The notes under the pieces were generated by a model, which was given only the letters and a program-made list of their open reading frames with translations, did no database searches and was not told the DNA's origin. A program made the translations under genes and the position numbers. A stretch of DNA of 64,000 nucleotides from positions 1-64,000 of the forward strand of contig CP000876.1 of assembly GCA_000018565.1 (NCBI GenBank), read 5' to 3'. Origin of the DNA: Herpetosiphon aurantiacus DSM 785 (GTDB lineage: Bacteria > Chloroflexota > Chloroflexia > Chloroflexales > Herpetosiphonaceae). This document shows, piece by piece, positions 1-64,000 of the stretch (positions are counted from its first letter, which is position 1; each line of letters opens with the position of its first letter).

Positions 1-93
1 CCGATGAATTCTCCACGGGAACCGCACGCATGCGGCCATCCCGTAGGGGATGGTCGGCGCAGGGCGTTCTCGCTATTAACAGGAGTCCCTGCC

Positions 94-2412
94 ATGACCA
101 CCCCAACCACCAAACCTGCCTTTACCACCATCGTTGCTGGCCCGATTCACCTTGTGGGCACGTCCGAGCAAGTCGCGGCCTACTACACCCATGGCACGGG
201 CGATTTGCCGCCATGGTGGGCCGAATGGGATCAACTCTTAGGCGACACATGGGCGATGGATATTCTGGAATCACCCAGTGATGTCTCGCGCTTTATGCGG
301 GCCGCCGAAGTGCATCCCACCCTGCCGCGTGTGGGCTTTATCTCGAACTCCAAACTCAAATTGGAGTCGGGCTATGTCCTTGGCGCGGAGGATCGCGACT
401 ATAAAAATACGGCCCAGCGCCTGCACCGCTACTGGCAGTCCTTGCCGGAAGCCATGCAACAGCGCTATGCCCGTTTTGGCTCGCCTGCGACCATTGCAGG
501 CTTGCTCATGCGCCGTGAGGAGTGGGTCGATAGCCGCTGGGGCAGCAGTGTCCACGAGGCCGATACCCGCAGCGCCTTGGCCAAACAGGCCAAAGCCACC
601 ACCGAAGGCCGCATTGCCGCCGACGCATCCGCACCCGACCGCCCCAACCAACGGGCGATCCCGCTGATGCGCTATGGTGGCCTTGCCTGCCCGCGCTGTG
701 GCTGGCTGCAACGCAAAACCGATGGGGCCGTGCTTGATGCCAAGCAACTCAAGCAACGCGGCCTCGCCAGCGTGACCTGCCCCCAGTGTCACGACCACCT
801 CGGCCAACAATGCCGCGAACGGGACAATGTGCAGGATCGCAGCCTCCCAATCTTCCAGTCTGACGACTGGCAGACCTACGCCGTCGATGCCAACGGTCGT
901 CGCGCCATCCCGTGGGGCCAGCGTCCACGCTCGAATCCGCGGATGGCCCTCGCCTCCTTCATCCAGCGCCGCTACCCCCAACGGGTCGATCTCTACGTCC
1001 ATGATGAGATCCACGAGGCCAAAGGGGCACGCACCGCACTGGGCAATGCCTTTGGGGCCATGGTCGCTGCCAGCCGCACCACGGTTGGCATGACCGGAAC
1101 CGCCTACGGCGGCATGGCCTCGACGCTCTACGACCTCTTGCTCCGCCTTGGCAACACCGTCATTCGGGATCGCTGGGGCTGGAACAACCGCAGCGCCTTT
1201 GTGCGCGACGTGGGGGTCGTCGATGTGATGGATAAGGAGATCACGCGCGCTGCCACCGCTGGCCATTACGACGGGAAAACCCGCACCAGCACCGAGGTTC
1301 AGGAACGCGCAGGCATTACCGCCGACCTGATCACCATCGTCCAAAACTGCACCTATACCGTCCTGCTCAAGGACATGGGCTTTCAGTTGCCCGACTACCG
1401 TGAGGATGTCGTGCTCTTGAAACTGCCCATGGACATGCAGGCGCAGTATCGGCAGATCGAGGACGAGGGCAAAGCGATCATTGGCAATGGCGGCTACGAT
1501 GCCCTGTCGGCCTACCTCCAAGCCACCTTGTCATGGCCCTACCAGCCATGGCGACCCAAAACCATCAGTTCGCAGCTGGTCAACGAAACAGTCAGAACGC
1601 CCGAACTGCCTGCCGAGCGCATCCTGCCCCACCATACGTGGTTGGCCCAGTATTGCGCCGCGCAGATTCAGCAAGGACGACGCGTGTTGCTGTTTGCTGA
1701 GCATACGGGCAACGATGACATTGCCGTCGATCTGGCGGAAAAAGTCACCGCCCTCGCTCACGAGCAGCACCAGACCACGCTCAAGGTGGCCATCCTCCGC
1801 GCCACCACCGTGGCTCCGGGGGAACGCAATGCCTGGTTTACCGAACAGGTCAACAACGGCGCGAATGTCGTCGTGTGCAACCCGCGCTTGGTCAAAACTG
1901 GCCTCAACTTAATCGCGTGGCCCAGCATTGTGGTCGTCGAGCCGCTGTATAGCCTCTATGATCTCTTTCAGGCCAAACGCCGCGCCTTCCGTCCCACTCA
2001 AACCATGGGCTGTGAGGTGACCTTCTTGGGCTACGAGCACACGATGAGTCACCGCGCCTTGGGGGTGGTGGGCCGCAAAGCCGCTGCCGCGACCATGTTG
2101 AGTGGCGATGACAGCGAGGGCGGCATGCTGGAATTCGATCCGGGCATGAGTTTGCTCCAAGAGTTGGCCAAGCAATTACGCAACGCCAACCCCATGGACG
2201 ATGCCCGTGCCCTGCGCGATCAATTTCGCAGCGTCGGACAGACCCTCAAGGCCGAGGCCGAACGCCCCAGCCTGATCCTGCCGACTGACCCAACCCCACC
2301 ACCCAGCGACACCGCCGCGCAGCCCATCCGTTGGGACGAGCTGTTCACGGTCGTCGATGTGCCGACCCGCCACACGGCGCAGGTCGCCCACCAGTTCGCT
2401 ATGGTGCTGTAA
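94..2412 (+). CDS. DEAH-type helicase-like protein with zinc ribbon, no visible Walker A
   Basis: Superfamily 2 helicase-like protein of about 772 residues, probably acting on DNA in a mobile-element maintenance module. A zinc ribbon (C199-x2-C202 and C229-x2-C232) precedes a DEIH box at residues 304-307 (VHDEIHEAKG) and a motif III-like MTGTAYGG near residue 333. The C-terminal RecA-like half has VVVCNPRLVKTGLNL and a Q/R-rich motif VI-like stretch (QAKRRAFRP). The frame is open to the left edge, but AGGAG at 81-85 supports the ATG at 94. No P-loop precedes the DEIH box, so motif I may lie in a gene left of the window or be lost. It heads a same-strand run with the RadC-like and SWIM genes. 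Confidence 0.6.
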   Translation: MTTPTTKPAFTTIVAGPIHLVGTSEQVAAYYTHGTGDLPPWWAEWDQLLGDTWAMDILESPSDVSRFMRAAEVHPTLPRVGFISNSKLKLESGYVLGAEDRDYKNTAQRLHRYWQSLPEAMQQRYARFGSPATIAGLLMRREEWVDSRWGSSVHEADTRSALAKQAKATTEGRIAADASAPDRPNQRAIPLMRYGGLACPRCGWLQRKTDGAVLDAKQLKQRGLASVTCPQCHDHLGQQCRERDNVQDRSLPIFQSDDWQTYAVDANGRRAIPWGQRPRSNPRMALASFIQRRYPQRVDLYVHDEIHEAKGARTALGNAFGAMVAASRTTVGMTGTAYGGMASTLYDLLLRLGNTVIRDRWGWNNRSAFVRDVGVVDVMDKEITRAATAGHYDGKTRTSTEVQERAGITADLITIVQNCTYTVLLKDMGFQLPDYREDVVLLKLPMDMQAQYRQIEDEGKAIIGNGGYDALSAYLQATLSWPYQPWRPKTISSQLVNETVRTPELPAERILPHHTWLAQYCAAQIQQGRRVLLFAEHTGNDDIAVDLAEKVTALAHEQHQTTLKVAILRATTVAPGERNAWFTEQVNNGANVVVCNPRLVKTGLNLIAWPSIVVVEPLYSLYDLFQAKRRAFRPTQTMGCEVTFLGYEHTMSHRALGVVGRKAAAATMLSGDDSEGGMLEFDPGMSLLQELAKQLRNANPMDDARALRDQFRSVGQTLKAEAERPSLILPTDPTPPPSDTAAQPIRWDELFTVVDVPTRHTAQVAHQFAMVL

Positions 2413-2535
2413 GCACCCATCGGCCATGCCCCCACGACGATTTGGGACACACCCAGTGTGCGGTTCCGCGTCGTGGCGGAATGGCACCGGAGCCGTCACC
2501 ATGACGAACCACCATACCCCATGGGCAGGTGACCG

Positions 2536-2769
2536 ATGAAGCACCATACCCGCCACCATCGCCACCGTCGCCGCAGCCGTGGCCAGCACTGGCCCAACCG
2601 CCACCGCTATCGCGCTCAACGACGACGGAACCAGCAGCGCATCCAAACCCTGCGCATGATCACGAGCCTCGTCGCCGTCAAGATCCTCGTTGCCCCGATC
2701 ATCTCCGATGTGATTGGCAATTATGTCTATGACGGTCTTGGCGTGATCATCCGCTGGTTGCAGCGCTAA
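2536..2769 (+). CDS. Small basic protein with one membrane segment
   Basis: 77 residues of unknown function. The first ~40 are extremely basic (RHHRHRRRSRG and similar), followed by one hydrophobic stretch around residues 42-66 (MITSLVAVKILVAPIISDVI) that could be a membrane anchor. It lies between the helicase-like and RadC-like genes on the same strand. No strong Shine-Dalgarno is visible and an overlapping frame is also open, so it may not be translated. No family recognised. Confidence 0.4.
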   Translation: MKHHTRHHRHRRRSRGQHWPNRHRYRAQRRRNQQRIQTLRMITSLVAVKILVAPIISDVIGNYVYDGLGVIIRWLQR

Positions 2770-2838
2770 CCACCCTCTTCTTCTTCCCCGTTTGGGGAGT
2801 AGCGCACCGCTGCTCCCCAGCGGTGAAGGAGTCTACCC

Positions 2839-3453
2839 ATGGCTATTGATGCCATTCCCACCCTGCTTGCCCTGTTCAATCCCTCCCGCCCAACCGCTCG
2901 CGATCAGGCGTGTGCCGCCGCGCTCTGGCAGGCTGCTGACCAGTCGTGGAATACCCTCGCTCGCATGAGCGAGGAGGAGTTAACCCCACTCGTTGGCCGC
3001 GCCCATGCCATTCGGCTGCGCACCGCCTTCGCGATTGGCCACGCCAAACTGGCCGAAGCCGTGACGGGCGAACCGATCACCACACCCATGCAGGTCGTGG
3101 CCTTGCTCCAAGCCGAAATGAGTCACTTGGAACAGGAAGAACTGCGGGTCATCTCGTTGTCAACCCAAGCGCACATCATCGGCATGCACACCGTTGTGGT
3201 TGGAACCCTCAATACCGCCTATTGCCGCATGGCCGACCTCTTTCGCGAGCCGCTGCGCCGCAATGCCGCCTCGGTCATCCTGGCGCACAACCACCCGTCG
3301 GGGATGGTGTGGGCATCGCCCGAGGACATCCTGCTCACCAAGCAGGCCATTCAGGCAGGCCAACTCTTAGAGATTGAGCTACTGGATCATCTGATCATCG
3401 GCAAAGGCGGCTATACCAGCATGCGCGAGCGACGGCTTGCGTGGAGTCATTAA
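2839..3453 (+). CDS. RadC-like JAB/MPN domain protein
   Basis: 204-residue RadC-family protein. The N-terminal ~90 residues are helical, with a helix-hairpin-helix-like stretch. The JAB domain carries the metal motif H150-N-H152-P-S-G followed by D163 (HNHPSG...SPEDILL). Family members are common in plasmids, phages and integrative elements; their biochemical role is still unclear despite the old DNA-repair name. A good ribosome-binding site (GAAGGAG) sits 7 nt before the ATG. The gene is followed after 15 nt by the SWIM gene, so the two are probably co-transcribed. Confidence 0.85.
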   Translation: MAIDAIPTLLALFNPSRPTARDQACAAALWQAADQSWNTLARMSEEELTPLVGRAHAIRLRTAFAIGHAKLAEAVTGEPITTPMQVVALLQAEMSHLEQEELRVISLSTQAHIIGMHTVVVGTLNTAYCRMADLFREPLRRNAASVILAHNHPSGMVWASPEDILLTKQAIQAGQLLEIELLDHLIIGKGGYTSMRERRLAWSH

Positions 3454-3468
3454 TCGAAAGGAATCCCC

Positions 3469-3999
3469 ATGCAGACCGTCATCCAAACCGCCATGCTCAC
3501 CCACTTCGGCCAACTCACCGCTGCCATCACCATGGCCGCACCCACGCCTGCGCTGCACCATTCGGCGGCACTGTTGCTGGCCCGCTGTGACGAGATTGTG
3601 CCCAATCATTGCGCACCGACCTCGATCACGGCCACGGCCCTCAAACCGATTCCGCCCAGCAGCCCCTTGGCCACCTTGCTCCAGAGCGACACGACAGCGG
3701 ATGACCGCTGGTGCTTTCGGGTGCAACAAGCGCTCTTGATTGCCGGAGATTGTTCGCGTCGCCAACTCTATGAGGCGGTGGTGCTTGTCCTCGGCCAGCA
3801 GGTCTCACGCAGCGATGCGACCACGTTCACGGTGCAGGGGTCAAAAGCCTACACCGTCACACTGGCGAATGGCATCGACCATACCGAGGGCTTTACCTGT
3901 CAATGCAAAGGCTTTTGGAGCCATGGGGGTGGGCAACTCTGCAAGCATGTCTTGGCTGCCGCGCTGATTGCGCTTGATCCGGAGGAAGGCGGATGCTGA
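3469..3999 (+). CDS. SWIM zinc-finger protein
   Basis: 176-residue protein with a C-terminal SWIM finger C144-x-C146-x11-C158-x-H160 (CQCKGFW...LCKH). SWIM fingers bind DNA or protein in helicases, transposases and accessory factors. The N-terminal ~90 residues are unassigned. AAAGGA precedes the ATG. The 3' end overlaps the start of the next reading frame by 7 nt, which points to translational coupling. Its neighbours (helicase, RadC) suggest a DNA-processing role in the same mobile element. Confidence 0.75.
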   Translation: MQTVIQTAMLTHFGQLTAAITMAAPTPALHHSAALLLARCDEIVPNHCAPTSITATALKPIPPSSPLATLLQSDTTADDRWCFRVQQALLIAGDCSRRQLYEAVVLVLGQQVSRSDATTFTVQGSKAYTVTLANGIDHTEGFTCQCKGFWSHGGGQLCKHVLAAALIALDPEEGGC

Positions 4000-4520
4000 C
4001 CTTCGACGAGCGGGTCAAACGGCGGGTCACGCGCAAAAACAACCGCCTGCGCAAACGCTACCCCCTGTTCGCTGCCGAATGACACCTCGGCGGCGCATTG
4101 GCCGATTGGCTGGTAACCGAGCAGCAAGCAACCAGCGATCTCGCGGCGATTATCCAGTCAAAAGACGCGATGCTGGCGCGGGTCGCGGCCAACGATCAGC
4201 GACGCGAGGTCAAAGGATTAATCCTTCGCAGCCTCGTGGCGGAGGTCATTGATGCAGCGACGTTGGCAACGCTTGATCGCCAGCGGGCAAAAATCCCCAT
4301 GGCAGGCGCATATACCGCTGAGTTCTGGTTTGCCCAGCTTCGAGCGCATCGTCCACATGAGGCCTATGCTCGCTGCGAACATCGGGAAAGCCATCCGGTA
4401 TTTGCCGAATGGGATGCACGATGCCCGCGCTGCCATCTGCCACTGACCAAACCGCCGACGGTGATCCCACCGCAGGCGGAACAAACCATGCTCCCGTTCT
4501 CAACGCCAACAGGCCCGTGA
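3993..4520 (+). pseudogene. Small basic protein gene interrupted by an in-frame TGA
   Basis: An ATG at 3993, behind GGAGGAAGG, starts a basic peptide (MLTFDERVKRRVTRKNNRLR...) that stops at TGA 4080-4082 after 29 residues. The same frame then stays open to 4520 and encodes ALADWLVTEQQ... ending in a putative zinc site (CEHRES...CPRCH). Reading the TGA as Trp would give one protein of ~175 residues. The likely cause is a single TGG-to-TGA change, making this a pseudogene; internal initiation at TTG 4098 is the alternative. The family is not recognised. The 3' end overlaps the hairpin at 4501. Confidence 0.55.
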
Positions 4521-4549
4521 TCGCTGAGATCACGGGCCTGTTGGCGTTG
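4501..4549. terminator. Perfect 22-bp stem hairpin, bidirectional terminator-like repeat
   Basis: Left arm 4501-4522 and right arm 4528-4549 are exact reverse complements with a 5-nt loop (gctga). It sits between a plus-strand gene end and the minus-strand gene ending at 4800. Related hairpins containing GATCACGGGCCTGTTG-like arms occur at 10495-10525 and 12759-12802. This copy and the 12759 copy are both followed by TTGGTTAATAGTATTC. Confidence 0.75.
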
Positions 4550-4799
4550 GTGGGATTGGTTAATAGTATTCGATGTAAGTTATTAGTTTCCTCGTTCAAA
4601 ATGAGCAGCAAATACAGAAAGCTCGGAATCTTGTGCAATTGACGATCACAGGTGACGGTATTGACACGTTCCGCATACGCTTCATACGATAGAACGATCA
4701 TATCGTTTGGATGCCGAGAACGATCAGCGCCTGTGCTTATAATCGGAATCATTGCAGCATGATAATCCAGATCGCTGCACTAGCGTGATCGGGGATTCG
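4550..4799. other. Intergenic stretch, no convincing gene
   Basis: AT-richer spacer between convergent transcription units. It contains ATTGACACGTTCCGC at about 4659-4673, a promoter-like string also seen on the minus strand upstream of the cyclase gene (near 59690) and in a variant form near 58935. The minus-strand frame through here is not convincing as a gene. Confidence 0.4.
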
Positions 4800-7700
4800 C
4801 TAGAAAATGTCCTTGATGAGCTTCTCGACTTCTTTTTCTCCTAAGTCAAAGACCTTTTGGAGCGAATCCGAGACATCCTTACTGGCATAACCGAGTTCCT
4901 TGAGCACGTTGCCAGCCTCCTTGGCTACTTTATCATAGACGTGGCGCAAAACCTTGGCCAGATCGTGGATCGGGTAATTCAGTTCCTTGAGAATCCGCGA
5001 TGCCTCGTTGGCATTTTTGTCGAAGGTATGCTGTAACGCGCGTCCGACCGCCTTCACGTCATAGCCTGACTGTCCGAGCAGCGTCACCACAGCCCGGCTA
5101 TCCAAGGCCAAGGCCTGATGTAAGCCACGGGCGGCCTCTTCGACTTCGTAGCCGGCCGCTTTGAGCAGTGCCACCGTGTCCGCCGCCGACTGCTGGAAGA
5201 CCCCCACGGTGACACCCGTCACCTCGCGGGCATCGTAGCCTACCTCGCGCAGCACTTGGATCGCCCGCGTTCGATCGTTCTCGAACTTCTGGAGGAGCGC
5301 CCGTGCCACCGCATCCGCCGAGTAACCAACCTCCTTGAGGATCGCCGCTGCCTCACGGTGGCTTTTGTCGAATTCCGTACGCAGCGCCCGCGTCACATCC
5401 TCGACCGCGTAGCCGGTGTCATGCAGCAAGCGTGCCAGCCCACGGCTATCCAGTTCGAAGGTGCTGCGCAGAGCATCGGCGATTGGCTCAACACCTTGGA
5501 CGAGCAACTCCTTAAGCAGCGTCGCGACGGCGTGCTTGTCTTGGCCGAAGTGCTGGCGCAACACGTGGATAATCTGGCCCATCCCGCTGATGCCTTGGAT
5601 TAGGTTCTGTTTGACCAACTCGAACCATCCTCGCAGGTCGTGCATCACGTGATGGAAAACTGCCTCGAGATGGTGTGCCACGGTCTCACCCAGTTCGGCG
5701 AGGGCCGCACGGCTGATGTCGAGTGTAATCGGGCCAACCCTGTACGCGTTCGTGCCGAACTGGAATCCACCTTGGAAGGTAGCACTGCTCACACCATCTT
5801 GGTGGGCGATCGTTAGCTGTCCGTTGATACCGACATTGAGGCTGAGTGACCCCAGCGGCCCGAAGTCGAGCATGCGACTGACCCCCAGCACCACCGATCC
5901 GCTTGCACTGAAACTGTGCAGGCTGGTGAAACTCGCGTGCAGGTCAAAGGTCATCCCCGGGAGCAGCTCACCGCGCAGGTCGAAGAGCAGACCGGCTTGC
6001 GCAATGCTGATCTGTACGCCGACACCAATGATACCGAGCAACTGAATGTCGCCACTCAGGAAAAAGTGCTCTGGAGCCGCCGTCGAAAGTGAGAGATGGG
6101 GGCCAGCCTTGCCGCCTAGACTGGTGATTGTGAGCAGCGATCCGCCAATCGCGATCGGGCTTAGCTGTGCCTCAGCACTGATGCCCTGCCCTCGGCTAAT
6201 TGTGAACGACAGGCTGACTTCTAGGCCAAAGAAGACGATCGTACCACTCAGCAGAAAGCCGCTCGGAAAGTAGGTCTGACCAATGTAGGCACCACGTGAA
6301 CCTGGTACCCAGTAGAGTTGTGCCTCCAACGCACCCACGATCTGGTTGCCCTGGCGCTCAAACTCAAAGTGACGCATGGTCGTCAGATCGGTCAGGTGCC
6401 AGACATGGCCGGGCGTGTTCACGACCAACAGCGCGGATTGACCCTGCTGGGGAAAAGTCACGCCGACCGCTTGGAGGGCCGCCGCGACCGCCGTCATGTC
6501 GTAGCTGTCCAAGGCTGTGGACAAGTCGCCCGACAGGAGAAATTGCCCTGTTCCCGTGAGTCCGACTTGGGCTAGTGCCTCGCCAAGCGACACTGGTAGC
6601 ACTCCACCAACAAGCACCTCCACCGCGTCGCGCAGCGTGAGGTCGCTGACCGCGCCGGCGAGCATGCTATTGGCCGGGTCGGTTGAGTCGAAGAAGATCG
6701 CCAGCGAACTTTCGAAGGTCGGCGTGTCGATCGTCGCCGCAAAGCCAACGCTGGGTACGCCCTCGAAATCCACGCCCAGCTCCAGCGCGAGATTGCTGAT
6801 TTGTAGGCTGTGATAGTTCACCGGGCCGCCCTTGAGGTTCCCGGCGATCAGTGCACCGTCATCGACGAGGAGCATCGCCATGTCAAACTCCAGCGGCTGA
6901 TCAGCGAGCACGACCAGTGCCTGGCCTTGGAGAAATAGCCCAGTTTCACTGCCTTGGAGTGTGGCACCGAACTCAGCCACGATGCGCAGGGTGGTGAGCA
7001 CGCGAACGTCAACGCTGGCGAACAGCCGTGCATTCTGCATCGGATTCTCACCCAAGAGCATGGTGATACCGATGTCGCCCGAGATCTTAAGAAAGGTCTG
7101 GAGCATCGTCAGTGTCGGAGAGTTGCTCAGTGTGATATCTGCATAGAGCGTGAGGCCAGACCGCAGCCCGCCGGCTTGGCTGGGCAGCACGATCTGACGA
7201 CCCCCACTGCCGCTGGACCCGAGGTGGCTCATGTCGGGGAAGGTAAAGGCTGGGCTCGCGATGCTTGAGATAACCAAGAGTAGGTTGCTGAACTGGAACA
7301 GATCGTCGAACGGCTTGAACGCTGCCAAGCCAGGCACATCTGAAACGCGGTCGGCGATCAGGTCTACGCCAGCGGCGAAGCCCCAGCTGCCCCGCTCGCG
7401 TAGCACCTGTAAGCCCAGTGTGCCGAGTCCCGCTGGCTCAGCCTGGAGCAGCAGCGTAAAGATCGACTGCTCGCCATCGCGATCGCGCTCGACCGCGAGG
7501 TACGTCTGCGGCAGGGTAAAATCTGGCAGCCAGCTAGGCGGCACCCAATCGCTGCCAGCCAATTCGCTGGCGATGCGTTTCAGGTTAACGTCAAAGGCTG
7601 GGATGTGGGCGCTGATGCGAAACGAGCCAGGAAGCTGGTAGAAGCAACTGGTCTGGGCTCCCAAGATAGTAAGCTGGCCGTCGATCAGGCCGCCCATGCT

Positions 7701-9140
7701 GTCGCCGTTGCTAAAGTTATCCAAGGCAATAGTGATGAACTGAACTTGGAGTGGCTCCAGTCCGCCCAACGGCAGCATCCACGGGGTGTCTTGCTCGATC
7801 GTCGTCTCGAAGGTCAGACGGTTCTTTGGACTAGCGAACTCAACCGCCAGCCCAAGCTCCTCCAGCAGAAACTCCGGCGCGTCTGTGACCTGCGGCAGAT
7901 ACACGGCGAGCAGGTCGGTTAGCTTAACTGTCGTGCCTTCGACCAGCGCGGCCTGAATGCGGTAGTTGGGCGCATACGCATGCACCTCCATCGAAAAGAG
8001 TGGATTAGCACTGGGTACGTCGAGCTCGGCGAAGATGGCGGTTTGGGCGCTGCGCGTACTTTCGAGCGGGTTATTGACGGTAAACCATGCTCGCACCCGT
8101 TTCAGCGTCAGGTCGCCCGGGATGATCTCCCAGCCCTCCCCTTCGAGGGCGGCGAGCTGGAGCCAGAGATTGACCGGCTGGAGCGTAGCCAAGCTGATAC
8201 CAAAGCCGAAGCCGCTGAGCCGCACCGTGTCGGGGTTCTGGTAGCGCTCAGGTAACGAGCCAACCAACTCGTCACCGCCCAGCAGCGCCACCAGTTGGCC
8301 AGGTGCTGGCAATGGCAAATTGTCGATGCTGGCACGCAATTTGAGCACACCGATCCGGGTACCCGTCAGCATGGTGGCCAGTCGGATCGAGCCAGTACCA
8401 AGATCGAAGGTCGTGCTAAGCTCAAGCCCGACCATAGAGCGCGGTGCGGTCGGCGGCATGCTCTGGTCAAAGGCGCTCAGCAGCCGCAGTTCCACCGGTA
8501 ATTCTTGGCTCAAACTGGGAAAATATTTGTTGAAGCTCGATGCCAAGTCTAGCGCAAGGTTAATAGTTGGACCGTTGGGCAGCGGGATGATCGGGCCAGT
8601 TGCGATCTCGCTGGCCAGTGTCCCCAGCACCGCAGTGACATAGCCGAAACTGGGGCCGCCCGGCGTGAGTGCGCCATAAAAGCTCAGACCAGCAGCGAAG
8701 CTAGTACCGGAATCGTCGCAGGGTGCCGAGGCGAAGAGCAGGAACGGCATCGTTCCAGGAGAAAGGGTGACATCATCGAAGATTGTGCCCGCCAACTGGG
8801 GGAAGCTATCAGCGAAGCGCCAAGCCGTAGCCGATGTGCCGTCTGGTAGCAGCAGCTTGAGGGCGAGCTGGGGTATTGCTTGGTCGTCAAGCGTGAAGCT
8901 GGCTGCGACCTGGACCAAGGTGAAACCAAACAGGGTGCTCAGGCCGCTCACCACGACAGCGCTACCATCGGTGAGAGGGCCATCCGTGTCTGTAATCTCC
9001 AGTGTCTGGATTTGGAGATAGGGTTGGCCTAACAGTTCCGCGATCGGGGCCGAACCAAGCGTTGCGGAAACCAAGCGCAAGCTGCGGGCGGTGGAGTCAT
9101 AGGCCGACAGCAGATGCTGCTGCAAGGTGTCGAGAGTCAT
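4800..9140 (-). CDS. Giant beta-rich protein with nine C-terminal 29-residue repeats
   Basis: 1446 residues. Roughly residues 1-1150 are alternating hydrophobic/polar beta-strand-like sequence rich in G, S, T and L (for example SLGGKAGPHLSLSTA), without a signal peptide or membrane helix. It may belong to the large bacterial DUF6603-like proteins, but that is only an impression. The last ~270 residues are about nine degenerate 29-residue helical repeats, consensus F-(D/E)-x6-A-x2-L-K-E-x-G-Y-x3-x-V-x2-A-L. This is a helical solenoid suited to binding a partner. It lies 29 nt downstream of the EEP-fold gene in one operon; a nuclease or phosphatase effector with a large carrier is possible but unproven. 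Confidence 0.8.
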   Translation of the reverse strand: MTLDTLQQHLLSAYDSTARSLRLVSATLGSAPIAELLGQPYLQIQTLEITDTDGPLTDGSAVVVSGLSTLFGFTLVQVAASFTLDDQAIPQLALKLLLPDGTSATAWRFADSFPQLAGTIFDDVTLSPGTMPFLLFASAPCDDSGTSFAAGLSFYGALTPGGPSFGYVTAVLGTLASEIATGPIIPLPNGPTINLALDLASSFNKYFPSLSQELPVELRLLSAFDQSMPPTAPRSMVGLELSTTFDLGTGSIRLATMLTGTRIGVLKLRASIDNLPLPAPGQLVALLGGDELVGSLPERYQNPDTVRLSGFGFGISLATLQPVNLWLQLAALEGEGWEIIPGDLTLKRVRAWFTVNNPLESTRSAQTAIFAELDVPSANPLFSMEVHAYAPNYRIQAALVEGTTVKLTDLLAVYLPQVTDAPEFLLEELGLAVEFASPKNRLTFETTIEQDTPWMLPLGGLEPLQVQFITIALDNFSNGDSMGGLIDGQLTILGAQTSCFYQLPGSFRISAHIPAFDVNLKRIASELAGSDWVPPSWLPDFTLPQTYLAVERDRDGEQSIFTLLLQAEPAGLGTLGLQVLRERGSWGFAAGVDLIADRVSDVPGLAAFKPFDDLFQFSNLLLVISSIASPAFTFPDMSHLGSSGSGGRQIVLPSQAGGLRSGLTLYADITLSNSPTLTMLQTFLKISGDIGITMLLGENPMQNARLFASVDVRVLTTLRIVAEFGATLQGSETGLFLQGQALVVLADQPLEFDMAMLLVDDGALIAGNLKGGPVNYHSLQISNLALELGVDFEGVPSVGFAATIDTPTFESSLAIFFDSTDPANSMLAGAVSDLTLRDAVEVLVGGVLPVSLGEALAQVGLTGTGQFLLSGDLSTALDSYDMTAVAAALQAVGVTFPQQGQSALLVVNTPGHVWHLTDLTTMRHFEFERQGNQIVGALEAQLYWVPGSRGAYIGQTYFPSGFLLSGTIVFFGLEVSLSFTISRGQGISAEAQLSPIAIGGSLLTITSLGGKAGPHLSLSTAAPEHFFLSGDIQLLGIIGVGVQISIAQAGLLFDLRGELLPGMTFDLHASFTSLHSFSASGSVVLGVSRMLDFGPLGSLSLNVGINGQLTIAHQDGVSSATFQGGFQFGTNAYRVGPITLDISRAALAELGETVAHHLEAVFHHVMHDLRGWFELVKQNLIQGISGMGQIIHVLRQHFGQDKHAVATLLKELLVQGVEPIADALRSTFELDSRGLARLLHDTGYAVEDVTRALRTEFDKSHREAAAILKEVGYSADAVARALLQKFENDRTRAIQVLREVGYDAREVTGVTVGVFQQSAADTVALLKAAGYEVEEAARGLHQALALDSRAVVTLLGQSGYDVKAVGRALQHTFDKNANEASRILKELNYPIHDLAKVLRHVYDKVAKEAGNVLKELGYASKDVSDSLQKVFDLGEKEVEKLIKDIF

Positions 9141-9169
9141 GGTTGGGCTCCTCGGGTCAGCGCTGCACG

Positions 9170-10177
9170 CTAGAAGCTAATTTCTACCACTATAGGCACA
9201 TGGTCGCTGACATACAGTCGATAGTCGTGAAACACGTCCGCCGGGTTGGTATAGATCGGTTTCATCCCATTGAGTTGGCCTTCAATCTCTTCCAGGGAAC
9301 CAGAAAGATTGCCGTTCAGACTTTCTTCGAGCAACTCATCGATGCCCTCCCCTAGCGAGGCAATGTTGTTGGTGTTCTTGCGGAGAAAGATCGTGTCGTA
9401 GGGCTGGCTATAGGCATCGGCGATGGTCATACCGATGGTCGCACTCTTGAGTTTGATCAGGCTGCTCAGGACATCCTCCAGCAGCTGGGTGAAGGTACCC
9501 GCTGCTCCGGCAAGCGGCCCATAAGCCTGTTCCCCAAAGCTACCAGCAACACTGACGCTGTTGTCACTCTTGACGTTAAAATCGCCCATGATCACGAGGC
9601 TGTGTCCTTGGGTAGCGAACTCGGTAACTTGGGCTAAGTTTTTGCAGGCATCGCGCACACCAATCCAGTAGCCCGGCCCGGGCGCGTGAAAGACGGCCAC
9701 AGGGATCTGGACATTCGGTGCCTGCACCGTCTGAAAGTAGGCTAGATAGGGTGGCCGATTACTAGCGATCTGCTTCGGAAAGCCCAGCCACTGCGGCTGG
9801 TTCGGCTGACCAAAGTTGGGGTTCGCATATTGGTATTGGAAGCTGCCCGGCGTTCCGTTGATCGCCACGCTATAGAGATCAACTTTGCGGGTATCCCACA
9901 GGAACACGTACTGCTCCAAACGCTGGTTACAAAACTGCGGACTCTCCTGCCCCTTCCAGACGTTCGGACTCGTATATCCGTCAAGCTCGGCTGCTAGGCG
10001 CTGGACCAAATCGGCACCCATGTTTGAGCGAACTTCCTGGATCGCGACGATGTCCGCTTCATTGTACGAGACCACGTTGGCGATATAGTCAACCAGTGCA
10101 TCACCAGCTCTGTTCGGGTCAAGTTTGACATCACCAAGGTTCTCGATGTTCCATGCCATCACCGTGATTGTCGGCAT
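9170..10177 (-). CDS. Endonuclease/exonuclease/phosphatase-fold protein
   Basis: 335 residues of the EEP superfamily (DNase I/AP endonuclease/phosphodiesterase fold), metal-dependent phosphoester hydrolases. Visible motifs: WNIENLG (N of the first motif), AIQEV (metal-binding E), MGDFNVKSD (D and N of the catalytic core) and C-terminal SDHVPIVVEI (D-H pair). The start is set at MPTITVMAWN, with GGAG 9 nt upstream; earlier in-frame starts have poorer spacing. There is no signal peptide. It is the first gene of an operon with the 1446-residue protein 29 nt downstream. Substrate unknown. Confidence 0.85.
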   Translation of the reverse strand: MPTITVMAWNIENLGDVKLDPNRAGDALVDYIANVVSYNEADIVAIQEVRSNMGADLVQRLAAELDGYTSPNVWKGQESPQFCNQRLEQYVFLWDTRKVDLYSVAINGTPGSFQYQYANPNFGQPNQPQWLGFPKQIASNRPPYLAYFQTVQAPNVQIPVAVFHAPGPGYWIGVRDACKNLAQVTEFATQGHSLVIMGDFNVKSDNSVSVAGSFGEQAYGPLAGAAGTFTQLLEDVLSSLIKLKSATIGMTIADAYSQPYDTIFLRKNTNNIASLGEGIDELLEESLNGNLSGSLEEIEGQLNGMKPIYTNPADVFHDYRLYVSDHVPIVVEISF

Positions 10178-10584
10178 AATGGGGAACTCCATTCTCCTGC
10201 ACGCAGCAGGATCAGGCCGCCGCATGGCCGTGTGGCGACCAGGTTCTTCTATGCATAGGGTATGTGCTAGCTTGGCGCAGCGACGCGGGGATGAGGAGAA
10301 TCGTGGGACAGGCGGTAACGCGCCGCGACTCTATTTTAGCTGCCTTTGATCGGCTTTGCAACTAGGAATAACCAATGATCTCAGGCCATGGGCAATGGCT
10401 ATGTTGACAGCCACCAAGATAGGGGTGACCAGCACTTCCTGCCATCCACGCACGCCACCCCACCGCAGCGCGATGACAGATGTCACGAGGCGCGCAGGCC
10501 CCTGATCTTAGTGATCACGGGCCTGTTGACGTTTAGCCTGAATAATGGATAGACGAGCGTCATTTGGCTTTCGCCCCTCGAAGC
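10178..10584. other. Intergenic region with hairpin repeat
   Basis: No supported gene. It holds a second copy of the hairpin family: left arm 10495-10507, loop ttagt, right arm 10513-10525, with one mismatch to a perfect stem. This lies between the 3' end of kup and the 5' side of the EEP operon, so it may terminate kup transcription on the minus strand. The stretch 10380-10490 looks like decayed coding sequence of unknown origin. Confidence 0.5.
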
Positions 10585-12528
10585 TTATACCTCGACCCGC
10601 GTGCCGATCTCAATAGTTGCCGTTGGTGGAAGGCTAAAAAAGTCAGCGGCACTCGTCGAATTTTGGAGCATCACGGCATATAACCGTTCACGCCACAGGG
10701 CCATACCGGGCAGTTCTTTGGTCGCGATGACCTTGGTACGGTTCACAAAATAGGTAGTGTGCTCAGGATCAAACGGCAAATCAGGAATCGTGGCTTCGGC
10801 CAAGGCCATTGGGACATTGGGATCTTCCATAAAGCCAAAGTAGATCGTCAATGTTCGGAAACCATGCCCCTCCTCGCCCACAAGAAAACGTTCCTGAGCA
10901 TGCACATGGGGAACTTGGCGGTAGACCACCGTCACCAACAAGATATGCTCGTGCAAAACCCCATTATGGCGGATATTGGCTAAGAGTGCCTCCGGTGCTC
11001 CATCACGGCGGGCACTTAAAAAGATCGCCGTACCTGGAACACGCACGGGCGGATTGTGTTGAATCCGATCCGTTAATTCCGACAAGAGGTGATCGCTACT
11101 TGCCCGCTCGGCAACCAAGCGCTGCCCCCGTTTCCACGTGGTCATAATGGTAAATAAGACAACGGCGACAACTAATGGAAACCAGCCACCATGGGGAATC
11201 TTGATAGCATTGGCAATCAAGAATGCCATATCAATCACTAAGAAAAAGCCTATTAAGAGTCCTGCCTTCAATCCGCTCCACCCCCACCGATCACGGGCAA
11301 CCACATAAAAAATAATCGAGGTGATTGCCATCGTCGAGGTCACTGCGATGCCGTAGGCCGCTGCCAGATTCGATGATGTTTGGAACGCAATCACCACCAG
11401 AATACACGCCACCATCAGCAGCCAATTGACTGCAGGGATATAGATCTGCCCATATTCAGTCCGTGACGTATGAAAGGTGCGTGTGCGGGGCAGAAATCCA
11501 AGTTGACTCGCCTGCATGGTTATCGAGAACGCACCAGAGATCAGGGCTTGTGAGGCAATCACCGTCGCCAACGTCGCTAAGATCACCAGCGGATACAGTG
11601 CCCACGTTGGAGCCATCCGAAAAAAGGAATTTTCAACTGCTTCTGGTTCGCGGATCAGGAGGGCAGCCTGCCCCATATAATTTAATAGGAGGGCGGGCAA
11701 CACCACGACATACCAGGCAACCCGAATGGGACGACGGCCAAAATGACCCATATCGGCATACAAGGCCTCGCCGCCGGTGACGACCAAAAAGACGCTCCCT
11801 AAGACTAAGAACCCCTTCCAGCCATTGGCTTGAAAAAATGCTAGCCCATAGAGCGGATTGATCGCACGAATGACACTTGGCTCATGCAGCAGATTGACAA
11901 TACCCAGTAACGCCAAGACCGTAAACCAGAGCAAGGTGATGGGGCCAAACAGCTTCCCAACCAAGGCTGTTCCAAACCGCTGGATGAGAAAGAGGCCAAC
12001 AAGGATCACAATGGTCAAGGGAATAATATACGGCTGAAAAAAGGGAGTTGCAACGTTTAAGCCTTCAACCGAACTCAAGACTGAGATCGCAGGCGTAATG
12101 ATACCATCACCGTATAACAGCGCAGCACCAAACACACCGAGGAGCACGATCCATTTGCGTTCGGTGGTTCCAACCTGTTTGATCGGGGTTGCCAATGCGG
12201 TTAGTGCCAGAATCCCACCCTCGCCTTGGTTATCCGCCCGAACGATGAAAATCAGATACTTAATCGTGACCACAATGACGAGTGCCCAAAAAATGAGCGA
12301 TACCACGCCAAGGATATTAGCTGGAGTCAGCGCCAAGCCATGGCCTGCATGAAAACTTTCACGCATGGCATAGAGGGGGGAGGTTCCGATATCTCCATAC
12401 ACGATACCAAGGGCTGATAGCGATAGCAAGGCCAGATAGCGCCCTCGTGGGATAGCAGTGTGCTGTGTATGGTGTCCATCAGCGTCAGAATCTCCCGATG
12501 GAATGTGGTCGTTCACCGTCTGTGCCAT
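10585..12528 (-). CDS. kup: Kup-family potassium uptake protein
   Basis: 647-residue K+ transporter of the KUP/HAK/KT family, about the usual family length. After a ~30-residue hydrophilic N-terminus comes the signature GIVYGDIGTSPLYAM, then about 12 hydrophobic segments through residue ~450 and a soluble C-terminal domain. It is expected to import K+ with H+ across the cytoplasmic membrane. AGGTGATC precedes the ATG. It is a single gene, not obviously linked to its neighbours. No c-di-AMP riboswitch was recognised upstream. Confidence 0.95.
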   Translation of the reverse strand: MAQTVNDHIPSGDSDADGHHTQHTAIPRGRYLALLSLSALGIVYGDIGTSPLYAMRESFHAGHGLALTPANILGVVSLIFWALVIVVTIKYLIFIVRADNQGEGGILALTALATPIKQVGTTERKWIVLLGVFGAALLYGDGIITPAISVLSSVEGLNVATPFFQPYIIPLTIVILVGLFLIQRFGTALVGKLFGPITLLWFTVLALLGIVNLLHEPSVIRAINPLYGLAFFQANGWKGFLVLGSVFLVVTGGEALYADMGHFGRRPIRVAWYVVVLPALLLNYMGQAALLIREPEAVENSFFRMAPTWALYPLVILATLATVIASQALISGAFSITMQASQLGFLPRTRTFHTSRTEYGQIYIPAVNWLLMVACILVVIAFQTSSNLAAAYGIAVTSTMAITSIIFYVVARDRWGWSGLKAGLLIGFFLVIDMAFLIANAIKIPHGGWFPLVVAVVLFTIMTTWKRGQRLVAERASSDHLLSELTDRIQHNPPVRVPGTAIFLSARRDGAPEALLANIRHNGVLHEHILLVTVVYRQVPHVHAQERFLVGEEGHGFRTLTIYFGFMEDPNVPMALAEATIPDLPFDPEHTTYFVNRTKVIATKELPGMALWRERLYAVMLQNSTSAADFFSLPPTATIEIGTRVEV

Positions 12529-12758
12529 ATGTGATCACCTACCTTTATGCGAGTGTTCCAATGCGATAGCATAGCATATGCCAATATCTCCACAAGAGGG
12601 AAAGTGGCCTGCCAGCGTAGTCTGTTCATAACGACCGATCAGTATGCGAACGACACTTCATCGTTGGATTCATCGCAAGCATTGGCAGTCTTGGAGCAAC
12701 ACCCAGTACCCCTGTTGCGGCAGCAACGAACTATCTTCAGTTTATTTCGAATCCAGAA

Positions 12759-12802
12759 CGCCAACTGACCCGTGATCGAGATTGATCACGTGCCTATTGG
12801 TG
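12759..12802. repeat. Imperfect hairpin of the GATCACGGGCCTG family
   Basis: Third copy of the hairpin found at 4501 and 10495: left arm cgccaactgacccgtgatc (12759-12777), right arm gatcacgtgcctattggtg (12784-12802), with several mismatches. Like the 4501 copy it is followed by TTGGTTAATAGTATTC (about 12813-12828). The rest of 12529-13034 holds no supported gene. Confidence 0.6.
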
Positions 12803-12918
12803 TTAAATGTGCTTGGTTAATAGTATTCAAACTACGATCAAATTATTAATACAATCATTGTATTTTAGAACATATTGACCAAATTTTATTGACCTGCTAT
12901 GCTTACGCCACCATGAAT

Positions 12919-12983
12919 AGAAAAAAACCCCGCAACGCGCTCACGTTCGGGGTTATGGGCGCAATTGCAAACCCAATCACGCC
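12919..12983 (-). ncRNA. Candidate short minus-strand RNA ending in an intrinsic terminator
   Basis: On the minus strand a GC stem (arms 12926-12937 and 12944-12954, small bulge) is followed by a T-run (complement of the A-run 12921-12927), a classical intrinsic terminator. A TAGAAT -10-like hexamer lies at 12995-12990, so a transcript of about 65 nt is possible. No gene on that strand would otherwise use the terminator. The -35 region is weak. Confidence 0.3.
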
Positions 12984-13034
12984 GCGCGTATTCTATCATA
13001 TCTCTCTGGCGCGGCCTAGTAGATCCGAGGATGT

Positions 13035-13670
13035 ATGGAAAATATTCTTACGGGCCAACGAGGCACACAGCCCACACCAGTAGCAACAATTCCTATGCCT
13101 GCCTCATCATCGGCTACGACAACCGCAGCACCAGTCAGCGTCGTTGAATCAAGTGTTAGTCCAAGCACCCCTATTACTGTGCCACGACGAACACCATCTA
13201 AACAGTCGCGGGTGATGGCAAAAACATTTGCCCAAAGCGCTTACGATAAACTGGGTTACACCATTGCCTGTCTTGCGGGCTTGGTACTTGCTATCGGTTT
13301 ATGGATAGCTGGGGGCTATTTTACCCTACAAGCGGTGCGATCAATTACCACGATTAATACCTCCACCTGGTGGTGGTCATTGCCACTCGCTATTACCGCC
13401 GTTGAGCTGTGGCTCATGCCAAAACGCGGAGTCGCGCCTGCCAGTATCATTATTTTCCTCGTCGTCCTCGCGTTGGATATTTTGACGAGCTGGCATGGAT
13501 TGACAACGACCCTCTCAGGGCGCATGCTGCCTTTAGGTGCAGGCTGGCAGATTCCCAGCACGGGCATGACCCTTCATGGTATTGCCATTATTATTAGCTT
13601 TGTCTTTGCTTTCGCCCCTGAAAAAATGGCCCGATGGGCAACACGTGAACTATGGGAGTTATGGGCATGA
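13035..13670 (+). CDS. Four-TM membrane protein coupled to the FtsK-like ATPase
   Basis: 211 residues. The first ~60 are low complexity (T, S, P, A), followed by four hydrophobic segments (about residues 75-100, 113-127, 137-152 and 180-195). Family not recognised. The stop overlaps the start of the FtsK-like gene (ATGA at 13667-13670), so translation is probably coupled. A membrane partner for a DNA-translocating ATPase is the natural guess. Base composition is more AT-rich than the 1-10 kb region. Confidence 0.65.
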   Translation: MENILTGQRGTQPTPVATIPMPASSSATTTAAPVSVVESSVSPSTPITVPRRTPSKQSRVMAKTFAQSAYDKLGYTIACLAGLVLAIGLWIAGGYFTLQAVRSITTINTSTWWWSLPLAITAVELWLMPKRGVAPASIIIFLVVLALDILTSWHGLTTTLSGRMLPLGAGWQIPSTGMTLHGIAIIISFVFAFAPEKMARWATRELWELWA

Positions 13671-15085
13671 ATGAATTGGTTGTGATTGGTGTTTTGTTCC
13701 TTGCAATGGGACTCTGGGGAGGTTTAGCGATCTGGAAGATGCGTCGCGAACTCCAGAGTCTTAGGGTGCTTGTGGCCAATGCAGGGTTACAATCGCCCCC
13801 ACCGCTCCATATCAATAAACCGACCGAGCAACCAGTCATTCAAACCCCAATCCTTGATCCAACTCCCTTATCAGGGGCAGGGAGCGCTTTAGCCAATCCC
13901 CCACGCGAAGCTCGCATTCTGCTTGACGAACTTCAAGGAAAAGGGACTGATGCCTATCGGTTCCCCTTGGGCTGGTATTCTTCTTTTAAAGGGGCAACTC
14001 TGCAAACAGCGCAGTTTGTCCGTGATGTCAATCACATCCTCTTGACAGGACAAAGCGATAGCGGCAAAGACAATGCCGCATTAGGTATGCTGCTCTCGTT
14101 AGCGCTTACCAAAACCCCGCAACAATGCCAATTTGCCATTGTTGATGGCAAAGGACTGGATTGGTTGGCATGGGAAAAGAAAGACCATACATGGCTGCTT
14201 GCTACTGACCCTGAACATATTGAACAGGCCATGATGAAATTGACCGCTGAGCGGCAGCGTCGTCGGGCAATTTTGGCAGACGCAGGGGTCACCAAATGGG
14301 ATAAATATACTGGAAAAGATTTGCCGCTTCTCGTAGTATTTATCAGCGAGTTATTACTGCTCGAAAATGCTGTTGGAAAAAGCCAACTCACCGGATGGCT
14401 GAATGCAGAACTCACCGCAGCACGGGCATTCGGGATACGGTATATCATTGCAACGCAAACCGCCAGTAACTTCAGTACCCAATGGCGAAGCCAAATTAGT
14501 TTATTTATGGCAGGATTCCAACCCAGCCCATCACAAGATGCGCCCAATGTTGGATTGACTACCAATGAACTCGATGCATTGCATGTGGTAGCGCCAAGTA
14601 GCCTACCATCTCCTAACAACCAAGCCGGAGGGGTCTTTTGTGTGGTCCAAGGCAACCAAGCCCTCAATGTCCGAACAACCTTAATCGATGATCGTGACCT
14701 TGACTATCTGATGGAATGCCTTCCCAATCGCGTAGCACTAGCACAAAAATCACACGATGAACTGCTTACATCAATGCTCGCTATAGCGCATCAGAATGGG
14801 GTAAAAGCGCTCTCGACTCATCCAGAAGCGCTACAGACCGCTACGCAACAATCGAGCGTCACCCATCCCTCAGAAGCGCTTCCCGTAGCGACCCACTTGG
14901 TTCCCGCTGACGAACAACGGCGGATTCTCGCGGTCGCTGCACGGGCCACATCTCGACGGGCTGTTTGTCGAGAAGTATACAATGCGGTCGGTGGAACAGG
15001 GTATAACAATGTCCGTTTGGTATGTGATGCCGCAGGATTACTCATGCCAACCCCGACAGCGATGCCGACCGCAAGCGCAGCATAA
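13667..15085 (+). CDS. FtsK/SpoIIIE-like DNA translocase or coupling ATPase
   Basis: 472 residues. One N-terminal hydrophobic helix (VVIGVLFLAMGLWGG) is followed by a RecA-like domain with a P-loop at about residues 128-135 (GQSDSGKD), a hydrophobic Walker B-like strand near 219-233 (LPLLVVFISELLLLE) and an ATQTAS sensor-like stretch. The last ~55 residues (RRILAVAARATSRR...GYNNVRLVCDAAGLL) look like a winged-helix domain. This is like FtsK-type proteins of conjugative plasmids and integrative elements that move double-stranded DNA. The start at 13667 is chosen because GGGAG lies 8 nt upstream and it overlaps the previous stop. Confidence 0.8.
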   Translation: MNELVVIGVLFLAMGLWGGLAIWKMRRELQSLRVLVANAGLQSPPPLHINKPTEQPVIQTPILDPTPLSGAGSALANPPREARILLDELQGKGTDAYRFPLGWYSSFKGATLQTAQFVRDVNHILLTGQSDSGKDNAALGMLLSLALTKTPQQCQFAIVDGKGLDWLAWEKKDHTWLLATDPEHIEQAMMKLTAERQRRRAILADAGVTKWDKYTGKDLPLLVVFISELLLLENAVGKSQLTGWLNAELTAARAFGIRYIIATQTASNFSTQWRSQISLFMAGFQPSPSQDAPNVGLTTNELDALHVVAPSSLPSPNNQAGGVFCVVQGNQALNVRTTLIDDRDLDYLMECLPNRVALAQKSHDELLTSMLAIAHQNGVKALSTHPEALQTATQQSSVTHPSEALPVATHLVPADEQRRILAVAARATSRRAVCREVYNAVGGTGYNNVRLVCDAAGLLMPTPTAMPTASAA

Positions 15086-15093
15086 GCAAGGTT

Positions 15094-15144
15094 GATTAAA
15101 CAACAAAGGCGATGGTTAGAGACCATCGCCTTTGTTGTTTAATC
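15094..15144. terminator. Bidirectional terminator with perfect 23-bp stem
   Basis: Arms 15094-15116 and 15122-15144 are exact complements with loop tagag. The hairpin lies between the convergent FtsK-like and ParR-like genes, and A/T-rich arm ends allow termination on both strands. Confidence 0.9.
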
Positions 15145-15154
15145 ACGCAAATAG

Positions 15155-15562
15155 CTACTCATCGTCATCCAAAAAACCACCACTAAAAGCCAAGACGGCC
15201 CCGCTGGCTTCACGCTGAATGCCCGCAGGGGGCGGGGTCGGTGCAACCGTTGTCGGAACGACACCCGTTGAATGCATCCCTTGGCTTTGGAGTAACGCAG
15301 GCAGCGCATCTCGACGCATTAAGAACTCCAGCACTGGCAAGAGATCAGCCTGTAACCGCTGCGCTAACACCTGCGGATCATACCCGCCATACTGTCCCTC
15401 GCCCGCTGCCCATGCCTCCGCTGATAAGATCCGAATCCCCAACCGCATGGCCTTCAGCATCAACTCCGATTCGCTCTCATCATCGTCCCGATGCACTCGC
15501 AACAGCCGATTTCGTTCTAAATCATCCTCGGTACAGCGAATCCCTTTAACACGCACCGCCAT
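15155..15562 (-). CDS. ParR-like adaptor of the ParM partition system
   Basis: 135 residues. The N-terminal half (VKGIRCTEDDLERNRLLRVH) resembles a ribbon-helix-helix DNA-binding start; the middle is helical and the C-terminus is P/T-rich ending in an acidic GGFLDDDE tail. Size, acidic tail and position 2 nt downstream of an actin-like gene fit ParR, which binds the centromere and caps ParM filaments. Assignment rests mainly on context. The candidate centromere at 16781-17052 lies upstream of the pair. Confidence 0.6.
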   Translation of the reverse strand: MAVRVKGIRCTEDDLERNRLLRVHRDDDESESELMLKAMRLGIRILSAEAWAAGEGQYGGYDPQVLAQRLQADLLPVLEFLMRRDALPALLQSQGMHSTGVVPTTVAPTPPPAGIQREASGAVLAFSGGFLDDDE

Positions 15563-15564
15563 GC

Positions 15565-16749
15565 TTAGGCTCCTTTCCCTGCCGCCGCATAGACCACCGC
15601 CAGCAGTGCCCCCGTCGCATTCAGGATATCTGCGACGCTCGGATCAATGATCGTGTAGTTGCGGGGAGCCGTTTTGCCGGATGCCTCGGCCCGTTCTTCA
15701 ATCAAGCGCCGCAACCCTTGCAATTTCACCCCACCTCCGGTAATGATCACGTAGGCGCTCGGCTGCTGGAGTACCTTCAGCATCCGGCCAACTAAGTCTT
15801 GTCCGGCACTTTGAATCGCCGCATTGACTTCGCTTTCAATCGGAAATTCGCGTCCCGACTCCTCTAACAACTGCGTTTCGAGCGCATATTGGGCTTGGGC
15901 ATCACTCAACCGCAACCGATGAAACTTCGCCGCCAACTCCCGGGCAATACTGATGGTGCCCGCACCCAAGCGTTCGGCACTCATGCGGTAGGGATTCAGT
16001 TCCACTTCGGTCAGTTGGGTATCACCTCCACCGATATCGACAATCGAGACGCGACGAATCCCGTCGGCCTCTAACGAGCCATCAACGGTGCGTGACCACG
16101 CATACAACGTCCCGATCGACTGGGCTTGCGGGATGATCTTTTCATAGCGCAGCGTCCAGTTGGTTACCACGCCCAAGGCATCGGTGCGCTCCACAACAAA
16201 GGTTTGCCCATTCAAATGGGTCTTGAGGGCCGTGCGGGTCTCGGGATTCACCCCCATTTTGTCATTGTCCCGCGACTCAATTTCTTCATTCGGGATGGCG
16301 AAGCCCACGGCTAAGGGGTAGACACCCGGCTTATACCGCGCTTTGATCAGGGTTTCGACCATACAGGCCGCATTAAACGAGCGCTGGCGGGTATCGGAGA
16401 GGCGTTGGCTGGTGCCACCAATGGGCAACGCATCGCCATCAAAGCGTAAGGCATCATCGCCAATCCAAAAACTATCGCCGCCATTGACCCGATAGGTGAT
16501 CACCCCTTGACCCGCCCGAATGGCCTTGGCCAATTTATAGGCGGTGGGCGTGCGGGTCGTAATCAACCGCGATTTGGCATCCAACACCGCAATCTTTTTG
16601 GCCCCATTACCATTGTCATCGCCCACTGCAAGGTAGGGTTGGTCAGCAATCGTGATCCACGCAGGCAGTTGGTAGTGGAGATCACGCAGGGGTTGGTTCA
16701 CCCGCACATGGTCATAGACGGTTGCACGTTTGCGTTCTAAGAGAGTCAT
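15565..16749 (-). CDS. parM: ParM-like actin ATPase of a plasmid partition system
   Basis: 394-residue actin-like protein expected to polymerise and push plasmid copies apart. Visible features: an N-terminal phosphate-loop region (AVGDDNGNGAKKIAV), a second phosphate motif near residues 233-243 (IVDIGGGDTQ) and a C-terminal nucleotide motif (IITGGGVKLQGL). The start ATG at 16749 is chosen because AAGGAG lies 6 nt upstream; longer in-frame readings lack a site. It forms a two-gene operon with the ParR-like gene. The upstream repeats suggest autoregulation through ParR, as in type II par loci. Confidence 0.85.
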   Translation of the reverse strand: MTLLERKRATVYDHVRVNQPLRDLHYQLPAWITIADQPYLAVGDDNGNGAKKIAVLDAKSRLITTRTPTAYKLAKAIRAGQGVITYRVNGGDSFWIGDDALRFDGDALPIGGTSQRLSDTRQRSFNAACMVETLIKARYKPGVYPLAVGFAIPNEEIESRDNDKMGVNPETRTALKTHLNGQTFVVERTDALGVVTNWTLRYEKIIPQAQSIGTLYAWSRTVDGSLEADGIRRVSIVDIGGGDTQLTEVELNPYRMSAERLGAGTISIARELAAKFHRLRLSDAQAQYALETQLLEESGREFPIESEVNAAIQSAGQDLVGRMLKVLQQPSAYVIITGGGVKLQGLRRLIEERAEASGKTAPRNYTIIDPSVADILNATGALLAVVYAAAGKGA

Positions 16750-16780
16750 AGCATGCTCCTTCATCGAATCAGCATCAAAA

Positions 16781-17052
16781 CGACAACAAAACGACAATAA
16801 ACCAACAACATTTGTTGTCTGCTACCAGTCAGTATAGCAGATGAATGTTAACGAAGCAACAATAAAGCGCGAACAAAGCGACAATAAATATTGTCGCTTT
16901 CACGCATCATGGAAGGCTATCGAGCAATAAGCAACAACAAAGCGACAATAAACCAACAATATTTATTGTCGCTTTGTTAACACTATAGCGCTATGACATG
17001 CTGATAGCGACAACAAAGCGACAATAAACCAACAACATTTATTATCGTTTTA
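16781..17052. repeat. Candidate parC-type centromere of four long repeats
   Basis: Four repeats share the core AGCGACAATAAACCAACAA followed by an inverted half such as TTATTGTCGCTTT. The CGACAATAA cores start at 16792, 16879, 16943 and 17020. Copies 2 and 3 are near-perfect dyads. They fill the region between the divergent ParM-like gene and the HTH gene at 17136, where a ParR-binding centromere and operator is expected. Confidence 0.75.
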
Positions 17053-17135
17053 GAGGTATAGAACCAATGCATCAGCGGTATGGGAGCACTGCTACAATTT
17101 ACCTATCGCTATCTATCAGAAGGAGGGCCAAACGG

Positions 17136-17426
17136 GTGATAGACGATCTCGCTCAATCGTCGCCGAATGAGTATATTACGCTCCGTGAAGCAGCCTATGA
17201 GTATGATATGGAATACAACAGCATTCTTAAGTATGTGCTTGCAGGACGTATTGCCTCCCGGATTCTTTTACCAGAGGAAATTCCTGATGTACTGTGGCAA
17301 CGGCTAGAGCCTCGTGTTCAAGCGAATGTCAAAAAGCATCAAGGATTACGGGTCACAACAACCCAGGCGATGGAAGAGTACATGCGGACACGACAAAAAC
17401 GAGGAAAAAAGAGGCGTTCGATTTAG
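17136..17426 (+). CDS. Small HTH-like protein, paralogue 1 of the HTH-RNA cassette
   Basis: 96 residues from a GTG at 17136 with AGGAGG 8 nt upstream. The start also matches the paralogue at 22793 (both begin with an M-x-DD-like segment before the conserved domain). Conserved features are xYxTLxEAAxxYxxxYNxxxKYVxxGR, a helix-turn-helix-like unit, then IPxxxWQR and QANVxKxxGxxVTT with a basic C-terminus. The family is not recognised; a DNA or RNA binder is likely. It is followed by a two-hairpin RNA with its own promoter-like sequence, an arrangement repeated at the paralogous locus. Confidence 0.65.
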   Translation: MIDDLAQSSPNEYITLREAAYEYDMEYNSILKYVLAGRIASRILLPEEIPDVLWQRLEPRVQANVKKHQGLRVTTTQAMEEYMRTRQKRGKKRRSI

Positions 17427-17458
17427 ACGTGATTTAATTATTATGCTATACTGCTCAT

Positions 17459-17541
17459 GGCGTTCGTAGCGATGCGTTTGAGCGGCCATCGCTACGAACT
17501 CTCCCCTTCCTAAGTCGCGTTAGGAAGGGGCTTTTTATTTT
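17459..17541 (+). ncRNA. Structured RNA of the HTH-RNA cassette, copy 1
   Basis: A -10-like TATACT at 17447-17452 (weak -35 TAGACG at 17424) precedes about 80 nt folding into two hairpins. The first has arms 17462-17474 and 17487-17499 (13 bp, perfect) with a loop containing TTGAGCGG. The second has arms 17503-17512 and 17521-17530 followed by CTTTTTATTTT, an intrinsic terminator. The copy at 23110 keeps the loop and both stems although stem sequences differ. It could alternatively be just the 3' end of the HTH mRNA. Confidence 0.55.
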
Positions 17542-17603
17542 AACGGGTTATAGCTATTCCGTCGAATCAACCTCAACGGATGGGAATTGTCGCAACATGA
17601 AGT

Positions 17604-20459
17604 CTAGGGTGTAGCCACGAGGACACGTCCTTGCCATGGCTGATTCCCATAGGTTTCCCCAAATCCATACCCTTCTTGAACCAGATCTGCTTGGAAGGTG
17701 TGATAGCCAAGTGTCGCATTCGCAGGAATGGTCAACATCAGGTTCACCGTGGTCGTTGCACCTGGAGCAATTGTTGTTCCAAAATCAATCCGATTTCCCG
17801 ATGGATAGGTAACGGTTGGAATCGCACCTGGTCCAGTCGGAATAATGGGATTGGTTGGCGGTTGGAATGTCCAAACAAAGCGATCACATCCTTTATATGC
17901 CAGCCCACTCCCATCACAATCGGTTGCGCCTGAGGGCTTTGGTCGCCAGATATCCCATCCATCATTCCGAATCGTGACCTGGACGGCATACGATTGACCA
18001 GTGTACATCACCTGCGGCAGGGTATCACTGACCATACTCATCCGTAAGCGTGGATACAGTCCATGCTGGCTCTTATACAAACCAAAGAAACTCATCGGAT
18101 CAAGGGCGGCAAATCGATTCGCAAACTGAAGGTTTTTTGTCTTCGCGGTGGACACGACGTGCGAAATGAAGTTTGATGAGACAAAAATACTTCGATAGAC
18201 TTGAAATTGTGCGGCTTGTGGTGCGAGGACGTGTGCAATTAAGCGATCAGCACCATCTGTGTCTGTGGTTGCATGATCCACTAAATCGGTTGTTTTGCGT
18301 AAAATCGCCGCATGTCCATCATAGGTTGCAACCGACGGATCAGTTGGCCCGATTGGTGGAACATTGCTATTGTGAATATAGCCATCGGGGGTAGCAATCT
18401 TAAAAATACTCCGCACCGTGGGATCACTGTAACTGAGATGACTTTCTGCACCATCCAAGACCCATCCCACGCGATACCCCACCTCGCGATTGAGGGTTGC
18501 CGTTTGCTGTTTGAAAGGCCCAACCCGTGGGCGACCACTCGCTAGGCTATCAAAATGCAGGGGATTGGTATAATTTGGCCCTGAGTTGGGCATCATGAAG
18601 TAATCATATGGCCCTTTGGTTTTTGCAAGATAGGCATAGGCACTGGGATAGGCATCACGAAAGCTCGGTGCAATTGCCCACGCAACGGGAACGGTGGTCG
18701 TTATTTTGCTCGTCCAAATCAGTTCATTATAACTTTTCTCATCGTTCACATCGGCCATCAAGGTACTGTAAGCCGCACCAGGTCCATCATAATCGCCCAT
18801 GTAGAATAAGCCAAAGGTCTTCGTCGGATTCACGCGCAAGGTATTCGGACCAAGGAAGGTGATCGCATCAAAATCATAGTTCTTATCCGGTGTATAAAGG
18901 GCAATTTGAAGTCGTATCCCATGGAGTCCATCTTCACGAATATCGGTATCACATGCAATGGGAACCCATGATCCACTTGTAAGCGTGAAGGGACAGTGAT
19001 TGAGTTGGGTATAACTTCCATTAGCGCGTTTCCCCCACAAGGCAATTCCACCTTGGATACTACCCACCTCGCTCGGATTCCGCCGAGCACTAAGCCGGAG
19101 TTGATACCGTGATCCGCGTAAGAGCGCAATCGGCACATCTTGATACAGCGTATTCTTCCCATTCTGCCAGTCAGTCGTACTGGTATTCATTTCAAGAAAC
19201 GTTGATCCGTGGGGGAGATTTGTTCCAGCGTAGGTGGCATAATTAGTCGTCCACATCGTCCATTGACTTACGCCACCTTTTTCAAATGAAAAATTGAGGG
19301 GATAGCCATCAGCATAATCATTTCTGAGCAAGGTTTCAGGAGTCATTGCTGGGGATTGGGGGATATACCGCACACCAGGACTATGACGAAAAAATGATCC
19401 ATTCGCAGCATCAGCTGGACCAATCCCACCAACCGTCATCATGCCACCATACTGGGAAATCACTTTTGCAAATGGATGCTCTAACGCTGTCACAACATTT
19501 TGTAACCGTCGCTGCTCATCCGTTGGATGGGGCTGACCATTGCCTTCACAATAGATATAGCGAAAATCTAAAAATCCCATCACTTCGATAGGCTGGGTTC
19601 CTTTGCGATTACGAACATTCTGAAGCAAGGTCGTCAACGTTGTATAATCACTACTTGGTGCTTGACACTGCTCTTCTGGCGATCCCAGATCGGCATTAGG
19701 GGAAAGATCAAAAATTAATGCCTTTCGAGCAATGGCAGCATCCATTTCCAGACTAATCCATCGGCCAAAATAAAGGGTATTCATTGCCCGATTTTTGAGG
19801 GCATAGCCATCTTTGAGGCTTGCGAGCGTTGGTTCCAGTCGATGCGGGTTCGCAGAATTCAACAGGTACTCTTGGAGGAGCCATTGATACGCACTCGATT
19901 TCGTCGTCATAAAACCCTGAATCGGATCCGTCGTTAAATCAACCACGACAGGATAGTGTGCGGTAAGCGTCGCATAGATCGGGCTTTGCTTGCGGACAAT
20001 AGCGAGATTTCGAGCACCAGCAATTGATGCGGCAATATTCAATGTCCAAGGACGATCCTTATCCCATACGACACTTCCATCAATGCCATAGGATGATGCC
20101 GCGAAGGTGGTAATAACCTGATTAATATCGGTTAACACTGTTTCCTGATACTGTCGCGGGTTAAGCCAAATGAATGAACTTTGGATAGCGTTTTTCCATA
20201 GTGTATCAGGGCTATAATCACTTCCTTTCACGCTGATCATCTGTGGTTGCTTAATGAAGAGTCGAGGACTTTCTCGATTCACATTCCCTTGTACCGATAA
20301 CAAAAAGGCGACTTTATCAAAATTCTCATCAGATTGATTCATCAATAACGAATGTGCATCAAACGTATAGTAGACCGCTGATTGGGCAGAGGTATCCTGC
20401 GGCACTACCGACAACCCAATGCCAATAACCAAACATAGAAGTATCCAACGTCGAAGCAT
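17604..20459 (-). CDS. Secreted GxGYxYP-family putative glycoside hydrolase
   Basis: 951 residues with an N-terminal signal peptide (MLRRWILLCLVIGIGLSVVP...SAQS). The N-terminal half has the PRLFIKQ and WxDK features of GxGYxYP proteins. A carbohydrate-binding-like jelly-roll follows around residues 380-560 (NFSFEKGGVSQWTMW). The core resumes with MGDYDGPGAAY and the family-naming motif region PNSGPNYTNP. The last ~140 residues are an Ig-like domain of alternating strands (APGATTTVNLMLTIP), probably surface-binding. The family is predicted to act on polysaccharides; the activity is not established here. Three 11-bp direct repeats lie upstream at 20585-20614. Confidence 0.75.
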   Translation of the reverse strand: MLRRWILLCLVIGIGLSVVPQDTSAQSAVYYTFDAHSLLMNQSDENFDKVAFLLSVQGNVNRESPRLFIKQPQMISVKGSDYSPDTLWKNAIQSSFIWLNPRQYQETVLTDINQVITTFAASSYGIDGSVVWDKDRPWTLNIAASIAGARNLAIVRKQSPIYATLTAHYPVVVDLTTDPIQGFMTTKSSAYQWLLQEYLLNSANPHRLEPTLASLKDGYALKNRAMNTLYFGRWISLEMDAAIARKALIFDLSPNADLGSPEEQCQAPSSDYTTLTTLLQNVRNRKGTQPIEVMGFLDFRYIYCEGNGQPHPTDEQRRLQNVVTALEHPFAKVISQYGGMMTVGGIGPADAANGSFFRHSPGVRYIPQSPAMTPETLLRNDYADGYPLNFSFEKGGVSQWTMWTTNYATYAGTNLPHGSTFLEMNTSTTDWQNGKNTLYQDVPIALLRGSRYQLRLSARRNPSEVGSIQGGIALWGKRANGSYTQLNHCPFTLTSGSWVPIACDTDIREDGLHGIRLQIALYTPDKNYDFDAITFLGPNTLRVNPTKTFGLFYMGDYDGPGAAYSTLMADVNDEKSYNELIWTSKITTTVPVAWAIAPSFRDAYPSAYAYLAKTKGPYDYFMMPNSGPNYTNPLHFDSLASGRPRVGPFKQQTATLNREVGYRVGWVLDGAESHLSYSDPTVRSIFKIATPDGYIHNSNVPPIGPTDPSVATYDGHAAILRKTTDLVDHATTDTDGADRLIAHVLAPQAAQFQVYRSIFVSSNFISHVVSTAKTKNLQFANRFAALDPMSFFGLYKSQHGLYPRLRMSMVSDTLPQVMYTGQSYAVQVTIRNDGWDIWRPKPSGATDCDGSGLAYKGCDRFVWTFQPPTNPIIPTGPGAIPTVTYPSGNRIDFGTTIAPGATTTVNLMLTIPANATLGYHTFQADLVQEGYGFGETYGNQPWQGRVLVATP

Positions 20460-20584
20460 AGCGTCCTTCCTTCATCACACCGGAATAACACGAGTATTCC
20501 GTTCCATCGATCAAAAGCAACAACCATAGAATGCTGGCTGATTACTATCGTTAGTCTATCAATGAAGGACTCCGAAAAGTCGAG

Positions 20585-20614
20585 ATCTGCTCCGAATCTG
20601 CTCTGAATCTGCTC
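20585..20614 (-). promoter_or_regulatory. Three ATCTGCTC direct repeats at 11-bp spacing
   Basis: ATCTGCTC begins at 20585, 20596 and 20607, an exact 11-bp period, about 130 bp upstream of the GxGYxYP gene. One-turn direct repeats are typical binding sites of OmpR-fold/SARP activators. The half-site differs from TGTCAAC, and no -10 sits at the same distance as in the three promoters described elsewhere. The remainder of 20460-20829 shows no gene. Confidence 0.4.
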
Positions 20615-20829
20615 CAAGGCATCACTACACGCATAGGATTGCGTCAAGAGGGTATACGACGACGGGAGAGCTATAATCAACCCATCCATGAATACCAAAG
20701 TGGGGCTATAGGGCTATCACTCTAGCGCATAACACCGTACCTCACACATTGCGCTCCCAAACTCAGAAGTAATCCTTCATCTGATGGAAGCAGTCGTCCA
20801 CAATAGCTCAATGATCTCCCAAATCATCC

Positions 20830-20860
20830 TTGACTCTCGGGTTACCCGAGGGAGTATAAC
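20830..20860 (+). promoter_or_regulatory. MerR-type promoter with 19-bp spacer, leaderless
   Basis: TTGACT (20830-20835) and TATAAC (20855-20860) are separated by 19 bp, the over-long spacer used by MerR-controlled promoters. The spacer contains the dyad CTCGGGT-T-ACCCGAG. The ATG at 20867 is only 7 nt from the -10, so the mRNA should be leaderless and autoregulated. Confidence 0.8.
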
Positions 20861-20866
20861 CATCCT

Positions 20867-21736
20867 ATGTTACGAATTGGCGCATTCTCGCGCATCGCGC
20901 ACATGACCATCGATACCTTACGTCACTATGACGCAGTCGGATTACTCAAGCCTGCGGTGATCGACCCCACCACGGGCTATCGCTACTACACGGCAGACCA
21001 ATTGCAGGCAGTCAATCAGATTGTGACATTAAAGGAGCTGGGCTTTTCGTTAGAGGAAATTGCCCACATCCAGAAAGGACATTCGAGCAGCGCTGACCTT
21101 CACGCCCTATTACAGCACCAACTCAGAGTGACGGAACAGACAATTACGGCAGCCGAACAGCGCCGTTCCCGGATTCAGGCGCATCTCCATGCGGTTGAAG
21201 CCCAGCAACGCCTACCGCCCTATGCGATTCAGCTGAAATCGATGGACTCGACGATGGTTGCAACGATGCGAGCCACGGTTCCCACGATGGCGCAGATTCC
21301 TGAATATTGGCAGGTGTGGTTTCAGACGGTTGCTGCGTGGCTCCACACACAGCAGATCCCAATTGGGGTTCCGATTGCCTTCCATCACGATGAGGGGTTT
21401 CAGCCCGAACAGATCGATACCGAATGTGGATTCATCATTCCAACCATCCACCGCCGAGCGATAGCACCGCCTACCCCAATCGTTCTGCGACAACTTGAAG
21501 CACATGCACATATCGCCACGGTGGCGGTTGCCAATCCCGATCCCCATACAGGAGGATTAAAGAATGCCTATGCCGCCCTTGGGCAGTGGATCAGCACACA
21601 GGGCTATACGCTCTACGGTGCTCCACGCGAAGTGTATTATGGCGCACCCGAAACAGGCGATGTAACCGTCGAAATCCAATTTCCGGTTGAACAATCGCAA
21701 GGAATCCAGCCCGCTGTGTCCCGGTCGGAGCCGTGA
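20867..21736 (+). CDS. MerR-family regulator with effector-binding domain
   Basis: 289 residues, BmrR-like. N-terminal MerR winged helix (IGAFSRIAHMTIDTLRHYDAVGLLKP, written here as its family form; GYRYYTADQLQ follows), dimerisation coiled coil around residues 80-120, then a GyrI-like effector-binding domain (about 125-280, ending EIQFPVEQ). Family members bind hydrophobic ligands and activate efflux or detoxification genes. The promoter overlaps its own start and has the MerR-type 19-bp spacer. The alpha/beta hydrolase follows after 39 nt and is the probable target. Confidence 0.9.
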   Translation: MLRIGAFSRIAHMTIDTLRHYDAVGLLKPAVIDPTTGYRYYTADQLQAVNQIVTLKELGFSLEEIAHIQKGHSSSADLHALLQHQLRVTEQTITAAEQRRSRIQAHLHAVEAQQRLPPYAIQLKSMDSTMVATMRATVPTMAQIPEYWQVWFQTVAAWLHTQQIPIGVPIAFHHDEGFQPEQIDTECGFIIPTIHRRAIAPPTPIVLRQLEAHAHIATVAVANPDPHTGGLKNAYAALGQWISTQGYTLYGAPREVYYGAPETGDVTVEIQFPVEQSQGIQPAVSRSEP

Positions 21737-21775
21737 TCACGCTGACCATGCATCTACGCTATCGTTGGAGGTACT

Positions 21776-22723
21776 ATGTCCGTTCCGCCGTATCACCCGT
21801 TTCGGTCAGCTGCCGCGCAAGCGGTATATTATGCACACGATGCGCAGGCATCCCAACGCTGGCCTGTCCCTACGGAAACAACCATGGTCGAAACCACCTA
21901 TGGGCAAACATTCGTGCGCATCAGTGGGCCAGTTGATGCACCACCCCTGGTCTTGCTGCCTGGTGCGGGTTCGTGTTCACGCATGTGGACATTCACCATC
22001 GCACCCTTGGCCCAACACTACCGAACTTATGCCTTGGATAGTCTCATTCACACGGGCTGCCTTGGCCGCAGCATCCCTACGCGAGCCATTGCTACTGCCA
22101 CCGATGCCACGTCGTGGCTCGATCAGCTCATTGATGGTCTTCGGCTCACCACGGGCATTCATCTTCTGGGCGCATCATTCGGAGGCTGGCTCGCAAGCCA
22201 ATACGCCCTCCAATTCCAGCAGCGGCTCGCCACAATGGCACTCATTGCCCCAGCCGGAACCATCATGCCATTTCAAAAGACCTATCTGCAGCGGACTATC
22301 CTCACCAGCCTTATCCCGTTTCGGTGGATGCAGCAACGCTTTTTTCGCTGGTGTTGCGCGGATCTTGCACGTCAAGCACCAGCCGTGCTCGAAGCCATGG
22401 TCGATGAGGCAATGCTGTGCAAACGCTGTTTTGTGCCACCGCACTACAAGCACCTCCCAACCCTCACGGCCATGACCGATCACGAATTACAGCACCTCAC
22501 CATCCCCATCGCCGTTTTTGTTGGGGAAAACGAGGTCTTGTATTCGGCCCATGCAGCACTTCGACGGCTGAGGCAAGTTGCCCCTCAGATCCACGCCGAA
22601 ATCATTCCTCATGCCGGGCATGATCTGCTGTTGGCACAAAAAGCGATCGTCAATCAAAAACTCGTCACCTTTTTTCGCACAGCACTTGGTCGTGCCGTGC
22701 AGGAAACCACAACACGCGAGTGA
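21776..22723 (+). CDS. Alpha/beta hydrolase
   Basis: 315-residue soluble alpha/beta-hydrolase-fold enzyme. Oxyanion segment LLPGAGSCSRMW, nucleophile elbow GASFGG with Ser134, acid region around IAVFVGENEVLY and catalytic His in HAGHDLL. Substrate unknown; related sequences include esterases and C-C hydrolases. The gene lies 39 nt downstream of the MerR regulator with GGAGG before the ATG, so it is probably the regulated enzyme of that unit. Confidence 0.88.
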   Translation: MSVPPYHPFRSAAAQAVYYAHDAQASQRWPVPTETTMVETTYGQTFVRISGPVDAPPLVLLPGAGSCSRMWTFTIAPLAQHYRTYALDSLIHTGCLGRSIPTRAIATATDATSWLDQLIDGLRLTTGIHLLGASFGGWLASQYALQFQQRLATMALIAPAGTIMPFQKTYLQRTILTSLIPFRWMQQRFFRWCCADLARQAPAVLEAMVDEAMLCKRCFVPPHYKHLPTLTAMTDHELQHLTIPIAVFVGENEVLYSAHAALRRLRQVAPQIHAEIIPHAGHDLLLAQKAIVNQKLVTFFRTALGRAVQETTTRE

Positions 22724-22792
22724 TTCCAAGACAGGGCTATCTCTTGTTACAATAGAGGGATAGCAGCACACCATAGTACGGAGGATCGTGGC

Positions 22793-23080
22793 GTGACGGA
22801 CGACGCTCACTCGTCACCCCAAGACTATGTGACCTTAACCGAAGCCGCAGCCCACTATGGGTTTAACTACAATGCCTTATATAAATATGTCTTTGTGGGG
22901 CGGCTTGCGGCCACATGGCTCGAACCAGATCAGATTCCTGTCAGCATCTGGCAACGGATGGATGTTTATGCGCAGGCGAATGTCACCAAAAAAGGGGGGG
23001 TATGGGTCACAACGCATGCCCAGATGCAAACCTATTTGGAGAGTCGAAAAAAAGGACGGCGCACGGATCTCGAAGTTTGA
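22793..23080 (+). CDS. Small HTH-like protein, paralogue 2 of the HTH-RNA cassette
   Basis: 95 residues from GTG 22793 with GGAGG upstream and a TTACAAT -10-like box at about 22746. It is paralogous to the protein at 17136: YVTLTEAAAHYGFNYNALYK, then a KYVFVGR-like segment, IPVSIWQRM, QANVTKKGGVWVTT and a basic tail. It is likely a nucleic-acid-binding protein of unrecognised family. A two-hairpin RNA with its own promoter follows, as at the first locus. Confidence 0.65.
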   Translation: MTDDAHSSPQDYVTLTEAAAHYGFNYNALYKYVFVGRLAATWLEPDQIPVSIWQRMDVYAQANVTKKGGVWVTTHAQMQTYLESRKKGRRTDLEV

Positions 23081-23109
23081 CCATACTATGTATATGTGGT
23101 AGACTAGCA

Positions 23110-23196
23110 ATGGACGCAAGAAGGAATGGAATTGAGCGGCCATTCCCCCTTGCTACCCCCTTCCTCTGGTCGAGAGAGGAAGGGGCTTTTTATTTT
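23110..23196 (+). ncRNA. Structured RNA of the HTH-RNA cassette, copy 2
   Basis: Promoter TTGACC (23077-23082), 17-bp spacer, TAGACT (23100-23105). The ~85-nt RNA folds into hairpin 1 (arms 23116-23129 and 23140-23153, 12 of 14 paired) with a TTGAGCGG loop, and hairpin 2 (arms 23157-23167 and 23175-23185) followed by CTTTTTATTTT. Loop and architecture match the RNA at 17459 while the stem sequence differs, which suggests conserved structure. Confidence 0.6.
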
Positions 23197-23285
23197 AACC
23201 GTTTCTGGCGATTCCGTCGAATCACATCCCCTGTATATGAGGCCCATCGTGGATAGACGATGGGCCTCATACGCCGATGATTGGT

Positions 23286-23671
23286 CTACCCGGGATTTCC
23301 AACCAGCAGGCGTTCGTGCAGGCCCATCTGGTTCTCCTCCGTATCGGCAATAATCGCCATCCAGCCTTGGGGCCAAATCGCGGTTCGTGGCAGCACTACC
23401 GTGCCACCATGATCCGCAACGAGGATGAGCGCCTCATCGCCTCATCGAGCTGACCCGTCGTATCGAGCGAGATCAACACCCCATCCCGTGACGGTGTGGC
23501 CGTCGCCGACTGCACAATCGACCCAATCCCGTGGCCATCAGCAATCATTAAGATCGCGTTGGGAATAGCTATAAACAGTGCGATACGGAGGCACGCCACC
23601 GCACCGCGATCACAACACCTGATATGGTGATGACTACCAGCACGGTGTATCAGGCTCAGCGCGGGATTCAA
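23286..23671 (-). pseudogene. VOC (glyoxalase/bleomycin-resistance) family gene, frameshifted
   Basis: Minus-strand coding remnant. One frame gives PNAILMIADGHGIGSIV and GVLISLDTTGQLDEA; after about 23440 the reading continues in another frame as GGTVVLPRTAIWPQGWMAII and ADTEENQMGLHER, ending at TAG 23286-23288. Together they form the C-terminal half of a VOC-fold protein (the E in MGLHE position is typical). The N-terminal part near 23600-23671 is also disrupted. No function is expected. Confidence 0.65.
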
Positions 23672-23840
23672 TCAAAAACGCGTCAAACGCCTCAGCCGAT
23701 TCCTCATCCGGCCACCATGGCGCGGCGAAATCATCCAACGACTGAATCACCCGTGGCGATTGTTCCGCAATGAGATCGGCTACCGTTGGCGCACGCCAGA
23801 ACTGGGCATTTAACCGCATCAACGCTGCGTCATCAATCAT
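23634..23840 (-). CDS. Small acidic hypothetical protein
   Basis: 68 residues from ATG 23840 with GGAGG 4-5 nt upstream (MIDDAALMRLNAQFWRAPTV...). It is acidic with W-rich segments (FAAPWWPDEESAEAF) and no recognised family. It is divergent from the DUF433 gene, 82 bp apart, so the two may share a control region. Its end overlaps the broken VOC gene. Confidence 0.5.
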   Translation of the reverse strand: MIDDAALMRLNAQFWRAPTVADLIAEQSPRVIQSLDDFAAPWWPDEESAEAFDAFLIESRAEPDTPCW

Positions 23841-23922
23841 CGATCCTCCTTCGGCAGGAACCACCGCTGTGGTAAATCGGGGTATACTGGCAGGAGCATG
23901 AATACCAGAAAGGACCCGTATC

Positions 23923-24147
23923 ATGAAGGCATCCTATCAATCCCGCATGACCCTCGAGCCAGGCAAACGCAGTGGGCATCCCTGTATTCGCGGTCTCCGC
24001 ATCACGGTCTCCGATGTTCTTGGCTATCTCGCCGCTGGCATGACAATCACAGAAGTCCTTGAGGACTTTCCCATGCTGACCCATGAAGATATTGTGGCCT
24101 GTCTTCAGTATGCGGCAGATAATCAGGATGCGCCATCGATCGCCTGA
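23923..24147 (+). CDS. DUF433 antitoxin-like protein
   Basis: 74-residue DUF433 protein with the family pattern GHPCIRGLRITVSDVLGYLA, AGMTITEVLEDFPMLTHEDI and CLQYAAD. DUF433 proteins often pair with DUF5615 PIN-like toxins and are thought to be antitoxins. No such toxin follows here: the next gene is convergent and overlaps this one by 25 bp. It is therefore an orphan, or part of an unusual pair with the divergent 68-residue protein. Confidence 0.8.
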   Translation: MKASYQSRMTLEPGKRSGHPCIRGLRITVSDVLGYLAAGMTITEVLEDFPMLTHEDIVACLQYAADNQDAPSIA

Positions 24148-24971
24148 TCCGTTGCCAATCGCAGCAAGCCCGTTACCCCCAGTGACTCCGCCCACGCCAG
24201 AAGATACTCCCAATCCACCGTCGCCTGTTGAATCGCCAACATCCCGACAATATCCCCCCATTGACGATCCGATGTCCGGTTCCCTGCCTCATACCAGAGC
24301 AACTTGGTGAGAATCATATCTTCCACCGTCGCCACACGGACTATCGTTGCGGGGGTCTGCTCATCCAACGCAATCGCCACCGACCGTGCGAGGCGCGACT
24401 CCAGATACGGGCTAGGCGGTGGCACAAACACGTCGATCTTGACCCCCATCGTGCGATGAATCAGATTAAACGAGGGAAACATCATCTCATGGGCCAGCGC
24501 CTCCTGCATTTCCGTTTCTGAACAATAGAACTGGGGGGAGAGTTCAGCCACCAACACCGGGATATGGGCTGGTTCAAGTTGGGCCACAAGATCAATACCT
24601 AAGGTCGCCCGTGGCATGCCATGGAGCGAACTGGCCAGTGATCCGCCAAGATGATAGACGACCTGCAAGCGTTCAAACAGGGCCATCACGGGCTGGACAG
24701 CCTCGGCCAATAACGGATCAGCAAGCATTGATGCACTCCATGCCACCAGCGGCAGTGCTGGGACAGCATAATTAATCCGCACGGCCTGCGCAAGCACCTC
24801 ATGGGGCGCTGCCTGTGGATAGCGCAGCACAATCCCCCGACGCGATGCCAGAAGGACGGTACGACTCAAGGCCAAGGCCAAAGCTCCCCGACGAGACGGT
24901 GATAGCTGGCGCAGAATTGCATACTGCATCGCTTGCGCACGCCGCGAGGTATCACTGAATCCATGAGCCAT
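24123..24971 (-). CDS. Nucleotidyltransferase-like protein (AbiEii/MNT type), probable toxin
   Basis: 282 residues. The nucleotidyltransferase signature is GGSLASSLHGMPRATLGIDL: the GGS-x-AS-x2-HG-x-PR part is intact but the first aspartate of the expected D-x-D is Gly (GID). A C-terminal helical part follows (DMILTKLLWYEAGNRTSDRQ). The start ATG at 24971 has AGGAGG 7 nt upstream. An XRE gene lies 37 nt upstream in the same operon, like HTH-plus-nucleotidyltransferase toxin-antitoxin or abortive-infection modules. The missing Asp may weaken activity. Confidence 0.7.
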   Translation of the reverse strand: MAHGFSDTSRRAQAMQYAILRQLSPSRRGALALALSRTVLLASRRGIVLRYPQAAPHEVLAQAVRINYAVPALPLVAWSASMLADPLLAEAVQPVMALFERLQVVYHLGGSLASSLHGMPRATLGIDLVAQLEPAHIPVLVAELSPQFYCSETEMQEALAHEMMFPSFNLIHRTMGVKIDVFVPPPSPYLESRLARSVAIALDEQTPATIVRVATVEDMILTKLLWYEAGNRTSDRQWGDIVGMLAIQQATVDWEYLLAWAESLGVTGLLRLATDQAIDGAS

Positions 24972-25008
24972 CACTGATCCTCCTAGTCCCCTTAAGCATA
25001 CCACCTGC

Positions 25009-25242
25009 TTACTCGGCGGCAAGTGGTGCAGCATCCTCATCGGGAGTCCACACAAAGAGTTCCCCAGGTTGAATCTGGAGAAATGCACAGAGTTTATCAA
25101 TCGTTTCAATATCAATCCGGGTAATCGGCTTGGTTGCCAAATTGTACACCGTGGGATAGGTCAACCCCGTCCCCTTGGCCACCGCATACATGGATAACGC
25201 ACGGTCGTCAAGCACGTGGCGTAAGCGAATCTGAATAGCCAT
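25009..25242 (-). CDS. XRE-family HTH regulator, probable antitoxin
   Basis: 77 residues beginning MAIQIRLRHVLDDRALSMYA. Cro/CI-type helix-turn-helix (VAKGTGLTYPTVYNLATKPI) followed by TIDKLCAFLQIQPGELFVW, typical of small XRE regulators. It is the first gene of an operon with the nucleotidyltransferase and probably represses its own promoter and counters the partner. Confidence 0.85.
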   Translation of the reverse strand: MAIQIRLRHVLDDRALSMYAVAKGTGLTYPTVYNLATKPITRIDIETIDKLCAFLQIQPGELFVWTPDEDAAPLAAE

Positions 25243-25312
25243 AGTCACCCCAATCGTAAGAGAGCATAATGCCATTATAGCATAGAAGATTAGGCTATCT
25301 CAAAAATATATA

Positions 25313-25341
25313 TTGACATTTTTACATAACATCAGTAATAT
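25313..25341 (+). promoter_or_regulatory. Consensus sigma-70 promoter
   Basis: TTGACA (25313-25318), 17-bp spacer, TAATAT (25336-25341) in an AT-rich stretch, 35 bp before the ATG at 25376. One of the best -35/-10 matches in the window. Confidence 0.8.
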
Positions 25342-25375
25342 ATAAATATACTCACCTTGGTATGAGGTATCGCGT

Positions 25376-25783
25376 ATGCCACTCCCATCCACAACTGTTC
25401 GCTATCTGCCCGAGCAAAACCGCTACGAAGCACTCCTTGAAGGCGCGTCATTGGGCACGTTTCCCAAGGAAATCGAGGCCACCATGGCCGGACACCGCGC
25501 TCGGTTGCAGGATCTCGACGACGCACCACCACCCCTCGCCGTGCTCGGGGCCGACCTGCATCTGGCGTTCCAGATCACCGACCTCCGCCCGATGCCCGCG
25601 CCCGTCCCCCAGCAATACATCGCCACCCCGCTCGAAGCGCTAACCGCAACTCTGATTCTGCTCAATCGCAACTGGCTCCGTGCCACCCTTGCAGGTCGCC
25701 ACGCCGATGCCCAACAGATTGAAGCCCATGAGCAGTGTGTTCGTGCCCAAATCCATGCCCGCCTGTCGGCCAACAACAAATAA
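25376..25783 (+). CDS. Hypothetical protein, 135 residues
   Basis: No family recognised. The N-terminal part (TVRYLPEQNRYEALLEGASL) suggests a short beta-rich domain. The C-terminal ~50 residues are helical and end in repeated RH/A-rich sequence (AGRHADAQQIEAHEQCVRAQ). Transcribed from the strong promoter at 25313 and probably together with the next small gene, before the terminator at 26204. Confidence 0.6.
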   Translation: MPLPSTTVRYLPEQNRYEALLEGASLGTFPKEIEATMAGHRARLQDLDDAPPPLAVLGADLHLAFQITDLRPMPAPVPQQYIATPLEALTATLILLNRNWLRATLAGRHADAQQIEAHEQCVRAQIHARLSANNK

Positions 25784-25875
25784 ACCCTTCATCCCTCGTC
25801 AAAGGGATAAAGGGCCGTACACGGGTGAGGCGACGAATTGGAACGCAGAACCTCACCCGCAGAAGGATGATAGTC

Positions 25876-26199
25876 ATGACTCCACTCGATGTCAACATGA
25901 CCCGCCGCGTCCGCCTCGCCCAAGTCAGTCGCATCTTGCAACTAGCGGTCATCATTCGCGAAGAAGAAAGCGTGGACGACGACGAAGCCTATACCATGGC
26001 CGAAGCGTTACTGGACGAGGTTAACGCGACCGCCGACGACTGGGGCAGCCATCAACCTGCCAGTCCCTTGGGTGTGATCGCCACCGCGTGGGGTTTGGCC
26101 TTACGCCGCAATGGCACGGTGTTAACCTTGGTTCCAGCTGATCTGACGTTGCTGCGTGAGGCTATCACTGCGTGGGAACAGCAGTATCACGCTGCCTAA
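25876..26199 (+). CDS. Hypothetical protein, 107 residues
   Basis: No family recognised. Acidic and helical (LQLAVIIREEESVDDDEAYT), with an amphipathic C-terminal end (ADLTLLREAITAWEQQYHAA). The start is set at MTPLDVN (25876) with AAGG about 10 nt upstream; an ATG at 25867 is the alternative. Last gene before the terminator at 26204-26238. Confidence 0.55.
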   Translation: MTPLDVNMTRRVRLAQVSRILQLAVIIREEESVDDDEAYTMAEALLDEVNATADDWGSHQPASPLGVIATAWGLALRRNGTVLTLVPADLTLLREAITAWEQQYHAA

Positions 26200-26203
26200 A
26201 ACG

Positions 26204-26238
26204 AAACAGGCCATGTCCCTAAAAGGCATGGCCTGTTT
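26204..26238 (+). terminator. Intrinsic terminator
   Basis: Arms aaacaggccatg (26204-26215) and catggcctgttt (26227-26238), 12 bp perfect, with a following T-run. It ends the unit 25376-26199. Confidence 0.9.
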
Positions 26239-26527
26239 TTAACGGATACGCCTCCGAAATGCATGCCGATCCAATGCTCCACACGAAGCCATTGCCTTGG
26301 TAACACATACCGATCATTGTGTATGGCAATAGGAGCCAAGGATTCGGCGATTTTTTAGTATCAATTGAGATGTGTTTATGGCATGGCAATGGGTAAAAAT
26401 GCTCTGCCAACGGGAGTGTTCGGTCTATGTTACCCACTTATTCACGGAGTGCGCAACCCACCATCCCCATCAGGCCACCAGTTACAAAGCGCTGCGGATG
26501 ACGAAGAGCATGAAAACGCGCTCTAAT

Positions 26528-26896
26528 TCAGGAACGCAAGAGTTTGCCAAACTCATGCATCAGCAGCCAACTCAATGGCCCGCCAATCAAGAGGAGTGCA
26601 CCGAGGTAGAGTCTCCACGGTGGTTTGCGCCACAACCGTCTCGCCCGGATATCCATAACCATGGCCACGACGAGCACGAGGAGTCCGATCATTATTGGAG
26701 CCACGGCATACAATTCTGGACGATAGCTGGCCACACGCAGAAAGGTTGATCCCCGTGCATGCTGTTTCAGAAAATAGGTGACGTGATAGTGCACGAATGC
26801 GGCACTCCCGACCCAGCTGACGACTGACACCATCATTCTCAGCAGCAGCCATCCATCCCCTCGGGTATGCCGAGGTACATGATAATCTGGTTCCAT
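26528..26896 (-). CDS. Three-TM membrane protein
   Basis: About 122 residues from MEPDYHV (26896), with an alternative ATG at 26914. Three hydrophobic segments are visible: WLLLRMMVSVVSWVGSAAFV, VAPIMIGLLVLVVAMVMDI and YLGALLLIGGPLSWLLM, separated by basic loops (RARRLWRKPPW). No family recognised. The flanking stretch 26240-26527 shows no gene. Confidence 0.55.
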   Translation of the reverse strand: MEPDYHVPRHTRGDGWLLLRMMVSVVSWVGSAAFVHYHVTYFLKQHARGSTFLRVASYRPELYAVAPIMIGLLVLVVAMVMDIRARRLWRKPPWRLYLGALLLIGGPLSWLLMHEFGKLLRS

Positions 26897-27001
26897 CTCG
26901 GTAGTCCTCACCATCTATCAGCAGCCGACGGGCTTTATCGTCGTGGCTCGACGTGCTACGGCCCATCCGCACGCTGTCAGTGCCAGCATGATCAGTCCAC
27001 T

Positions 27002-27223
27002 GATTCATCCTCATCGTAGCCCCTGCGATGATCAAGGCTCTTGGTCTTGGGTTATGGCAGGAGCATCACGATGACGACTCGTTGGTTTGCCGATCGCATG
27101 ACGCGCTATCAGTTGCTGCATACCCACCCCGATTGGTCGAATCGCCAGTTTGCGGCGGCCACCCAGCGCTCACGGGCATGGGTCAAAAAATGGAAAGCAC
27201 GCCTTGGTTCCCCACCCCGGGTA
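27002..27223 (+). pseudogene. IS481-like transposase, N-terminal fragment
   Basis: The N-terminal end of the same transposase as at 33453-33844 (TRWFADRMTRYQLLHTHPDW, then RSRAWVKKWKARLGSPP), preceded by the same leader DNA (TTCATCCTCATCGTAGCCCC). Coding is cut off at 27223 where the MITE begins; the rest of the IS is missing on the far side. Confidence 0.85.
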
Positions 27224-27529
27224 GGGTGTCCATTCGGCGAAAAACGGCCTCAGCCTTAAAATTTGTTAATTTTCAGCAGAGAAATACACGTCAACAGCGG
27301 ATAATCCTCGTTATCGGCGGTAGAAGGCGTGGGAACGACTGCCCATCGGTGATTGTTGCGCCATTTTTGACCCAGAATACAACCGATAAAGGGAGGGCGG
27401 TATCAGTTATGGCCGTTGATTGGGATTGCAATGCCCACGGCGGCGGCATATCGAGCAGTACGGTGAGCGATAATACTCCATTGTTTCCCTTTATTAATCC
27501 TAGGGCCGTTTTTCGCCGAATGGACACCC
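27224..27529. repeat. 306-bp MITE, copy 1
   Basis: Terminal inverted repeats of about 26 bp begin GGGTGTCCATTCGGCGAAAA and the element is flanked by TA on both sides, as for TA-targeting IS630/Tc1-type transposition. Copy 2 at 59895-60200 has the same length and matching sequence in the opposite orientation. Frames open across it are not genes. Confidence 0.9.
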
Positions 27530-27613
27530 TATCCGATGAGCAGGGAGGCGGAAATTGCGAATTGAGATTACAGGATCTCTCCTGATCCGACCTCTTTCGC
27601 ACTTTTGCCCGGT

Positions 27614-27647
27614 TGTCAACAATCTGTCAACAGAGAGCAGCTATGAT
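27614..27647 (+). promoter_or_regulatory. SARP-like promoter of the RiPP cluster
   Basis: TGTCAAC (27614-27620), AATC, TGTCAAC (27625-27631), 10 nt, TATGAT (27642-27647). The direct repeats are 11 bp apart and occupy the -35 position, the geometry used by SARP-type activators. Two more promoters in the window share it (49403-49436 and minus strand 35580-35547). The precursor ATG lies about 150 nt downstream. Confidence 0.65.
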
Positions 27648-27805
27648 TCTGGAATAGTGGTCACCAGTTCGTACAGAGGCTGACCAGCTATAAGAGGTGT
27701 GGTGCAGGAGTGTGTCGCTGGTCAGCGGCGCAGATGCACTGACACAGAGTAAACTAGTTTGCCGCTAGGGCGCACTAGATTTAATTATAAAGGAGGATTC
27801 TTCCG

Positions 27806-27964
27806 ATGAACACCCACGTAACCACTACGATGATGGATCTGCCCGAAACTGGCTACGAACTCGCTGAGGATGACCTACATGCGTTGGCCGGCAATGCCCC
27901 TCTGGAATCCCTGATGGCGGAGCCATGTACCTGCACCCCTTGGGGTGGTATCGATGTCGACTAG
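27806..27964 (+). CDS. RiPP precursor peptide (graspetide type)
   Basis: 52 residues with AGGAGG 9 nt before the ATG. The leader (MNTHVTTTMMDLPETG...) contains ELAEDDLHALAG, resembling double-glycine-type leader ends (E-D-D/E-L-x2-L-A-G). The C-terminal core candidate EPCTCTPWGGIDVD offers Thr42 and Thr44 as hydroxyl donors and Asp50 and Asp52 as carboxyl partners for ATP-grasp-made ester links, plus Cys41 and Cys43. It sits directly before an ATP-grasp ligase and a PpiC-related maturation gene. Assignment rests on context and composition; the processing site is inferred. Confidence 0.75.
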   Translation: MNTHVTTTMMDLPETGYELAEDDLHALAGNAPLESLMAEPCTCTPWGGIDVD

Positions 27965-27978
27965 ATAGCTGGCTGCGC

Positions 27979-28006
27979 TGGGGAGTGCCTCTCTGGGTAC
28001 TCCCCA
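27979..28006 (+). promoter_or_regulatory. Hairpin between precursor and ligase genes
   Basis: Arms tggggagt (27979-27986) and actcccca (27999-28006) with a 12-nt loop and no T-run. Such hairpins after RiPP precursor genes often stabilise the 3' end or attenuate read-through, so the short peptide mRNA exceeds the enzyme mRNA. Confidence 0.5.
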
Positions 28007-28030
28007 ATACAATGAGGAGCCATTTCAACG

Positions 28031-29050
28031 ATGATTCTTGTTCTCACCAGTCCAGATGATACTCATGCTGATCGGGTCTGTGATCTGCTGGACCAAGCCG
28101 ATGCTCCTTGGTTTCGGTTCGATCCGGCCGCCTTTCCCCACTCTGCCCAGTTGACCGTGACCACGGGCGCAACGGGCTTGGTCCAGCGTCTCCTTGTTAC
28201 GAGAGATCATAGCCTAGATTTGGCGCAGGTCACAGCGCTCTGGTACCGCCGTCCCCAAGCACCAGTGGTGGAAGTGCCAGGGATCGACCCATCTCATAAT
28301 GCGGCGTTGGCGGAAGAATGCCAACACTTGGTTCGTGATCTATGGGAGACATTGGCGTGCTTGATGGTGCCGGCATCGTACTGGGTTATCCAGCGAGCAC
28401 AACACAAGATCTCCCAACTTCAGTTGGCCACAGCCCTGGGGTTTGAACTCCCGCCAACAATGGTCACCAATGACCCATCGGCACTGATCGCTTTCTCTCG
28501 CGCCCACAATGGGCAAATCATTAGCAAACCGTGTATGGGACTCGCCCTGCAACGGACGGGCTACTATCAATACACACGTCCCGTCACCCGCCGAGACCTT
28601 GCTGCAGCCGAGACCATTCACGCATCGCCCATGATTTTCCAGAAACTGGTGCCTAAGGCGGTTGAGGTACGCATCACCGTTGTCGGCGATCAGGTATTTG
28701 CCGTCGCGATCCACTCCCAGGTCTCCCATCATACCCGCTATGACTGGCGGCGCTACGACCATGATCATACGCCGCTTACACCGCATACCCTGCCCCCCGC
28801 ACTGGCGGCCCAGTGTGTGGCACTGGTGGCTCGCATGGGCCTGACCTACGGAGCCATTGATATGATTCTTACGCCTAACGGACGATATATCTTTTTGGAA
28901 ATCAATCCTAATGGACAGTATCTTTGGGTTGAATCCCGCACCGGCGTTCCTATCAGCGCGGCCATCGCCCGTCTGCTCCAGACCGGCACCCACCGCACTG
29001 TCGCCAATCTAGTCGTGTCCGAGGGAGGAATAGCATGCCTCCTGGAGTAA
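28031..29050 (+). CDS. ATP-grasp RiPP maturase (graspetide ligase, MvdD/SAV_5884-like)
   Basis: 339 residues. It matches the ATP-grasp peptide maturases: HKISQLQLATALGFELPPTM, IISKPCMGLALQ, the lid strand MIFQKLVPKAVEVRITVVGD, AIDMILTPNGRY, and the metal-binding FLEINPNGQYLW. These enzymes use ATP to join Asp/Glu side chains to Ser/Thr (ester) or Lys (amide) in a precursor peptide. It lies 66 nt after the precursor gene, with GAGGAG upstream, and overlaps the next gene by 16 nt, so the three genes form one operon. Confidence 0.9.
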   Translation: MILVLTSPDDTHADRVCDLLDQADAPWFRFDPAAFPHSAQLTVTTGATGLVQRLLVTRDHSLDLAQVTALWYRRPQAPVVEVPGIDPSHNAALAEECQHLVRDLWETLACLMVPASYWVIQRAQHKISQLQLATALGFELPPTMVTNDPSALIAFSRAHNGQIISKPCMGLALQRTGYYQYTRPVTRRDLAAAETIHASPMIFQKLVPKAVEVRITVVGDQVFAVAIHSQVSHHTRYDWRRYDHDHTPLTPHTLPPALAAQCVALVARMGLTYGAIDMILTPNGRYIFLEINPNGQYLWVESRTGVPISAAIARLLQTGTHRTVANLVVSEGGIACLLE

Positions 29051-30108
29051 CAGCACTGCTGGTGCCCATGCTAACGGTTCTGGAGGAGCTGCACCATACA
29101 CGTTGCACGCCTGCTCTGGCTCAGAAGCGGATTCAGCACATCAAGGCTATCCACCCGACGGCGCAGCTAGAATTGGTATGGGAATATGATGCCTATAATC
29201 AGGCCTGGGACTACACGCTGCTGGCGCACGGCCTAGTGGCCGGTGTAGTGGCTCTGAGCTACGCGCCGCCCGACCGCGCCCCATGGGCTTTTCGGGGAAC
29301 TGAATCCTGGAGTGAGCATGCCGTGGTGCGGGTCAACGCAATTACCCTCTATGTGGGCGATGTGCTGACGTATCTGGACAGTATATGGAATCATGCACCC
29401 GTTCTGGAGCGCTTGATTGCCAAGGGACTCATTGATGATGCCATCCGTCGTGATTCTATCGAGTTATCAGCCACTGAGCTTCAGGAGGCAATGGATGGCT
29501 TCCGTCGGGCTCGCGGTTTGCTGACGGCCACTGCGACCGAGGCATGGCTGACCGCCAAAGGTCTATCTTATCAGCGCTTTGAGCAGTTGGTGGAACGCGA
29601 GGCCCAACTAGCGCGGCTAAAGGATCGCGTTATAGCTAGTCGTATGGCGGACTGGTTTACGGCTGAGTTGGCTGGGTTTGATCAGGTGCGGCTGATGATC
29701 TTAAGCTTTGCCGATGTAGAGCATGCCCAAGAGATCTGGCGCACCGCGATACAGGACCCTGATCGGCTTGCATACCAAGCAGAAGAAGCCTGGACTAGGG
29801 GGGTTCTGAATGAGACCATAGGTGTGTTTCAAACCTGGCTCCGGCATGAGCGCCCCACTTGGCTTCCGGAAACAGCTTTTGGATGCCCCGCAGGGACGAT
29901 ACTTCCACTTCAGCCGCTGCCAGACGGTGGCATAGCACTGATCAAAGTGCTGAGCTACCAGCACGCCCAGCGTGATCAGGCCACTCAACATGCCTTTCGC
30001 CAGAAGCTCTTCACTGCCTGGTTGGATGAGCAACGCGCCCAAGCAACCATCACATGGAATTGGGGCACACACGAGCTACAGTCTCAGACACCCACTGTGG
30101 GAGACTAA
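29035..30108 (+). CDS. PpiC/SurA-related peptide maturation protein
   Basis: 357 residues. The middle (about 145-235: ELQEAMDGFRRARGLLTATA, then AWLTAKGLSYQRFEQLVERE) resembles the SurA/PpiC chaperone N-domain. The C-terminal part (FGCPAGTILPLQPLPDGGIA) could be a degenerate parvulin-like domain. I take it as the PpiC-related 'putative peptide maturation system' family found beside ATP-grasp RiPP ligases. The N-terminal ~130 residues (LELVWEYDAYNQAWDYTLLA) may bind the precursor. A short GAGAC/GTCTC hairpin follows the stop. No exporter or leader protease is seen before the insertion sequences begin. Confidence 0.7.
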   Translation: MPPGVTALLVPMLTVLEELHHTRCTPALAQKRIQHIKAIHPTAQLELVWEYDAYNQAWDYTLLAHGLVAGVVALSYAPPDRAPWAFRGTESWSEHAVVRVNAITLYVGDVLTYLDSIWNHAPVLERLIAKGLIDDAIRRDSIELSATELQEAMDGFRRARGLLTATATEAWLTAKGLSYQRFEQLVEREAQLARLKDRVIASRMADWFTAELAGFDQVRLMILSFADVEHAQEIWRTAIQDPDRLAYQAEEAWTRGVLNETIGVFQTWLRHERPTWLPETAFGCPAGTILPLQPLPDGGIALIKVLSYQHAQRDQATQHAFRQKLFTAWLDEQRAQATITWNWGTHELQSQTPTVGD

Positions 30109-30130
30109 ACTGAGACAGGGTGTCTCTACT

Positions 30131-30153
30131 CTGGAACATTCTCGGTGCAACGG
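30131..30153. repeat. 23-bp IS-end-like repeat, copy 1 of 3
   Basis: CTGGAACATTCTCGGTGCAA and 3 further bases. Inverted copies are at 34739-34760 and 40656-40678. The first and second copies face each other and bracket the nested IS block 30131-34760, so they may be the ends of an older element. The rest of 30154-30552 shows no supported gene. Confidence 0.6.
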
Positions 30154-30587
30154 CTGTTGACGAGAGGTTATGGGGGCATGGAGATGGAGTGCAGAGGATA
30201 CCATTATAGTGGCTGTGTAAAATAGTATGGTTGTCCTTATGTATGGAATCTCGCTATGGCACAAGCAAGCTTCCCATTTGATCCCTAACACCCTGGACTT
30301 CGGTGGCAGATGGCACGGCGTAATTGCTTGTATTGCCCTGATGACGATGGTTTGCGCCGAACCTCGTTCGGCAATGCGCTGGAGATCTGTAATCGGTATT
30401 GTTAAAATGTTGCCACGCACGGCATCTCGCCTGATGTGCTGTTTCCGCATATTGTCTTGTCGGTGGCACTAGATGCATTGTTTGATGCCGGACGAGATCC
30501 TTGTCCACACTCTGGAGGAAACTCAGCAACGACATAGTATCCCTATGTCTGTTGTGCTGTTCACGCACATCGTGACCCGGTTCATCC

Positions 30588-31522
30588 TCATCGTGTCCAG
30601 CGTTTGCGGGGACGGGCTGGCTGGCGGTTACGCAACCGGACGCGTTCCTGCCGACATTGTTCGCATAGCTGGTTTACCAGCTGCTCAAAGGACATCATGC
30701 CACCCAGCAAGCCTTTGATCCGCAGCCGTTTGATCACGGTTTCTCCACTCCGGACGACCAACTCGGCGGTCGTCGCCTCCAGGGTCACGGCGACCTCTTG
30801 GCCTGCGGAGCGTGTCCCAATGTGATAGTGCTGCGTATCAATCGTGATTGCGCCATGGCGATTCACCTGCCGAACAACCGTCCAGCCATCCCGCGCACGC
30901 AACCAGCCATCGGCATCGACCATGGCTGGCACAGCGGGCAGCACCGGGCGATCGGGATACGCCGCAGCAGGCGGACGGTTGGCACATCCACGGCCTTGGT
31001 GGGGTCGTTCGGTCGTGTACCACGTACAGTACGTATCCAAGTGCGCTTGGGCCTCAGCCTCGGTGGTTGGCCAGTGTTTAACGATACATTCTTCTTGATA
31101 GGTCTTGTGAAAGCGTTCGACGACCCCCTTCTTGTCGGGTCGTTGCGGCGGACAGAGGTCAATCTGAATGCCTAAGTTCAGCAACAGGCGCATGAAGGGG
31201 GATGGGAAGTCCGCTTTGGCCGTACTGCCAACAAAGCGCGGGTTACGATCCATCCGAATCAGCGGGGGCACGCCATGGGTTTGCAGAATCTGCGCGGTCG
31301 TGCGGATAACCGAGGCCATATGAAAATTACCATCAACGACCACCGCGAAGGGAATCGCGGTACCTGCGTCGATCCACGCAAAGGCTTCGACCGCATGGCG
31401 GGGCTTGCCGGTTGGATCAGGGGGAATGGTCGTGACATCGGTAAAGTCAATCTCGATTTCCTGCATGGGTGCGGGACAGCAGGGCGGTTTCCGGGGTGGC
31501 GTGTGGCGCTGAGTGATCCGCT
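30588..31522 (-). pseudogene. IS481-like transposase, C-terminal part
   Basis: Catalytic half of an integrase-core transposase. DDE residues appear in IEIDFTDVT (D), IRMDRNPRFVG (D) and KKGVVERFHKTY (E), followed by a beta-rich C-terminal domain (QEVAVTLEATTAELVVRSGE). The gene is separated from its N-terminal half (33453-33844) by the IS at 31523-33452, so it is inactive unless that element excises. Confidence 0.9.
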
Positions 31523-33452
31523 CACGCTAAGCCACGACATGGTGGACACATAGGGATCACTTAGCCCTTTTTTGCCTGAAGCGAACACATGTTGGTCTTG
31601 CGACGCTGGGCCAGAGTCGCTAGGATAGGAGGGGCATCGACCTATCGGGTTCACCAGCGAGGCCGCTATGCCCAAACGTGCCGCTGCGCCTGCGTGGCAA
31701 CAACTCCAAATGCAGATTACCTGCCCCAAACAGTATCTCTATGAACTCATTCGCCCCATTGTCTTAACCGAAGAGTCGGTGGCCGACCGCGCTAGCGAAA
31801 CCGCCGTGCCCGATCACATCATCACCTATCATCTTGACCATTTTCGCACCAATGGCTTACCTGGCTTGGTTGCCGCTCCCACGCCCCTCCAACGCGCTGC
31901 CCGCTTTCCCGAAGAATTGGTCGCCTTTGTGCTGGCGCTCAAAGCGGAGCATCCGCCGCTCACCGCCCATGAACTGGCTACGATTTGTTTTATCAAACAC
32001 GGTCGGCGGCCCAGTATCAAAACCATTCGGCGCGTGCTCGCCCATCACCCGCTCCCGCAGCTCACCACGCGGCGGTTCCCTCCGTTCCATGACAATCCTG
32101 ATCCCATCCAACGCCGCCACGCCATCCTGGTCTTAAGCCTTGAGGGCTGGACGAAAAAACGGATTGCGACCTATCTTCAGATTAGCCGTTCCACCGTGTA
32201 CAACACCTTTGCACGCTGGCACAAGGAGGGCTTCGCAGGGTTACAAGCAAAGTCCCGTGCGCCGCGCCGTCGCCATCCCAAAGTCACCATCGCTATCCAG
32301 CAGCGGGTTCGCCGCTTACAGCGCAACCACTTGTTGGGTGCGTGGCGCATGCATGCCGCTCTGCGCCGTGAGGGCATCCGCCTCAGTCCGCGCACCTGTG
32401 GGCGCATTATGGCGGTCAATCGCGACCTCTGCCCCGAATTGCCCAAACGGCAGCGATCACGGAAGCATGAACCGCGTGCCATGCCCTTTGCTGCCCAGTA
32501 CCGACATCAGTACTGGACGATTGACATCCGCTATCTCGATATGCACCGCTTGGGTGGCGGCCATATTTACTGTATCTCGATTGTCGAAAATTACAGCCGC
32601 GCCATTCTTTCCAGCGCGATCAGTCGGATTCAGGACACCACTGCCGTGTTGAAAGTGCTCTATGATGCGGTGGCAAAGTACGGCTGTCCTGATGGGATTG
32701 TGAGCGATTCAGGCAGTGTGTTCCGCTCGCATCGGCTCCAGGAGGTGTGTCAGCACCTGCGGATTCAGCAGTGCCCGATTGAGAAGCGCCAACCCTGGCA
32801 ATCCTACATCGAGACGACCTTCGGTATCCAACGGCGTATGGCTGACGAAGCAGAGGAGGGGTTTCGGGCCGCGCAGAGTTGGGATGCGCTCTGGCACGCG
32901 CATCGCACATGGCTACTCCACTACAACACCGAAGTGCATTGGGCACATCGGCAGCGCCAAGATGGGCGAGAAACGCCAGCCGAAGTCCTGACGTGGATTC
33001 GCGGTCGCCCCTATCCGGAACGGCTGCTCCAGCGCATTTTTGCCGCAACACGGGTGAAACGGCGTTTGGATCGGGTGGGCTTTCTGCGGGTGCGCCGCTG
33101 GCGGATCTACAGTGAAATTGGCTTGGCCAAGGAAGCCGTTGAGGTATGGCTGGAGGCGCAGCATGTCACGATTACCTATGCGGATCACCACCTGCGGTCG
33201 TATCCGGCGACGATTGATACCGATGGGTGGATACGGACGATGGAGACGGGCACGCGCTACGAGCATCCCTTTGGGAGTCGGCAGTTAATGCTGTGGGATG
33301 TGATTGAAGACGACTGGGGCAAGACCCAGTATGTCGGCAGTACGCCGCGCCGAAAGTCCACCATCCCCCTCGCAGAGCAGTTGCGCTTCGCTCTTGGGTA
33401 AGCCTCTTCGCTAAGTGATCCCTATGTGTCCACCATGTCGTGGCTTAGCGTG
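31523..33452. mobile_element. 1930-bp IS inserted in the IS481-like transposase
   Basis: Perfect ~42-bp terminal inverted repeats start CACGCTAAGCCACGACATGG. A 7-bp duplication ATCCGCT lies on both sides (31516-31522 and 33453-33459). It carries one full-length transposase. Fragments of its end sequence also lie at about 40685-40700 and 63126-63146. Confidence 0.92.
31668..33401 (+). CDS. Intact integrase-core (DDE) transposase
   Basis: 577 residues. Two HTH regions are visible: the N-terminal ~100 residues, and residues ~145-215 (EGWTKKRIATYLQISRSTVY). A retroviral-type integrase core follows, with DDE candidates YWTIDIRYLD, IVSDSGSVF and QSYIETTFGIQRR. The C-terminal domain is basic and beta-rich like Mu/IS481-type transposases. 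Full length between intact inverted repeats, with a target duplication, suggests a recently active element. Confidence 0.9.
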   Translation: MPKRAAAPAWQQLQMQITCPKQYLYELIRPIVLTEESVADRASETAVPDHIITYHLDHFRTNGLPGLVAAPTPLQRAARFPEELVAFVLALKAEHPPLTAHELATICFIKHGRRPSIKTIRRVLAHHPLPQLTTRRFPPFHDNPDPIQRRHAILVLSLEGWTKKRIATYLQISRSTVYNTFARWHKEGFAGLQAKSRAPRRRHPKVTIAIQQRVRRLQRNHLLGAWRMHAALRREGIRLSPRTCGRIMAVNRDLCPELPKRQRSRKHEPRAMPFAAQYRHQYWTIDIRYLDMHRLGGGHIYCISIVENYSRAILSSAISRIQDTTAVLKVLYDAVAKYGCPDGIVSDSGSVFRSHRLQEVCQHLRIQQCPIEKRQPWQSYIETTFGIQRRMADEAEEGFRAAQSWDALWHAHRTWLLHYNTEVHWAHRQRQDGRETPAEVLTWIRGRPYPERLLQRIFAATRVKRRLDRVGFLRVRRWRIYSEIGLAKEAVEVWLEAQHVTITYADHHLRSYPATIDTDGWIRTMETGTRYEHPFGSRQLMLWDVIEDDWGKTQYVGSTPRRKSTIPLAEQLRFALG

Positions 33453-33844
33453 ATCCGCTGATGCTGGCGCAGAATCTTCCAGATCGTAACCGGGGAAGCC
33501 GTACGTTGCTCGTTCGCGAGATCAGGATCACGCTGGAGATAGGCCAGAATGGTTTTGGCCCCAACGACGCGGTTGTACTGGGCTGACAGCGTATCGCGTA
33601 ACGCCAAAATACGGGTGATCACGCGCTCCGTCCAGGGGGATGCGGGGGTTTTGCGTGCTCGCGACTGGCTTTGGCAGACCATCTGCGGATCGGGATGGGG
33701 TGGGGAACCAAGGCGTGCTTTCCATTTTTTGACCCATGCCCGTGAGCGCTGGGTGGTCGCCGCAAACTGGCGATTCGACCAATCGGGATGGGTATGCAGC
33801 AACTGATAGCGCGTCATGCGATCGGCAAACCAACGAGTCGTCAT
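33453..33844 (-). pseudogene. IS481-like transposase, N-terminal part
   Basis: Starts at ATG 33844 behind CAGGAG (MTTRWFADRM...). It has an HTH region (WSNRQFAATTQRSRAWVKKW) and a linker up to LRQHQRIT, where the inserted IS begins. Joined with 30588-31522 it gives one transposase of about 440 residues. A second copy of this N-terminus lies at 27002-27223. Confidence 0.9.
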
Positions 33845-33949
33845 CGTGATGCTCCTGCCATAACCCAAGACCAAGAGCCTTGATCATCGCAGGGGCTACG
33901 ATGAGAATGAACCGGGTCACGATGTGCGTGAACAGCACATCTGTTGTGT

Positions 33950-34500
33950 ACTGTTTAGCAAGGTCGTCACCCGATTCATTCACCTCGTGCATGCCCTTTG
34001 TCCCCATGTGTTGAATCCTGCGGTTGCCCACGCCGCTCCCACAGACAGTGAGCGGCACCCAGCAGCGCTGTGGTTGGCCCCAATCCTTACCGACGGCGAC
34101 GACGCTGGCGATCGCGGATACGAGCATCCTCTCACCCCGTGTCGCCGCGCGCAATTGGTCGATGAACGGCTCGAATGGGAGAATGGTCAGCTTGCGGATG
34201 CGGCGACGGCGGTATTCGTGTTCCGCGTGGTACACCACCAGTTCCTGCGTTGGAGCATCCATCCGCACCACCACCTCCTGTCCCGCTAGCGCCCGACTGA
34301 CGTAGGAGTCATTGCTGCCAATCGTGATGCTGCCTTGGGTCGAGACGCGCCGTACCCAGGTTTTTCCATGCAGCTACGCAAACCAGCGATTGGGATCAAG
34401 GGTGGCGGGAACACGCGGCCACGCGGGTGGGTCAGGATACACCACCGCTGGTGGCTGGTTCTGGCAGGCATGGCCCTGATGCGGGCATTCATCGCGATAT
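33950..34500 (-). pseudogene. IS481-like transposase C-terminal remnant
   Basis: Minus-strand remnant reading NQPPAVVYPDPPAWP, then an in-frame stop, then VRRVSTQGSITIGSNDSYVS and QEVVVRMDAPTQELVVYHAE. It resembles the C-terminal domain of the intact-type IS481 transposase but has diverged. Its own IS end (TGTTTAGCAAGGTCGTCACC) lies near 33950. Truncated on the right by the IS1182 fragment. Confidence 0.75.
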
Positions 34501-34502
34501 AA

Positions 34503-34700
34503 AACGCGTGGGACGCACCGCACAGACGCAACCCATGTGTTCGCATCCGTGCGCACCCTCCATCAGATCGAATGTGTCCTTAAAACCATGCATTGGGTGC
34601 TCAATACCTTAACGGATCATGATCCGGCATGGGTGGAGGCGCATGTCCCACCCGCATGGTTTGAGCGGTATGGCCTGAGCCATGTGCATTAGCCAAGTCC
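34503..34700 (+). pseudogene. IS1182 transposase fragment ending in an ISL3-type end
   Basis: 34503-34681 is nearly identical to 45105-45285 inside the IS1182-family transposase (FASVRTLHQIECVL and MPDHDPAW region; here with substitutions). It is followed by TGCATTAGCCAAGTCC (34685-34700), a variant of the outer end of the ISL3 element at 46184-48085. A recombination scar, not a gene. Confidence 0.85.
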
Positions 34701-34806
34701 ACCACCGACAATGTGAGGAACCAGCACAATAACATCGTCGTTGCACCGAGAATGTTCCAGAACCACCATTGTCATGGCTAAACTTGCTATGATTAACATG
34801 CAACGT

Positions 34807-34844
34807 GCTCGGTCGATCCCTTGATGATCAGGGATCGACCGAGC
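34807..34844 (-). terminator. Hairpin terminator downstream of the CARDB-like gene
   Basis: Arms gctcggtcgatccct (34807-34821) and agggatcgaccgagc (34830-34844), 15 bp perfect, 8-nt loop. It lies just past the stop of the minus-strand gene 34870-35409. Confidence 0.75.
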
Positions 34845-34869
34845 AGAATCTAAGGTTTACAGCAAGAGA

Positions 34870-35409
34870 TTAGCTGGGATTTGCCCAGAATGTGCAGTGA
34901 TTATTGGTTTCCTTCGTTTCAATTACTGTTCCCTGGTTGATGCCGTTGTTGTCAAGAAAAACGCCCCATGTTCGGTTGTCGACCACCCGCTTCGTAATAT
35001 AGAAGCTTCCGATAGTACGCTGTTCTCCGGGAGCCAAGGAGCTTGCGGTGATCACCGCGCGGGCTTCATTGGACTGCTGGCCGGAAAACATATCCTGTCC
35101 CCACACAGGGTCGGCGACATACGTAAACGCCCCTGATGCGGCAGTGCCCTTGTTTGTGATTCGAACATGGAGTCGATACCAATCGATGCCATCACCATAG
35201 TTGATTGGATCATCGGTCACGCTACAGCTCACGACATCCAAGTCTGGCCGTCCGGACGCTTGAGCGGTTGACTGGGGCAATACCCCGCTCGCTACTAATC
35301 CTAATACCAGCAGGATAGGAGTCACAAACCGTCCAATCAGCGGGTGTCGCGGATTTTTGTCGTTTGCGAGAATCAGATTCGAACGTGCTGAGCGGAAAAT
35401 AGACGACAT
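34870..35409 (-). CDS. Secreted CARDB-like protein
   Basis: 179 residues. A basic N-terminus precedes a hydrophobic signal segment (TPILLVLGLVASGVLPQSTA) and a probable cleavage after AQA. The mature part has an Ig-like CARDB pattern: DLDVVSCSVTDDPINYGDGI, RLHVRITNKGTAASGAF, LAPGEQRTIGSF, VIETKETNNHC. Two Cys could form a disulphide. CARDB domains are extracellular adhesion modules; the role here is unknown. GGAGG precedes the ATG. It is transcribed from a SARP-like promoter shared in type with the RiPP cluster. Confidence 0.75.
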   Translation of the reverse strand: MSSIFRSARSNLILANDKNPRHPLIGRFVTPILLVLGLVASGVLPQSTAQASGRPDLDVVSCSVTDDPINYGDGIDWYRLHVRITNKGTAASGAFTYVADPVWGQDMFSGQQSNEARAVITASSLAPGEQRTIGSFYITKRVVDNRTWGVFLDNNGINQGTVIETKETNNHCTFWANPS

Positions 35410-35546
35410 TAGGATAGTCCTCCATAGATATCAAAGAAGCGTTGATGTTGATAGTAACGGACTCGCTACGTTCTAGGATAATCAGGCAGCCTCCTTTCCG
35501 AACTTTAGGTAGGTGCGACATCCCCGTCGCCGACCACCACAAGGAG

Positions 35547-35580
35547 ACTATAGGGATAGGCTGGCGACAGATTGTTGACA
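35547..35580 (-). promoter_or_regulatory. SARP-like promoter of the CARDB-like gene
   Basis: On the minus strand: TGTCAAC (35580-35574), AATC, TGTCGCC (35569-35563), 10 nt, TATAGT (35552-35547). Spacing is identical to the promoters at 27614 and 49403; the second half-site is the most divergent of the six. The ATG lies about 140 nt downstream. Confidence 0.6.
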
Positions 35581-35629
35581 ATCAGCATCGGATATCCTGG
35601 CGATGGGTGGTATGAAAAGTCAAACTGAT

Positions 35630-35694
35630 CCGGACATGACACGTTGTTTTCCAATGAACTGATAGTTCATTGGAAAACAACGTGTCATGTCCGG
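35630..35694. repeat. Perfect 31-bp stem inverted repeat with 3-bp centre
   Basis: Arms 35630-35660 and 35664-35694 are exact complements (beginning CCGGACATGACACGTTG) around gat. It lies between the SARP-like promoter and the IS110-like remnant. It is too long and perfect for a simple terminator and has no T-run; it may be an IS or recombination structure. Confidence 0.85.
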
Positions 35695-35702
35695 CGGGTA
35701 TG

Positions 35703-35911
35703 GGGCTGGTGGGGATTGACGTGGTGGCGGTGAGGCCTATCGGCGGCAACCGTTCAAACATTGATTACGGAAATTGACACCGACAAGAGTCGATTCCCAA
35801 CGGTGAAGCAGTTCTGCTCGTGGTTTTGATAGACGGGCGCGGCTGCGTGAAACATCAGCGATTTTCATGTGCGCATGCGTGATAGCTAGCGACTTGACAT
35901 TGTCATACATT
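35703..35911 (+). pseudogene. IS110-like transposase remnant, left copy
   Basis: Fragment reading GLSAATVQTLITEIDTDKSR and FPTVKQFCSWF then a stop, matching the transposase_20 region of IS110 proteins. The adjoining 35826-35911 (AGACGGGCG...GAAACATCAGCGATTTTC...CGACTTGACATTGTCATAC) recurs inverted at 37908-37995, so the two remnants face each other around the protease and cupin genes. Confidence 0.7.
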
Positions 35912-36139
35912 GGATGCCGAACCCCAGATTAAGAGATATGTCTCCCCTTTCTTGACACAGAGGACAGGCGCGACCGCTTCGCTCAAGAACCCGAAAAACA
36001 ACATATTGGCAACATCTTGTCACCAACTACTTGGTAGCTTGTACATACTAACGTGCCAAGCATTCTTACCAAACAAGCTTGGTAATGACAGTAGATAGGC
36101 CGATCTGTTCACCTAGTCTTAGTAACGAGGAACATATCT

Positions 36140-37066
36140 ATGTCCATCCCTCATTCATTGTTTCACGTACGTCGTTTGATTGTTCTCTTGGTTCTGCTGA
36201 TGATGATTATTGGACAAAAACCTTCGCATGCGCAGGACAATGCTCCTGCCCCACATGATCCGCATACGCCGGTTACCAATACTGGATCGCTGCCGCCTAA
36301 ATTCGCCCTAGCCCCGGATGCCGTCATTTCCCCCTCAACAGGCAGCGAACTCCCAAGCACCGACGAGCCACAAGAGGAGGTCAGCATCAACAGCATCATC
36401 GGTCCCGATTCGCGCAAACGAATCCTCAATACGCTCCCTTATCCATATGGGACGATCGTACACCTCTACGTATCATACCCTCTTGCTGAGGGAGAATGCA
36501 GCGGGGTTCTGATCAGCCCCGACACCGTCCTGACCGCCGGCCATTGCGTCTTTACAAAGGAGCATGGTGGCTGGGCGGATTTCATAATAGCTTCGCCGGG
36601 ACGAAATGGTAGTAATACCTTTCCCCATCCTCCTTGTCCCGATAAACAGCTGTTTAGCACGACTGGCTGGATACACGACCTTAATCCGAGTTACGACTAT
36701 GGTGTGATTAAGTTGACTTGCTCATATACTGCTACAGGATGGATGGGCGTGAGGGCGGCTCCTGATGCGGGACTTAGGGGACAAACCACAATCCTGACTG
36801 GATATCCGAGCGATAAACCGTTGGGTACGATGTGGAACTCACAGGATAGTGTGCGGAACTACAGTTCCAGTCAGGTATTTTATCAGAACGATGCCACCCA
36901 AGGACAAAGTGGTTCGCCAGTATGGAATAGGAACGACATCACCTGTAATCCGTGTGTTTTCGCCATACATACGGATGGAGTGAGTCCAGGTACTGGGGGC
37001 AACAATGGAGGCGTGAGGATAGATGCCGAAATTATGGAGAACCTTTGGAGTTGGATTGCTCCATAA
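36140..37066 (+). CDS. Secreted V8/glutamyl-endopeptidase-like serine protease
   Basis: 308 residues. Signal peptide (LIVLLVLLMMIIGQKPSHAQ) and a P/T-rich pro-region to about residue 95. The trypsin-fold catalytic triad is His135 (LTAGHC), Asp186 (YDYGVIKL) and Ser257 (GQSGSPVW). Motif spacing is like the S1B (V8-type) peptidases; specificity cannot be read off. Cysteines near CSGVL and TAGHC could pair. It is bracketed with the cupin gene by inverted IS110-like remnants, suggesting import as a block. Confidence 0.88.
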   Translation: MSIPHSLFHVRRLIVLLVLLMMIIGQKPSHAQDNAPAPHDPHTPVTNTGSLPPKFALAPDAVISPSTGSELPSTDEPQEEVSINSIIGPDSRKRILNTLPYPYGTIVHLYVSYPLAEGECSGVLISPDTVLTAGHCVFTKEHGGWADFIIASPGRNGSNTFPHPPCPDKQLFSTTGWIHDLNPSYDYGVIKLTCSYTATGWMGVRAAPDAGLRGQTTILTGYPSDKPLGTMWNSQDSVRNYSSSQVFYQNDATQGQSGSPVWNRNDITCNPCVFAIHTDGVSPGTGGNNGGVRIDAEIMENLWSWIAP

Positions 37067-37253
37067 AAGTAAACTGAAGTGCATGTCAAAGCAGTAACGC
37101 TCCTTGAAAAAGATAGCGTATCCCGGTGATCTACGATGCATCCAGATACACGACGATCACTGGGATGCACCAATCTCTCGAACTATTTAGGAAATGTAAC
37201 CTATTTCAACCTTTCCGATCCTACCGACAAACCCATCTTTTGCGGGGGAATCT

Positions 37254-37886
37254 ATGCCTAAAACAGCTAATTATAAAGCGGGCGATGTCGTCGTGAACCC
37301 CATCACCGGTGAGCGTGGAGTTGTCCGCCTAGGAGCGAGCGAGTCTCATGACGGGAGCGGCGTGTATGATCTCTACGTTCAACCAGGCGGTGCTGTAGCT
37401 GGCGAGCATATCCATCCCAATATGCTAGAAAGCTTTACCGTGCTGCGGGGCAGGGTTGGGTTTCGGATCGATGGCAAAGAATCGATCGTGGAGTTGGGTG
37501 CAAAAATGACTGTGCCGATCGGTGTGGCCCACGATTGGTGGAACGTCGGCGACGAAGAAGCCCACGTGCTAGTCGAGGTCTATCCAGCAGCCAGGTTTGA
37601 GGAGGCTATCACCGATCTATTCGGATTGGCACGGAACGGCAAGACCAACACCAATGGGATGCCGAAGCTGCTCCAGGGGGCGCTCTTCGCCCGTGAGTAC
37701 AAGGATGTGCTCTACTTCACGAAACCGCCGCTCTGGGTGCAAAACATTCTCTTCGCAGTGTTAGCACCTATCGCCAAACTGCTGGGCTATCAGGGCAGTT
37801 ACCCAGAATACCGCACCCAGCCGCGTGGATGGGTCGAGGTGGAGCCTTGGCCACTCACGGATAAAGAGAACGGGCGAGCACGTTAA
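37254..37886 (+). CDS. Cupin-domain protein
   Basis: 210 residues. A single cupin barrel in the first ~120: GAVAGEHIHPNMLESFTVLR and GRVGFRIDGKE give motif 1 (H-x-H-x4-E-like), and PIGVAHDWWNVGDEEAHVL gives motif 2. The C-terminal ~80 residues include a hydrophobic stretch (WVQNILFAVLAPIAKLLGY) that may contact membrane. The function cannot be fixed; related proteins include metal-binding oxidases and isomerases. Preceded by a GGGGG-rich site. Confidence 0.8.
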   Translation: MPKTANYKAGDVVVNPITGERGVVRLGASESHDGSGVYDLYVQPGGAVAGEHIHPNMLESFTVLRGRVGFRIDGKESIVELGAKMTVPIGVAHDWWNVGDEEAHVLVEVYPAARFEEAITDLFGLARNGKTNTNGMPKLLQGALFAREYKDVLYFTKPPLWVQNILFAVLAPIAKLLGYQGSYPEYRTQPRGWVEVEPWPLTDKENGRAR

Positions 37887-37907
37887 ATCAATAGGGGGTA
37901 TTGCACC

Positions 37908-38292
37908 AATGTATGACAATGTCAAGTCGCTATGCTATCGCGCATGCGTGCAGGAAAATCGCTGATGTTTCTCGTAGCCACGCCCGTCTGCACGCTGCGG
38001 TGCGGATGCATCGCGGATCATTGACTTGCGCGTTAATCGCGATGATGCCGTCCAGGTGGATCGGTCGTCTGACCTGGCGGCGGTAAGGAGGCGAGACGGC
38101 TCGAAAAACCAATGTCGGCATCACCATGGTGATCCAATCCACGGTGGACTTCGTAAGCATATGCCAAACGACAACCACGAATTTATAGGCAATGGCAACA
38201 ATCGTCTCTTGCGCCTCATTGCGCTTGGCTGAGCCGCGTGAACCCATCCTTCCAGTGAGGATTAAACGCACCGCCAAGATGATTGCGAACAT
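37908..38292 (-). pseudogene. IS110-like transposase remnant, right copy
   Basis: Minus-strand frame with KRNEAQETIVAIAYKFVVVV and WHMLTK, like the C-terminal end of IS110/IS116 transposases. The outer part 37908-37995 is an inverted copy (about 85 bp, ~85-90% by eye) of 35826-35911. Marks the right border of the protease-cupin block. Confidence 0.6.
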
Positions 38293-38667
38293 TTATTCTG
38301 TTCAGGCGAGTGCTAATTGTCATTCATAGGAGTACGAATCACTTAGGGTATCTTGATAAATGCGTTTCCTAAATATCTATTTAGATATAGCTAATTAGGG
38401 GTAAGGCAACGATTCAAGCAATCGTCGTAATGGTCAGAGCACTGTTGCACGGTCACTTAATCTTCGTCGTCCATCAAACGGTGGCACGAACAACCGCCGA
38501 TCGAGGGCTGACCGCCTCATCGTGAATCACGCGGAGTGTGCAAAGGGCATTTGACTATTACAGTAGCTGATCGAATCGTTGCCATACCTCAATTAGCTTT
38601 ATTCATGCTCTATTACAGCTATGTACTCACCGTCGTTTTGTTATGACGTTGCCTTGGAGATTGCATA
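38293..38667. other. Intergenic stretch, no gene seen
   Basis: Contains a small AT-rich dyad (AAATATCTATTTAGATATAG) near 38372-38391 and no convincing reading frame. It must hold the promoter of the glycosyltransferase gene, but no strong -35/-10 pair stands out. Confidence 0.4.
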
Positions 38668-39894
38668 ATGAGCACCATTATCTATCTGCTTCCACCAGCC
38701 CACGGTCATGTAAATCCTACCCTGCCAGTCATCCAAGAATTAGTGACCCGTGGTGAAACCATCATTTGCTACAACACGGCGGAGTTTCGTGTGCAGATTG
38801 AACAGACTGGTGCCCACTTTCGGGCCTATCCTCCCATGGAGATGACCCCGGTCGCGCTCTCGAGACTCCTCCAGGACGGCAATCTCGCCAGGATAACGGG
38901 GTTAATCCTCCGCACCACTGAACACCTGTTGCCCTTCTTGCTTGATGCGTTTGCGCATGAAAAACCTGATCTGATCGTCTTTGATTCGATTGCGCTCTGG
39001 GGGAAAATGGCAGCAACCATCTTAGGGGTGCATGCCGTAGCGTCGATTAGTCATTTCGTCATGGATGAACATCAGTTACCATTTCTCGATATCGTGCGCC
39101 TGTTGGGCCAGGTACTCCCCCAGATGCCAGCGATCCTTTTCGCGCGTCGTCGCCTGATGAATACCTATGGAACCGCGTATCCCTCAGCCCGTCCCTTGTT
39201 TCCTATGCGCGGTGACTTAAACATTGTCTTTACGTCACAGGAATTACAGCCCTCCATCCCATTAATTGATGCGACATTCCGGTTTGTTGGTCCTGCGATC
39301 AATCCACAGACACGCAGCGGTACGTCCATGGCCGATGAACTCGGGCAGGAGAAGGTAATCTATATTTCCTTGGGAACGATTCACACACCACAATCATCGT
39401 TCGTGCGGACGTGTTTTGCAGCCTTTGCTGACTATCCAACCCGCGTCATCATGTCCGTGGGATCCCAAGTGGCTAGCAGTGCGATTGGTTCAATCCCCGC
39501 AAACTTCATCGTGCGGCCATCCGTCCCGCAACTTGATGTCCTTCAGCAGACGGCGGTTTTTATTACGCATGGTGGTATGAATAGTATCCATGAAGGGTTA
39601 TACTATGGTGTTCCCCTCATCCTTATCCCGCACCAAGTCGAGCAATTGCTCAATGCGCGGATCGTGACAGCCCGCGGGGCAGGATACCTTCTTACGCATC
39701 AGCTCACTCATACGCAGATCACCGTACCCATCCTCCGTCAAGCCGTAGACACTGTGATGGCTGATCCGCACTATCGCGTAGCGGCACAGTCTCTCCAGGG
39801 TTCCTTGCGTGCAACGGGTGGCTATTATCAGGCAGCAGATGCCATTCAGTCCTACATCAGTGAATCAAGAATGATAGTCGTAACGCCTGTATAG
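38668..39894 (+). CDS. MGT-type (GT1) glycosyltransferase
   Basis: 408 residues, close to the macrolide glycosyltransferase/YjiC family. N-terminal acceptor-domain start IIYLLPPAHGHVNPTLPVIQ, and C-terminal nucleotide-sugar motif VFITHGGMNSIHEGLYYGVP followed by IPHQVEQLLNARI. These cytoplasmic enzymes transfer a sugar from UDP- or dTDP-sugar to small hydrophobic acceptors, as resistance or tailoring steps. The product could act on a natural product or a foreign macrolide. It stands alone among IS remnants. Confidence 0.92.
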   Translation: MSTIIYLLPPAHGHVNPTLPVIQELVTRGETIICYNTAEFRVQIEQTGAHFRAYPPMEMTPVALSRLLQDGNLARITGLILRTTEHLLPFLLDAFAHEKPDLIVFDSIALWGKMAATILGVHAVASISHFVMDEHQLPFLDIVRLLGQVLPQMPAILFARRRLMNTYGTAYPSARPLFPMRGDLNIVFTSQELQPSIPLIDATFRFVGPAINPQTRSGTSMADELGQEKVIYISLGTIHTPQSSFVRTCFAAFADYPTRVIMSVGSQVASSAIGSIPANFIVRPSVPQLDVLQQTAVFITHGGMNSIHEGLYYGVPLILIPHQVEQLLNARIVTARGAGYLLTHQLTHTQITVPILRQAVDTVMADPHYRVAAQSLQGSLRATGGYYQAADAIQSYISESRMIVVTPV

Positions 39895-39959
39895 AATTAG
39901 ACCATTCATCCACATAATGAAATGATGTGGTCTCGGACGTACAGATGAGTATACTATCA

Positions 39960-40165
39960 TGCCCTTACGGAAAAAGAACCAAACCTATCAATGACCCTGC
40001 AAAAACCTTGCACCTTTACGCCGGAATTTCACCAAATGGCCATTGATCTGGACTTGCATGCCGAACAAGACGCGACATCAAATAGCTGGAGCAGGAGAAT
40101 ACCATTCTAAAAAAAGCCGTGGCTATCTTCGTGCATCCATCACTGAGTGGTATCGGTTCGCCCAT
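39960..40165 (+). pseudogene. IS3-family orfA remnant
   Basis: Decayed orfA: MPLRKKNQTYQ then a stop, FTPEFHQMAIDLDLHAEQD in another frame and ENTILKKAVAIFVHPS near the end (the usual ILKKA leucine-zipper end). Several frameshifts and stops. Confidence 0.65.
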
Positions 40166-40169
40166 TAGG

Positions 40170-40221
40170 CCTGCCCCGATTATTCAGCAGATTAACGTAT
40201 CTGCTGAATAATCGGGGCAGG
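40170..40221. repeat. 23-bp stem inverted repeat
   Basis: Arms 40170-40192 and 40199-40221 (cctgccccgattattcagca + gat) are exact complements around taacgt. It lies in the IS graveyard between orfA remnant and further debris. Confidence 0.85.
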
Positions 40222-40714
40222 GGGCTTATGCATGCCAGATTGAGCGTTCTCTCGGCTTCCAAGCCGGCTGGGGCGGTGTCTCCTGCTATGAGGTTTCAAG
40301 AGGATTTGCCTGTGCCCGTGCGGTAATCTCGTCCGTCAAGGGAACTAGTGTCTGGTCATCACATAGCATCGTATACAGATAGGCATAGAAATTGCGCTCC
40401 AGCTTGGCGGTGGTCGCCGCAAGCGTCTGAACCGTATCCCACGCCTGTGTTCAAATTTAGGTTATCAAACGTCCGCAATGATTGAAGCGGCGTGGAGCGG
40501 ATAAGAGCGATTCTCCATCCAAACACATCACTGTGAGCTGGCAGTGCTGCGCCTGCGTCGTGATCGTATCAATGGTTATCCCACCATCGCTGACCAACAG
40601 GGAACAGGGCTTGCAGGGCCGTTTGGGATTCATGCATACGCCAAGCAGAGCATGGCCGTTGCACCGAGAATGTTCCAGAGCCTGTCGTGGCTTAGCGTGA
40701 TCAGTACACGCTAA
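40222..40714. other. IS debris: unidentified minus-strand remnant and IS3 orfB tail
   Basis: 40300-40440 on the minus strand reads AWDTVQTLAATTAKLERNFY then AYLYTMLCDDQTLVPLTDEI, probably a transposase piece of unknown family. 40445-40503 is an IS3 orfB tail (LGYQTSAMIEAAW-like, also at 52375 and 59787). 40656-40678 is the third copy of the CTGGAACATTCTCGG repeat, and 40685-40700 is an end fragment of the 1930-bp IS. Confidence 0.6.
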
Positions 40715-43700
40715 TTACCCTTGTTTTTCTCCAGTATCAGTGCGTGCTGCTGCTAGGGCCTGCTCTACAGTCCAGTCCTGACCCTGATACCATGCTATCG
40801 AGAACTCTTCGTCGCCAAGCTCGTGTCGCAAGTCAGCGAGGACTTGGGCACGATGCCGCTGTTCGATGGGTTCGATCTGCATATCCAGCGCCGTACGTGC
40901 CGCGCTGGTTGCGGCCAGCAGCTGAATAGCCAGGCGCGGATGTTTTTCCGCAGCCACTTCGGCGAGTCCTTCAATATTCATGACTGTATTCATGGGTGCC
41001 GAGATTCCATTGATGAGCTGCTGGCTGTCCAGAAAGTAGCGGCACGCTGTTGCGCGGTCACTCTGCAGCAACGCAAGAAACCCCAAACTTCCCAGGGCGT
41101 TGACTCTGGCGATAGCATGATCGTTCTGCTCGGCCAACGCCAAGGCTTCGGCGAGGAGCATCGCCGCGCGTGTGTGCTGGTTTGTCAACGCCAGATAAGA
41201 TCCAAAATCAATGAGGAAGATCGCTAGGGTAACCTGACTGTAGGCACCGCTATCGACTGTTGCACGTGCAATGATTAATCCTTCTTCAAACAGGGCCATG
41301 CCACGTTCAATATTGACCAATCCTCCGCAGAGCGCGGCTGCAAGGTTGCGAATCGTCCTGACGAGATGCAGTGGGTCTTCTGTCTTACGACTGAGGACGA
41401 GGGCTGCTTCAGAGAGTGCACAGCCGTGCACAAAATCTCCACGATAGCAATAGATTCGCCCCATGTTGATCAGCAAATCTGACTCAATGAGCGGAGCTGC
41501 AACGTCGCGGCACAGATCAAGACCCTCAGTGAACCAGTCCAGCGCCGTATCCCGATCACCATAAAACGCAGCAGCACTCCCAGCAATCATGAGCAGATGG
41601 ATATGTTTCTCCGATGCCAATCCCCGACTGTGATCAAGCACCTGTGGTATCCAATGGCGGGCTTCATGGTACTCACCGCGCCAGCGCCAAAGCACTTGCA
41701 ATATGTTAGTGATATCGATAGCGCCGGCACCGCCATCGGGTTGCCCGAGAAACCATGCCAGTGCCACGCGCAAATTATCATGATCCAGTGCAAGCATAGT
41801 CAGCCAGGCCGTACTCTGTTCGCCCTGGATGTGGAGTGTGGCACGAAGCGCGAGCTCACGATAAAACGTGGCATGCGCCTCGTCCGCCGTGCCAGCACCA
41901 CCGCGTGCTTTCAGTTGCTCCTGGGCGTACTCGCGCAGGGTATCCAACATGTCAAAACGCGGCTCCTCCCCCGGAATTGAAAAAATCATGTTGTGCTCAA
42001 GCAATCCATGCATCAGATCTAACACGGCGATCTCGTCAGGCACCGGCGCAGCGGCTGGCATCTGGTGCTGCATCACGGCTGCGGCAGCAGCCAATGACCA
42101 CCCACCGGCGAAGACTGCTAGGTTGGCAAACATCGCCTGCGCCGACAGATCAAGCAATCGATGGCTCCAGTCAATCGTGGCCCGTAAGGTTTGCTGGCGC
42201 TCTGGAAGAATGTGTGGCCCGCGCGTGAGCAACGTCAGGCGATGGTTCAGTCGTGCAAGCACGGCACCTGGTGTAAGGGTGATAAGCCGGGTGGAGGCCA
42301 GTTCAAGGGCCAGCGGCAGTCCATCCAAGCGCACGCAGATGGCGGCGATATCTGCTGCATTTTCCTCACTTAACATGAACCAAGGCTGGCGTTCGCGTAC
42401 GCGATGAATCAGCAGGGCTACGGCTGGCTGGAGCGCCAGTTGCTCGATCGGTGGCAATGTGGCTAGGGATGGGACGGGCAGTGGCGGCACAGGAACTAGT
42501 TGCTCCCCTGGCAAATTTAATGCGACCCTGCTGGTCACCAGAACCCGTAGGTTTGGTGCTGCCACCAACAACTCCGCGATCACGCCTGTCCCGTCTAGGA
42601 GATGTTCAGCGTTGTCGAGCACCAAAAGCATGTGTTTGGGCTGGAGCGCTGTATGTAGCTGATCTGCCACAGCCGCACTGGCTGCGCTCCAGCCAGTGGT
42701 GCGAACCCCGCAGGCGTAGGCGATGGCATCGCGAAGTAATCCCGGTACGCGCAGAGATCCAAGCGCGACCCAGACCACCCCATCCGGGAAATCGACGCTG
42801 GCGGCGATTTGCTGTGCGAGGTGGGTTTTGCCACTGCCGCCGGGACCGTTCAGTGTGATCAGGCGAGGCATCGCACTCGCGAGCATGGTTGTTATGATCG
42901 CTACCTCGGCATCGCGGCCATACAATGGTTTAGTAACCAACATCTGGCCCTTTTCAGTGACATCAGGTGCCCAGACGGGGGCCTCGTCCGCCGAATCGGG
43001 GTTGATCACTGATTCGGGACGAGCAGGGAAATCGACTGGGTGAGTCACCGCGTTTCCCGCTAGGATCAGGCCTCGTTGACCCGCCGTTTCAGAGGGAAAG
43101 GGACTCTGGCCCGCACGAACCTGCTCGTAGATGGCCAACGTTTCGGGTAGAGGCGTGACACCAAGCTCCTGCTCAAGTAAGGTGCGGCAGTGCTCAAAGT
43201 GCCGCACGGCAGCACCGCGATCACCGATGGTTGCATATAGGCCGATCAGGTGTCGATGGACATCTTCGGCCAACGGGTTCAAGGCTAGGGATTGTTGGGC
43301 AGTACGGATAGCCAGCGGATAGTTGCGTACCACAGTGGCCTGCTCAAGTAGGGTGTCAAGCACAGCCAACGTGCGGTTCTCCCAGTTGCTGCGTTCCTGG
43401 GCCAGCCACAGCTCAAATTCCGGGGCATCGGCGAGGGCCACCCCATGGAGAAAGGGGCCGCGTACCAGGGTTACTGCATGATCAAGGGCTTCCAGTCGGT
43501 GCTCAGGATCAGTGGTGGCAACCGCATGCATGAAAACGGAGCTATCAATCCAGACGCGTTCAGGATCAAGGGTAACATGATCAGGTGTGGCGATGAGTAT
43601 GCGAGGATCGGGGATGTCCTGGCGAAGACGGGTCAGCAGATGGGTCAGATGGCGGCGTGCGGTCAGATCGGGCATGTCGGGCCAGAAAAGGTAAACTAGC

Positions 43701-43885
43701 TCGGTGCGTGCCACTGGGTTCAGATCTGAGGCCAAACGATACAGCAGCGCGCGGGCTTGGCGCCGAGCAATCGAGAAGGGAGTATTGGCCCAAAGCAAGA
43801 CGGGAGTGCCAAGCACGTACACCCGAAAGTCGGCGGCGGCAGAAGTGTCCGGCGGCAAATAGGGTATGGGTAATTGTCGCAACAT
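40715..43885 (-). CDS. AfsR/SARP-type transcriptional activator (BTAD, NB-ARC, TPR)
   Basis: 1056 residues. An N-terminal OmpR-like DNA-binding part (FRVYVLGTPVLLWAN...RRQARALLYRLAS) is followed by a bacterial transcriptional activation domain around residues 110-265 (WIDSSVFMHAV, EQELGVTPLPETLAIYEQV). The NTPase has a P-loop at about 346-353 (GPGGSGKT) and Walker B MLLVLDNAEHL. From ~700 come TPR-like helical repeats (WFTEGLDLCRD, ALSEAALVLSRKTEDPLHLV). Such proteins activate secondary-metabolite and exoprotein genes by binding direct repeats one helical turn apart at the -35 region. Three promoters in this window have that geometry. A 26-bp palindrome lies 86 bp upstream of the start. Confidence 0.9.
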   Translation of the reverse strand: MLRQLPIPYLPPDTSAAADFRVYVLGTPVLLWANTPFSIARRQARALLYRLASDLNPVARTELVYLFWPDMPDLTARRHLTHLLTRLRQDIPDPRILIATPDHVTLDPERVWIDSSVFMHAVATTDPEHRLEALDHAVTLVRGPFLHGVALADAPEFELWLAQERSNWENRTLAVLDTLLEQATVVRNYPLAIRTAQQSLALNPLAEDVHRHLIGLYATIGDRGAAVRHFEHCRTLLEQELGVTPLPETLAIYEQVRAGQSPFPSETAGQRGLILAGNAVTHPVDFPARPESVINPDSADEAPVWAPDVTEKGQMLVTKPLYGRDAEVAIITTMLASAMPRLITLNGPGGSGKTHLAQQIAASVDFPDGVVWVALGSLRVPGLLRDAIAYACGVRTTGWSAASAAVADQLHTALQPKHMLLVLDNAEHLLDGTGVIAELLVAAPNLRVLVTSRVALNLPGEQLVPVPPLPVPSLATLPPIEQLALQPAVALLIHRVRERQPWFMLSEENAADIAAICVRLDGLPLALELASTRLITLTPGAVLARLNHRLTLLTRGPHILPERQQTLRATIDWSHRLLDLSAQAMFANLAVFAGGWSLAAAAAVMQHQMPAAAPVPDEIAVLDLMHGLLEHNMIFSIPGEEPRFDMLDTLREYAQEQLKARGGAGTADEAHATFYRELALRATLHIQGEQSTAWLTMLALDHDNLRVALAWFLGQPDGGAGAIDITNILQVLWRWRGEYHEARHWIPQVLDHSRGLASEKHIHLLMIAGSAAAFYGDRDTALDWFTEGLDLCRDVAAPLIESDLLINMGRIYCYRGDFVHGCALSEAALVLSRKTEDPLHLVRTIRNLAAALCGGLVNIERGMALFEEGLIIARATVDSGAYSQVTLAIFLIDFGSYLALTNQHTRAAMLLAEALALAEQNDHAIARVNALGSLGFLALLQSDRATACRYFLDSQQLINGISAPMNTVMNIEGLAEVAAEKHPRLAIQLLAATSAARTALDMQIEPIEQRHRAQVLADLRHELGDEEFSIAWYQGQDWTVEQALAAARTDTGEKQG

Positions 43886-43970
43886 ACATATCCTTCGTGC
43901 AGCAGTGTGATCGGGATTCAGCCCGAAGTGCTATCCAGCCGAGGGTGATGCCAACTGGATTGGGGCGAAC

Positions 43971-43996
43971 ATGAGTCGGAGTATACTCCGACTCAT
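43971..43996. promoter_or_regulatory. 26-bp perfect palindrome upstream of the SARP gene
   Basis: Perfect dyad beginning ATGAGTCGGAGTATACT at 43971 and ending ACTCAT at 43996, centred on GTATAC. It is a likely operator for a dimeric repressor controlling the SARP gene. The flanks 43886-43970 and 43997-44160 show no gene; 44030-44080 resembles an IS end also seen at 53150-53185. Confidence 0.7.
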
Positions 43997-44160
43997 CATA
44001 TCACTGAATCGGTCGATTGGACTAGCAGGTGATTTGTAAAGAAGTGTGCAAAATCAATTTAGCTAGGCATGCATATTTTCGAGAGACTGTCCAATAGCGT
44101 GCCTATTCGGTTCCCAACCCAAAGACACTTCTTTCCAGAAGAGGCTTGTAAGGTGATACC

Positions 44161-44597
44161 ATGCCACGAGCGAAACACAAACCAGCAGCAGCGATTGCTG
44201 ACCAACTAGCCATGCCCTCGGTTGAGCGCATGCATCAGGAACTGGCGACGGACACCTCGATCGAGGATTTCTTCGGCAAAGAAGGGATTTTTGCCCGCCT
44301 GTTCGCGACACCATGGAGCAGATGCTCGACGCAGAACTGACCGCGCATCTCGGCTATGAACCCTATGCTCCAGAAGGCCGGAATTCTGGTAATACCCGCG
44401 ATGGCAGCCGTCCCCGCCGCCTGCGCACCTCGGCGGGCGACCACACCATTCAGGTGCCGCGTGACCGCAACAGCACCTTCCAACCAGCGCTCCTCGACCC
44501 CTACCAGACGAGTACGAACGAACTGGAGGAGAAGATTATTGCGCTCTATTTCAAAGGCGTATCAGCGTGCGACATTCAACAAACCCTGCATGAGTTG
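44161..44597 (+). pseudogene. IS256-family transposase, N-terminal part
   Basis: Reads MPRAKHKPAAAIADQLAMPS, then FGKEGIFARLF, and after a frameshift near 44310 MEQMLDAELTAHLGYEPYAP, TIQVPRDRNSTFQPALLDPY and FKGVSACDIQQTLHEL. This is the IS256 (mutator-type) N-terminal domain. It is cut at 44597 by the IS1182 insertion and continues at 48283. Confidence 0.9.
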
Positions 44598-44689
44598 ACT
44601 CTGTTGGGTAAGGGTGGGTAAGGCATGGCTTGACCCCTCCCTTACGATGGTGATGCCGCATCCCATCGTTTGTCAGCAAGGATGGTCAG

Positions 44690-46183
44690 ATGACCTTATA
44701 CCCTCAGTCCATTCTGCCCGTTCCTGCGTCCACCGCCCACGCACTCCATGCCGCGTTTCCCAACGGCAATCGTTATATCGATCTCCGCGCAGAATTTGGG
44801 ACGCTCTTTACTGATGACCATTTTTGTGCGTTGTATCCGGCGACTGGTCGCCCCGTGGTGGTTGCCCCCTGGCGCTTAGCCCTCGTCTGTGTCCTCCAAT
44901 TTATGGAAGGACTGACCGATCGCCAAGCAGCGGATGCCGTTCGTCGGTGTATGGACTGGAAGTACGTGCTCAGTCTTGACTTGACCGATCCGGGCTTTGA
45001 TTTCACCGTGCTGCATGATTTCCGTGAACGCATCATTGCCGCTGATGCAACACACGACCTCTTGACCCGCTTCCTTACGGCTTGTCAAGCCCGTGGCTTG
45101 ATTAAAACGCGTGGGACGCATCGCACGGACGCAACCCATATGTTCGCATCCGTGCGCACCCTCCATCAGATCGAATGTGTCCTTGAAACCATGCATTGGG
45201 TGCTCAATACCATGCCGGATCATGATCCGGCATGGGTGGAGGCACATGTCCCACCCGCATGGTTTGAGCGGTATGGCCTGCGGGCTGATCGCATGCGGTT
45301 TCCAAAGGACACCAGTAAACGCACGGCATTGGCAACGACCATTGGTCAGGATGGAGCAACCCTGCTTGATTGGCTTGCCCAGCCAGCAACGCCCCATGTT
45401 CTGCGCGATCTTCACTGCATCGCCGTCATGCGCATGATTTGGATGCAACAATTTTATCGCTGTACGATTCCTGGTGCCGAGCAGCTCCGGCTGCGTACCA
45501 TGGATGAAAAGCCCGCAACCGCGCACCTGATCCAATCACCCTATGATGTTGAGGCTCGCTATAGCAGTAAACGGGACACCGTGTGGAATGGCTACAAAGT
45601 GCATCTCACCGAAAGCTGTGATGATGGGTATCCCGATCTGATTGTGCATGTGGCGACGACGAGCGCGACGACGCAAGACTTCCGCATGGGTGCATCCATT
45701 CAGGATGCGGTTGCCGCACACGGCCTCACGCCAGCGATCCATTTGATGGACGGCGGGTATGTGGATTCCCACCTGCTGGTCCATGCGCAACAGTATGACA
45801 CGATGGTGATCGGGCCAACCTTTGGCTCATATAGTCGTCAGCGACGCGAGGATCACGGATTTGCCCTTGCCGCCTTTGCGATTCATTGGGAGGCGCAAAC
45901 CGTTCAATGCCCACAAGGCCAGATGAGCGTGAAATGGACACCAGGCCAGACCACCCACCATGGCAAAGCGGCCTGTCGTGCCTGTTCGGTGCGGGCACAC
46001 TGTACGGCAGCGAAGGATGAGCCACGCCAACGAACCCTCCGTCCCCAGCAACAACATCATGCCTTATACGATGCCCGTGCGCGTGAGCAAACAGCGGTAT
46101 TCAAACACCAGTTGCGGGCAGGGGTTGAAAGTACGATGGCCCAAGGAGCGCTTCGCTTTGGGATACGCCGGAGCCGCTGGGAT
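44690..46183 (+). pseudogene. IS1182-family transposase, main part
   Basis: About 498 residues to the interruption. DUF772-like N-terminal domain (WRLALVCVLQFMEGLTDRQA), DDE core pieces (HRTDATHMFASVRTLHQIEC; WNGYKVHLTESCD; HLMDGGYVDSHLLVHA) and a C-terminal zinc-like cluster (CRACSVRAHCTA). The reading reaches LRFGIRRSRW and is then cut by the ISL3 element. The missing end (NRGLARTHLQHIFSAIAMNL, WDEPLDRR) is at 48086-48265. Confidence 0.9.
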
Positions 46184-48085
46184 GGACTTGGCCAATGCAT
46201 ATGGGTTCATGCGGTCTTTTGGTGAGGTTCATGCGGTCTTTTGGTGAGGTTCATGCGGTCTTTTGGTGATCATACCGAATACGGCAGCAATTTTTGTGGA
46301 GACCGCCCCGTCAACAGAACACGCCGGACCAGCAAATCAAGGTTTGCCCGTCCATACATTTGGCGCTTGACGAGTTTCAATCGATGAATGGTTCCTTCTA
46401 CTGGTCCTTGACTCCATCGCATGGTCAGCGCGGCCTCAATCGCCGCCGCATCAGCCTCAAAGCTGCGGGCTAGCCGCACAAACGCAGCACATCCGCTCTG
46501 GTGTGCTTGCGCGAGCCATGGCGCAAATCCTGTTGGTTCCCGATTCCGAATCATAGCGTAAAACGATTCCATCAGCGTTATCGCGCTATCGAGCTGGGGA
46601 TGGCGCGTGCGGAGGTCTTCGGTGAGCGGCCTCAGCCATGCTGCCTGTTTCGTGGGCTGGCGCACCAATTCCCACACCAACTGGGTGAGACTGCCACACG
46701 GCCATGCCTGTCCCACATGTCCGCGCCGCGCCGCACCATCACGACTCCATGCGGGTAGGCCACTGGCTTTCCGAAGTTGGGTGACATAGCGTCGCACCGT
46801 GTGTGCAGTTCCCTGATACCCTTGCGCTTGAATCTCTAAACAGAGCTGTGCGGCATTCAGGCATCCCGTATTCCATCGTTCAATCAGGTACGGCTTGAAG
46901 CGATCAAGCACACTGCGACGATGCGCGTGATGCTGCGGTGGTGGCCCATCGTGAATGGCGTGATAGCGTGCCACGGTTTGCCGTGTGAGTCCAAGCTCGT
47001 GGGCAATGGCTCGATGCGTCCAGCCACGTGCGACCAATTCCTGAATCTGTTCGAACTGCCGTTGGCGACGAGCGTGGATGGCATCGCTCCGATGCCGAAC
47101 CTGCGCCGGAATGGGTTGGGGCGGTAATGGGTCATCAACCATGAGGGTTCGTTGTGCGTCCGGATGGGGTGCGGCGGTCAGGGGCGTTGGCTGACTCAGC
47201 ACGGCCTCGACCAGCGTGCGATGGGCCACCAACGTTTGAAGCAGTGCTTCTCGCACATTGACCATTAAGTGAAAACGATCCGCAACCTGTATTGCGTGAG
47301 GTGCCCCTGCCGCAGCTCCCTCAGCAAAGGCACTGCTGCGATCACGGCTAATGATGGCAACACTGGGATGGGCATGGAGCCAGGTGGTCAACGTACTCGC
47401 TTGGCGATCAGGCAACACGGCCAATGGACGATGCGTATCCAGATCCACAATGATGGTTCCATACCGCTGGCCTTTTCGCCATGCCCAGTCATCGACCCCA
47501 ATATGGATGGGCTTCCCGATCGCGGGGAGGGGCATCTGACGCACGATACGTAACAGACGATCACGGCCTGCGGCAAAGCGGAGGAGCGTCGTGAGCTGTG
47601 CACCACCGACACCGCCAGTAGCAAGACCTACGTGTCGTTGCGCGTGGGTACAGCGCAGTGTAACGCGTGCCGAGGGCTGGAGGATCGTTGGGATGCGTTC
47701 GGTAAAAATTCGTCGATTGCAGGTCGGCAGGTCACAGAAAAATTTCCGAACCCGGAGCGACAATTTAATGGTGTACGTCGCCCACGGGAGGTCGGTGAGG
47801 GTACGGACATACCGACTATGGACGCGAACAGCGGGCGTGGAACAGATCGGGCATGGCAGCGTGCGTGGCGTGGTGTGCGCGAAGGGTGATCTGCTGATGG
47901 GTCGTATCCACCGTCCAGTCATCGACCTGCATGACAGTCGCATCAGGAAGCAGCAACGTTGCAAGATCCATAGAACCTCCATCGAGGGTGTGTCCTATGA
48001 ATCATACCAACATATGCATGATCACCAAAAGACCGCATGAACCGATCACCAAAAGACCGCATGAACCTGTGCATTGGCCAAGTCC
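46184..48085. mobile_element. ISL3-family element with tandem end repeats
   Basis: The outer inverted repeat GGACTTGGCCAATGCA lies at 46184-46199 and, inverted, at 48070-48085. Inside it are tandem 22-bp units starting GGTTCATGCGG: three on the left (46204-46225, 46226-46247, 46248-46269) and two inverted on the right (48022-48043, 48046-48067). The element splits the IS1182 transposase. Confidence 0.85.
46270..47982 (-). CDS. ISL3-family transposase, probably frameshifted at the N-terminus
   Basis: About 570 residues in one frame. Zinc cluster CPICSTPAVRVHSRY...CDLPTCNRR, DDE core GVDDWAWRKGQRYGTIIVDL, ISRDRSSAFAEGA and VADRFHLMVNVREAL, an HTH (GWTHRAIAHELGLTRQTVAR) and the C-terminal family signature WSQGPVEGTIHRLKLVKRQM followed by YGRA. 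The normal-looking start (MDLATLLLPDATVMQVDDWT, ATG 47971 behind GGAGG) is in a different frame from the rest, so a one-base shift near 47860-47900 is likely. The enzyme may be inactive. Confidence 0.85.
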   Translation of the reverse strand: MEVLWILQRCCFLMRLSCRSMTGRWIRPISRSPFAHTTPRTLPCPICSTPAVRVHSRYVRTLTDLPWATYTIKLSLRVRKFFCDLPTCNRRIFTERIPTILQPSARVTLRCTHAQRHVGLATGGVGGAQLTTLLRFAAGRDRLLRIVRQMPLPAIGKPIHIGVDDWAWRKGQRYGTIIVDLDTHRPLAVLPDRQASTLTTWLHAHPSVAIISRDRSSAFAEGAAAGAPHAIQVADRFHLMVNVREALLQTLVAHRTLVEAVLSQPTPLTAAPHPDAQRTLMVDDPLPPQPIPAQVRHRSDAIHARRQRQFEQIQELVARGWTHRAIAHELGLTRQTVARYHAIHDGPPPQHHAHRRSVLDRFKPYLIERWNTGCLNAAQLCLEIQAQGYQGTAHTVRRYVTQLRKASGLPAWSRDGAARRGHVGQAWPCGSLTQLVWELVRQPTKQAAWLRPLTEDLRTRHPQLDSAITLMESFYAMIRNREPTGFAPWLAQAHQSGCAAFVRLARSFEADAAAIEAALTMRWSQGPVEGTIHRLKLVKRQMYGRANLDLLVRRVLLTGRSPQKLLPYSV

Positions 48086-48265
48086 AATCGGGGACTCGCG
48101 CGAACCCATCTCCAGCATATCTTCAGTGCGATTGCGATGAATCTGACCCGGGTCGTTGCCTGGTTATGGGATGAACCACTCGATAGGCGCGGCGTGCAGC
48201 TGGCCCTTTGCGACGTTGTCACCCTATCGCCTGTCGCGACGAACTGTCGTGTCTTGAGCAGCAGC
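48086..48265 (+). pseudogene. IS1182-family transposase, C-terminal end
   Basis: NRGLARTHLQHIFSAIAMNL, TRVVAWLWDEPLDRRG: the normal end of the transposase begun at 44690, separated by the ISL3 element. No stop occurs before the IS1182 end, so the frame runs on into IS256. Confidence 0.85.
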
Positions 48266-48282
48266 CTTACCCAACAGAGTCT

Positions 48283-49044
48283 GAGTTGTATGGGATTACC
48301 ATTTCGGCGGCGACCGTGAGCGCGATCACGGACAAGGTTTGGAGCCTGGTGGAGGCATGGCAGAACCGACCGTTCGAGGCGGTGTACCCGATTCTGTATT
48401 TGGATGCCATCCATATGAAAATCCGGCGGGATGGAAAAGTCCAGAATACGGCGGTGTATGTGGTGTTAGGCCTTACCTGCACGGGTCAGCGGGACGTGTT
48501 GAGGCACTGGGTGGGGGATGGCAGCGAAGGCGCGAGCTTTTGGCTGAGTGTCCTGAGTGACCTGCAAGCGTGCGGGGTGGAGGATGTCTTTATCGCCTGT
48601 GTCGATGGGTTGGTGGGGTTCAGCGAGGCGATTCGGGCGATCTTCCCGCGCACGGTGGTACAGCGCTGCGTGATCCACCACGTCCGACAAAGCCTGACCT
48701 ATGTGGGGTAGAATCACCCCAAAGCGTTTGTGGCAGGGCTGTGGCAGGTGTACCAAGCGCCGACGCGCGAACTGGCCGAAACCAAACTGCTGGAACTGGG
48801 CGAACGCTGGGGCGGGCAGTTCGCCATGGCGGTGCGGTGTTGGGAGCGGGCGTGGGAGGAGCTGGCGACGATGTTTGATTATCCGCCCGATATCCGGCGG
48901 CTCATGTATACCACCAATGCCGTCGAGGGCTATAACCGCCAGCTGCGCAAACTGCTGTACCTGGTCAATCGCGATATCACCGCGAACTGGGTGACGCTGC
49001 CGAACTGGGTACGCATTCGCAACCAAATTGGCCATTCGCGTTGA
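48283..49044 (+). pseudogene. IS256-family transposase, C-terminal part
   Basis: Continues the gene begun at 44161: LYGITISAATVSAITDKVWS, LDAIHMKIRRDGKVQN (first D of the DDE triad), FIACVDGLVGFSEAIRAIFP (second D), an in-frame TAG at 48709-48711 after QSLTYVG, then YTTNAVEGYNRQLRKL (E). Interruption, frameshift and stop make it inactive. Confidence 0.9.
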
Positions 49045-49402
49045 TGGACGCTTTCCGGGGGAATGGGGCGAAATACACAATCTACTGACAGGTCCCCTAC
49101 CTACCCTTTGAACCCTCTTTCCACCCTGTGTCGAGAGCTGAATTGATACAGTCAGAAACTGCGCCCTATGCTTTCTTGACACCGGCATTCACTCGGTTTT
49201 GCAGAACTATGCGTTGCCAGAATTGCCCAGTACAATGAGCAAAAATGCGTACCGTTGTGCTCATAAATGGTTTGTTTGACTATGTTGCATGCCGAGGCCA
49301 ATGATGTCGTGGCACAGTTTCATACAGTCGCTCCAATCTGCAAGCAACAGTCTTCATGAATGCTGCCACAGCCAAAAAGGAATGCCATCTTGTTCGCTGT
49401 CT
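49045..49402. other. Intergenic stretch, no gene seen
   Basis: From the IS256 end (about 49090) to the SARP-like promoter. No convincing reading frame or structured element was found. Confidence 0.4.
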
Positions 49403-49436
49403 TGTCAACAATTTGTCAACAGAGCGTTGCTATAGT
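49403..49436 (+). promoter_or_regulatory. SARP-like promoter of the beta-helix gene
   Basis: TGTCAAC (49403-49409), AATT, TGTCAAC (49414-49420), 10 nt, TATAGT (49431-49436). Identical geometry to 27614-27647. The first 20 nt of the box differ from the RiPP copy at one position. The nearest convincing gene starts at 50063, leaving an unusual ~620-nt leader with no supported gene. Confidence 0.65.
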
Positions 49437-50062
49437 TTCCTTTGATCGGCACGCCATTCGCGCCGATGTACTCCAGCGTACCAAGGAGCGATCACGCCCG
49501 AAGCACCCGGATCCAATAGTCCAATTGGTGATGCCGAATCTGAGAGTAGTCGCTGACACAACCATCGGTGATCAGAGAACGCTTTCTCTGTATGCCGCTT
49601 TGCCAAGGCAGATGCCATTTGTGCGTTGTTCAGCTACTACATTGTTGTTATTTGAGGTCATCGATGATATTGCTTTATTGGATAGAGACGCGGCCAATAT
49701 AGTTAATTGCAGTGCTATGCTTATTTCCTATTAGAGCAGTGGGGTTGCTGGATTCTGCGACCAGACCAAGGCTGTCGGTTCTAATCCTTTACCCTCTTCC
49801 TATTATGGCTGCTACCTGGAAATACGGTCGTATCCTTGGGCATGGAGTCATTGGCAGGCTGTTCGGCATGATCCTGCTAAGAATTTCTGAACGCGAGGCA
49901 TCGATCATTCTTCATCGAATCCAAGCCGCGCTCTACTCTAGCAGACCGTTCTATAGTATCCACCATCGCTACAATGCTGCAACGGATTGGCTGTTCGCAT
50001 ACTTTTTTCCGGACAACCTTATGGGTGACCTCCTCATTATCTTTCTGAATCGAAGGAGACCT

Positions 50063-51475
50063 ATGGCTTTCATTACATCTTCAGATCTTTGTTTGGTGCT
50101 GATTCATCGTTCACTCCGTGGCCGACTCTTGGTTTGGCAGGCAGCGATTATGGTGGCTATGGCGCTGCTCCCTGGGAATAGCCTCGCCGCTAGCCCGAAT
50201 CAAAGCTACGAGGTTGGCCCTGGGCGGACATACGCCCGTCTTTCCGATCTGGTCAGCGCCGACGTGCTCGGCCCTGGCGATACAGTGCTGGTCTACCCGA
50301 ATGGGACGGCATCCTACAATGACACTGTGATCTTCGACACCCATGGCACGGCTGATCGCCGGATCACGATCCGCGGGGTGCGAGTCAACGGACAGCGCCC
50401 TATCCTGTCCAGCAACAACAACTATGGAATCGTCTTTAAAGGTGACCATTATATCTTTGAGGGATTTGAAGTCACGGGTGCCGTCGGGAACCAGTATGTG
50501 ATCATCCACCGTGCAGACCACATCCTCATCCGTGATACACTCATCCGTGACTGCCCCGGTACAGGACTGCTCGGCCACGACGAGGACGCAGGCTCCCTTA
50601 CGCTCGATCACGTTGAGGTAACCAACTGCGGCAACGGCCTCTACCAGCATCCCATTTATATGACAACTGGCTTGCCCGGCGCGGTGTTTCGAATGCAATA
50701 CTGCTACCTCCACAACCAGAAAGGCGGCAACGGTGTCAAGAGCCGTGCCAACCGCAACGAGATCTACTATAACTGGATCGAGGGCAGCTACTACCACGAG
50801 CTGGAGATGATCGGTCCCGACGATGGCACGGGCGGCTCGCCCGACTCGCCGCGCCACTCGGATGTGGTCGGCAATGTCTTTATCAAGAAGCAGGACTTTG
50901 CGACGCTCGTCCGTATTGGCGGCGACGGGACAGGACAAAGCTGGGGGCGCTATCGTTTCGTCAACAATACCCTAGTTGGTCGCAGTGATGGAGCCGTCGC
51001 CATCCGGGCCTTTGACGGGCTGCAAAGTATCGAACTGCACAACAATGTCTTCACCAACGCCAACGGCACGGGAATGCGTATCATTAGAGACACCGAGGCC
51101 ACATGGCACAATGGCTTGCGGGTAGTTGCTGGGATCAATAACTGGATTCAAGCAGGCTCGGTCAGCGCCCCAGAACTCATCGGCACTATTCAGGGCACCG
51201 ATCCTCAGTTCGTAAATCTGGCGACTGGCGATGTTCGCCCGTCTACGAATAGTCCGCTGATCAACGTTGGGACATCCAACCCCGCCAGCCCAACTGGCTA
51301 CCCGTTCCCCTCGCCGCTCATGCTGCCGAAGCAACATCCGCCGCTCCGGACTATTGCGCCGGTAACAGTGGTCGATGCGCGGCCAGTCGTCGGTGCAATC
51401 GATGTTGGTGCCTACGAGATTGGGATACCGCCACTCTACACCAATCGCGTCTATATCCCGATCATAAAACGCTAA
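50063..51475 (+). CDS. Secreted right-handed parallel beta-helix protein
   Basis: 470 residues, start chosen at 50063 behind AAGGAG. Signal segment LLVWQAAIMVAMALLPGNSL, then YEVGPGRTYARLSDLVSADV, typical of pectate-lyase-like beta-helix exoproteins. Coil repeats follow (GDHYIFEGFEVTGA, ADHILIRDTLIRDCPGTG, LTLDHVEVTNCGNGLYQHPI, YNWIEGSYYHELEMIG) and a C-terminal end (IDVGAYEIGIPPLYTNRVYI). It is probably a surface or secreted polysaccharide-binding or lyase-like protein; catalytic residues cannot be assigned. A strong antisense frame exists but is a composition shadow. Confidence 0.85.
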   Translation: MAFITSSDLCLVLIHRSLRGRLLVWQAAIMVAMALLPGNSLAASPNQSYEVGPGRTYARLSDLVSADVLGPGDTVLVYPNGTASYNDTVIFDTHGTADRRITIRGVRVNGQRPILSSNNNYGIVFKGDHYIFEGFEVTGAVGNQYVIIHRADHILIRDTLIRDCPGTGLLGHDEDAGSLTLDHVEVTNCGNGLYQHPIYMTTGLPGAVFRMQYCYLHNQKGGNGVKSRANRNEIYYNWIEGSYYHELEMIGPDDGTGGSPDSPRHSDVVGNVFIKKQDFATLVRIGGDGTGQSWGRYRFVNNTLVGRSDGAVAIRAFDGLQSIELHNNVFTNANGTGMRIIRDTEATWHNGLRVVAGINNWIQAGSVSAPELIGTIQGTDPQFVNLATGDVRPSTNSPLINVGTSNPASPTGYPFPSPLMLPKQHPPLRTIAPVTVVDARPVVGAIDVGAYEIGIPPLYTNRVYIPIIKR

Positions 51476-51555
51476 GGAGTACCCAAGATAACGCTAAACA
51501 CTCGGGGCACTAGGGGTGCTGTTTCCCCACATCGTCAGTCAGTTTACCCTTATCA

Positions 51556-51738
51556 TTGGCATCCTCCATTGGCTCCCATGACCCGAACGTCGCTGAGCAT
51601 GTCCCGCTAACGGAGCATCATCAATGGATCAAGCAACATACCGTCAACCAAGGCAAACGCACTCGGTTCCTCGGTGGGACAATGCCATTTGATCAGCTGG
51701 TGGAGGCGCTGGGTGGCTGGCGAATGATAACCAATTAA
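51556..51738 (+). pseudogene. IS481-like transposase C-terminal remnant
   Basis: Short frame VAEHVPLTEHHQWIKQHTVN, QGKRTRFLGG, TMPFDQLVEALGGWR. The KxHTVNQGK and FDQLVEALG parts recur in the remnant inside 58390-58758 and in IS481-like C-termini elsewhere in the window. Confidence 0.55.
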
Positions 51739-51749
51739 ACCTTAACTGA

Positions 51750-52437
51750 GCCCATCGAATCCATCCAAGTCACGAGCGGTTTTCGGTATGGCAGCCGTCG
51801 GATTCAGGCGAGCTTACGCCAGCAGGGTATCATTGGCCGCCATCGGGTCTGACACCTGATGCAGCGTGCCAGCCTCGACCCACGCCGCACGAAATGGGGC
51901 GGCAGACGACCGTGCGCACGTGCGACGCGGGTGTCGCCCCGAATAAGTTGCAGTGTCAGTTCACTATTACCGCCCTGCCTGCTGGTTTAGTGACATGATG
52001 ACCATTCCACTGTGTAGCGGAACCGCCTATCTAGTGGGGTCTTGGATTTGGATATCCGCAACGTCGTTGATTTGGATGCTCGACGGGCGGATGGAGGTAA
52101 CCTTGATGAACACGCTTTGCAAATGGCCGTGACCCAGGCCTAGCAGCGGCCAGTGCTGCATCATATGGATTAGAACAGCAGTTACTAGCGCGGCCTACTA
52201 AATGCTGGTGCGCCAGCATGGCATCGCGATGCGCATGAGCGATGTAAGCAAATGCTCCGATAAAGCGCCTATTAAACGCCTGTGTGCGACCCTGCAAACC
52301 AAATTGAGTATGACAGTATCGCCAACTTACGGCATGATCCGTTTGAATGCATGGAAATCTTTTATCATCGCCAACGCCTGCATTCGAATTTAGGTTATCA
52401 AACGTCCGCAATGATTGAAGCGGCGTGGATCGGATAA
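51750..52437 (+). pseudogene. Decayed IS3-family orfB
   Basis: Disconnected pieces in order: IESIQVTSGFRYGSRRIQAS with LRQQGIIGRHRV near 51760-51850; HGIAMRMSDVSKCSDKAPIK with RLCATLQTKL near 52215-52300; RQRLHSNLGYQTSAMIEAAW ending near 52437. The order matches an IS3 integrase core with many stops and gaps. Between 51900 and 52195 nothing else is recognisable. Confidence 0.7.
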
Positions 52438-52490
52438 GAGCGATTGTCTATTCAATGGTGACCACATCAGACTCTAGAAGGAGTTCGTCA

Positions 52491-53060
52491 ATGTCATACA
52501 GAACGTTTGTCCGCTTCAGTGGAATGACTTGCATGATCGCGGGTATCCTTCGGATCTGCACTGCAGTCATCCCTACACCACCCAATCCGCCCACCATTTC
52601 CCTAGAAATTGTGTATGCAATCATTGATTTGTGTATCCTCTTCGGCCTCTTGGGGGTTTATTCGACCCACTATGACCGTGCCGGACTTTGGGGTTTTGCA
52701 GGGTTTCTGCTAGCGGTCACGGGTGCCGCCAGCATCCTCGGTCCTGATGTTACAGTGGGATACTTGGATATATATATATTGGGCGCAGGGCTACTGACGA
52801 TGGGTCTGAGTCTCTTTGCAATCAAGATCTGGAACACCGACCGCCTGCCCCGTATAGTGCCGTTGCTCTGGCTGGGATCGACGGGCTTCGGGATGGGCGG
52901 AATGATGAGTGGAATCGACATGGCCATACACTTTGCAGGAGTAGCCTTTGGTCTTGGGTTCCTCATTGCTGGGTGGCATTTCTGGCGACAAACCAAGAGC
53001 TGGCCGATAGATGTATGCCCACATAACTGGCCCACAGAAACAAGCAAACATAGACAATGA
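52491..53060 (+). CDS. Six-TM membrane protein
   Basis: 189 residues from ATG 52491 with AAGGAG upstream. Hydrophobic segments: FSGMTCMIAGILRICTAVI, IVYAIIDLCILFGLLGVYS, LWGFAGFLLAVTGAASIL, YILGAGLLTMGLSLFAIKIW, VPLLWLGSTGFGMGGMM and IHFAGVAFGLGFLIAGW. Probably an inner-membrane protein; family not recognised and no operon partner. Confidence 0.75.
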   Translation: MSYRTFVRFSGMTCMIAGILRICTAVIPTPPNPPTISLEIVYAIIDLCILFGLLGVYSTHYDRAGLWGFAGFLLAVTGAASILGPDVTVGYLDIYILGAGLLTMGLSLFAIKIWNTDRLPRIVPLLWLGSTGFGMGGMMSGIDMAIHFAGVAFGLGFLIAGWHFWRQTKSWPIDVCPHNWPTETSKHRQ

Positions 53061-53167
53061 AAACCAGACGTTCAAGTAAAGCGAACAGGCCCATCGTGAT
53101 TTTATGCCGCTGCTCGATGCAGTAAGTTATTGATGTGGTGGTTTGTCAAGAAGTGTGCAAAATCAAT

Positions 53168-53452
53168 TTAGCCAGGCATGTGAATTTTGCGAAGCTGGAG
53201 TGTCCGATGGCATAGATAGATGCCTTCGTCGAGCAAGGTCGCGTAGATCTGGCGCGGCGTGCAGTCGGCAAAGCGATCATTGTTGATCACCGTGCGAATG
53301 TGGACGCCCTCATTGGGCGTGAGCGCACGGGTAGACCGATGACGCAGGGCCGATGCGGGAGCGGGCTGGGCGGCCCGATAGACGGCGCTGCGCGGGACAC
53401 CGAGTGCCCGACAGGCGGCGGCAATGCCCACCGTGGGAGCCAGATCGGCCAC
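53168..53452 (-). pseudogene. IS3-family orfB, truncated
   Basis: Only the N-terminal helical part remains: MADLAPTVGIAAACRALGVP, ALTPNEGVHIRTVINNDRFA, PRQIYATLLDEG. The DDE core is missing; the frame ends at 53168 in a sequence (AAGAAGTGTGCAAAATCAAT near 53150) also present near 44040, marking a shared IS end or deletion point. Confidence 0.8.
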
Positions 53453-53466
53453 CGCCGTGATTAATC

Positions 53467-53874
53467 CTATGCGTCGGGTGGTGGCGCTGGGAGCGTGATC
53501 CCCAACAGGGTTGCAAGCTTTTTTTGCACATCGATGATCACCTCGGCTTGGGCCAGTTTGGCCTGGAGCCGCTGGTTTTCGCGGCGGAGGCGAGCCAGTT
53601 CAGCGGTCTGGCGCTGGGCTTCGGGCGTGGGTGCGGCCTTCCGCTTGGGCGTGAGCGCGGCCAGTTCACCCTCGGCCCGTTGTCGTCGCCAGCGGGCGAG
53701 GTGCGAGGAGTAAATCCCCTCGCGGCGCAAGGCTCCGAGTTCGCCCGGAGCACAGGCATCGGCAGCGGCCAGAATGCGCAGGCGGTCGCGTGCACTCCAG
53801 TGGGTGCGAGCCGCTTTGGGCCGCACTTCGGGGTCATGGGTCGATTGGTCGGGCGTTGGTTTTTTGCTGGCCAT
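53467..53874 (-). CDS. IS3-family orfA (HTH protein)
   Basis: 135 residues. HTH region HWSARDRLRILAAADACAPG...LGALRREGIYSSHLARWRRQ and a C-terminal leucine zipper (ELARLRRENQRLQAKLAQAE). Typical orfA that would join orfB by frameshifting. The partner is truncated, so the element is dead. The upstream IS end (GGCCCTCGACTTAAGAT at about 53887) has a decayed copy at 63234-63285. Confidence 0.85.
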   Translation of the reverse strand: MASKKPTPDQSTHDPEVRPKAARTHWSARDRLRILAAADACAPGELGALRREGIYSSHLARWRRQRAEGELAALTPKRKAAPTPEAQRQTAELARLRRENQRLQAKLAQAEVIIDVQKKLATLLGITLPAPPPDA

Positions 53875-54012
53875 GGAAGCTCCTTCCGGCCCTCGACTTA
53901 AGATGGATACACCAGATCTGTTTCACCCATGGTAGCACAGAGGGGAGTGGGAAACCGGCAAGACCTATCTGGCGTTTGATGCCGCTTAACACCGACGGAT
54001 TTCAAGGAGTCT

Positions 54013-54216
54013 ATGGCAATTTACAGAAGAAAGCTTGCATTATCTCCCGGGCGGCAATATAATGATCAGGCTAAGAATACCTTTTTAACCGCACCCACCA
54101 CGAATACGGCTTCTCCCACCCGGATCTCACATCGCGGGGTATCCCTGCATACGTATGAAAAGCCCGCTCCTCGCGCTCGCATCGTGATTCGCGCGGTCTC
54201 CGGCTATCCTCCGTAA
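54013..54216 (+). CDS. Possible small basic peptide gene
   Basis: 67 residues (MAIYRRKLALSPGRQYNDQA...). An AAGGAG lies close before the ATG with spacing shorter than usual. Basic and T/S/P-rich, no family. It is followed after 49 nt by the DUF2992 gene on the same strand. May be a remnant. Confidence 0.3.
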   Translation: MAIYRRKLALSPGRQYNDQAKNTFLTAPTTNTASPTRISHRGVSLHTYEKPAPRARIVIRAVSGYPP

Positions 54217-54265
54217 CCACATCGTTTTGCCAATCCGTGCATCTTGATTTTTTAAGGAGAAAACG

Positions 54266-54634
54266 ATGCCTCACTTTACCGTCTACCGCGACGGCCCCTG
54301 GTGGGTCGGCGTGCTGGAGTGGCATGAGGATGGAATGCACTACGCCGCTAGGCATACCTTCGATTCTGAGCCAAGCAGTCCAACGATCCTTGCCTTTGTG
54401 CTCCATGGGGGCTGGCTCAGACTCTTTGCGCACCACCTCGTCGGTGTTCGCAACCACCAGCCCGCCGCGTTGCCAAGCAACGCCAAACGGCGCCAGCGCA
54501 CCGTATCACGCCAAGCCCAACACTGCGGGATTTCACCGCTGACCCAGACTGCCCTCGATCAGTCGCGAGCAGCCTATCGCACCACCGACCGGACTCGGGA
54601 AGACTCGTCCGCGGCCAGCGATACATCTTTGTAA
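54266..54634 (+). CDS. DUF2992 (YjdF-like) protein
   Basis: 122 residues. FTVYRDGPWWVGVLEWHEDG then YAARHTFDSEPSSPTILAFV matches the DUF2992/YjdF pattern (short beta domain with a xxHxFGxEPxxxEVxxFV-type centre), and the basic tail (SNAKRRQRTVSRQ) fits the family. Family function is unknown; in Firmicutes it is often controlled by the azaaromatic-binding yjdF riboswitch, which I do not see here. AAGGAG lies 8 nt before the ATG. The APH-like kinase gene follows after 33 nt. Confidence 0.75.
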   Translation: MPHFTVYRDGPWWVGVLEWHEDGMHYAARHTFDSEPSSPTILAFVLHGGWLRLFAHHLVGVRNHQPAALPSNAKRRQRTVSRQAQHCGISPLTQTALDQSRAAYRTTDRTREDSSAASDTSL

Positions 54635-54667
54635 CACTTAATCACTTGATTCAATGAAAGGATCCGT

Positions 54668-55738
54668 ATGAAAAACTTTCATACCCTGCAGGCACGCGGG
54701 CAGCTCAATCGCCTCCGTCAGCTCGCGCGTGCGGCACTGGCTGACTACGCCATCGTGAATCCCACATTTCTGCCGCTCCGCCATGAGACGAATACGACCT
54801 TCCGGGTTCAGACACCCGATGGAAGCACATATGTCCTCCGCATTCATCGGCCCCAAGGACATACGTTTGAGCAGATTCGCTCGGAGCTGCAATGGCTCAG
54901 CGCCCTTCGGCACGATCTGAAGGCAGCGGTTCCGGAACCGATTCCGACTCGCGATGGCGCGCTCCTTACCATCGCGTCGGCTCAGGGCGTTCCGGAGCCA
55001 CGGATCTGCGTGCTCTTTCGCTGGCTCCCAGGGCGCTTCTTCAACGACACCATCACGCCGGGGCGAATGGCGCATATAGGGCGGCTGACCGCGCTGTTCC
55101 ACACCCATACTAGCCACTGGCAGGCCCCAAGCGATTTTCGCCGTGGCCGCGCAGATGCCCTCACGGAGGAAGGGCGTCAGCGCGATTGGCGTGCGCCTGC
55201 GGCGGACCAGCCCGCCACGGACGTTCACCCTGGTGGATACGATGCGGCCCAGGCCATTGCCGTGGTGACCACACTATGTTCGTCCAGTGATGCGGCGATT
55301 GTGACAGCGGCGCTTGAGCGTATCCGCGCCGTGTTCCACGAGCTTGGCGAGAGCAGAGAGGTCTTCGGGCTCATTCATGGCGACCTTCACCAGGAGAATT
55401 ATTTCTTCCATGGAGGTTCGGCGGGGGCAATCGATTTTGACGACTGCGGATGGGGCCATTTTCTCTTCGATCTTAGTATTACCCTGCGCGAGATCCAGGA
55501 CCTCCCATCCTATCCGGCACTTCGAGCGGCCCTCTTGCGCGGGTATCGCGCCGTCCGCCCGCTCCCCAGCGACCACGAACGCCATCTTGAGGCGTTCTTC
55601 GCCCTCCGGCATATCCAGATCTTAATGTGGATCCTCGAATCACATGACCATCCGGCCTTCCGCGACGACTGGGTGGCACAAGCACACTATGAGATAGAGC
55701 AACTCCGCCAGTTCGTCATCAGGGGGCCGATCAGCTGA
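54668..55738 (+). CDS. APH/choline-kinase-fold phosphotransferase
   Basis: 356 residues. N-lobe LRHETNTTFRVQTPDGSTYV with an LRIHR lysine-equivalent strand; hinge LFRWLPGRF; catalytic loop LIHGDLHQENYFF and metal-binding IDFDDCGWG. This is the aminoglycoside phosphotransferase/SrkA-like kinase fold that phosphorylates small molecules or proteins. No resistance profile can be assigned from sequence. It is probably co-transcribed with the DUF2992 gene and ended by the hairpin at 55787. Confidence 0.88.
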   Translation: MKNFHTLQARGQLNRLRQLARAALADYAIVNPTFLPLRHETNTTFRVQTPDGSTYVLRIHRPQGHTFEQIRSELQWLSALRHDLKAAVPEPIPTRDGALLTIASAQGVPEPRICVLFRWLPGRFFNDTITPGRMAHIGRLTALFHTHTSHWQAPSDFRRGRADALTEEGRQRDWRAPAADQPATDVHPGGYDAAQAIAVVTTLCSSSDAAIVTAALERIRAVFHELGESREVFGLIHGDLHQENYFFHGGSAGAIDFDDCGWGHFLFDLSITLREIQDLPSYPALRAALLRGYRAVRPLPSDHERHLEAFFALRHIQILMWILESHDHPAFRDDWVAQAHYEIEQLRQFVIRGPIS

Positions 55739-55786
55739 GGCGATACCGCGTGAAGGCCAGTCGGTGGCCCTGGGCGGGGAGAACAC

Positions 55787-55818
55787 GATCAGGGGCGGCG
55801 AACGCGCCGCCCCTGATC
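55787..55818 (+). terminator. GC-rich hairpin after the kinase gene
   Basis: Arms gatcaggggcggcg (55787-55800) and cgccgcccctgatc (55805-55818), 14 bp perfect, loop aacg. No long T-run, but well placed as a terminator. Confidence 0.75.
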
Positions 55819-55995
55819 TGACAAGGCAGATGCGGCGAGAGCACTAGGGTTAAACCCAAGACCACTCAAATAAGGGTTATGGTAGCTGGTAACACTGCAT
55901 CCGAGGGCATCGCGACCATCCATGGGATACTGTGCTGATCAGGTACATCATCACCCAGATTGTGCTATTCATGTACATCGTGACCCTGTTCAGCC

Positions 55996-56285
55996 TCATC
56001 GTGTCCACCGTTTGTGAGGGCGGCGCGGCTGGCGTGACTGAAGGCGTAGCTGCTCCTGCGGACACTGGCGGCATAACATTTCCACCATCTGGTCAAACGG
56101 CATGACACCACCCAGCAAACCCTTGATTCGCAGGCGTTTGAGCATCGTTTCTCCACCATACACCACGAGTTCCGCTGCCTCTGCATCGATCGTTACGGCC
56201 ACTTCCTGTCCGGCATACCGTGTCCCGACGTGATACCGCTGCTCATCAATTGTGATTGCCCCTTGTGCATTAACACGGGGTGCGG
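55996..56285 (-). pseudogene. IS481-like transposase C-terminal remnant
   Basis: Reads AQGAITIDEQRYHVGTRYAG, QEVAVTIDAEAAELVVYGGE, RLRIKGLLGGVMPFDQMVEM, the same C-terminal domain as the element at 30553-33939. IS-end sequences (TGTGCTGATCAGGTACATC and TGTGCTATTCATGTACATCG) lie at about 55932-55995. Confidence 0.85.
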
Positions 56286-56330
56286 CACCGATTCGTGTTT
56301 TTTCGGGCCATTTGTCGATTCACATCTGCT

Positions 56331-56534
56331 AATATCTTAAGGCTTCATGCGGCGCTGTGTGCGTCCGGCGTGATCACACGACCCGTCGAAAACGACGCGC
56401 TGGACGATGGCGTGAATGCCGCCGCATAAGCCAATATCTTAAGGCTTCATGCGGCGCTGTGTGCGTCCGGCGTGATCACACGACCCGTCGAAAACGACGC
56501 GCTGGACGATGGCGTGAATGCCGCCGCATAAGCC
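56331..56534. repeat. Perfect tandem duplication of a 102-bp unit
   Basis: 56331-56432 and 56433-56534 are identical (start AATATCTTAAGGCTTCATGC, end CCGCCGCATAAGCC). Each unit contains CGTCGAAAACGACG (small hairpin) and complementary ends ATGCGGCG/CGCCGCAT. It lies about 240 bp downstream of the IS91 transposase stop, where the replication-terminus end of IS91 elements is expected. Confidence 0.85.
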
Positions 56535-56778
56535 GCCTTGAACGAAGCCGATAGAGGGCCGTTTGGGGTTTGCTGGGGGGCCTTTCCTGGGTCAAACAAC
56601 CCCGAATACCGTAGCATCAAGGGTGTCTAGGCTGGATCATGAAACGTGGGCTGGCATGACACGATGTCGGATGCGTTTTGCGATCTCTGACAAGAGTACA
56701 TCGTCGGCAAAACCAGCATTGCTGCTGATCGCGGCCAACACGCTGCTACCAGCATGTCAATCAGTCATGCTGTGCCGA

Positions 56779-57903
56779 TCACGCTAGGCCAGGAGCGTTC
56801 ACGCTCTGTGGTGGCGCACGTGCCGAGCGGGGCGCGAGATGCCGACCCTGCATCTGAATGCCACAGACCGGACATGGCGTGATCTGCGCTCCACGCGCCA
56901 GCGCAGCTGGCTGGGGGATGCCTGGGTCAAACTGACCGTGTCTGCGGAGTAACCACAGTTGGGCTTGGATGCGCCGCAGGTCGGCACGCACCGCTGGTCG
57001 GAAAAACCCGTAATAGCGCACTTTGACGAACCCTTTGGGCAGGATATGGGCCATAAAGCGGTCAAGGAAGGTGTTCACCGGGAGCGTGCTCGTCCGGTTC
57101 TCGCCACTGTCGCTGTGACGATAGCGAAAGGTGACCTGGTCATCATCGGCGCTGAGCAGGCGGTTATTACTGAGCGCCACGCGGAAGATATACGGTGCCA
57201 AATACTTCAAGGCCGTTTCGCCGGTGCCGACGGGGCGACAGTCAATCACCCAGTCGTGCTCCCACACTGCTGCTGGGATGACGGTACCATGGGGTATTTG
57301 GCGCAGAGCAGCCCGCAGTTTGGCGCGGAAGAGGACTGCCAATGGTCGCATCGGCAGGAGGAAATTCTCCGCTGGCGGGAACACGAGTTGTCCCGTGGCG
57401 GTGCGACCAACTCCAGGAATCAGATAGTGGATGTGCGGATGGTAGCGGAGATCACGGGTCCAGGTCTGCAAGACCCCCAGCATGCCTAACTGTCCACCAA
57501 GATGGCGCGGATCAGCGGCGACCTGCTGGAGCGCCGCTGCTGAGGCCCGAAACATGGCGGCATAGACTTGGGCTTGATTCGCGCGGGCGACCGGACGCAG
57601 CTCGGCAGGGATCGTAAACGTGACAAGGAAATACGGCACCGCCAGTAATAATGCCTGCTGATCCGTCAGCCACGCCGCGCCAGCATCCTGTTGACAGGTG
57701 GGGCAATGGCGATTGCGGCACGAATGGTAGCTATAGCGGAGGGTCTGACAGGCAGGACACGTGAAGACTTGGCCGCCGAGCGCCTCAGTGCGACAGGCTT
57801 CGATCGCGTGCATAACGCGGCGCTGGTGATCGGAGAGCCGTGTCCCACACTGGGCGCGATACGCCGCACCAGAGCGTTGGACGATGGCGTTGAGCGTGAT
57901 CAT
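56779..57903 (-). CDS. IS91-family transposase (HUH single-strand type)
   Basis: 374 residues. N-terminal zinc cluster FTCPACQ...SCRNRHCPTCQQDAGAA, HUH motif YHPHIHYLIPG and catalytic tyrosine region ALKYLAPYIFRVALSNNRLL, then the FMAHILPKGFVKVRYYGFF block. IS91 proteins move by rolling-circle replication, start at oriIS and stop at terIS, and can mobilise neighbours. Its start overlaps the stop of the recombinase gene by 4 nt (ATGA), so the two form one operon. Confidence 0.92.
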   Translation of the reverse strand: MITLNAIVQRSGAAYRAQCGTRLSDHQRRVMHAIEACRTEALGGQVFTCPACQTLRYSYHSCRNRHCPTCQQDAGAAWLTDQQALLLAVPYFLVTFTIPAELRPVARANQAQVYAAMFRASAAALQQVAADPRHLGGQLGMLGVLQTWTRDLRYHPHIHYLIPGVGRTATGQLVFPPAENFLLPMRPLAVLFRAKLRAALRQIPHGTVIPAAVWEHDWVIDCRPVGTGETALKYLAPYIFRVALSNNRLLSADDDQVTFRYRHSDSGENRTSTLPVNTFLDRFMAHILPKGFVKVRYYGFFRPAVRADLRRIQAQLWLLRRHGQFDPGIPQPAALARGAQITPCPVCGIQMQGRHLAPRSARAPPQSVNAPGLA

Positions 57904-58382
57904 AGAACGGCATCAAGCAATCGTTGGCTCGTGGTGGCCGCCGCAGCCTCGGCCTGCGGGGTCAGATGGGTATACAAGGCGGTGGTGCGCGGCGAGCGAT
58001 GGCCAAGCCAGTCTTGAATAATGCGCAGGTTGATACCCGCTTCGAGCAAATGGGTCGCCCAAGAATGGCGGAGGGTATGGACGGTTGCGGGTTTCTGGAT
58101 GCCGCTCTCTTGGAGCGCCACCTGAAAGGCGCGGGCAACGCTGCGCTGTGCCATCGGCTGATCGAGACTGTCCCGATAGCGGGCAGGAAAGAGCCAGATA
58201 GGGTGACGATGGGTGCGCCAATGAGTCCGTAAGCGCACGAGTGCAGGCAGGGGAAGCGGCACCCTGCGATCCTTGTTGCCTTTGCCAGCGTGGATATGGA
58301 GCACCATGCGGGCGCTGTCAATGTGTGAGACCTGCAAGGAGACACCTTCCTGAATGCGCAAACCACAGGCATAGATGACCAC
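57900..58382 (-). pseudogene. Tyrosine recombinase of the IS91 unit, N-terminally truncated
   Basis: 160 residues of catalytic domain: first Arg in IYACGLRIQEGVSL, Lys in GKGNKDRRVPLP, HTLRHSWATHLLEAG (H-x2-R), LGHRSPRTTALYTHL (His and catalytic Tyr). The N-terminal core-binding domain is missing because the 369-bp element at 58390 abuts the break. Recombinase-plus-IS91 pairs are known. The truncated protein is probably inactive. Confidence 0.85.
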
Positions 58383-58389
58383 GAGACAC

Positions 58390-58758
58390 TGTGCTGATCA
58401 GGTACATCATCGGTCGGATCACTGTGCTGTTTCTCCACATCGTCGGGCGGGTTCCCCACATGGTCAGCGGCTCGATGTCCATCAGTCCATCCGCGGGTGG
58501 ATGTGCTTGTTTTGCATTCAACCACGCCACTCAGCGTCTCCACCCGTTGCTTAAACGACATCGTCCCGCTCAGGAATGGTGTGATTTGCCTTGATTGACG
58601 GTGTGTTCTTTGCTATCTCCATGACACTCCCGCAGTAGGACACGCTCGGCGACCGTTGGGTCATGGGGCCGATGGGGGTGCCGACGATGACGGGAACCCG
58701 CCCGACGATGTGGAGAAACAGCACAGTGATCCGACCGATGATGTACCTGATCAGCACA
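58390..58758. mobile_element. 369-bp element with ~68-bp terminal inverted repeats
   Basis: Left arm 58390-58457 (begins TGTGCTGATCAGGTACATCA) and right arm 58691-58758 are complementary over nearly the whole length. Each contains two TGTGCTG boxes. The ~230-bp centre holds minus-strand debris of an IS481-like C-terminus (AERVLLRECHGD, KEHTVNQGKSHHS). It looks like a non-autonomous deletion derivative of an IS481-type element. Confidence 0.8.
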
Positions 58759-58792
58759 CAGTGGCCCGTTTATCTTGAATCCTTACTATACT

Positions 58793-58903
58793 CCATGGAG
58801 CAATGGCCCAGTCGAAGAGCAGATTCATCGATTGAAATTGCTCACGATGTATGGCCGAGCAACGCTCGGCCTCTTGAAGCTGCGCGTCGTTCATCGACAC
58901 TGA
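58793..58903 (+). pseudogene. ISL3-family transposase C-terminal fragment
   Basis: Reads WSNGPVEEQIHRLKLLTMYG, RATLGLLKLRVVHRH and a stop, the ISL3 C-terminal signature seen in the element at 46270. Immediately followed by the 37-bp repeat at 58910. Confidence 0.85.
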
Positions 58904-58909
58904 TTTACA

Positions 58910-58946
58910 CGACTTGCGGAAGCGCCAAATATATTGACATGTTCCG
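58910..58946. repeat. 37-bp inverted repeat bracketing the cyclase gene
   Basis: CGACTTGCGGAAGCGCCAAA and 17 further bases at 58910-58946; the inverted partner is at 59680-59716, 34 of 37 positions matching by eye. The GGCGCTTCCGCAAG part resembles ISL3-family ends. The right copy overlaps a TTGACA promoter for the cyclase gene. Confidence 0.75.
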
Positions 58947-58969
58947 GGTCGCTCATTGTCCTAATCCTT

Positions 58970-59629
58970 TTAATCGATCCGAGCATAGGCGCGAACTGGA
59001 AAGGTGCCAAAGTGTTTAACTTTAACCGGAACTGCCGAAAAATGAAAGCCGCTGGTTGGCAATTGATCAAGCTGGCAAAGATGTTCAACAATTGGGATAT
59101 TGTTGCCAAGTAAGATAGTGTGCACAGGGCGTGTATTCGTATCAGTGTTATCAATATTATAAGAATCGATGCCAACCAGGGTAGCGTGCGCTTGAACTAA
59201 ATATTCGGCTGCTGCCGCCGTGAGGTAGGGATGACCCTCGAAATACTGGTCGGTGCGCCAGTGTTGCGACCAGTTGGTATTAACTAAAACGGCCTTGCCT
59301 TTGAGATCCACGCCAGCAAAAACCTCAGCCTCGATTGCCCGTCCGTTGGCGAGATCATGACGAATGAGCACCGCCTCAAGTTCGGCAATTTGAGTTAACG
59401 TTAATTCCGATAAATCCTTGCCATCGGCAAACCGATGAAACGGGCTGTCAAGGTAGGTTCCGGTATTCGCAACCAGCTCAATTTTGCCAATATGAAATTC
59501 AGTTCCCTCAGCGTAGTTGTTGCGTGATGCCTCGCGACTGAGAAAATCGCAAATAATGGGGGCTGGAATACCCTTATAGGTAATCATGCCAGCTTCGACA
59601 ATATGGCTAAGATCGATAAATTGGGCCAT
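58970..59629 (-). CDS. Cyclase-family (kynurenine-formamidase-like) protein
   Basis: 219 residues from ATG 59629 (AGGAT upstream). It starts FIDLSHIVEAGMITYKGIPA, as in the cyclase/formamidase family, and contains DLKGKAVLVNTNWSQHW and VGIDSYNIDNTD. The usual metal motif H-x-G-T-H-x-D-x-P-x-H reads N-T-G-T-Y-L-D-S-P-F-H here, so two of the His ligands are Asn and Tyr; activity may be changed or lost. TTGACA at about 59693-59688 (minus) serves as the -35. It is flanked by 37-bp inverted repeats. Confidence 0.8.
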   Translation of the reverse strand: MAQFIDLSHIVEAGMITYKGIPAPIICDFLSREASRNNYAEGTEFHIGKIELVANTGTYLDSPFHRFADGKDLSELTLTQIAELEAVLIRHDLANGRAIEAEVFAGVDLKGKAVLVNTNWSQHWRTDQYFEGHPYLTAAAAEYLVQAHATLVGIDSYNIDNTDTNTRPVHTILLGNNIPIVEHLCQLDQLPTSGFHFSAVPVKVKHFGTFPVRAYARID

Positions 59630-59786
59630 GGAATTATCCTCACAAATCTTGAATGCGTATAGGATAGCATGGGCGAACGCGGAACGTGTCAATCCATTTG
59701 GCGCTTCCGCAAGTCGCGTGAAAACGGGCGGCAAGGAACCGGACGTGGTATGCTGAACGATGCGATGATCGTGGCATCTGATGTGG

Positions 59787-59893
59787 TCATGATTGAATGG
59801 ACAATCGTTCGTATCTGCTCCACGCCGCTTGAATCGTTGCGGGCGTCTGGTAGCCCAGCCCCGAATGCAGTCGTTGACGATTGGAAAACGGAT
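59787..59893 (-). pseudogene. IS3-family orfB tail
   Basis: Minus-strand LPDARNDSSGVEQIRTIV in one frame; the frame matching IS3 tails reads RQRLHSGLGYQTPATIQAAW ending at TGA 59787. The same tail occurs decayed at 40445-40503 and 52375-52437. The MITE at 59895 inserted into it. Confidence 0.7.
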
Positions 59894-59894
59894 A

Positions 59895-60200
59895 GGGTGT
59901 CCATTCGGCGAAAAACGGCCCTAGGATTAATAAAGGGAAACAATGGAGTATTATCGCTCACCGTACTGCTCGATATGCCGCCGCCGTGGGCATTGCAATC
60001 CCAATCAACGGCCATAACTGATACCGCCCTCCCTTTATCGGTTGTATTCTGGGTCAAAAATGGCGCAACAATCACCGATGGGCAGTCGTTCCCACGCCTT
60101 CTACCGCCGATAACGAGGATTATCCGCTGTTGACGTGTATTTCTCTGCTGAAAATTAACAAATTTTAAGGCTGAGGCCGTTTTTCGCCGAATGGACACCC
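59895..60200. repeat. 306-bp MITE, copy 2
   Basis: Inverted copy of 27224-27529 with the same ends and length, flanked by TA (59893-59894 and 60201-60202). It lies in the IS3 orfB tail. Sequence identity by eye is complete or nearly so, implying recent movement. Confidence 0.9.
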
Positions 60201-60268
60201 TACCCGCTCATGGCCCATGGGAGGCATAGTCCGCCGACATGTACCCTGTCATCTAGATCAGGCTAGGT

Positions 60269-60300
60269 AGCGTGGATCACCTGAACAGGCGATCCACGCT
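60269..60300 (-). terminator. Hairpin downstream of the vitellogenin-like gene
   Basis: Arms agcgtggatc (60269-60278) and gatccacgct (60291-60300), 10 bp, 12-nt loop, just past the stop of the minus-strand gene ending at 60328. Confidence 0.6.
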
Positions 60301-60327
60301 GACCGTTAGTGCTGCTTCAACGCTACA

Positions 60328-62916
60328 TCAATTGTTGAAGTTGATAATAGTCCAGTCGTAAGCCGGGCCGTGATAATTCCACAGATCCGTATAGTGCTTG
60401 GTTCCCCAAGGGAAAGTTGGCCATACGCAAACGCCAAAGAGCTTCTTCTTGCACTTGAACGTCCGCCACTGATAGAAGATAAAAATATGAGCGTTGATCG
60501 GCTCAAAATGACCGGTTACGTTGATCGAGAGACCCAGCCCTGGATTGGGTGCCAGCGCTGCCAAGACCATCGCGTTCATCGAGAGGCTGGTGTCGAATAG
60601 CTCCGCACCCACGCCAATGCCCGCGCGGAAGACAGCTAGGTCGACCGAGGCAGAACCCTCCACGTATGTTTTCACTTGGGGCGTTATGTTGCCCCACGCC
60701 TGGGCATGCAATGGGTTGCTGCAGTTCGTGACCCCGATCGTCCAAGGGACAGTCACCGATGCCGACGCGAGTGCCTCCAGCGTGATCGGAATACCGTAGA
60801 CAAAAATGGTTTGCTCTAAGTGGAAGAAGGTCAGCGACTCGTTGAACATATTGCCACTGGTTGAGGACTGGCAGGGCAGGGTCTTGTTGAAGTCATAGAC
60901 CTTGAAGCCCAGCAGATAGAATTGCGCACGATAATAGCGCGTCGTGGCTGTTGCCGAGGTCATATAACTCCATGCTTTTGCCCGTGCTACCGAGACGGTT
61001 TGCGACCAGAAGCGGGCTTTCATGTGCGATTCCGTGGACATCCAGCCCGGATTGAAGGGATCATTGGGCCAGAAGTGAAGATTCGCCAGCAATTCGCCTT
61101 TAACATCGCCACCGCCGATGAAGTTCTGCCACTCCTTGTGATATTCCCCTGGCTGGGCGTTAACAGCCGAATCGTCCAGTGGCAAGATTACTCCTGAGGC
61201 AGCGGCAATCGCCGTTGCCTCAGCTCGCAGGGCGTGGTCTGGACTGACCAACACCTGATTAATCGTCGAGGCGATTTGCTCGTAGGGATAGCCGCGCAAG
61301 GCATCCAGCGCCGATTTGCGAACCTCGAACGCGGAGTTGTTCAGGTAGGGCGTGATCACACTCAGCTCAACCAGTGGTCCTGCGTTACCCAAGGCATCAA
61401 GGGCCAAGATGATCGTCTCCGGGGTCTGGGCAGTAGCTAGGCGGCCTTTGAGCACGGTCACAATCTGTGCGGCATCCTGGGGGCGGCTTGGCTCCACATT
61501 GGTAGCAAGCGCACCTAGGATCAGCGTCGCCTGTTCGGACAGCGGGCCGCTTTCGCTTAAACGTTGCACACCCTGAATCAGCTCGCTGGTGGGTACACTG
61601 ATCCCTACGACGGCCATCAGTGCGCGATTCCGCACCGCCACGTCAAGCGCGGAGTTTGCCATAAAACGGTAAAGCAGAATCGACTGTGCCTGCGGATGGG
61701 ACACGCCGCTCAAGGCCACGATGATCCCGGAATAGAGCACGGGTGCCACTGTGCCGTTGAGTAAGGCCATATCCAGCTCGGACAGGCGATTGACGTTAGC
61801 CTGCAAGGTCTCGCGCAGGGTACTCGTTGCGGCAAGGTCGTCGGGCTGAGCGGAGAGTACAGCCAGCGCCTCGTCTAGGGTTGCGACCTCATCGGTGGGC
61901 GGCGTCAGATCTGCAACGACACCGGCCATCGAGCTGCTGGCGAGTGTGACCCGGCGGAAGGTTTGGATCGCCGTAATCACGTCGTTGGTCGTGGCGGTCG
62001 CCGGAAAGGTCGGGAAAGCGCGTCCAGCGCGTGGGCTAATCGATTGCAGGGTGAGTATACCTTTTAGGGACGCTGCGGAGGTCATGGCGACACCCTCACC
62101 GCTGTAGCCATCAGTGGTACCAGCAACACTGCTTGTTACGGCGACAGAGCGAAGCACGCGCTCGTTACGATCAAACACAGCGGTGCTCTTGTCGCTAATC
62201 GCTAGATTCTCAGCGCGTGACGTAGCGGGTACTCCGAGGGCACTCGATGGTGCCGAACTGCCGTGCGCGGCGATTGAGGAATCAGCGAATACCTGATAGT
62301 TCTGCTGAGTGCGATCTTTGGTAATGGTGACCGTTGTCGCCTGATCGGTGGTACGGTATTGCGCCTCGTAGACACCCGAGGAGTCGTCTTCGGCAAGGCT
62401 CTCGGCGGGACCAGACAATTGCATTTGGAAGAGCGAGACTATGCCGCGCTTGAAATTGGCCGATTCACGGGATTCCTCGGTGTTGAGCAAGACCATAGTT
62501 ACGCGGCCAGAGGGATTCTGGGCGAAGTAAAAGGGCAACTCCGGATGGATGGTGGTGCTAGGAACCTCGGTGGCCTCAATCAAGACACCTTCGGTGTTGG
62601 TCGTAAAGGCGCGGATATCGCTGGCTAATGCCTCAAGTACCATTGACCCATCGTCCTTGGGACCCAATGGAATAATGGTGACGCTGCCGACGATGCGCGA
62701 TAAACGAGTTTGGGTCGTCTTTCCGGTTTGGTTCTGGCTAGTCCCACTGGTCGTGACATCCATGCTCCAAGTATAGTCGTATTGGCTGCCCACACGATAG
62801 CCGTATGACCGCAGTGCGGTTACGGACGCACGTGTGGAACTGGGAAACAAGACGAGCGAAAGCATAACAACATTGATCAGGGCCAATGATATCAGTCTGT
62901 TAACGATCCGTTGCAT
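60328..62916 (-). CDS. Secreted vitellogenin-N/HEAT-like protein
   Basis: 862 residues from ATG 62916 (AAGGAG 8 nt upstream). Signal peptide ISLALINVVMLSLVLFPSST. A beta-rich N-terminal part (YGYRVGSQYDYTWSMDV) is followed at ~350-620 by HEAT-like helices, with ILALDALGNAGPLVELSVIT and KSALDALRGYPYEQIASTIN. This order resembles the lipovitellin/MTP N-terminal lipid-transfer module, which ends in an LKALGNAG-type helix pair. The C-terminal ~260 residues are W/F-rich beta sequence (CKKKLFGVCVWPTFPWG). A role in extracellular lipid handling is possible but inferred from similarity by eye. Confidence 0.65.
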   Translation of the reverse strand: MQRIVNRLISLALINVVMLSLVLFPSSTRASVTALRSYGYRVGSQYDYTWSMDVTTSGTSQNQTGKTTQTRLSRIVGSVTIIPLGPKDDGSMVLEALASDIRAFTTNTEGVLIEATEVPSTTIHPELPFYFAQNPSGRVTMVLLNTEESRESANFKRGIVSLFQMQLSGPAESLAEDDSSGVYEAQYRTTDQATTVTITKDRTQQNYQVFADSSIAAHGSSAPSSALGVPATSRAENLAISDKSTAVFDRNERVLRSVAVTSSVAGTTDGYSGEGVAMTSAASLKGILTLQSISPRAGRAFPTFPATATTNDVITAIQTFRRVTLASSSMAGVVADLTPPTDEVATLDEALAVLSAQPDDLAATSTLRETLQANVNRLSELDMALLNGTVAPVLYSGIIVALSGVSHPQAQSILLYRFMANSALDVAVRNRALMAVVGISVPTSELIQGVQRLSESGPLSEQATLILGALATNVEPSRPQDAAQIVTVLKGRLATAQTPETIILALDALGNAGPLVELSVITPYLNNSAFEVRKSALDALRGYPYEQIASTINQVLVSPDHALRAEATAIAAASGVILPLDDSAVNAQPGEYHKEWQNFIGGGDVKGELLANLHFWPNDPFNPGWMSTESHMKARFWSQTVSVARAKAWSYMTSATATTRYYRAQFYLLGFKVYDFNKTLPCQSSTSGNMFNESLTFFHLEQTIFVYGIPITLEALASASVTVPWTIGVTNCSNPLHAQAWGNITPQVKTYVEGSASVDLAVFRAGIGVGAELFDTSLSMNAMVLAALAPNPGLGLSINVTGHFEPINAHIFIFYQWRTFKCKKKLFGVCVWPTFPWGTKHYTDLWNYHGPAYDWTIINFNN

Positions 62917-63513
62917 TGCATGAACTCCTTGTGCAGAAGAATATGGTGACTCGGCTATGACTAAGCGATGTCGTGAGTCGGGCACCTCCTTGCGTTGATA
63001 GTAGGATAATAGGCTGTAACACGATTCACCTCGTCAACGCGTGTTCTGGAAGACAGTCTATAGGTTCAGTGGCGACAAAAAGTCTACAGAATGCAAAGTA
63101 CTGGAAGTACAGAGCATGCTAAGTCACCATGTCGTGGCTTAGCGTGTACAGAGCTAGACTTGTGGCCTCTCCTACCAGAGCGGAGGTCTTGACCTAGGAA
63201 AATGTCAACCTGCTGAGCATATGCTGCCCTTTGTGCTAACATAGGTAAGACAGATCTAGTCTATGAATCTTAAGTCGAGGGCCGCAAGGGATTTAAAACG
63301 TCGATTTGTCAATCGTGCTCAGTGCCGAAGCACTTTCGTCTGAATCATTGCCCCGAGGTTGAGGAGGGCTGGACGCATTCCTGCGGGGTTTTGGCAGGTT
63401 TTTTCGCTCATCCGCGCCGCCGCTGGCCGATTACCACGCAAAGCGTGGTCTTGTCTTGTCACCGCCATGTCGATATCCACATCACGACCACCCGCTCTAC
63501 GGCGGGTGGTTTT
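62917..63513. other. Upstream region of the vitellogenin-like gene, IS ends and a terminator
   Basis: 63126-63146 is an end fragment of the 1930-bp IS (CACCATGTCGTGGCTTAGCG). 63234-63285 is a decayed copy of the IS3 end at 53886-53937. 63487-63510 is a hairpin (accacccgc / gcgggtggt) with a T-run on the plus strand. No gene is supported. Confidence 0.6.
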
Positions 63514-64000
63514 TTATTCCCGCCCGACCAATGGCAGCCAGACCCGCTGCGGCGTAGGCGAAACCCGCAGTACCGTGGCCGGATTCCCCAAGAGCAACAT
63601 TGTGCGCAGCGCATCAATACAACATTGTCCCGTGATCGCCAGTTCAAGCACTCCGGCCTCGGTCATCTGTCCCAACGTTGGCCGAGGCAGCGTCATGGCC
63701 GCCGTCACTAATCCATGCTGGAGGTGATCGTGCCCATGGGCCACTCCCAAACCACTTGATCCCCACGTTGCCAGCGCCCCGCCATCGGGATGCAGCACCA
63801 GCGCCTCATCGAGCGTGGTTCCGCGCGGGCTGGGCTGGTGGAAGGCACTGGTCAGGCAGGTCAAGGCCAGCAGCAGCGGCAGGCGCTCGCCATTGCGCAG
63901 ATCTCCAACCGCATTCAGATCCAACAACCCACGCGGCTCGATGCGCGGATCAGTCACGGCCCACTGGTAGGCGTGACTATGACCCGTGTACTGCATCAGC
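63514..64000 (-). CDS. C25 (gingipain-like) cysteine peptidase, C-terminal part, runs off the window
   Basis: The gene continues beyond 64000; the visible part is ~162 residues. YTGHSHAYQWA holds the catalytic His region and LLLALTCLTSAF the catalytic Cys, followed by TTLDEALVLHPDGGALATWG and SSGLGVAHGHDHLQHGLV, all typical of peptidase family C25. The GC-rich composition resembles the 1-4 kb region. Family members are secreted or surface peptidases; the signal peptide would be outside the window. Confidence 0.85.
   Translation of the reverse strand, partial: LMQYTGHSHAYQWAVTDPRIEPRGLLDLNAVGDLRNGERLPLLLALTCLTSAFHQPSPRGTTLDEALVLHPDGGALATWGSSGLGVAHGHDHLQHGLVTAAMTLPRPTLGQMTEAGVLELAITGQCCIDALRTMLLLGNPATVLRVSPTPQRVWLPLVGRE

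Follow-up and report, generated by a model that had tools for sequence, protein, structure and literature searches.

Three adjacent genes on a replicon of about 340 kb in the gliding bacterium Herpetosiphon aurantiacus DSM 785, encoding a precursor peptide, an ATP-grasp ligase and a TIGR04500 protein, very probably (about 80%) form a compact TIGR04500-type ("group 21") graspetide cluster. The window, meaning the whole 64-kb stretch analysed, covers positions 1-64000 of this 339,639-base replicon, which we take to be plasmid pHAU01, in a genome of 6.79 Mb and three contigs whose chromosome contig has 6,346,587 bases. The precursor, synthetase and TIGR04500 partner stand in the order conserved in the family, the active site of the ligase is intact and the leader is of the family type; ring number, connectivity and the fate of the core cysteines are inferred. 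A preliminary description had recognised a graspetide-type cluster with a novel-looking precursor. The cluster reading is supported by recurrence of the ligase-TIGR04500 pair with a leader-type precursor at 24 of 24 loci elsewhere; the architecture is that of group 21, and the proposed start at 27614 corresponds to no gene start. The cluster type is already described, since the "PpiC-related protein" belongs to a known partner family essential for rosaritide formation (PMC13097080), and the window holds a further, Cys-bearing member. A new class with an unknown helper was accordingly ruled out, as the helper is a TIGR04500 protein with a published partner function. What distinguishes the window cluster is its compact cysteine-bearing core and its pseudo-parvulin partner.

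Graspetide group 21 has one characterised member, rosaritide (Carter 2026, PMC13097080), made by mirABCD of Micromonospora rosaria NRRL 3718, in which MirA is the precursor, MirB the TIGR04187 synthetase, MirC the TIGR04500 protein and MirD a peptidase-containing ABC transporter (PCAT). Rosaritide carries three macrolactones (S8-D22, S9-D26 and T11-D24); MirB is inactive by itself, and MirC co-purifies with it and is required, no product being formed without it (PMC13097080). TIGR04500 proteins were already among those associated with ATP-grasp loci in a 2022 survey (PMC8939145). The rosaritide cluster, like that of the window, combines a precursor, a TIGR04187-type synthetase and a TIGR04500 partner, and both cores place Ser/Thr donors ahead of C-terminal D-x-D(-x-D) acceptors. 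The window core differs in having just two terminal Asp and two Thr, plus a CxC, and its cluster in the AG-N at the probable cleavage site and in the lack of its own PCAT gene.

The 52-residue precursor with a strong ribosome-binding site, as first described, is confirmed: the ORF occupies 27806-27964 (+) and AAGGAGG (27790-27797, +) precedes its ATG. Its leader is MNTHVTTTMMDLPETGYELAEDDLHALAG and its core NAPLESLMAEPCTCTPWGGIDVD, which would be released by cleavage after LAG; the likely core thus has 23 residues (NAPLES...), and the shorter core proposed earlier, EPCTCTPWGGIDVD, is part of it. Searches of Pfam and NCBIfam with the precursor gave no match. When a leader profile was built from 29 related precursors, with the window peptide excluded, and run against the 1,887 frames of the window, this peptide ranked first (E 0.005) and was the only significant frame, the runner-up having E 2.8. 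Small ORFs upstream in related loci carry the leader pattern [DE][LI]xxxGxELDExxLxxVSGG, and the window peptide joins a leader of this family to a core with Ser/Thr donors and C-terminal Asp/Glu acceptors. Its candidate donors are T42 and T44 (plus C41 and C43), and its candidate acceptors D50 and D52, with P-W-G-G between T42/T44 and D50/D52. D-x-D ends with upstream clusters of Ser, Thr or Cys recur in other family cores, among which that of the window is one of the most compact, with two Thr, two Asp and two Cys within twelve residues. Against the group 21 assignment count the absence of a local exporter or protease, the cut site, which reads AG-N rather than GG, and the core sequences, which are too divergent for certain alignment.

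The synthetase (339 aa, 28031-29050, +) begins 66 nt after the precursor ORF and is of the MvdD/MvdC/TIGR04187 type, matching these profiles with E values of 1e-71 to 5e-65. Every score lies under the curated NCBI cut-offs of the named subfamilies, which also counts against the group 21 assignment; a relative (L039) likewise scores under the curated equivalog/subfamily cut-offs, and the Pfam MvdD pre-ATP-grasp domain is found above cut-off. The earlier statement that the ligase has all expected motifs was borne out, every column invariant in a 19-row alignment being kept, with intact ATP/Mg ligands and the D(F/W)R motif (K166, K209, R214, DWR 238-240, D277, E290 and N292). Its best PDB profile matches are microviridin-type ligases (5ig8, 5ig9, AMdnB and CdnC). 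With such ligases (MdnB/MdnC, AMdnB, CdnC) it shares the ATP-grasp fold and catalytic residues, whereas those characterised work without a TIGR04500 partner and on another core motif. Since the enzyme also weakly matches the wider RimK-like ATP-grasp superfamily, some of whose members add amino acids to proteins, an activity other than side-chain cyclisation could be imagined, such as extending the precursor by an amino acid or a tail of several residues. That the nearest solved relatives are cyclases, that the D-W-R motif is retained, and that the closest architecture, that of rosaritide, yields macrolactones (PMC13097080) make such an activity very improbable, and side-chain cyclisation is the preferred assignment.

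The third gene (357 aa, 29035-30108, +) overlaps the ligase gene by 16 nt, and its product scores 515 bits with the TIGR04500 profile, whose cut-off is 180. A structure model (pLDDT 84) divides it into an N-domain (1 to about 90), SurA-like chaperone helices (about 91-215 and about 315-343) and a parvulin-fold domain (about 212-312). Residues 91-343 of the model match SurA, Cj1289 and PrsA (Foldseek E 1.6e-8 to 3rgc; VIA Z 8-14), and residues 212-312 match 3rfw with Z 10.9 and rmsd 2.4 A over 93 residues, and the PpiC, PpiD and Pin1 domains with Z 8-10. The two catalytic-site His residues of parvulins sit in the motifs xHIL and GxHII. The window protein has RLMIL and GIALI instead, the His positions being occupied by Met and Ala, and the canonical pair is absent from the aligned relatives as well. 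An active prolyl isomerase was therefore set aside as first choice, and the protein seems, from its model, to keep the parvulin fold without the active site. The overlap and the SurA-like and parvulin folds agree with the preliminary description of an overlapping PpiC/SurA-related protein, but the family is in fact that of the TIGR04500 partners, and the catalytic His are gone. Compared with SurA, Cj1289 and PrsA, chaperone-parvulin proteins of the same modelled fold, it has in addition its N-domain and a location in a RiPP operon. For MirC, in contrast to the parvulin fold modelled here, the authors reported no resemblance to a PPIase domain, and a RiPP recognition element (RRE) was suggested for its N-domain (PMC13097080). 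In the window protein, the modelled N-domain (pLDDT 79) gave no significant Foldseek match and a best VIA Z of 7.2, to a phage neck protein; these comparisons lent no support to a possible RRE (PqqD-like winged-helix fold) there.

A single-sequence search of genome contigs with the window TIGR04500 protein gave no loci, and a search with a three-member alignment gave 24, from Actinomycetota, Myxococcota, Chloroflexota (a Thermomicrobiales MAG) and one unplaced MAG. At all 24 the synthetase gene adjoins or overlaps the TIGR04500 gene and a small leader-type precursor ORF lies upstream, so the prospect raised at the outset, that homologous ligases might lack a conserved precursor beside them, did not materialise. 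Whole-genome searches yielded additional actinobacterial and myxobacterial loci. The clusters of Nonomuraea, Planobispora, Microtetraspora, Hyalangium and the Thermomicrobiales MAG (L034-L057) resemble the window in gene order, leader motif, spacer hairpin and frequent core Cys, and differ in having very different core sequences and, in most, an adjacent PCAT; their synthetases are at most about 51% and their TIGR04500 proteins at most about 36% identical to those of the window. Trees of synthetase and partner (50 rows) share a main split into two fully supported clades, an agreement that suggests the pair moves together, and the window proteins lie on a long branch within the larger clade of both. 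As a separate observation, the Planobispora/Planomonospora clusters (L043, L045, L049) each have several tandem precursors upstream of the synthetase, with near-identical leaders, differing cores and a common PPG[VYI]C near the C-terminus. Three actinobacterial TIGR04500-like genes (L123, L124, L125) precede a small conserved ORF (MFRHIVLLKW...); having no synthetase, they were excluded from the cluster set and probably represent another, non-RiPP branch.

The spacer between precursor and ligase contains a strong RNA hairpin (27979-28006, +; MFE -29.6 kcal/mol, z -3.6), and relatives across phyla have hairpins of unrelated sequence at the same place (e.g., L032, L031, L042, L106). Over 40 precursor-synthetase spacers, which are not independent cases because related species are included, the mean z is -2.3 with 25 below -2; for coding segments the mean is -0.24 and 2 of 57 fall below. 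The hairpin likely serves to keep the mRNA of the precursor more abundant than that of the enzyme and would so set the precursor:enzyme ratio. Upstream of the precursor, a 10-nt perfect inverted repeat (GCTGACCAGC / GCTGGTCAGC, 28 nt apart, 27679-27726) is possibly an operator or leader-RNA element; the upstream RNA fold is weak (z -2.4). An Rfam search gave no match, and scans for sigma-70 promoters and terminators did not give clearly more hits than shuffled sequence.

Within the Chloroflexota the system is rare, being found in 2 of 158 Chloroflexia genomes (at E 1e-15) and in 1 of 400 genomes of a phylum-wide sample; weaker TIGR04500 matches in many Chloroflexia genomes were discounted, as the matched part is mostly the C-terminal half and suggests ordinary PPIases. 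Precursor and cluster are absent from all five other Herpetosiphon genomes searched, and two rve-domain transposase genes lie immediately downstream (30588-31466, -; 31668-33401, +), a combination that points to horizontal acquisition. A 318-bp element with 42-nt terminal inverted repeats (88%) is present in two 100% identical copies in opposite orientations (27218-27535, upstream of the cluster, and 59889-60206), is MITE-like and has recently moved. Flanked by insertion sequences and this element, and missing from its Herpetosiphon relatives, the cluster could have been imported recently and be partly decayed; on this reading its genes are intact but no product matures, the cognate exporter having disappeared upon mobile-element insertion. 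The observation made at the outset that no exporter or protease is visible holds, in that the whole 64-kb window contains no C39-peptidase transporter, and a PCAT adjoins 16 of the 24 related loci. However, none of the three ORFs is interrupted, the ligase retains its catalytic residues, and both the ribosome-binding site and the spacer hairpin are intact; myxobacterial members (L041, L042) also lack a local PCAT, which is an accessory rather than a defining trait; and the chromosome of the same genome has three C39 transporters, two beside small precursors with ELSDEEL-type leaders and the third within another graspetide cluster. Decay thus appears improbable, and a working cluster exporting its product in trans through chromosomal PCATs is, to judge from these genes, plausible.

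That second, chromosomal graspetide cluster (L139, G000:C1:2117000-2134000) has no TIGR04500 gene; within it lie a synthetase (8014-9102, -), a PCAT (5808-8096, -) and, at about 3800-5800 (-), at least four tandem small precursors (e.g., ...TYLEEEAAEIDDVVGCLMPIDGYSGTSCDDID, ...GYSGTGCDDSD and ...GYTVTGCDDSD), in which a Cys once more adjoins the acceptor Asp. In a further chromosomal region (L140, G000:C1:2206000-2218000), six tandem Cys-rich precursor-like ORFs (2365-3525, -; ELSDEELEVVSAG, then KEKKSYSCTVSRGDGACTCTCSA) lie next to a PCAT (3591-5783).

The two core cysteines had been thought unusual for the class. In the TIGR04500 family they are not: of 30 cores, 21 contain Cys (34 of 663 residues), and the leaders have none (0 of 895 residues). 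A CxC or CxCT motif is shared by the window core, the Thermomicrobiales core (SCYCTSS...PDEDF) and myxobacterial cores (ACTCPNTCGPCGPDDH and GCSCPNTCGPCGPDDH among them), as CTCT, CYCT, CTC and CSC. The word "Cys" does not appear in the main text of the rosaritide paper (PMC13097080). Graspetide synthetases are able to form non-native thioesters (PMC13097080, PMC12291112). Cys might be a native donor, C41 and/or C43 attacking activated Asp50/Asp52, alone or together with Thr, so that the window cluster and its CxC relatives would make natural macrothiolactones, a thioester graspetide whose labile bonds the chaperone-like partner would shield during synthesis. Confinement of Cys to the cores and recurrence of CxC/CxCT would fit this, as would three-Cys cores (L040, L128), which cannot pair all Cys in intramolecular disulfides, and a homologous myxobacterial pair (QGGTTSDTGDTDQ / QGGTCSMCGDCDE) with three Thr-Cys exchanges, each requiring at least two base changes and in keeping with Cys as an alternative donor. 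Yet one of these exchanges affects a residue flanked by Asp on either side, where Thr is no donor in rosaritide, and a Nonomuraea-type set shows a Cys-His exchange, where Cys is unlikely to be a donor; for these two reasons thioesters are kept as a minority reading. Thioesters are moreover labile, Thr is always available in the window core, and the exchange counts are few and not independent, no statistical test having been built on them. Native thioesters are in sum considered unlikely, and Thr-Asp lactones are preferred.

For those lactones, maturation may proceed as follows. The leader MMDLPETGYELAEDDLHALAG would bring the peptide to a synthetase-TIGR04500 complex, in which the TIGR04500 protein would act as a required chaperone or substrate-presenting subunit rather than as an active prolyl isomerase. 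ATP would activate the C-terminal D-x-D by phosphorylating the Asp50 and Asp52 side chains, and attack by Thr42 and Thr44 would close up to two macrolactones (-36 Da) across the P-W-G-G turn, with C41 and C43 most likely left free or joined in a disulfide (-2 Da). Leader removal after LAG would follow, and one of the three PCATs encoded on the chromosome would export the product. As a default guess for its activity, the product may inhibit proteases, as microviridins and plesiocin do.

In summary, the cluster extends partner-dependent graspetides from a single characterised actinobacterial example to the Chloroflexota and Myxococcota, adds a cysteine-containing member to a group for which chemistry was first reported in 2026, and brings out a repeated trait, the confinement of cysteine to the core. 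Its compactness makes the window core a clean test case for the natural use of a Cys donor by graspetide synthetases, and the cluster is equally suited to the question of what a His-less parvulin-like fold does in ring formation.
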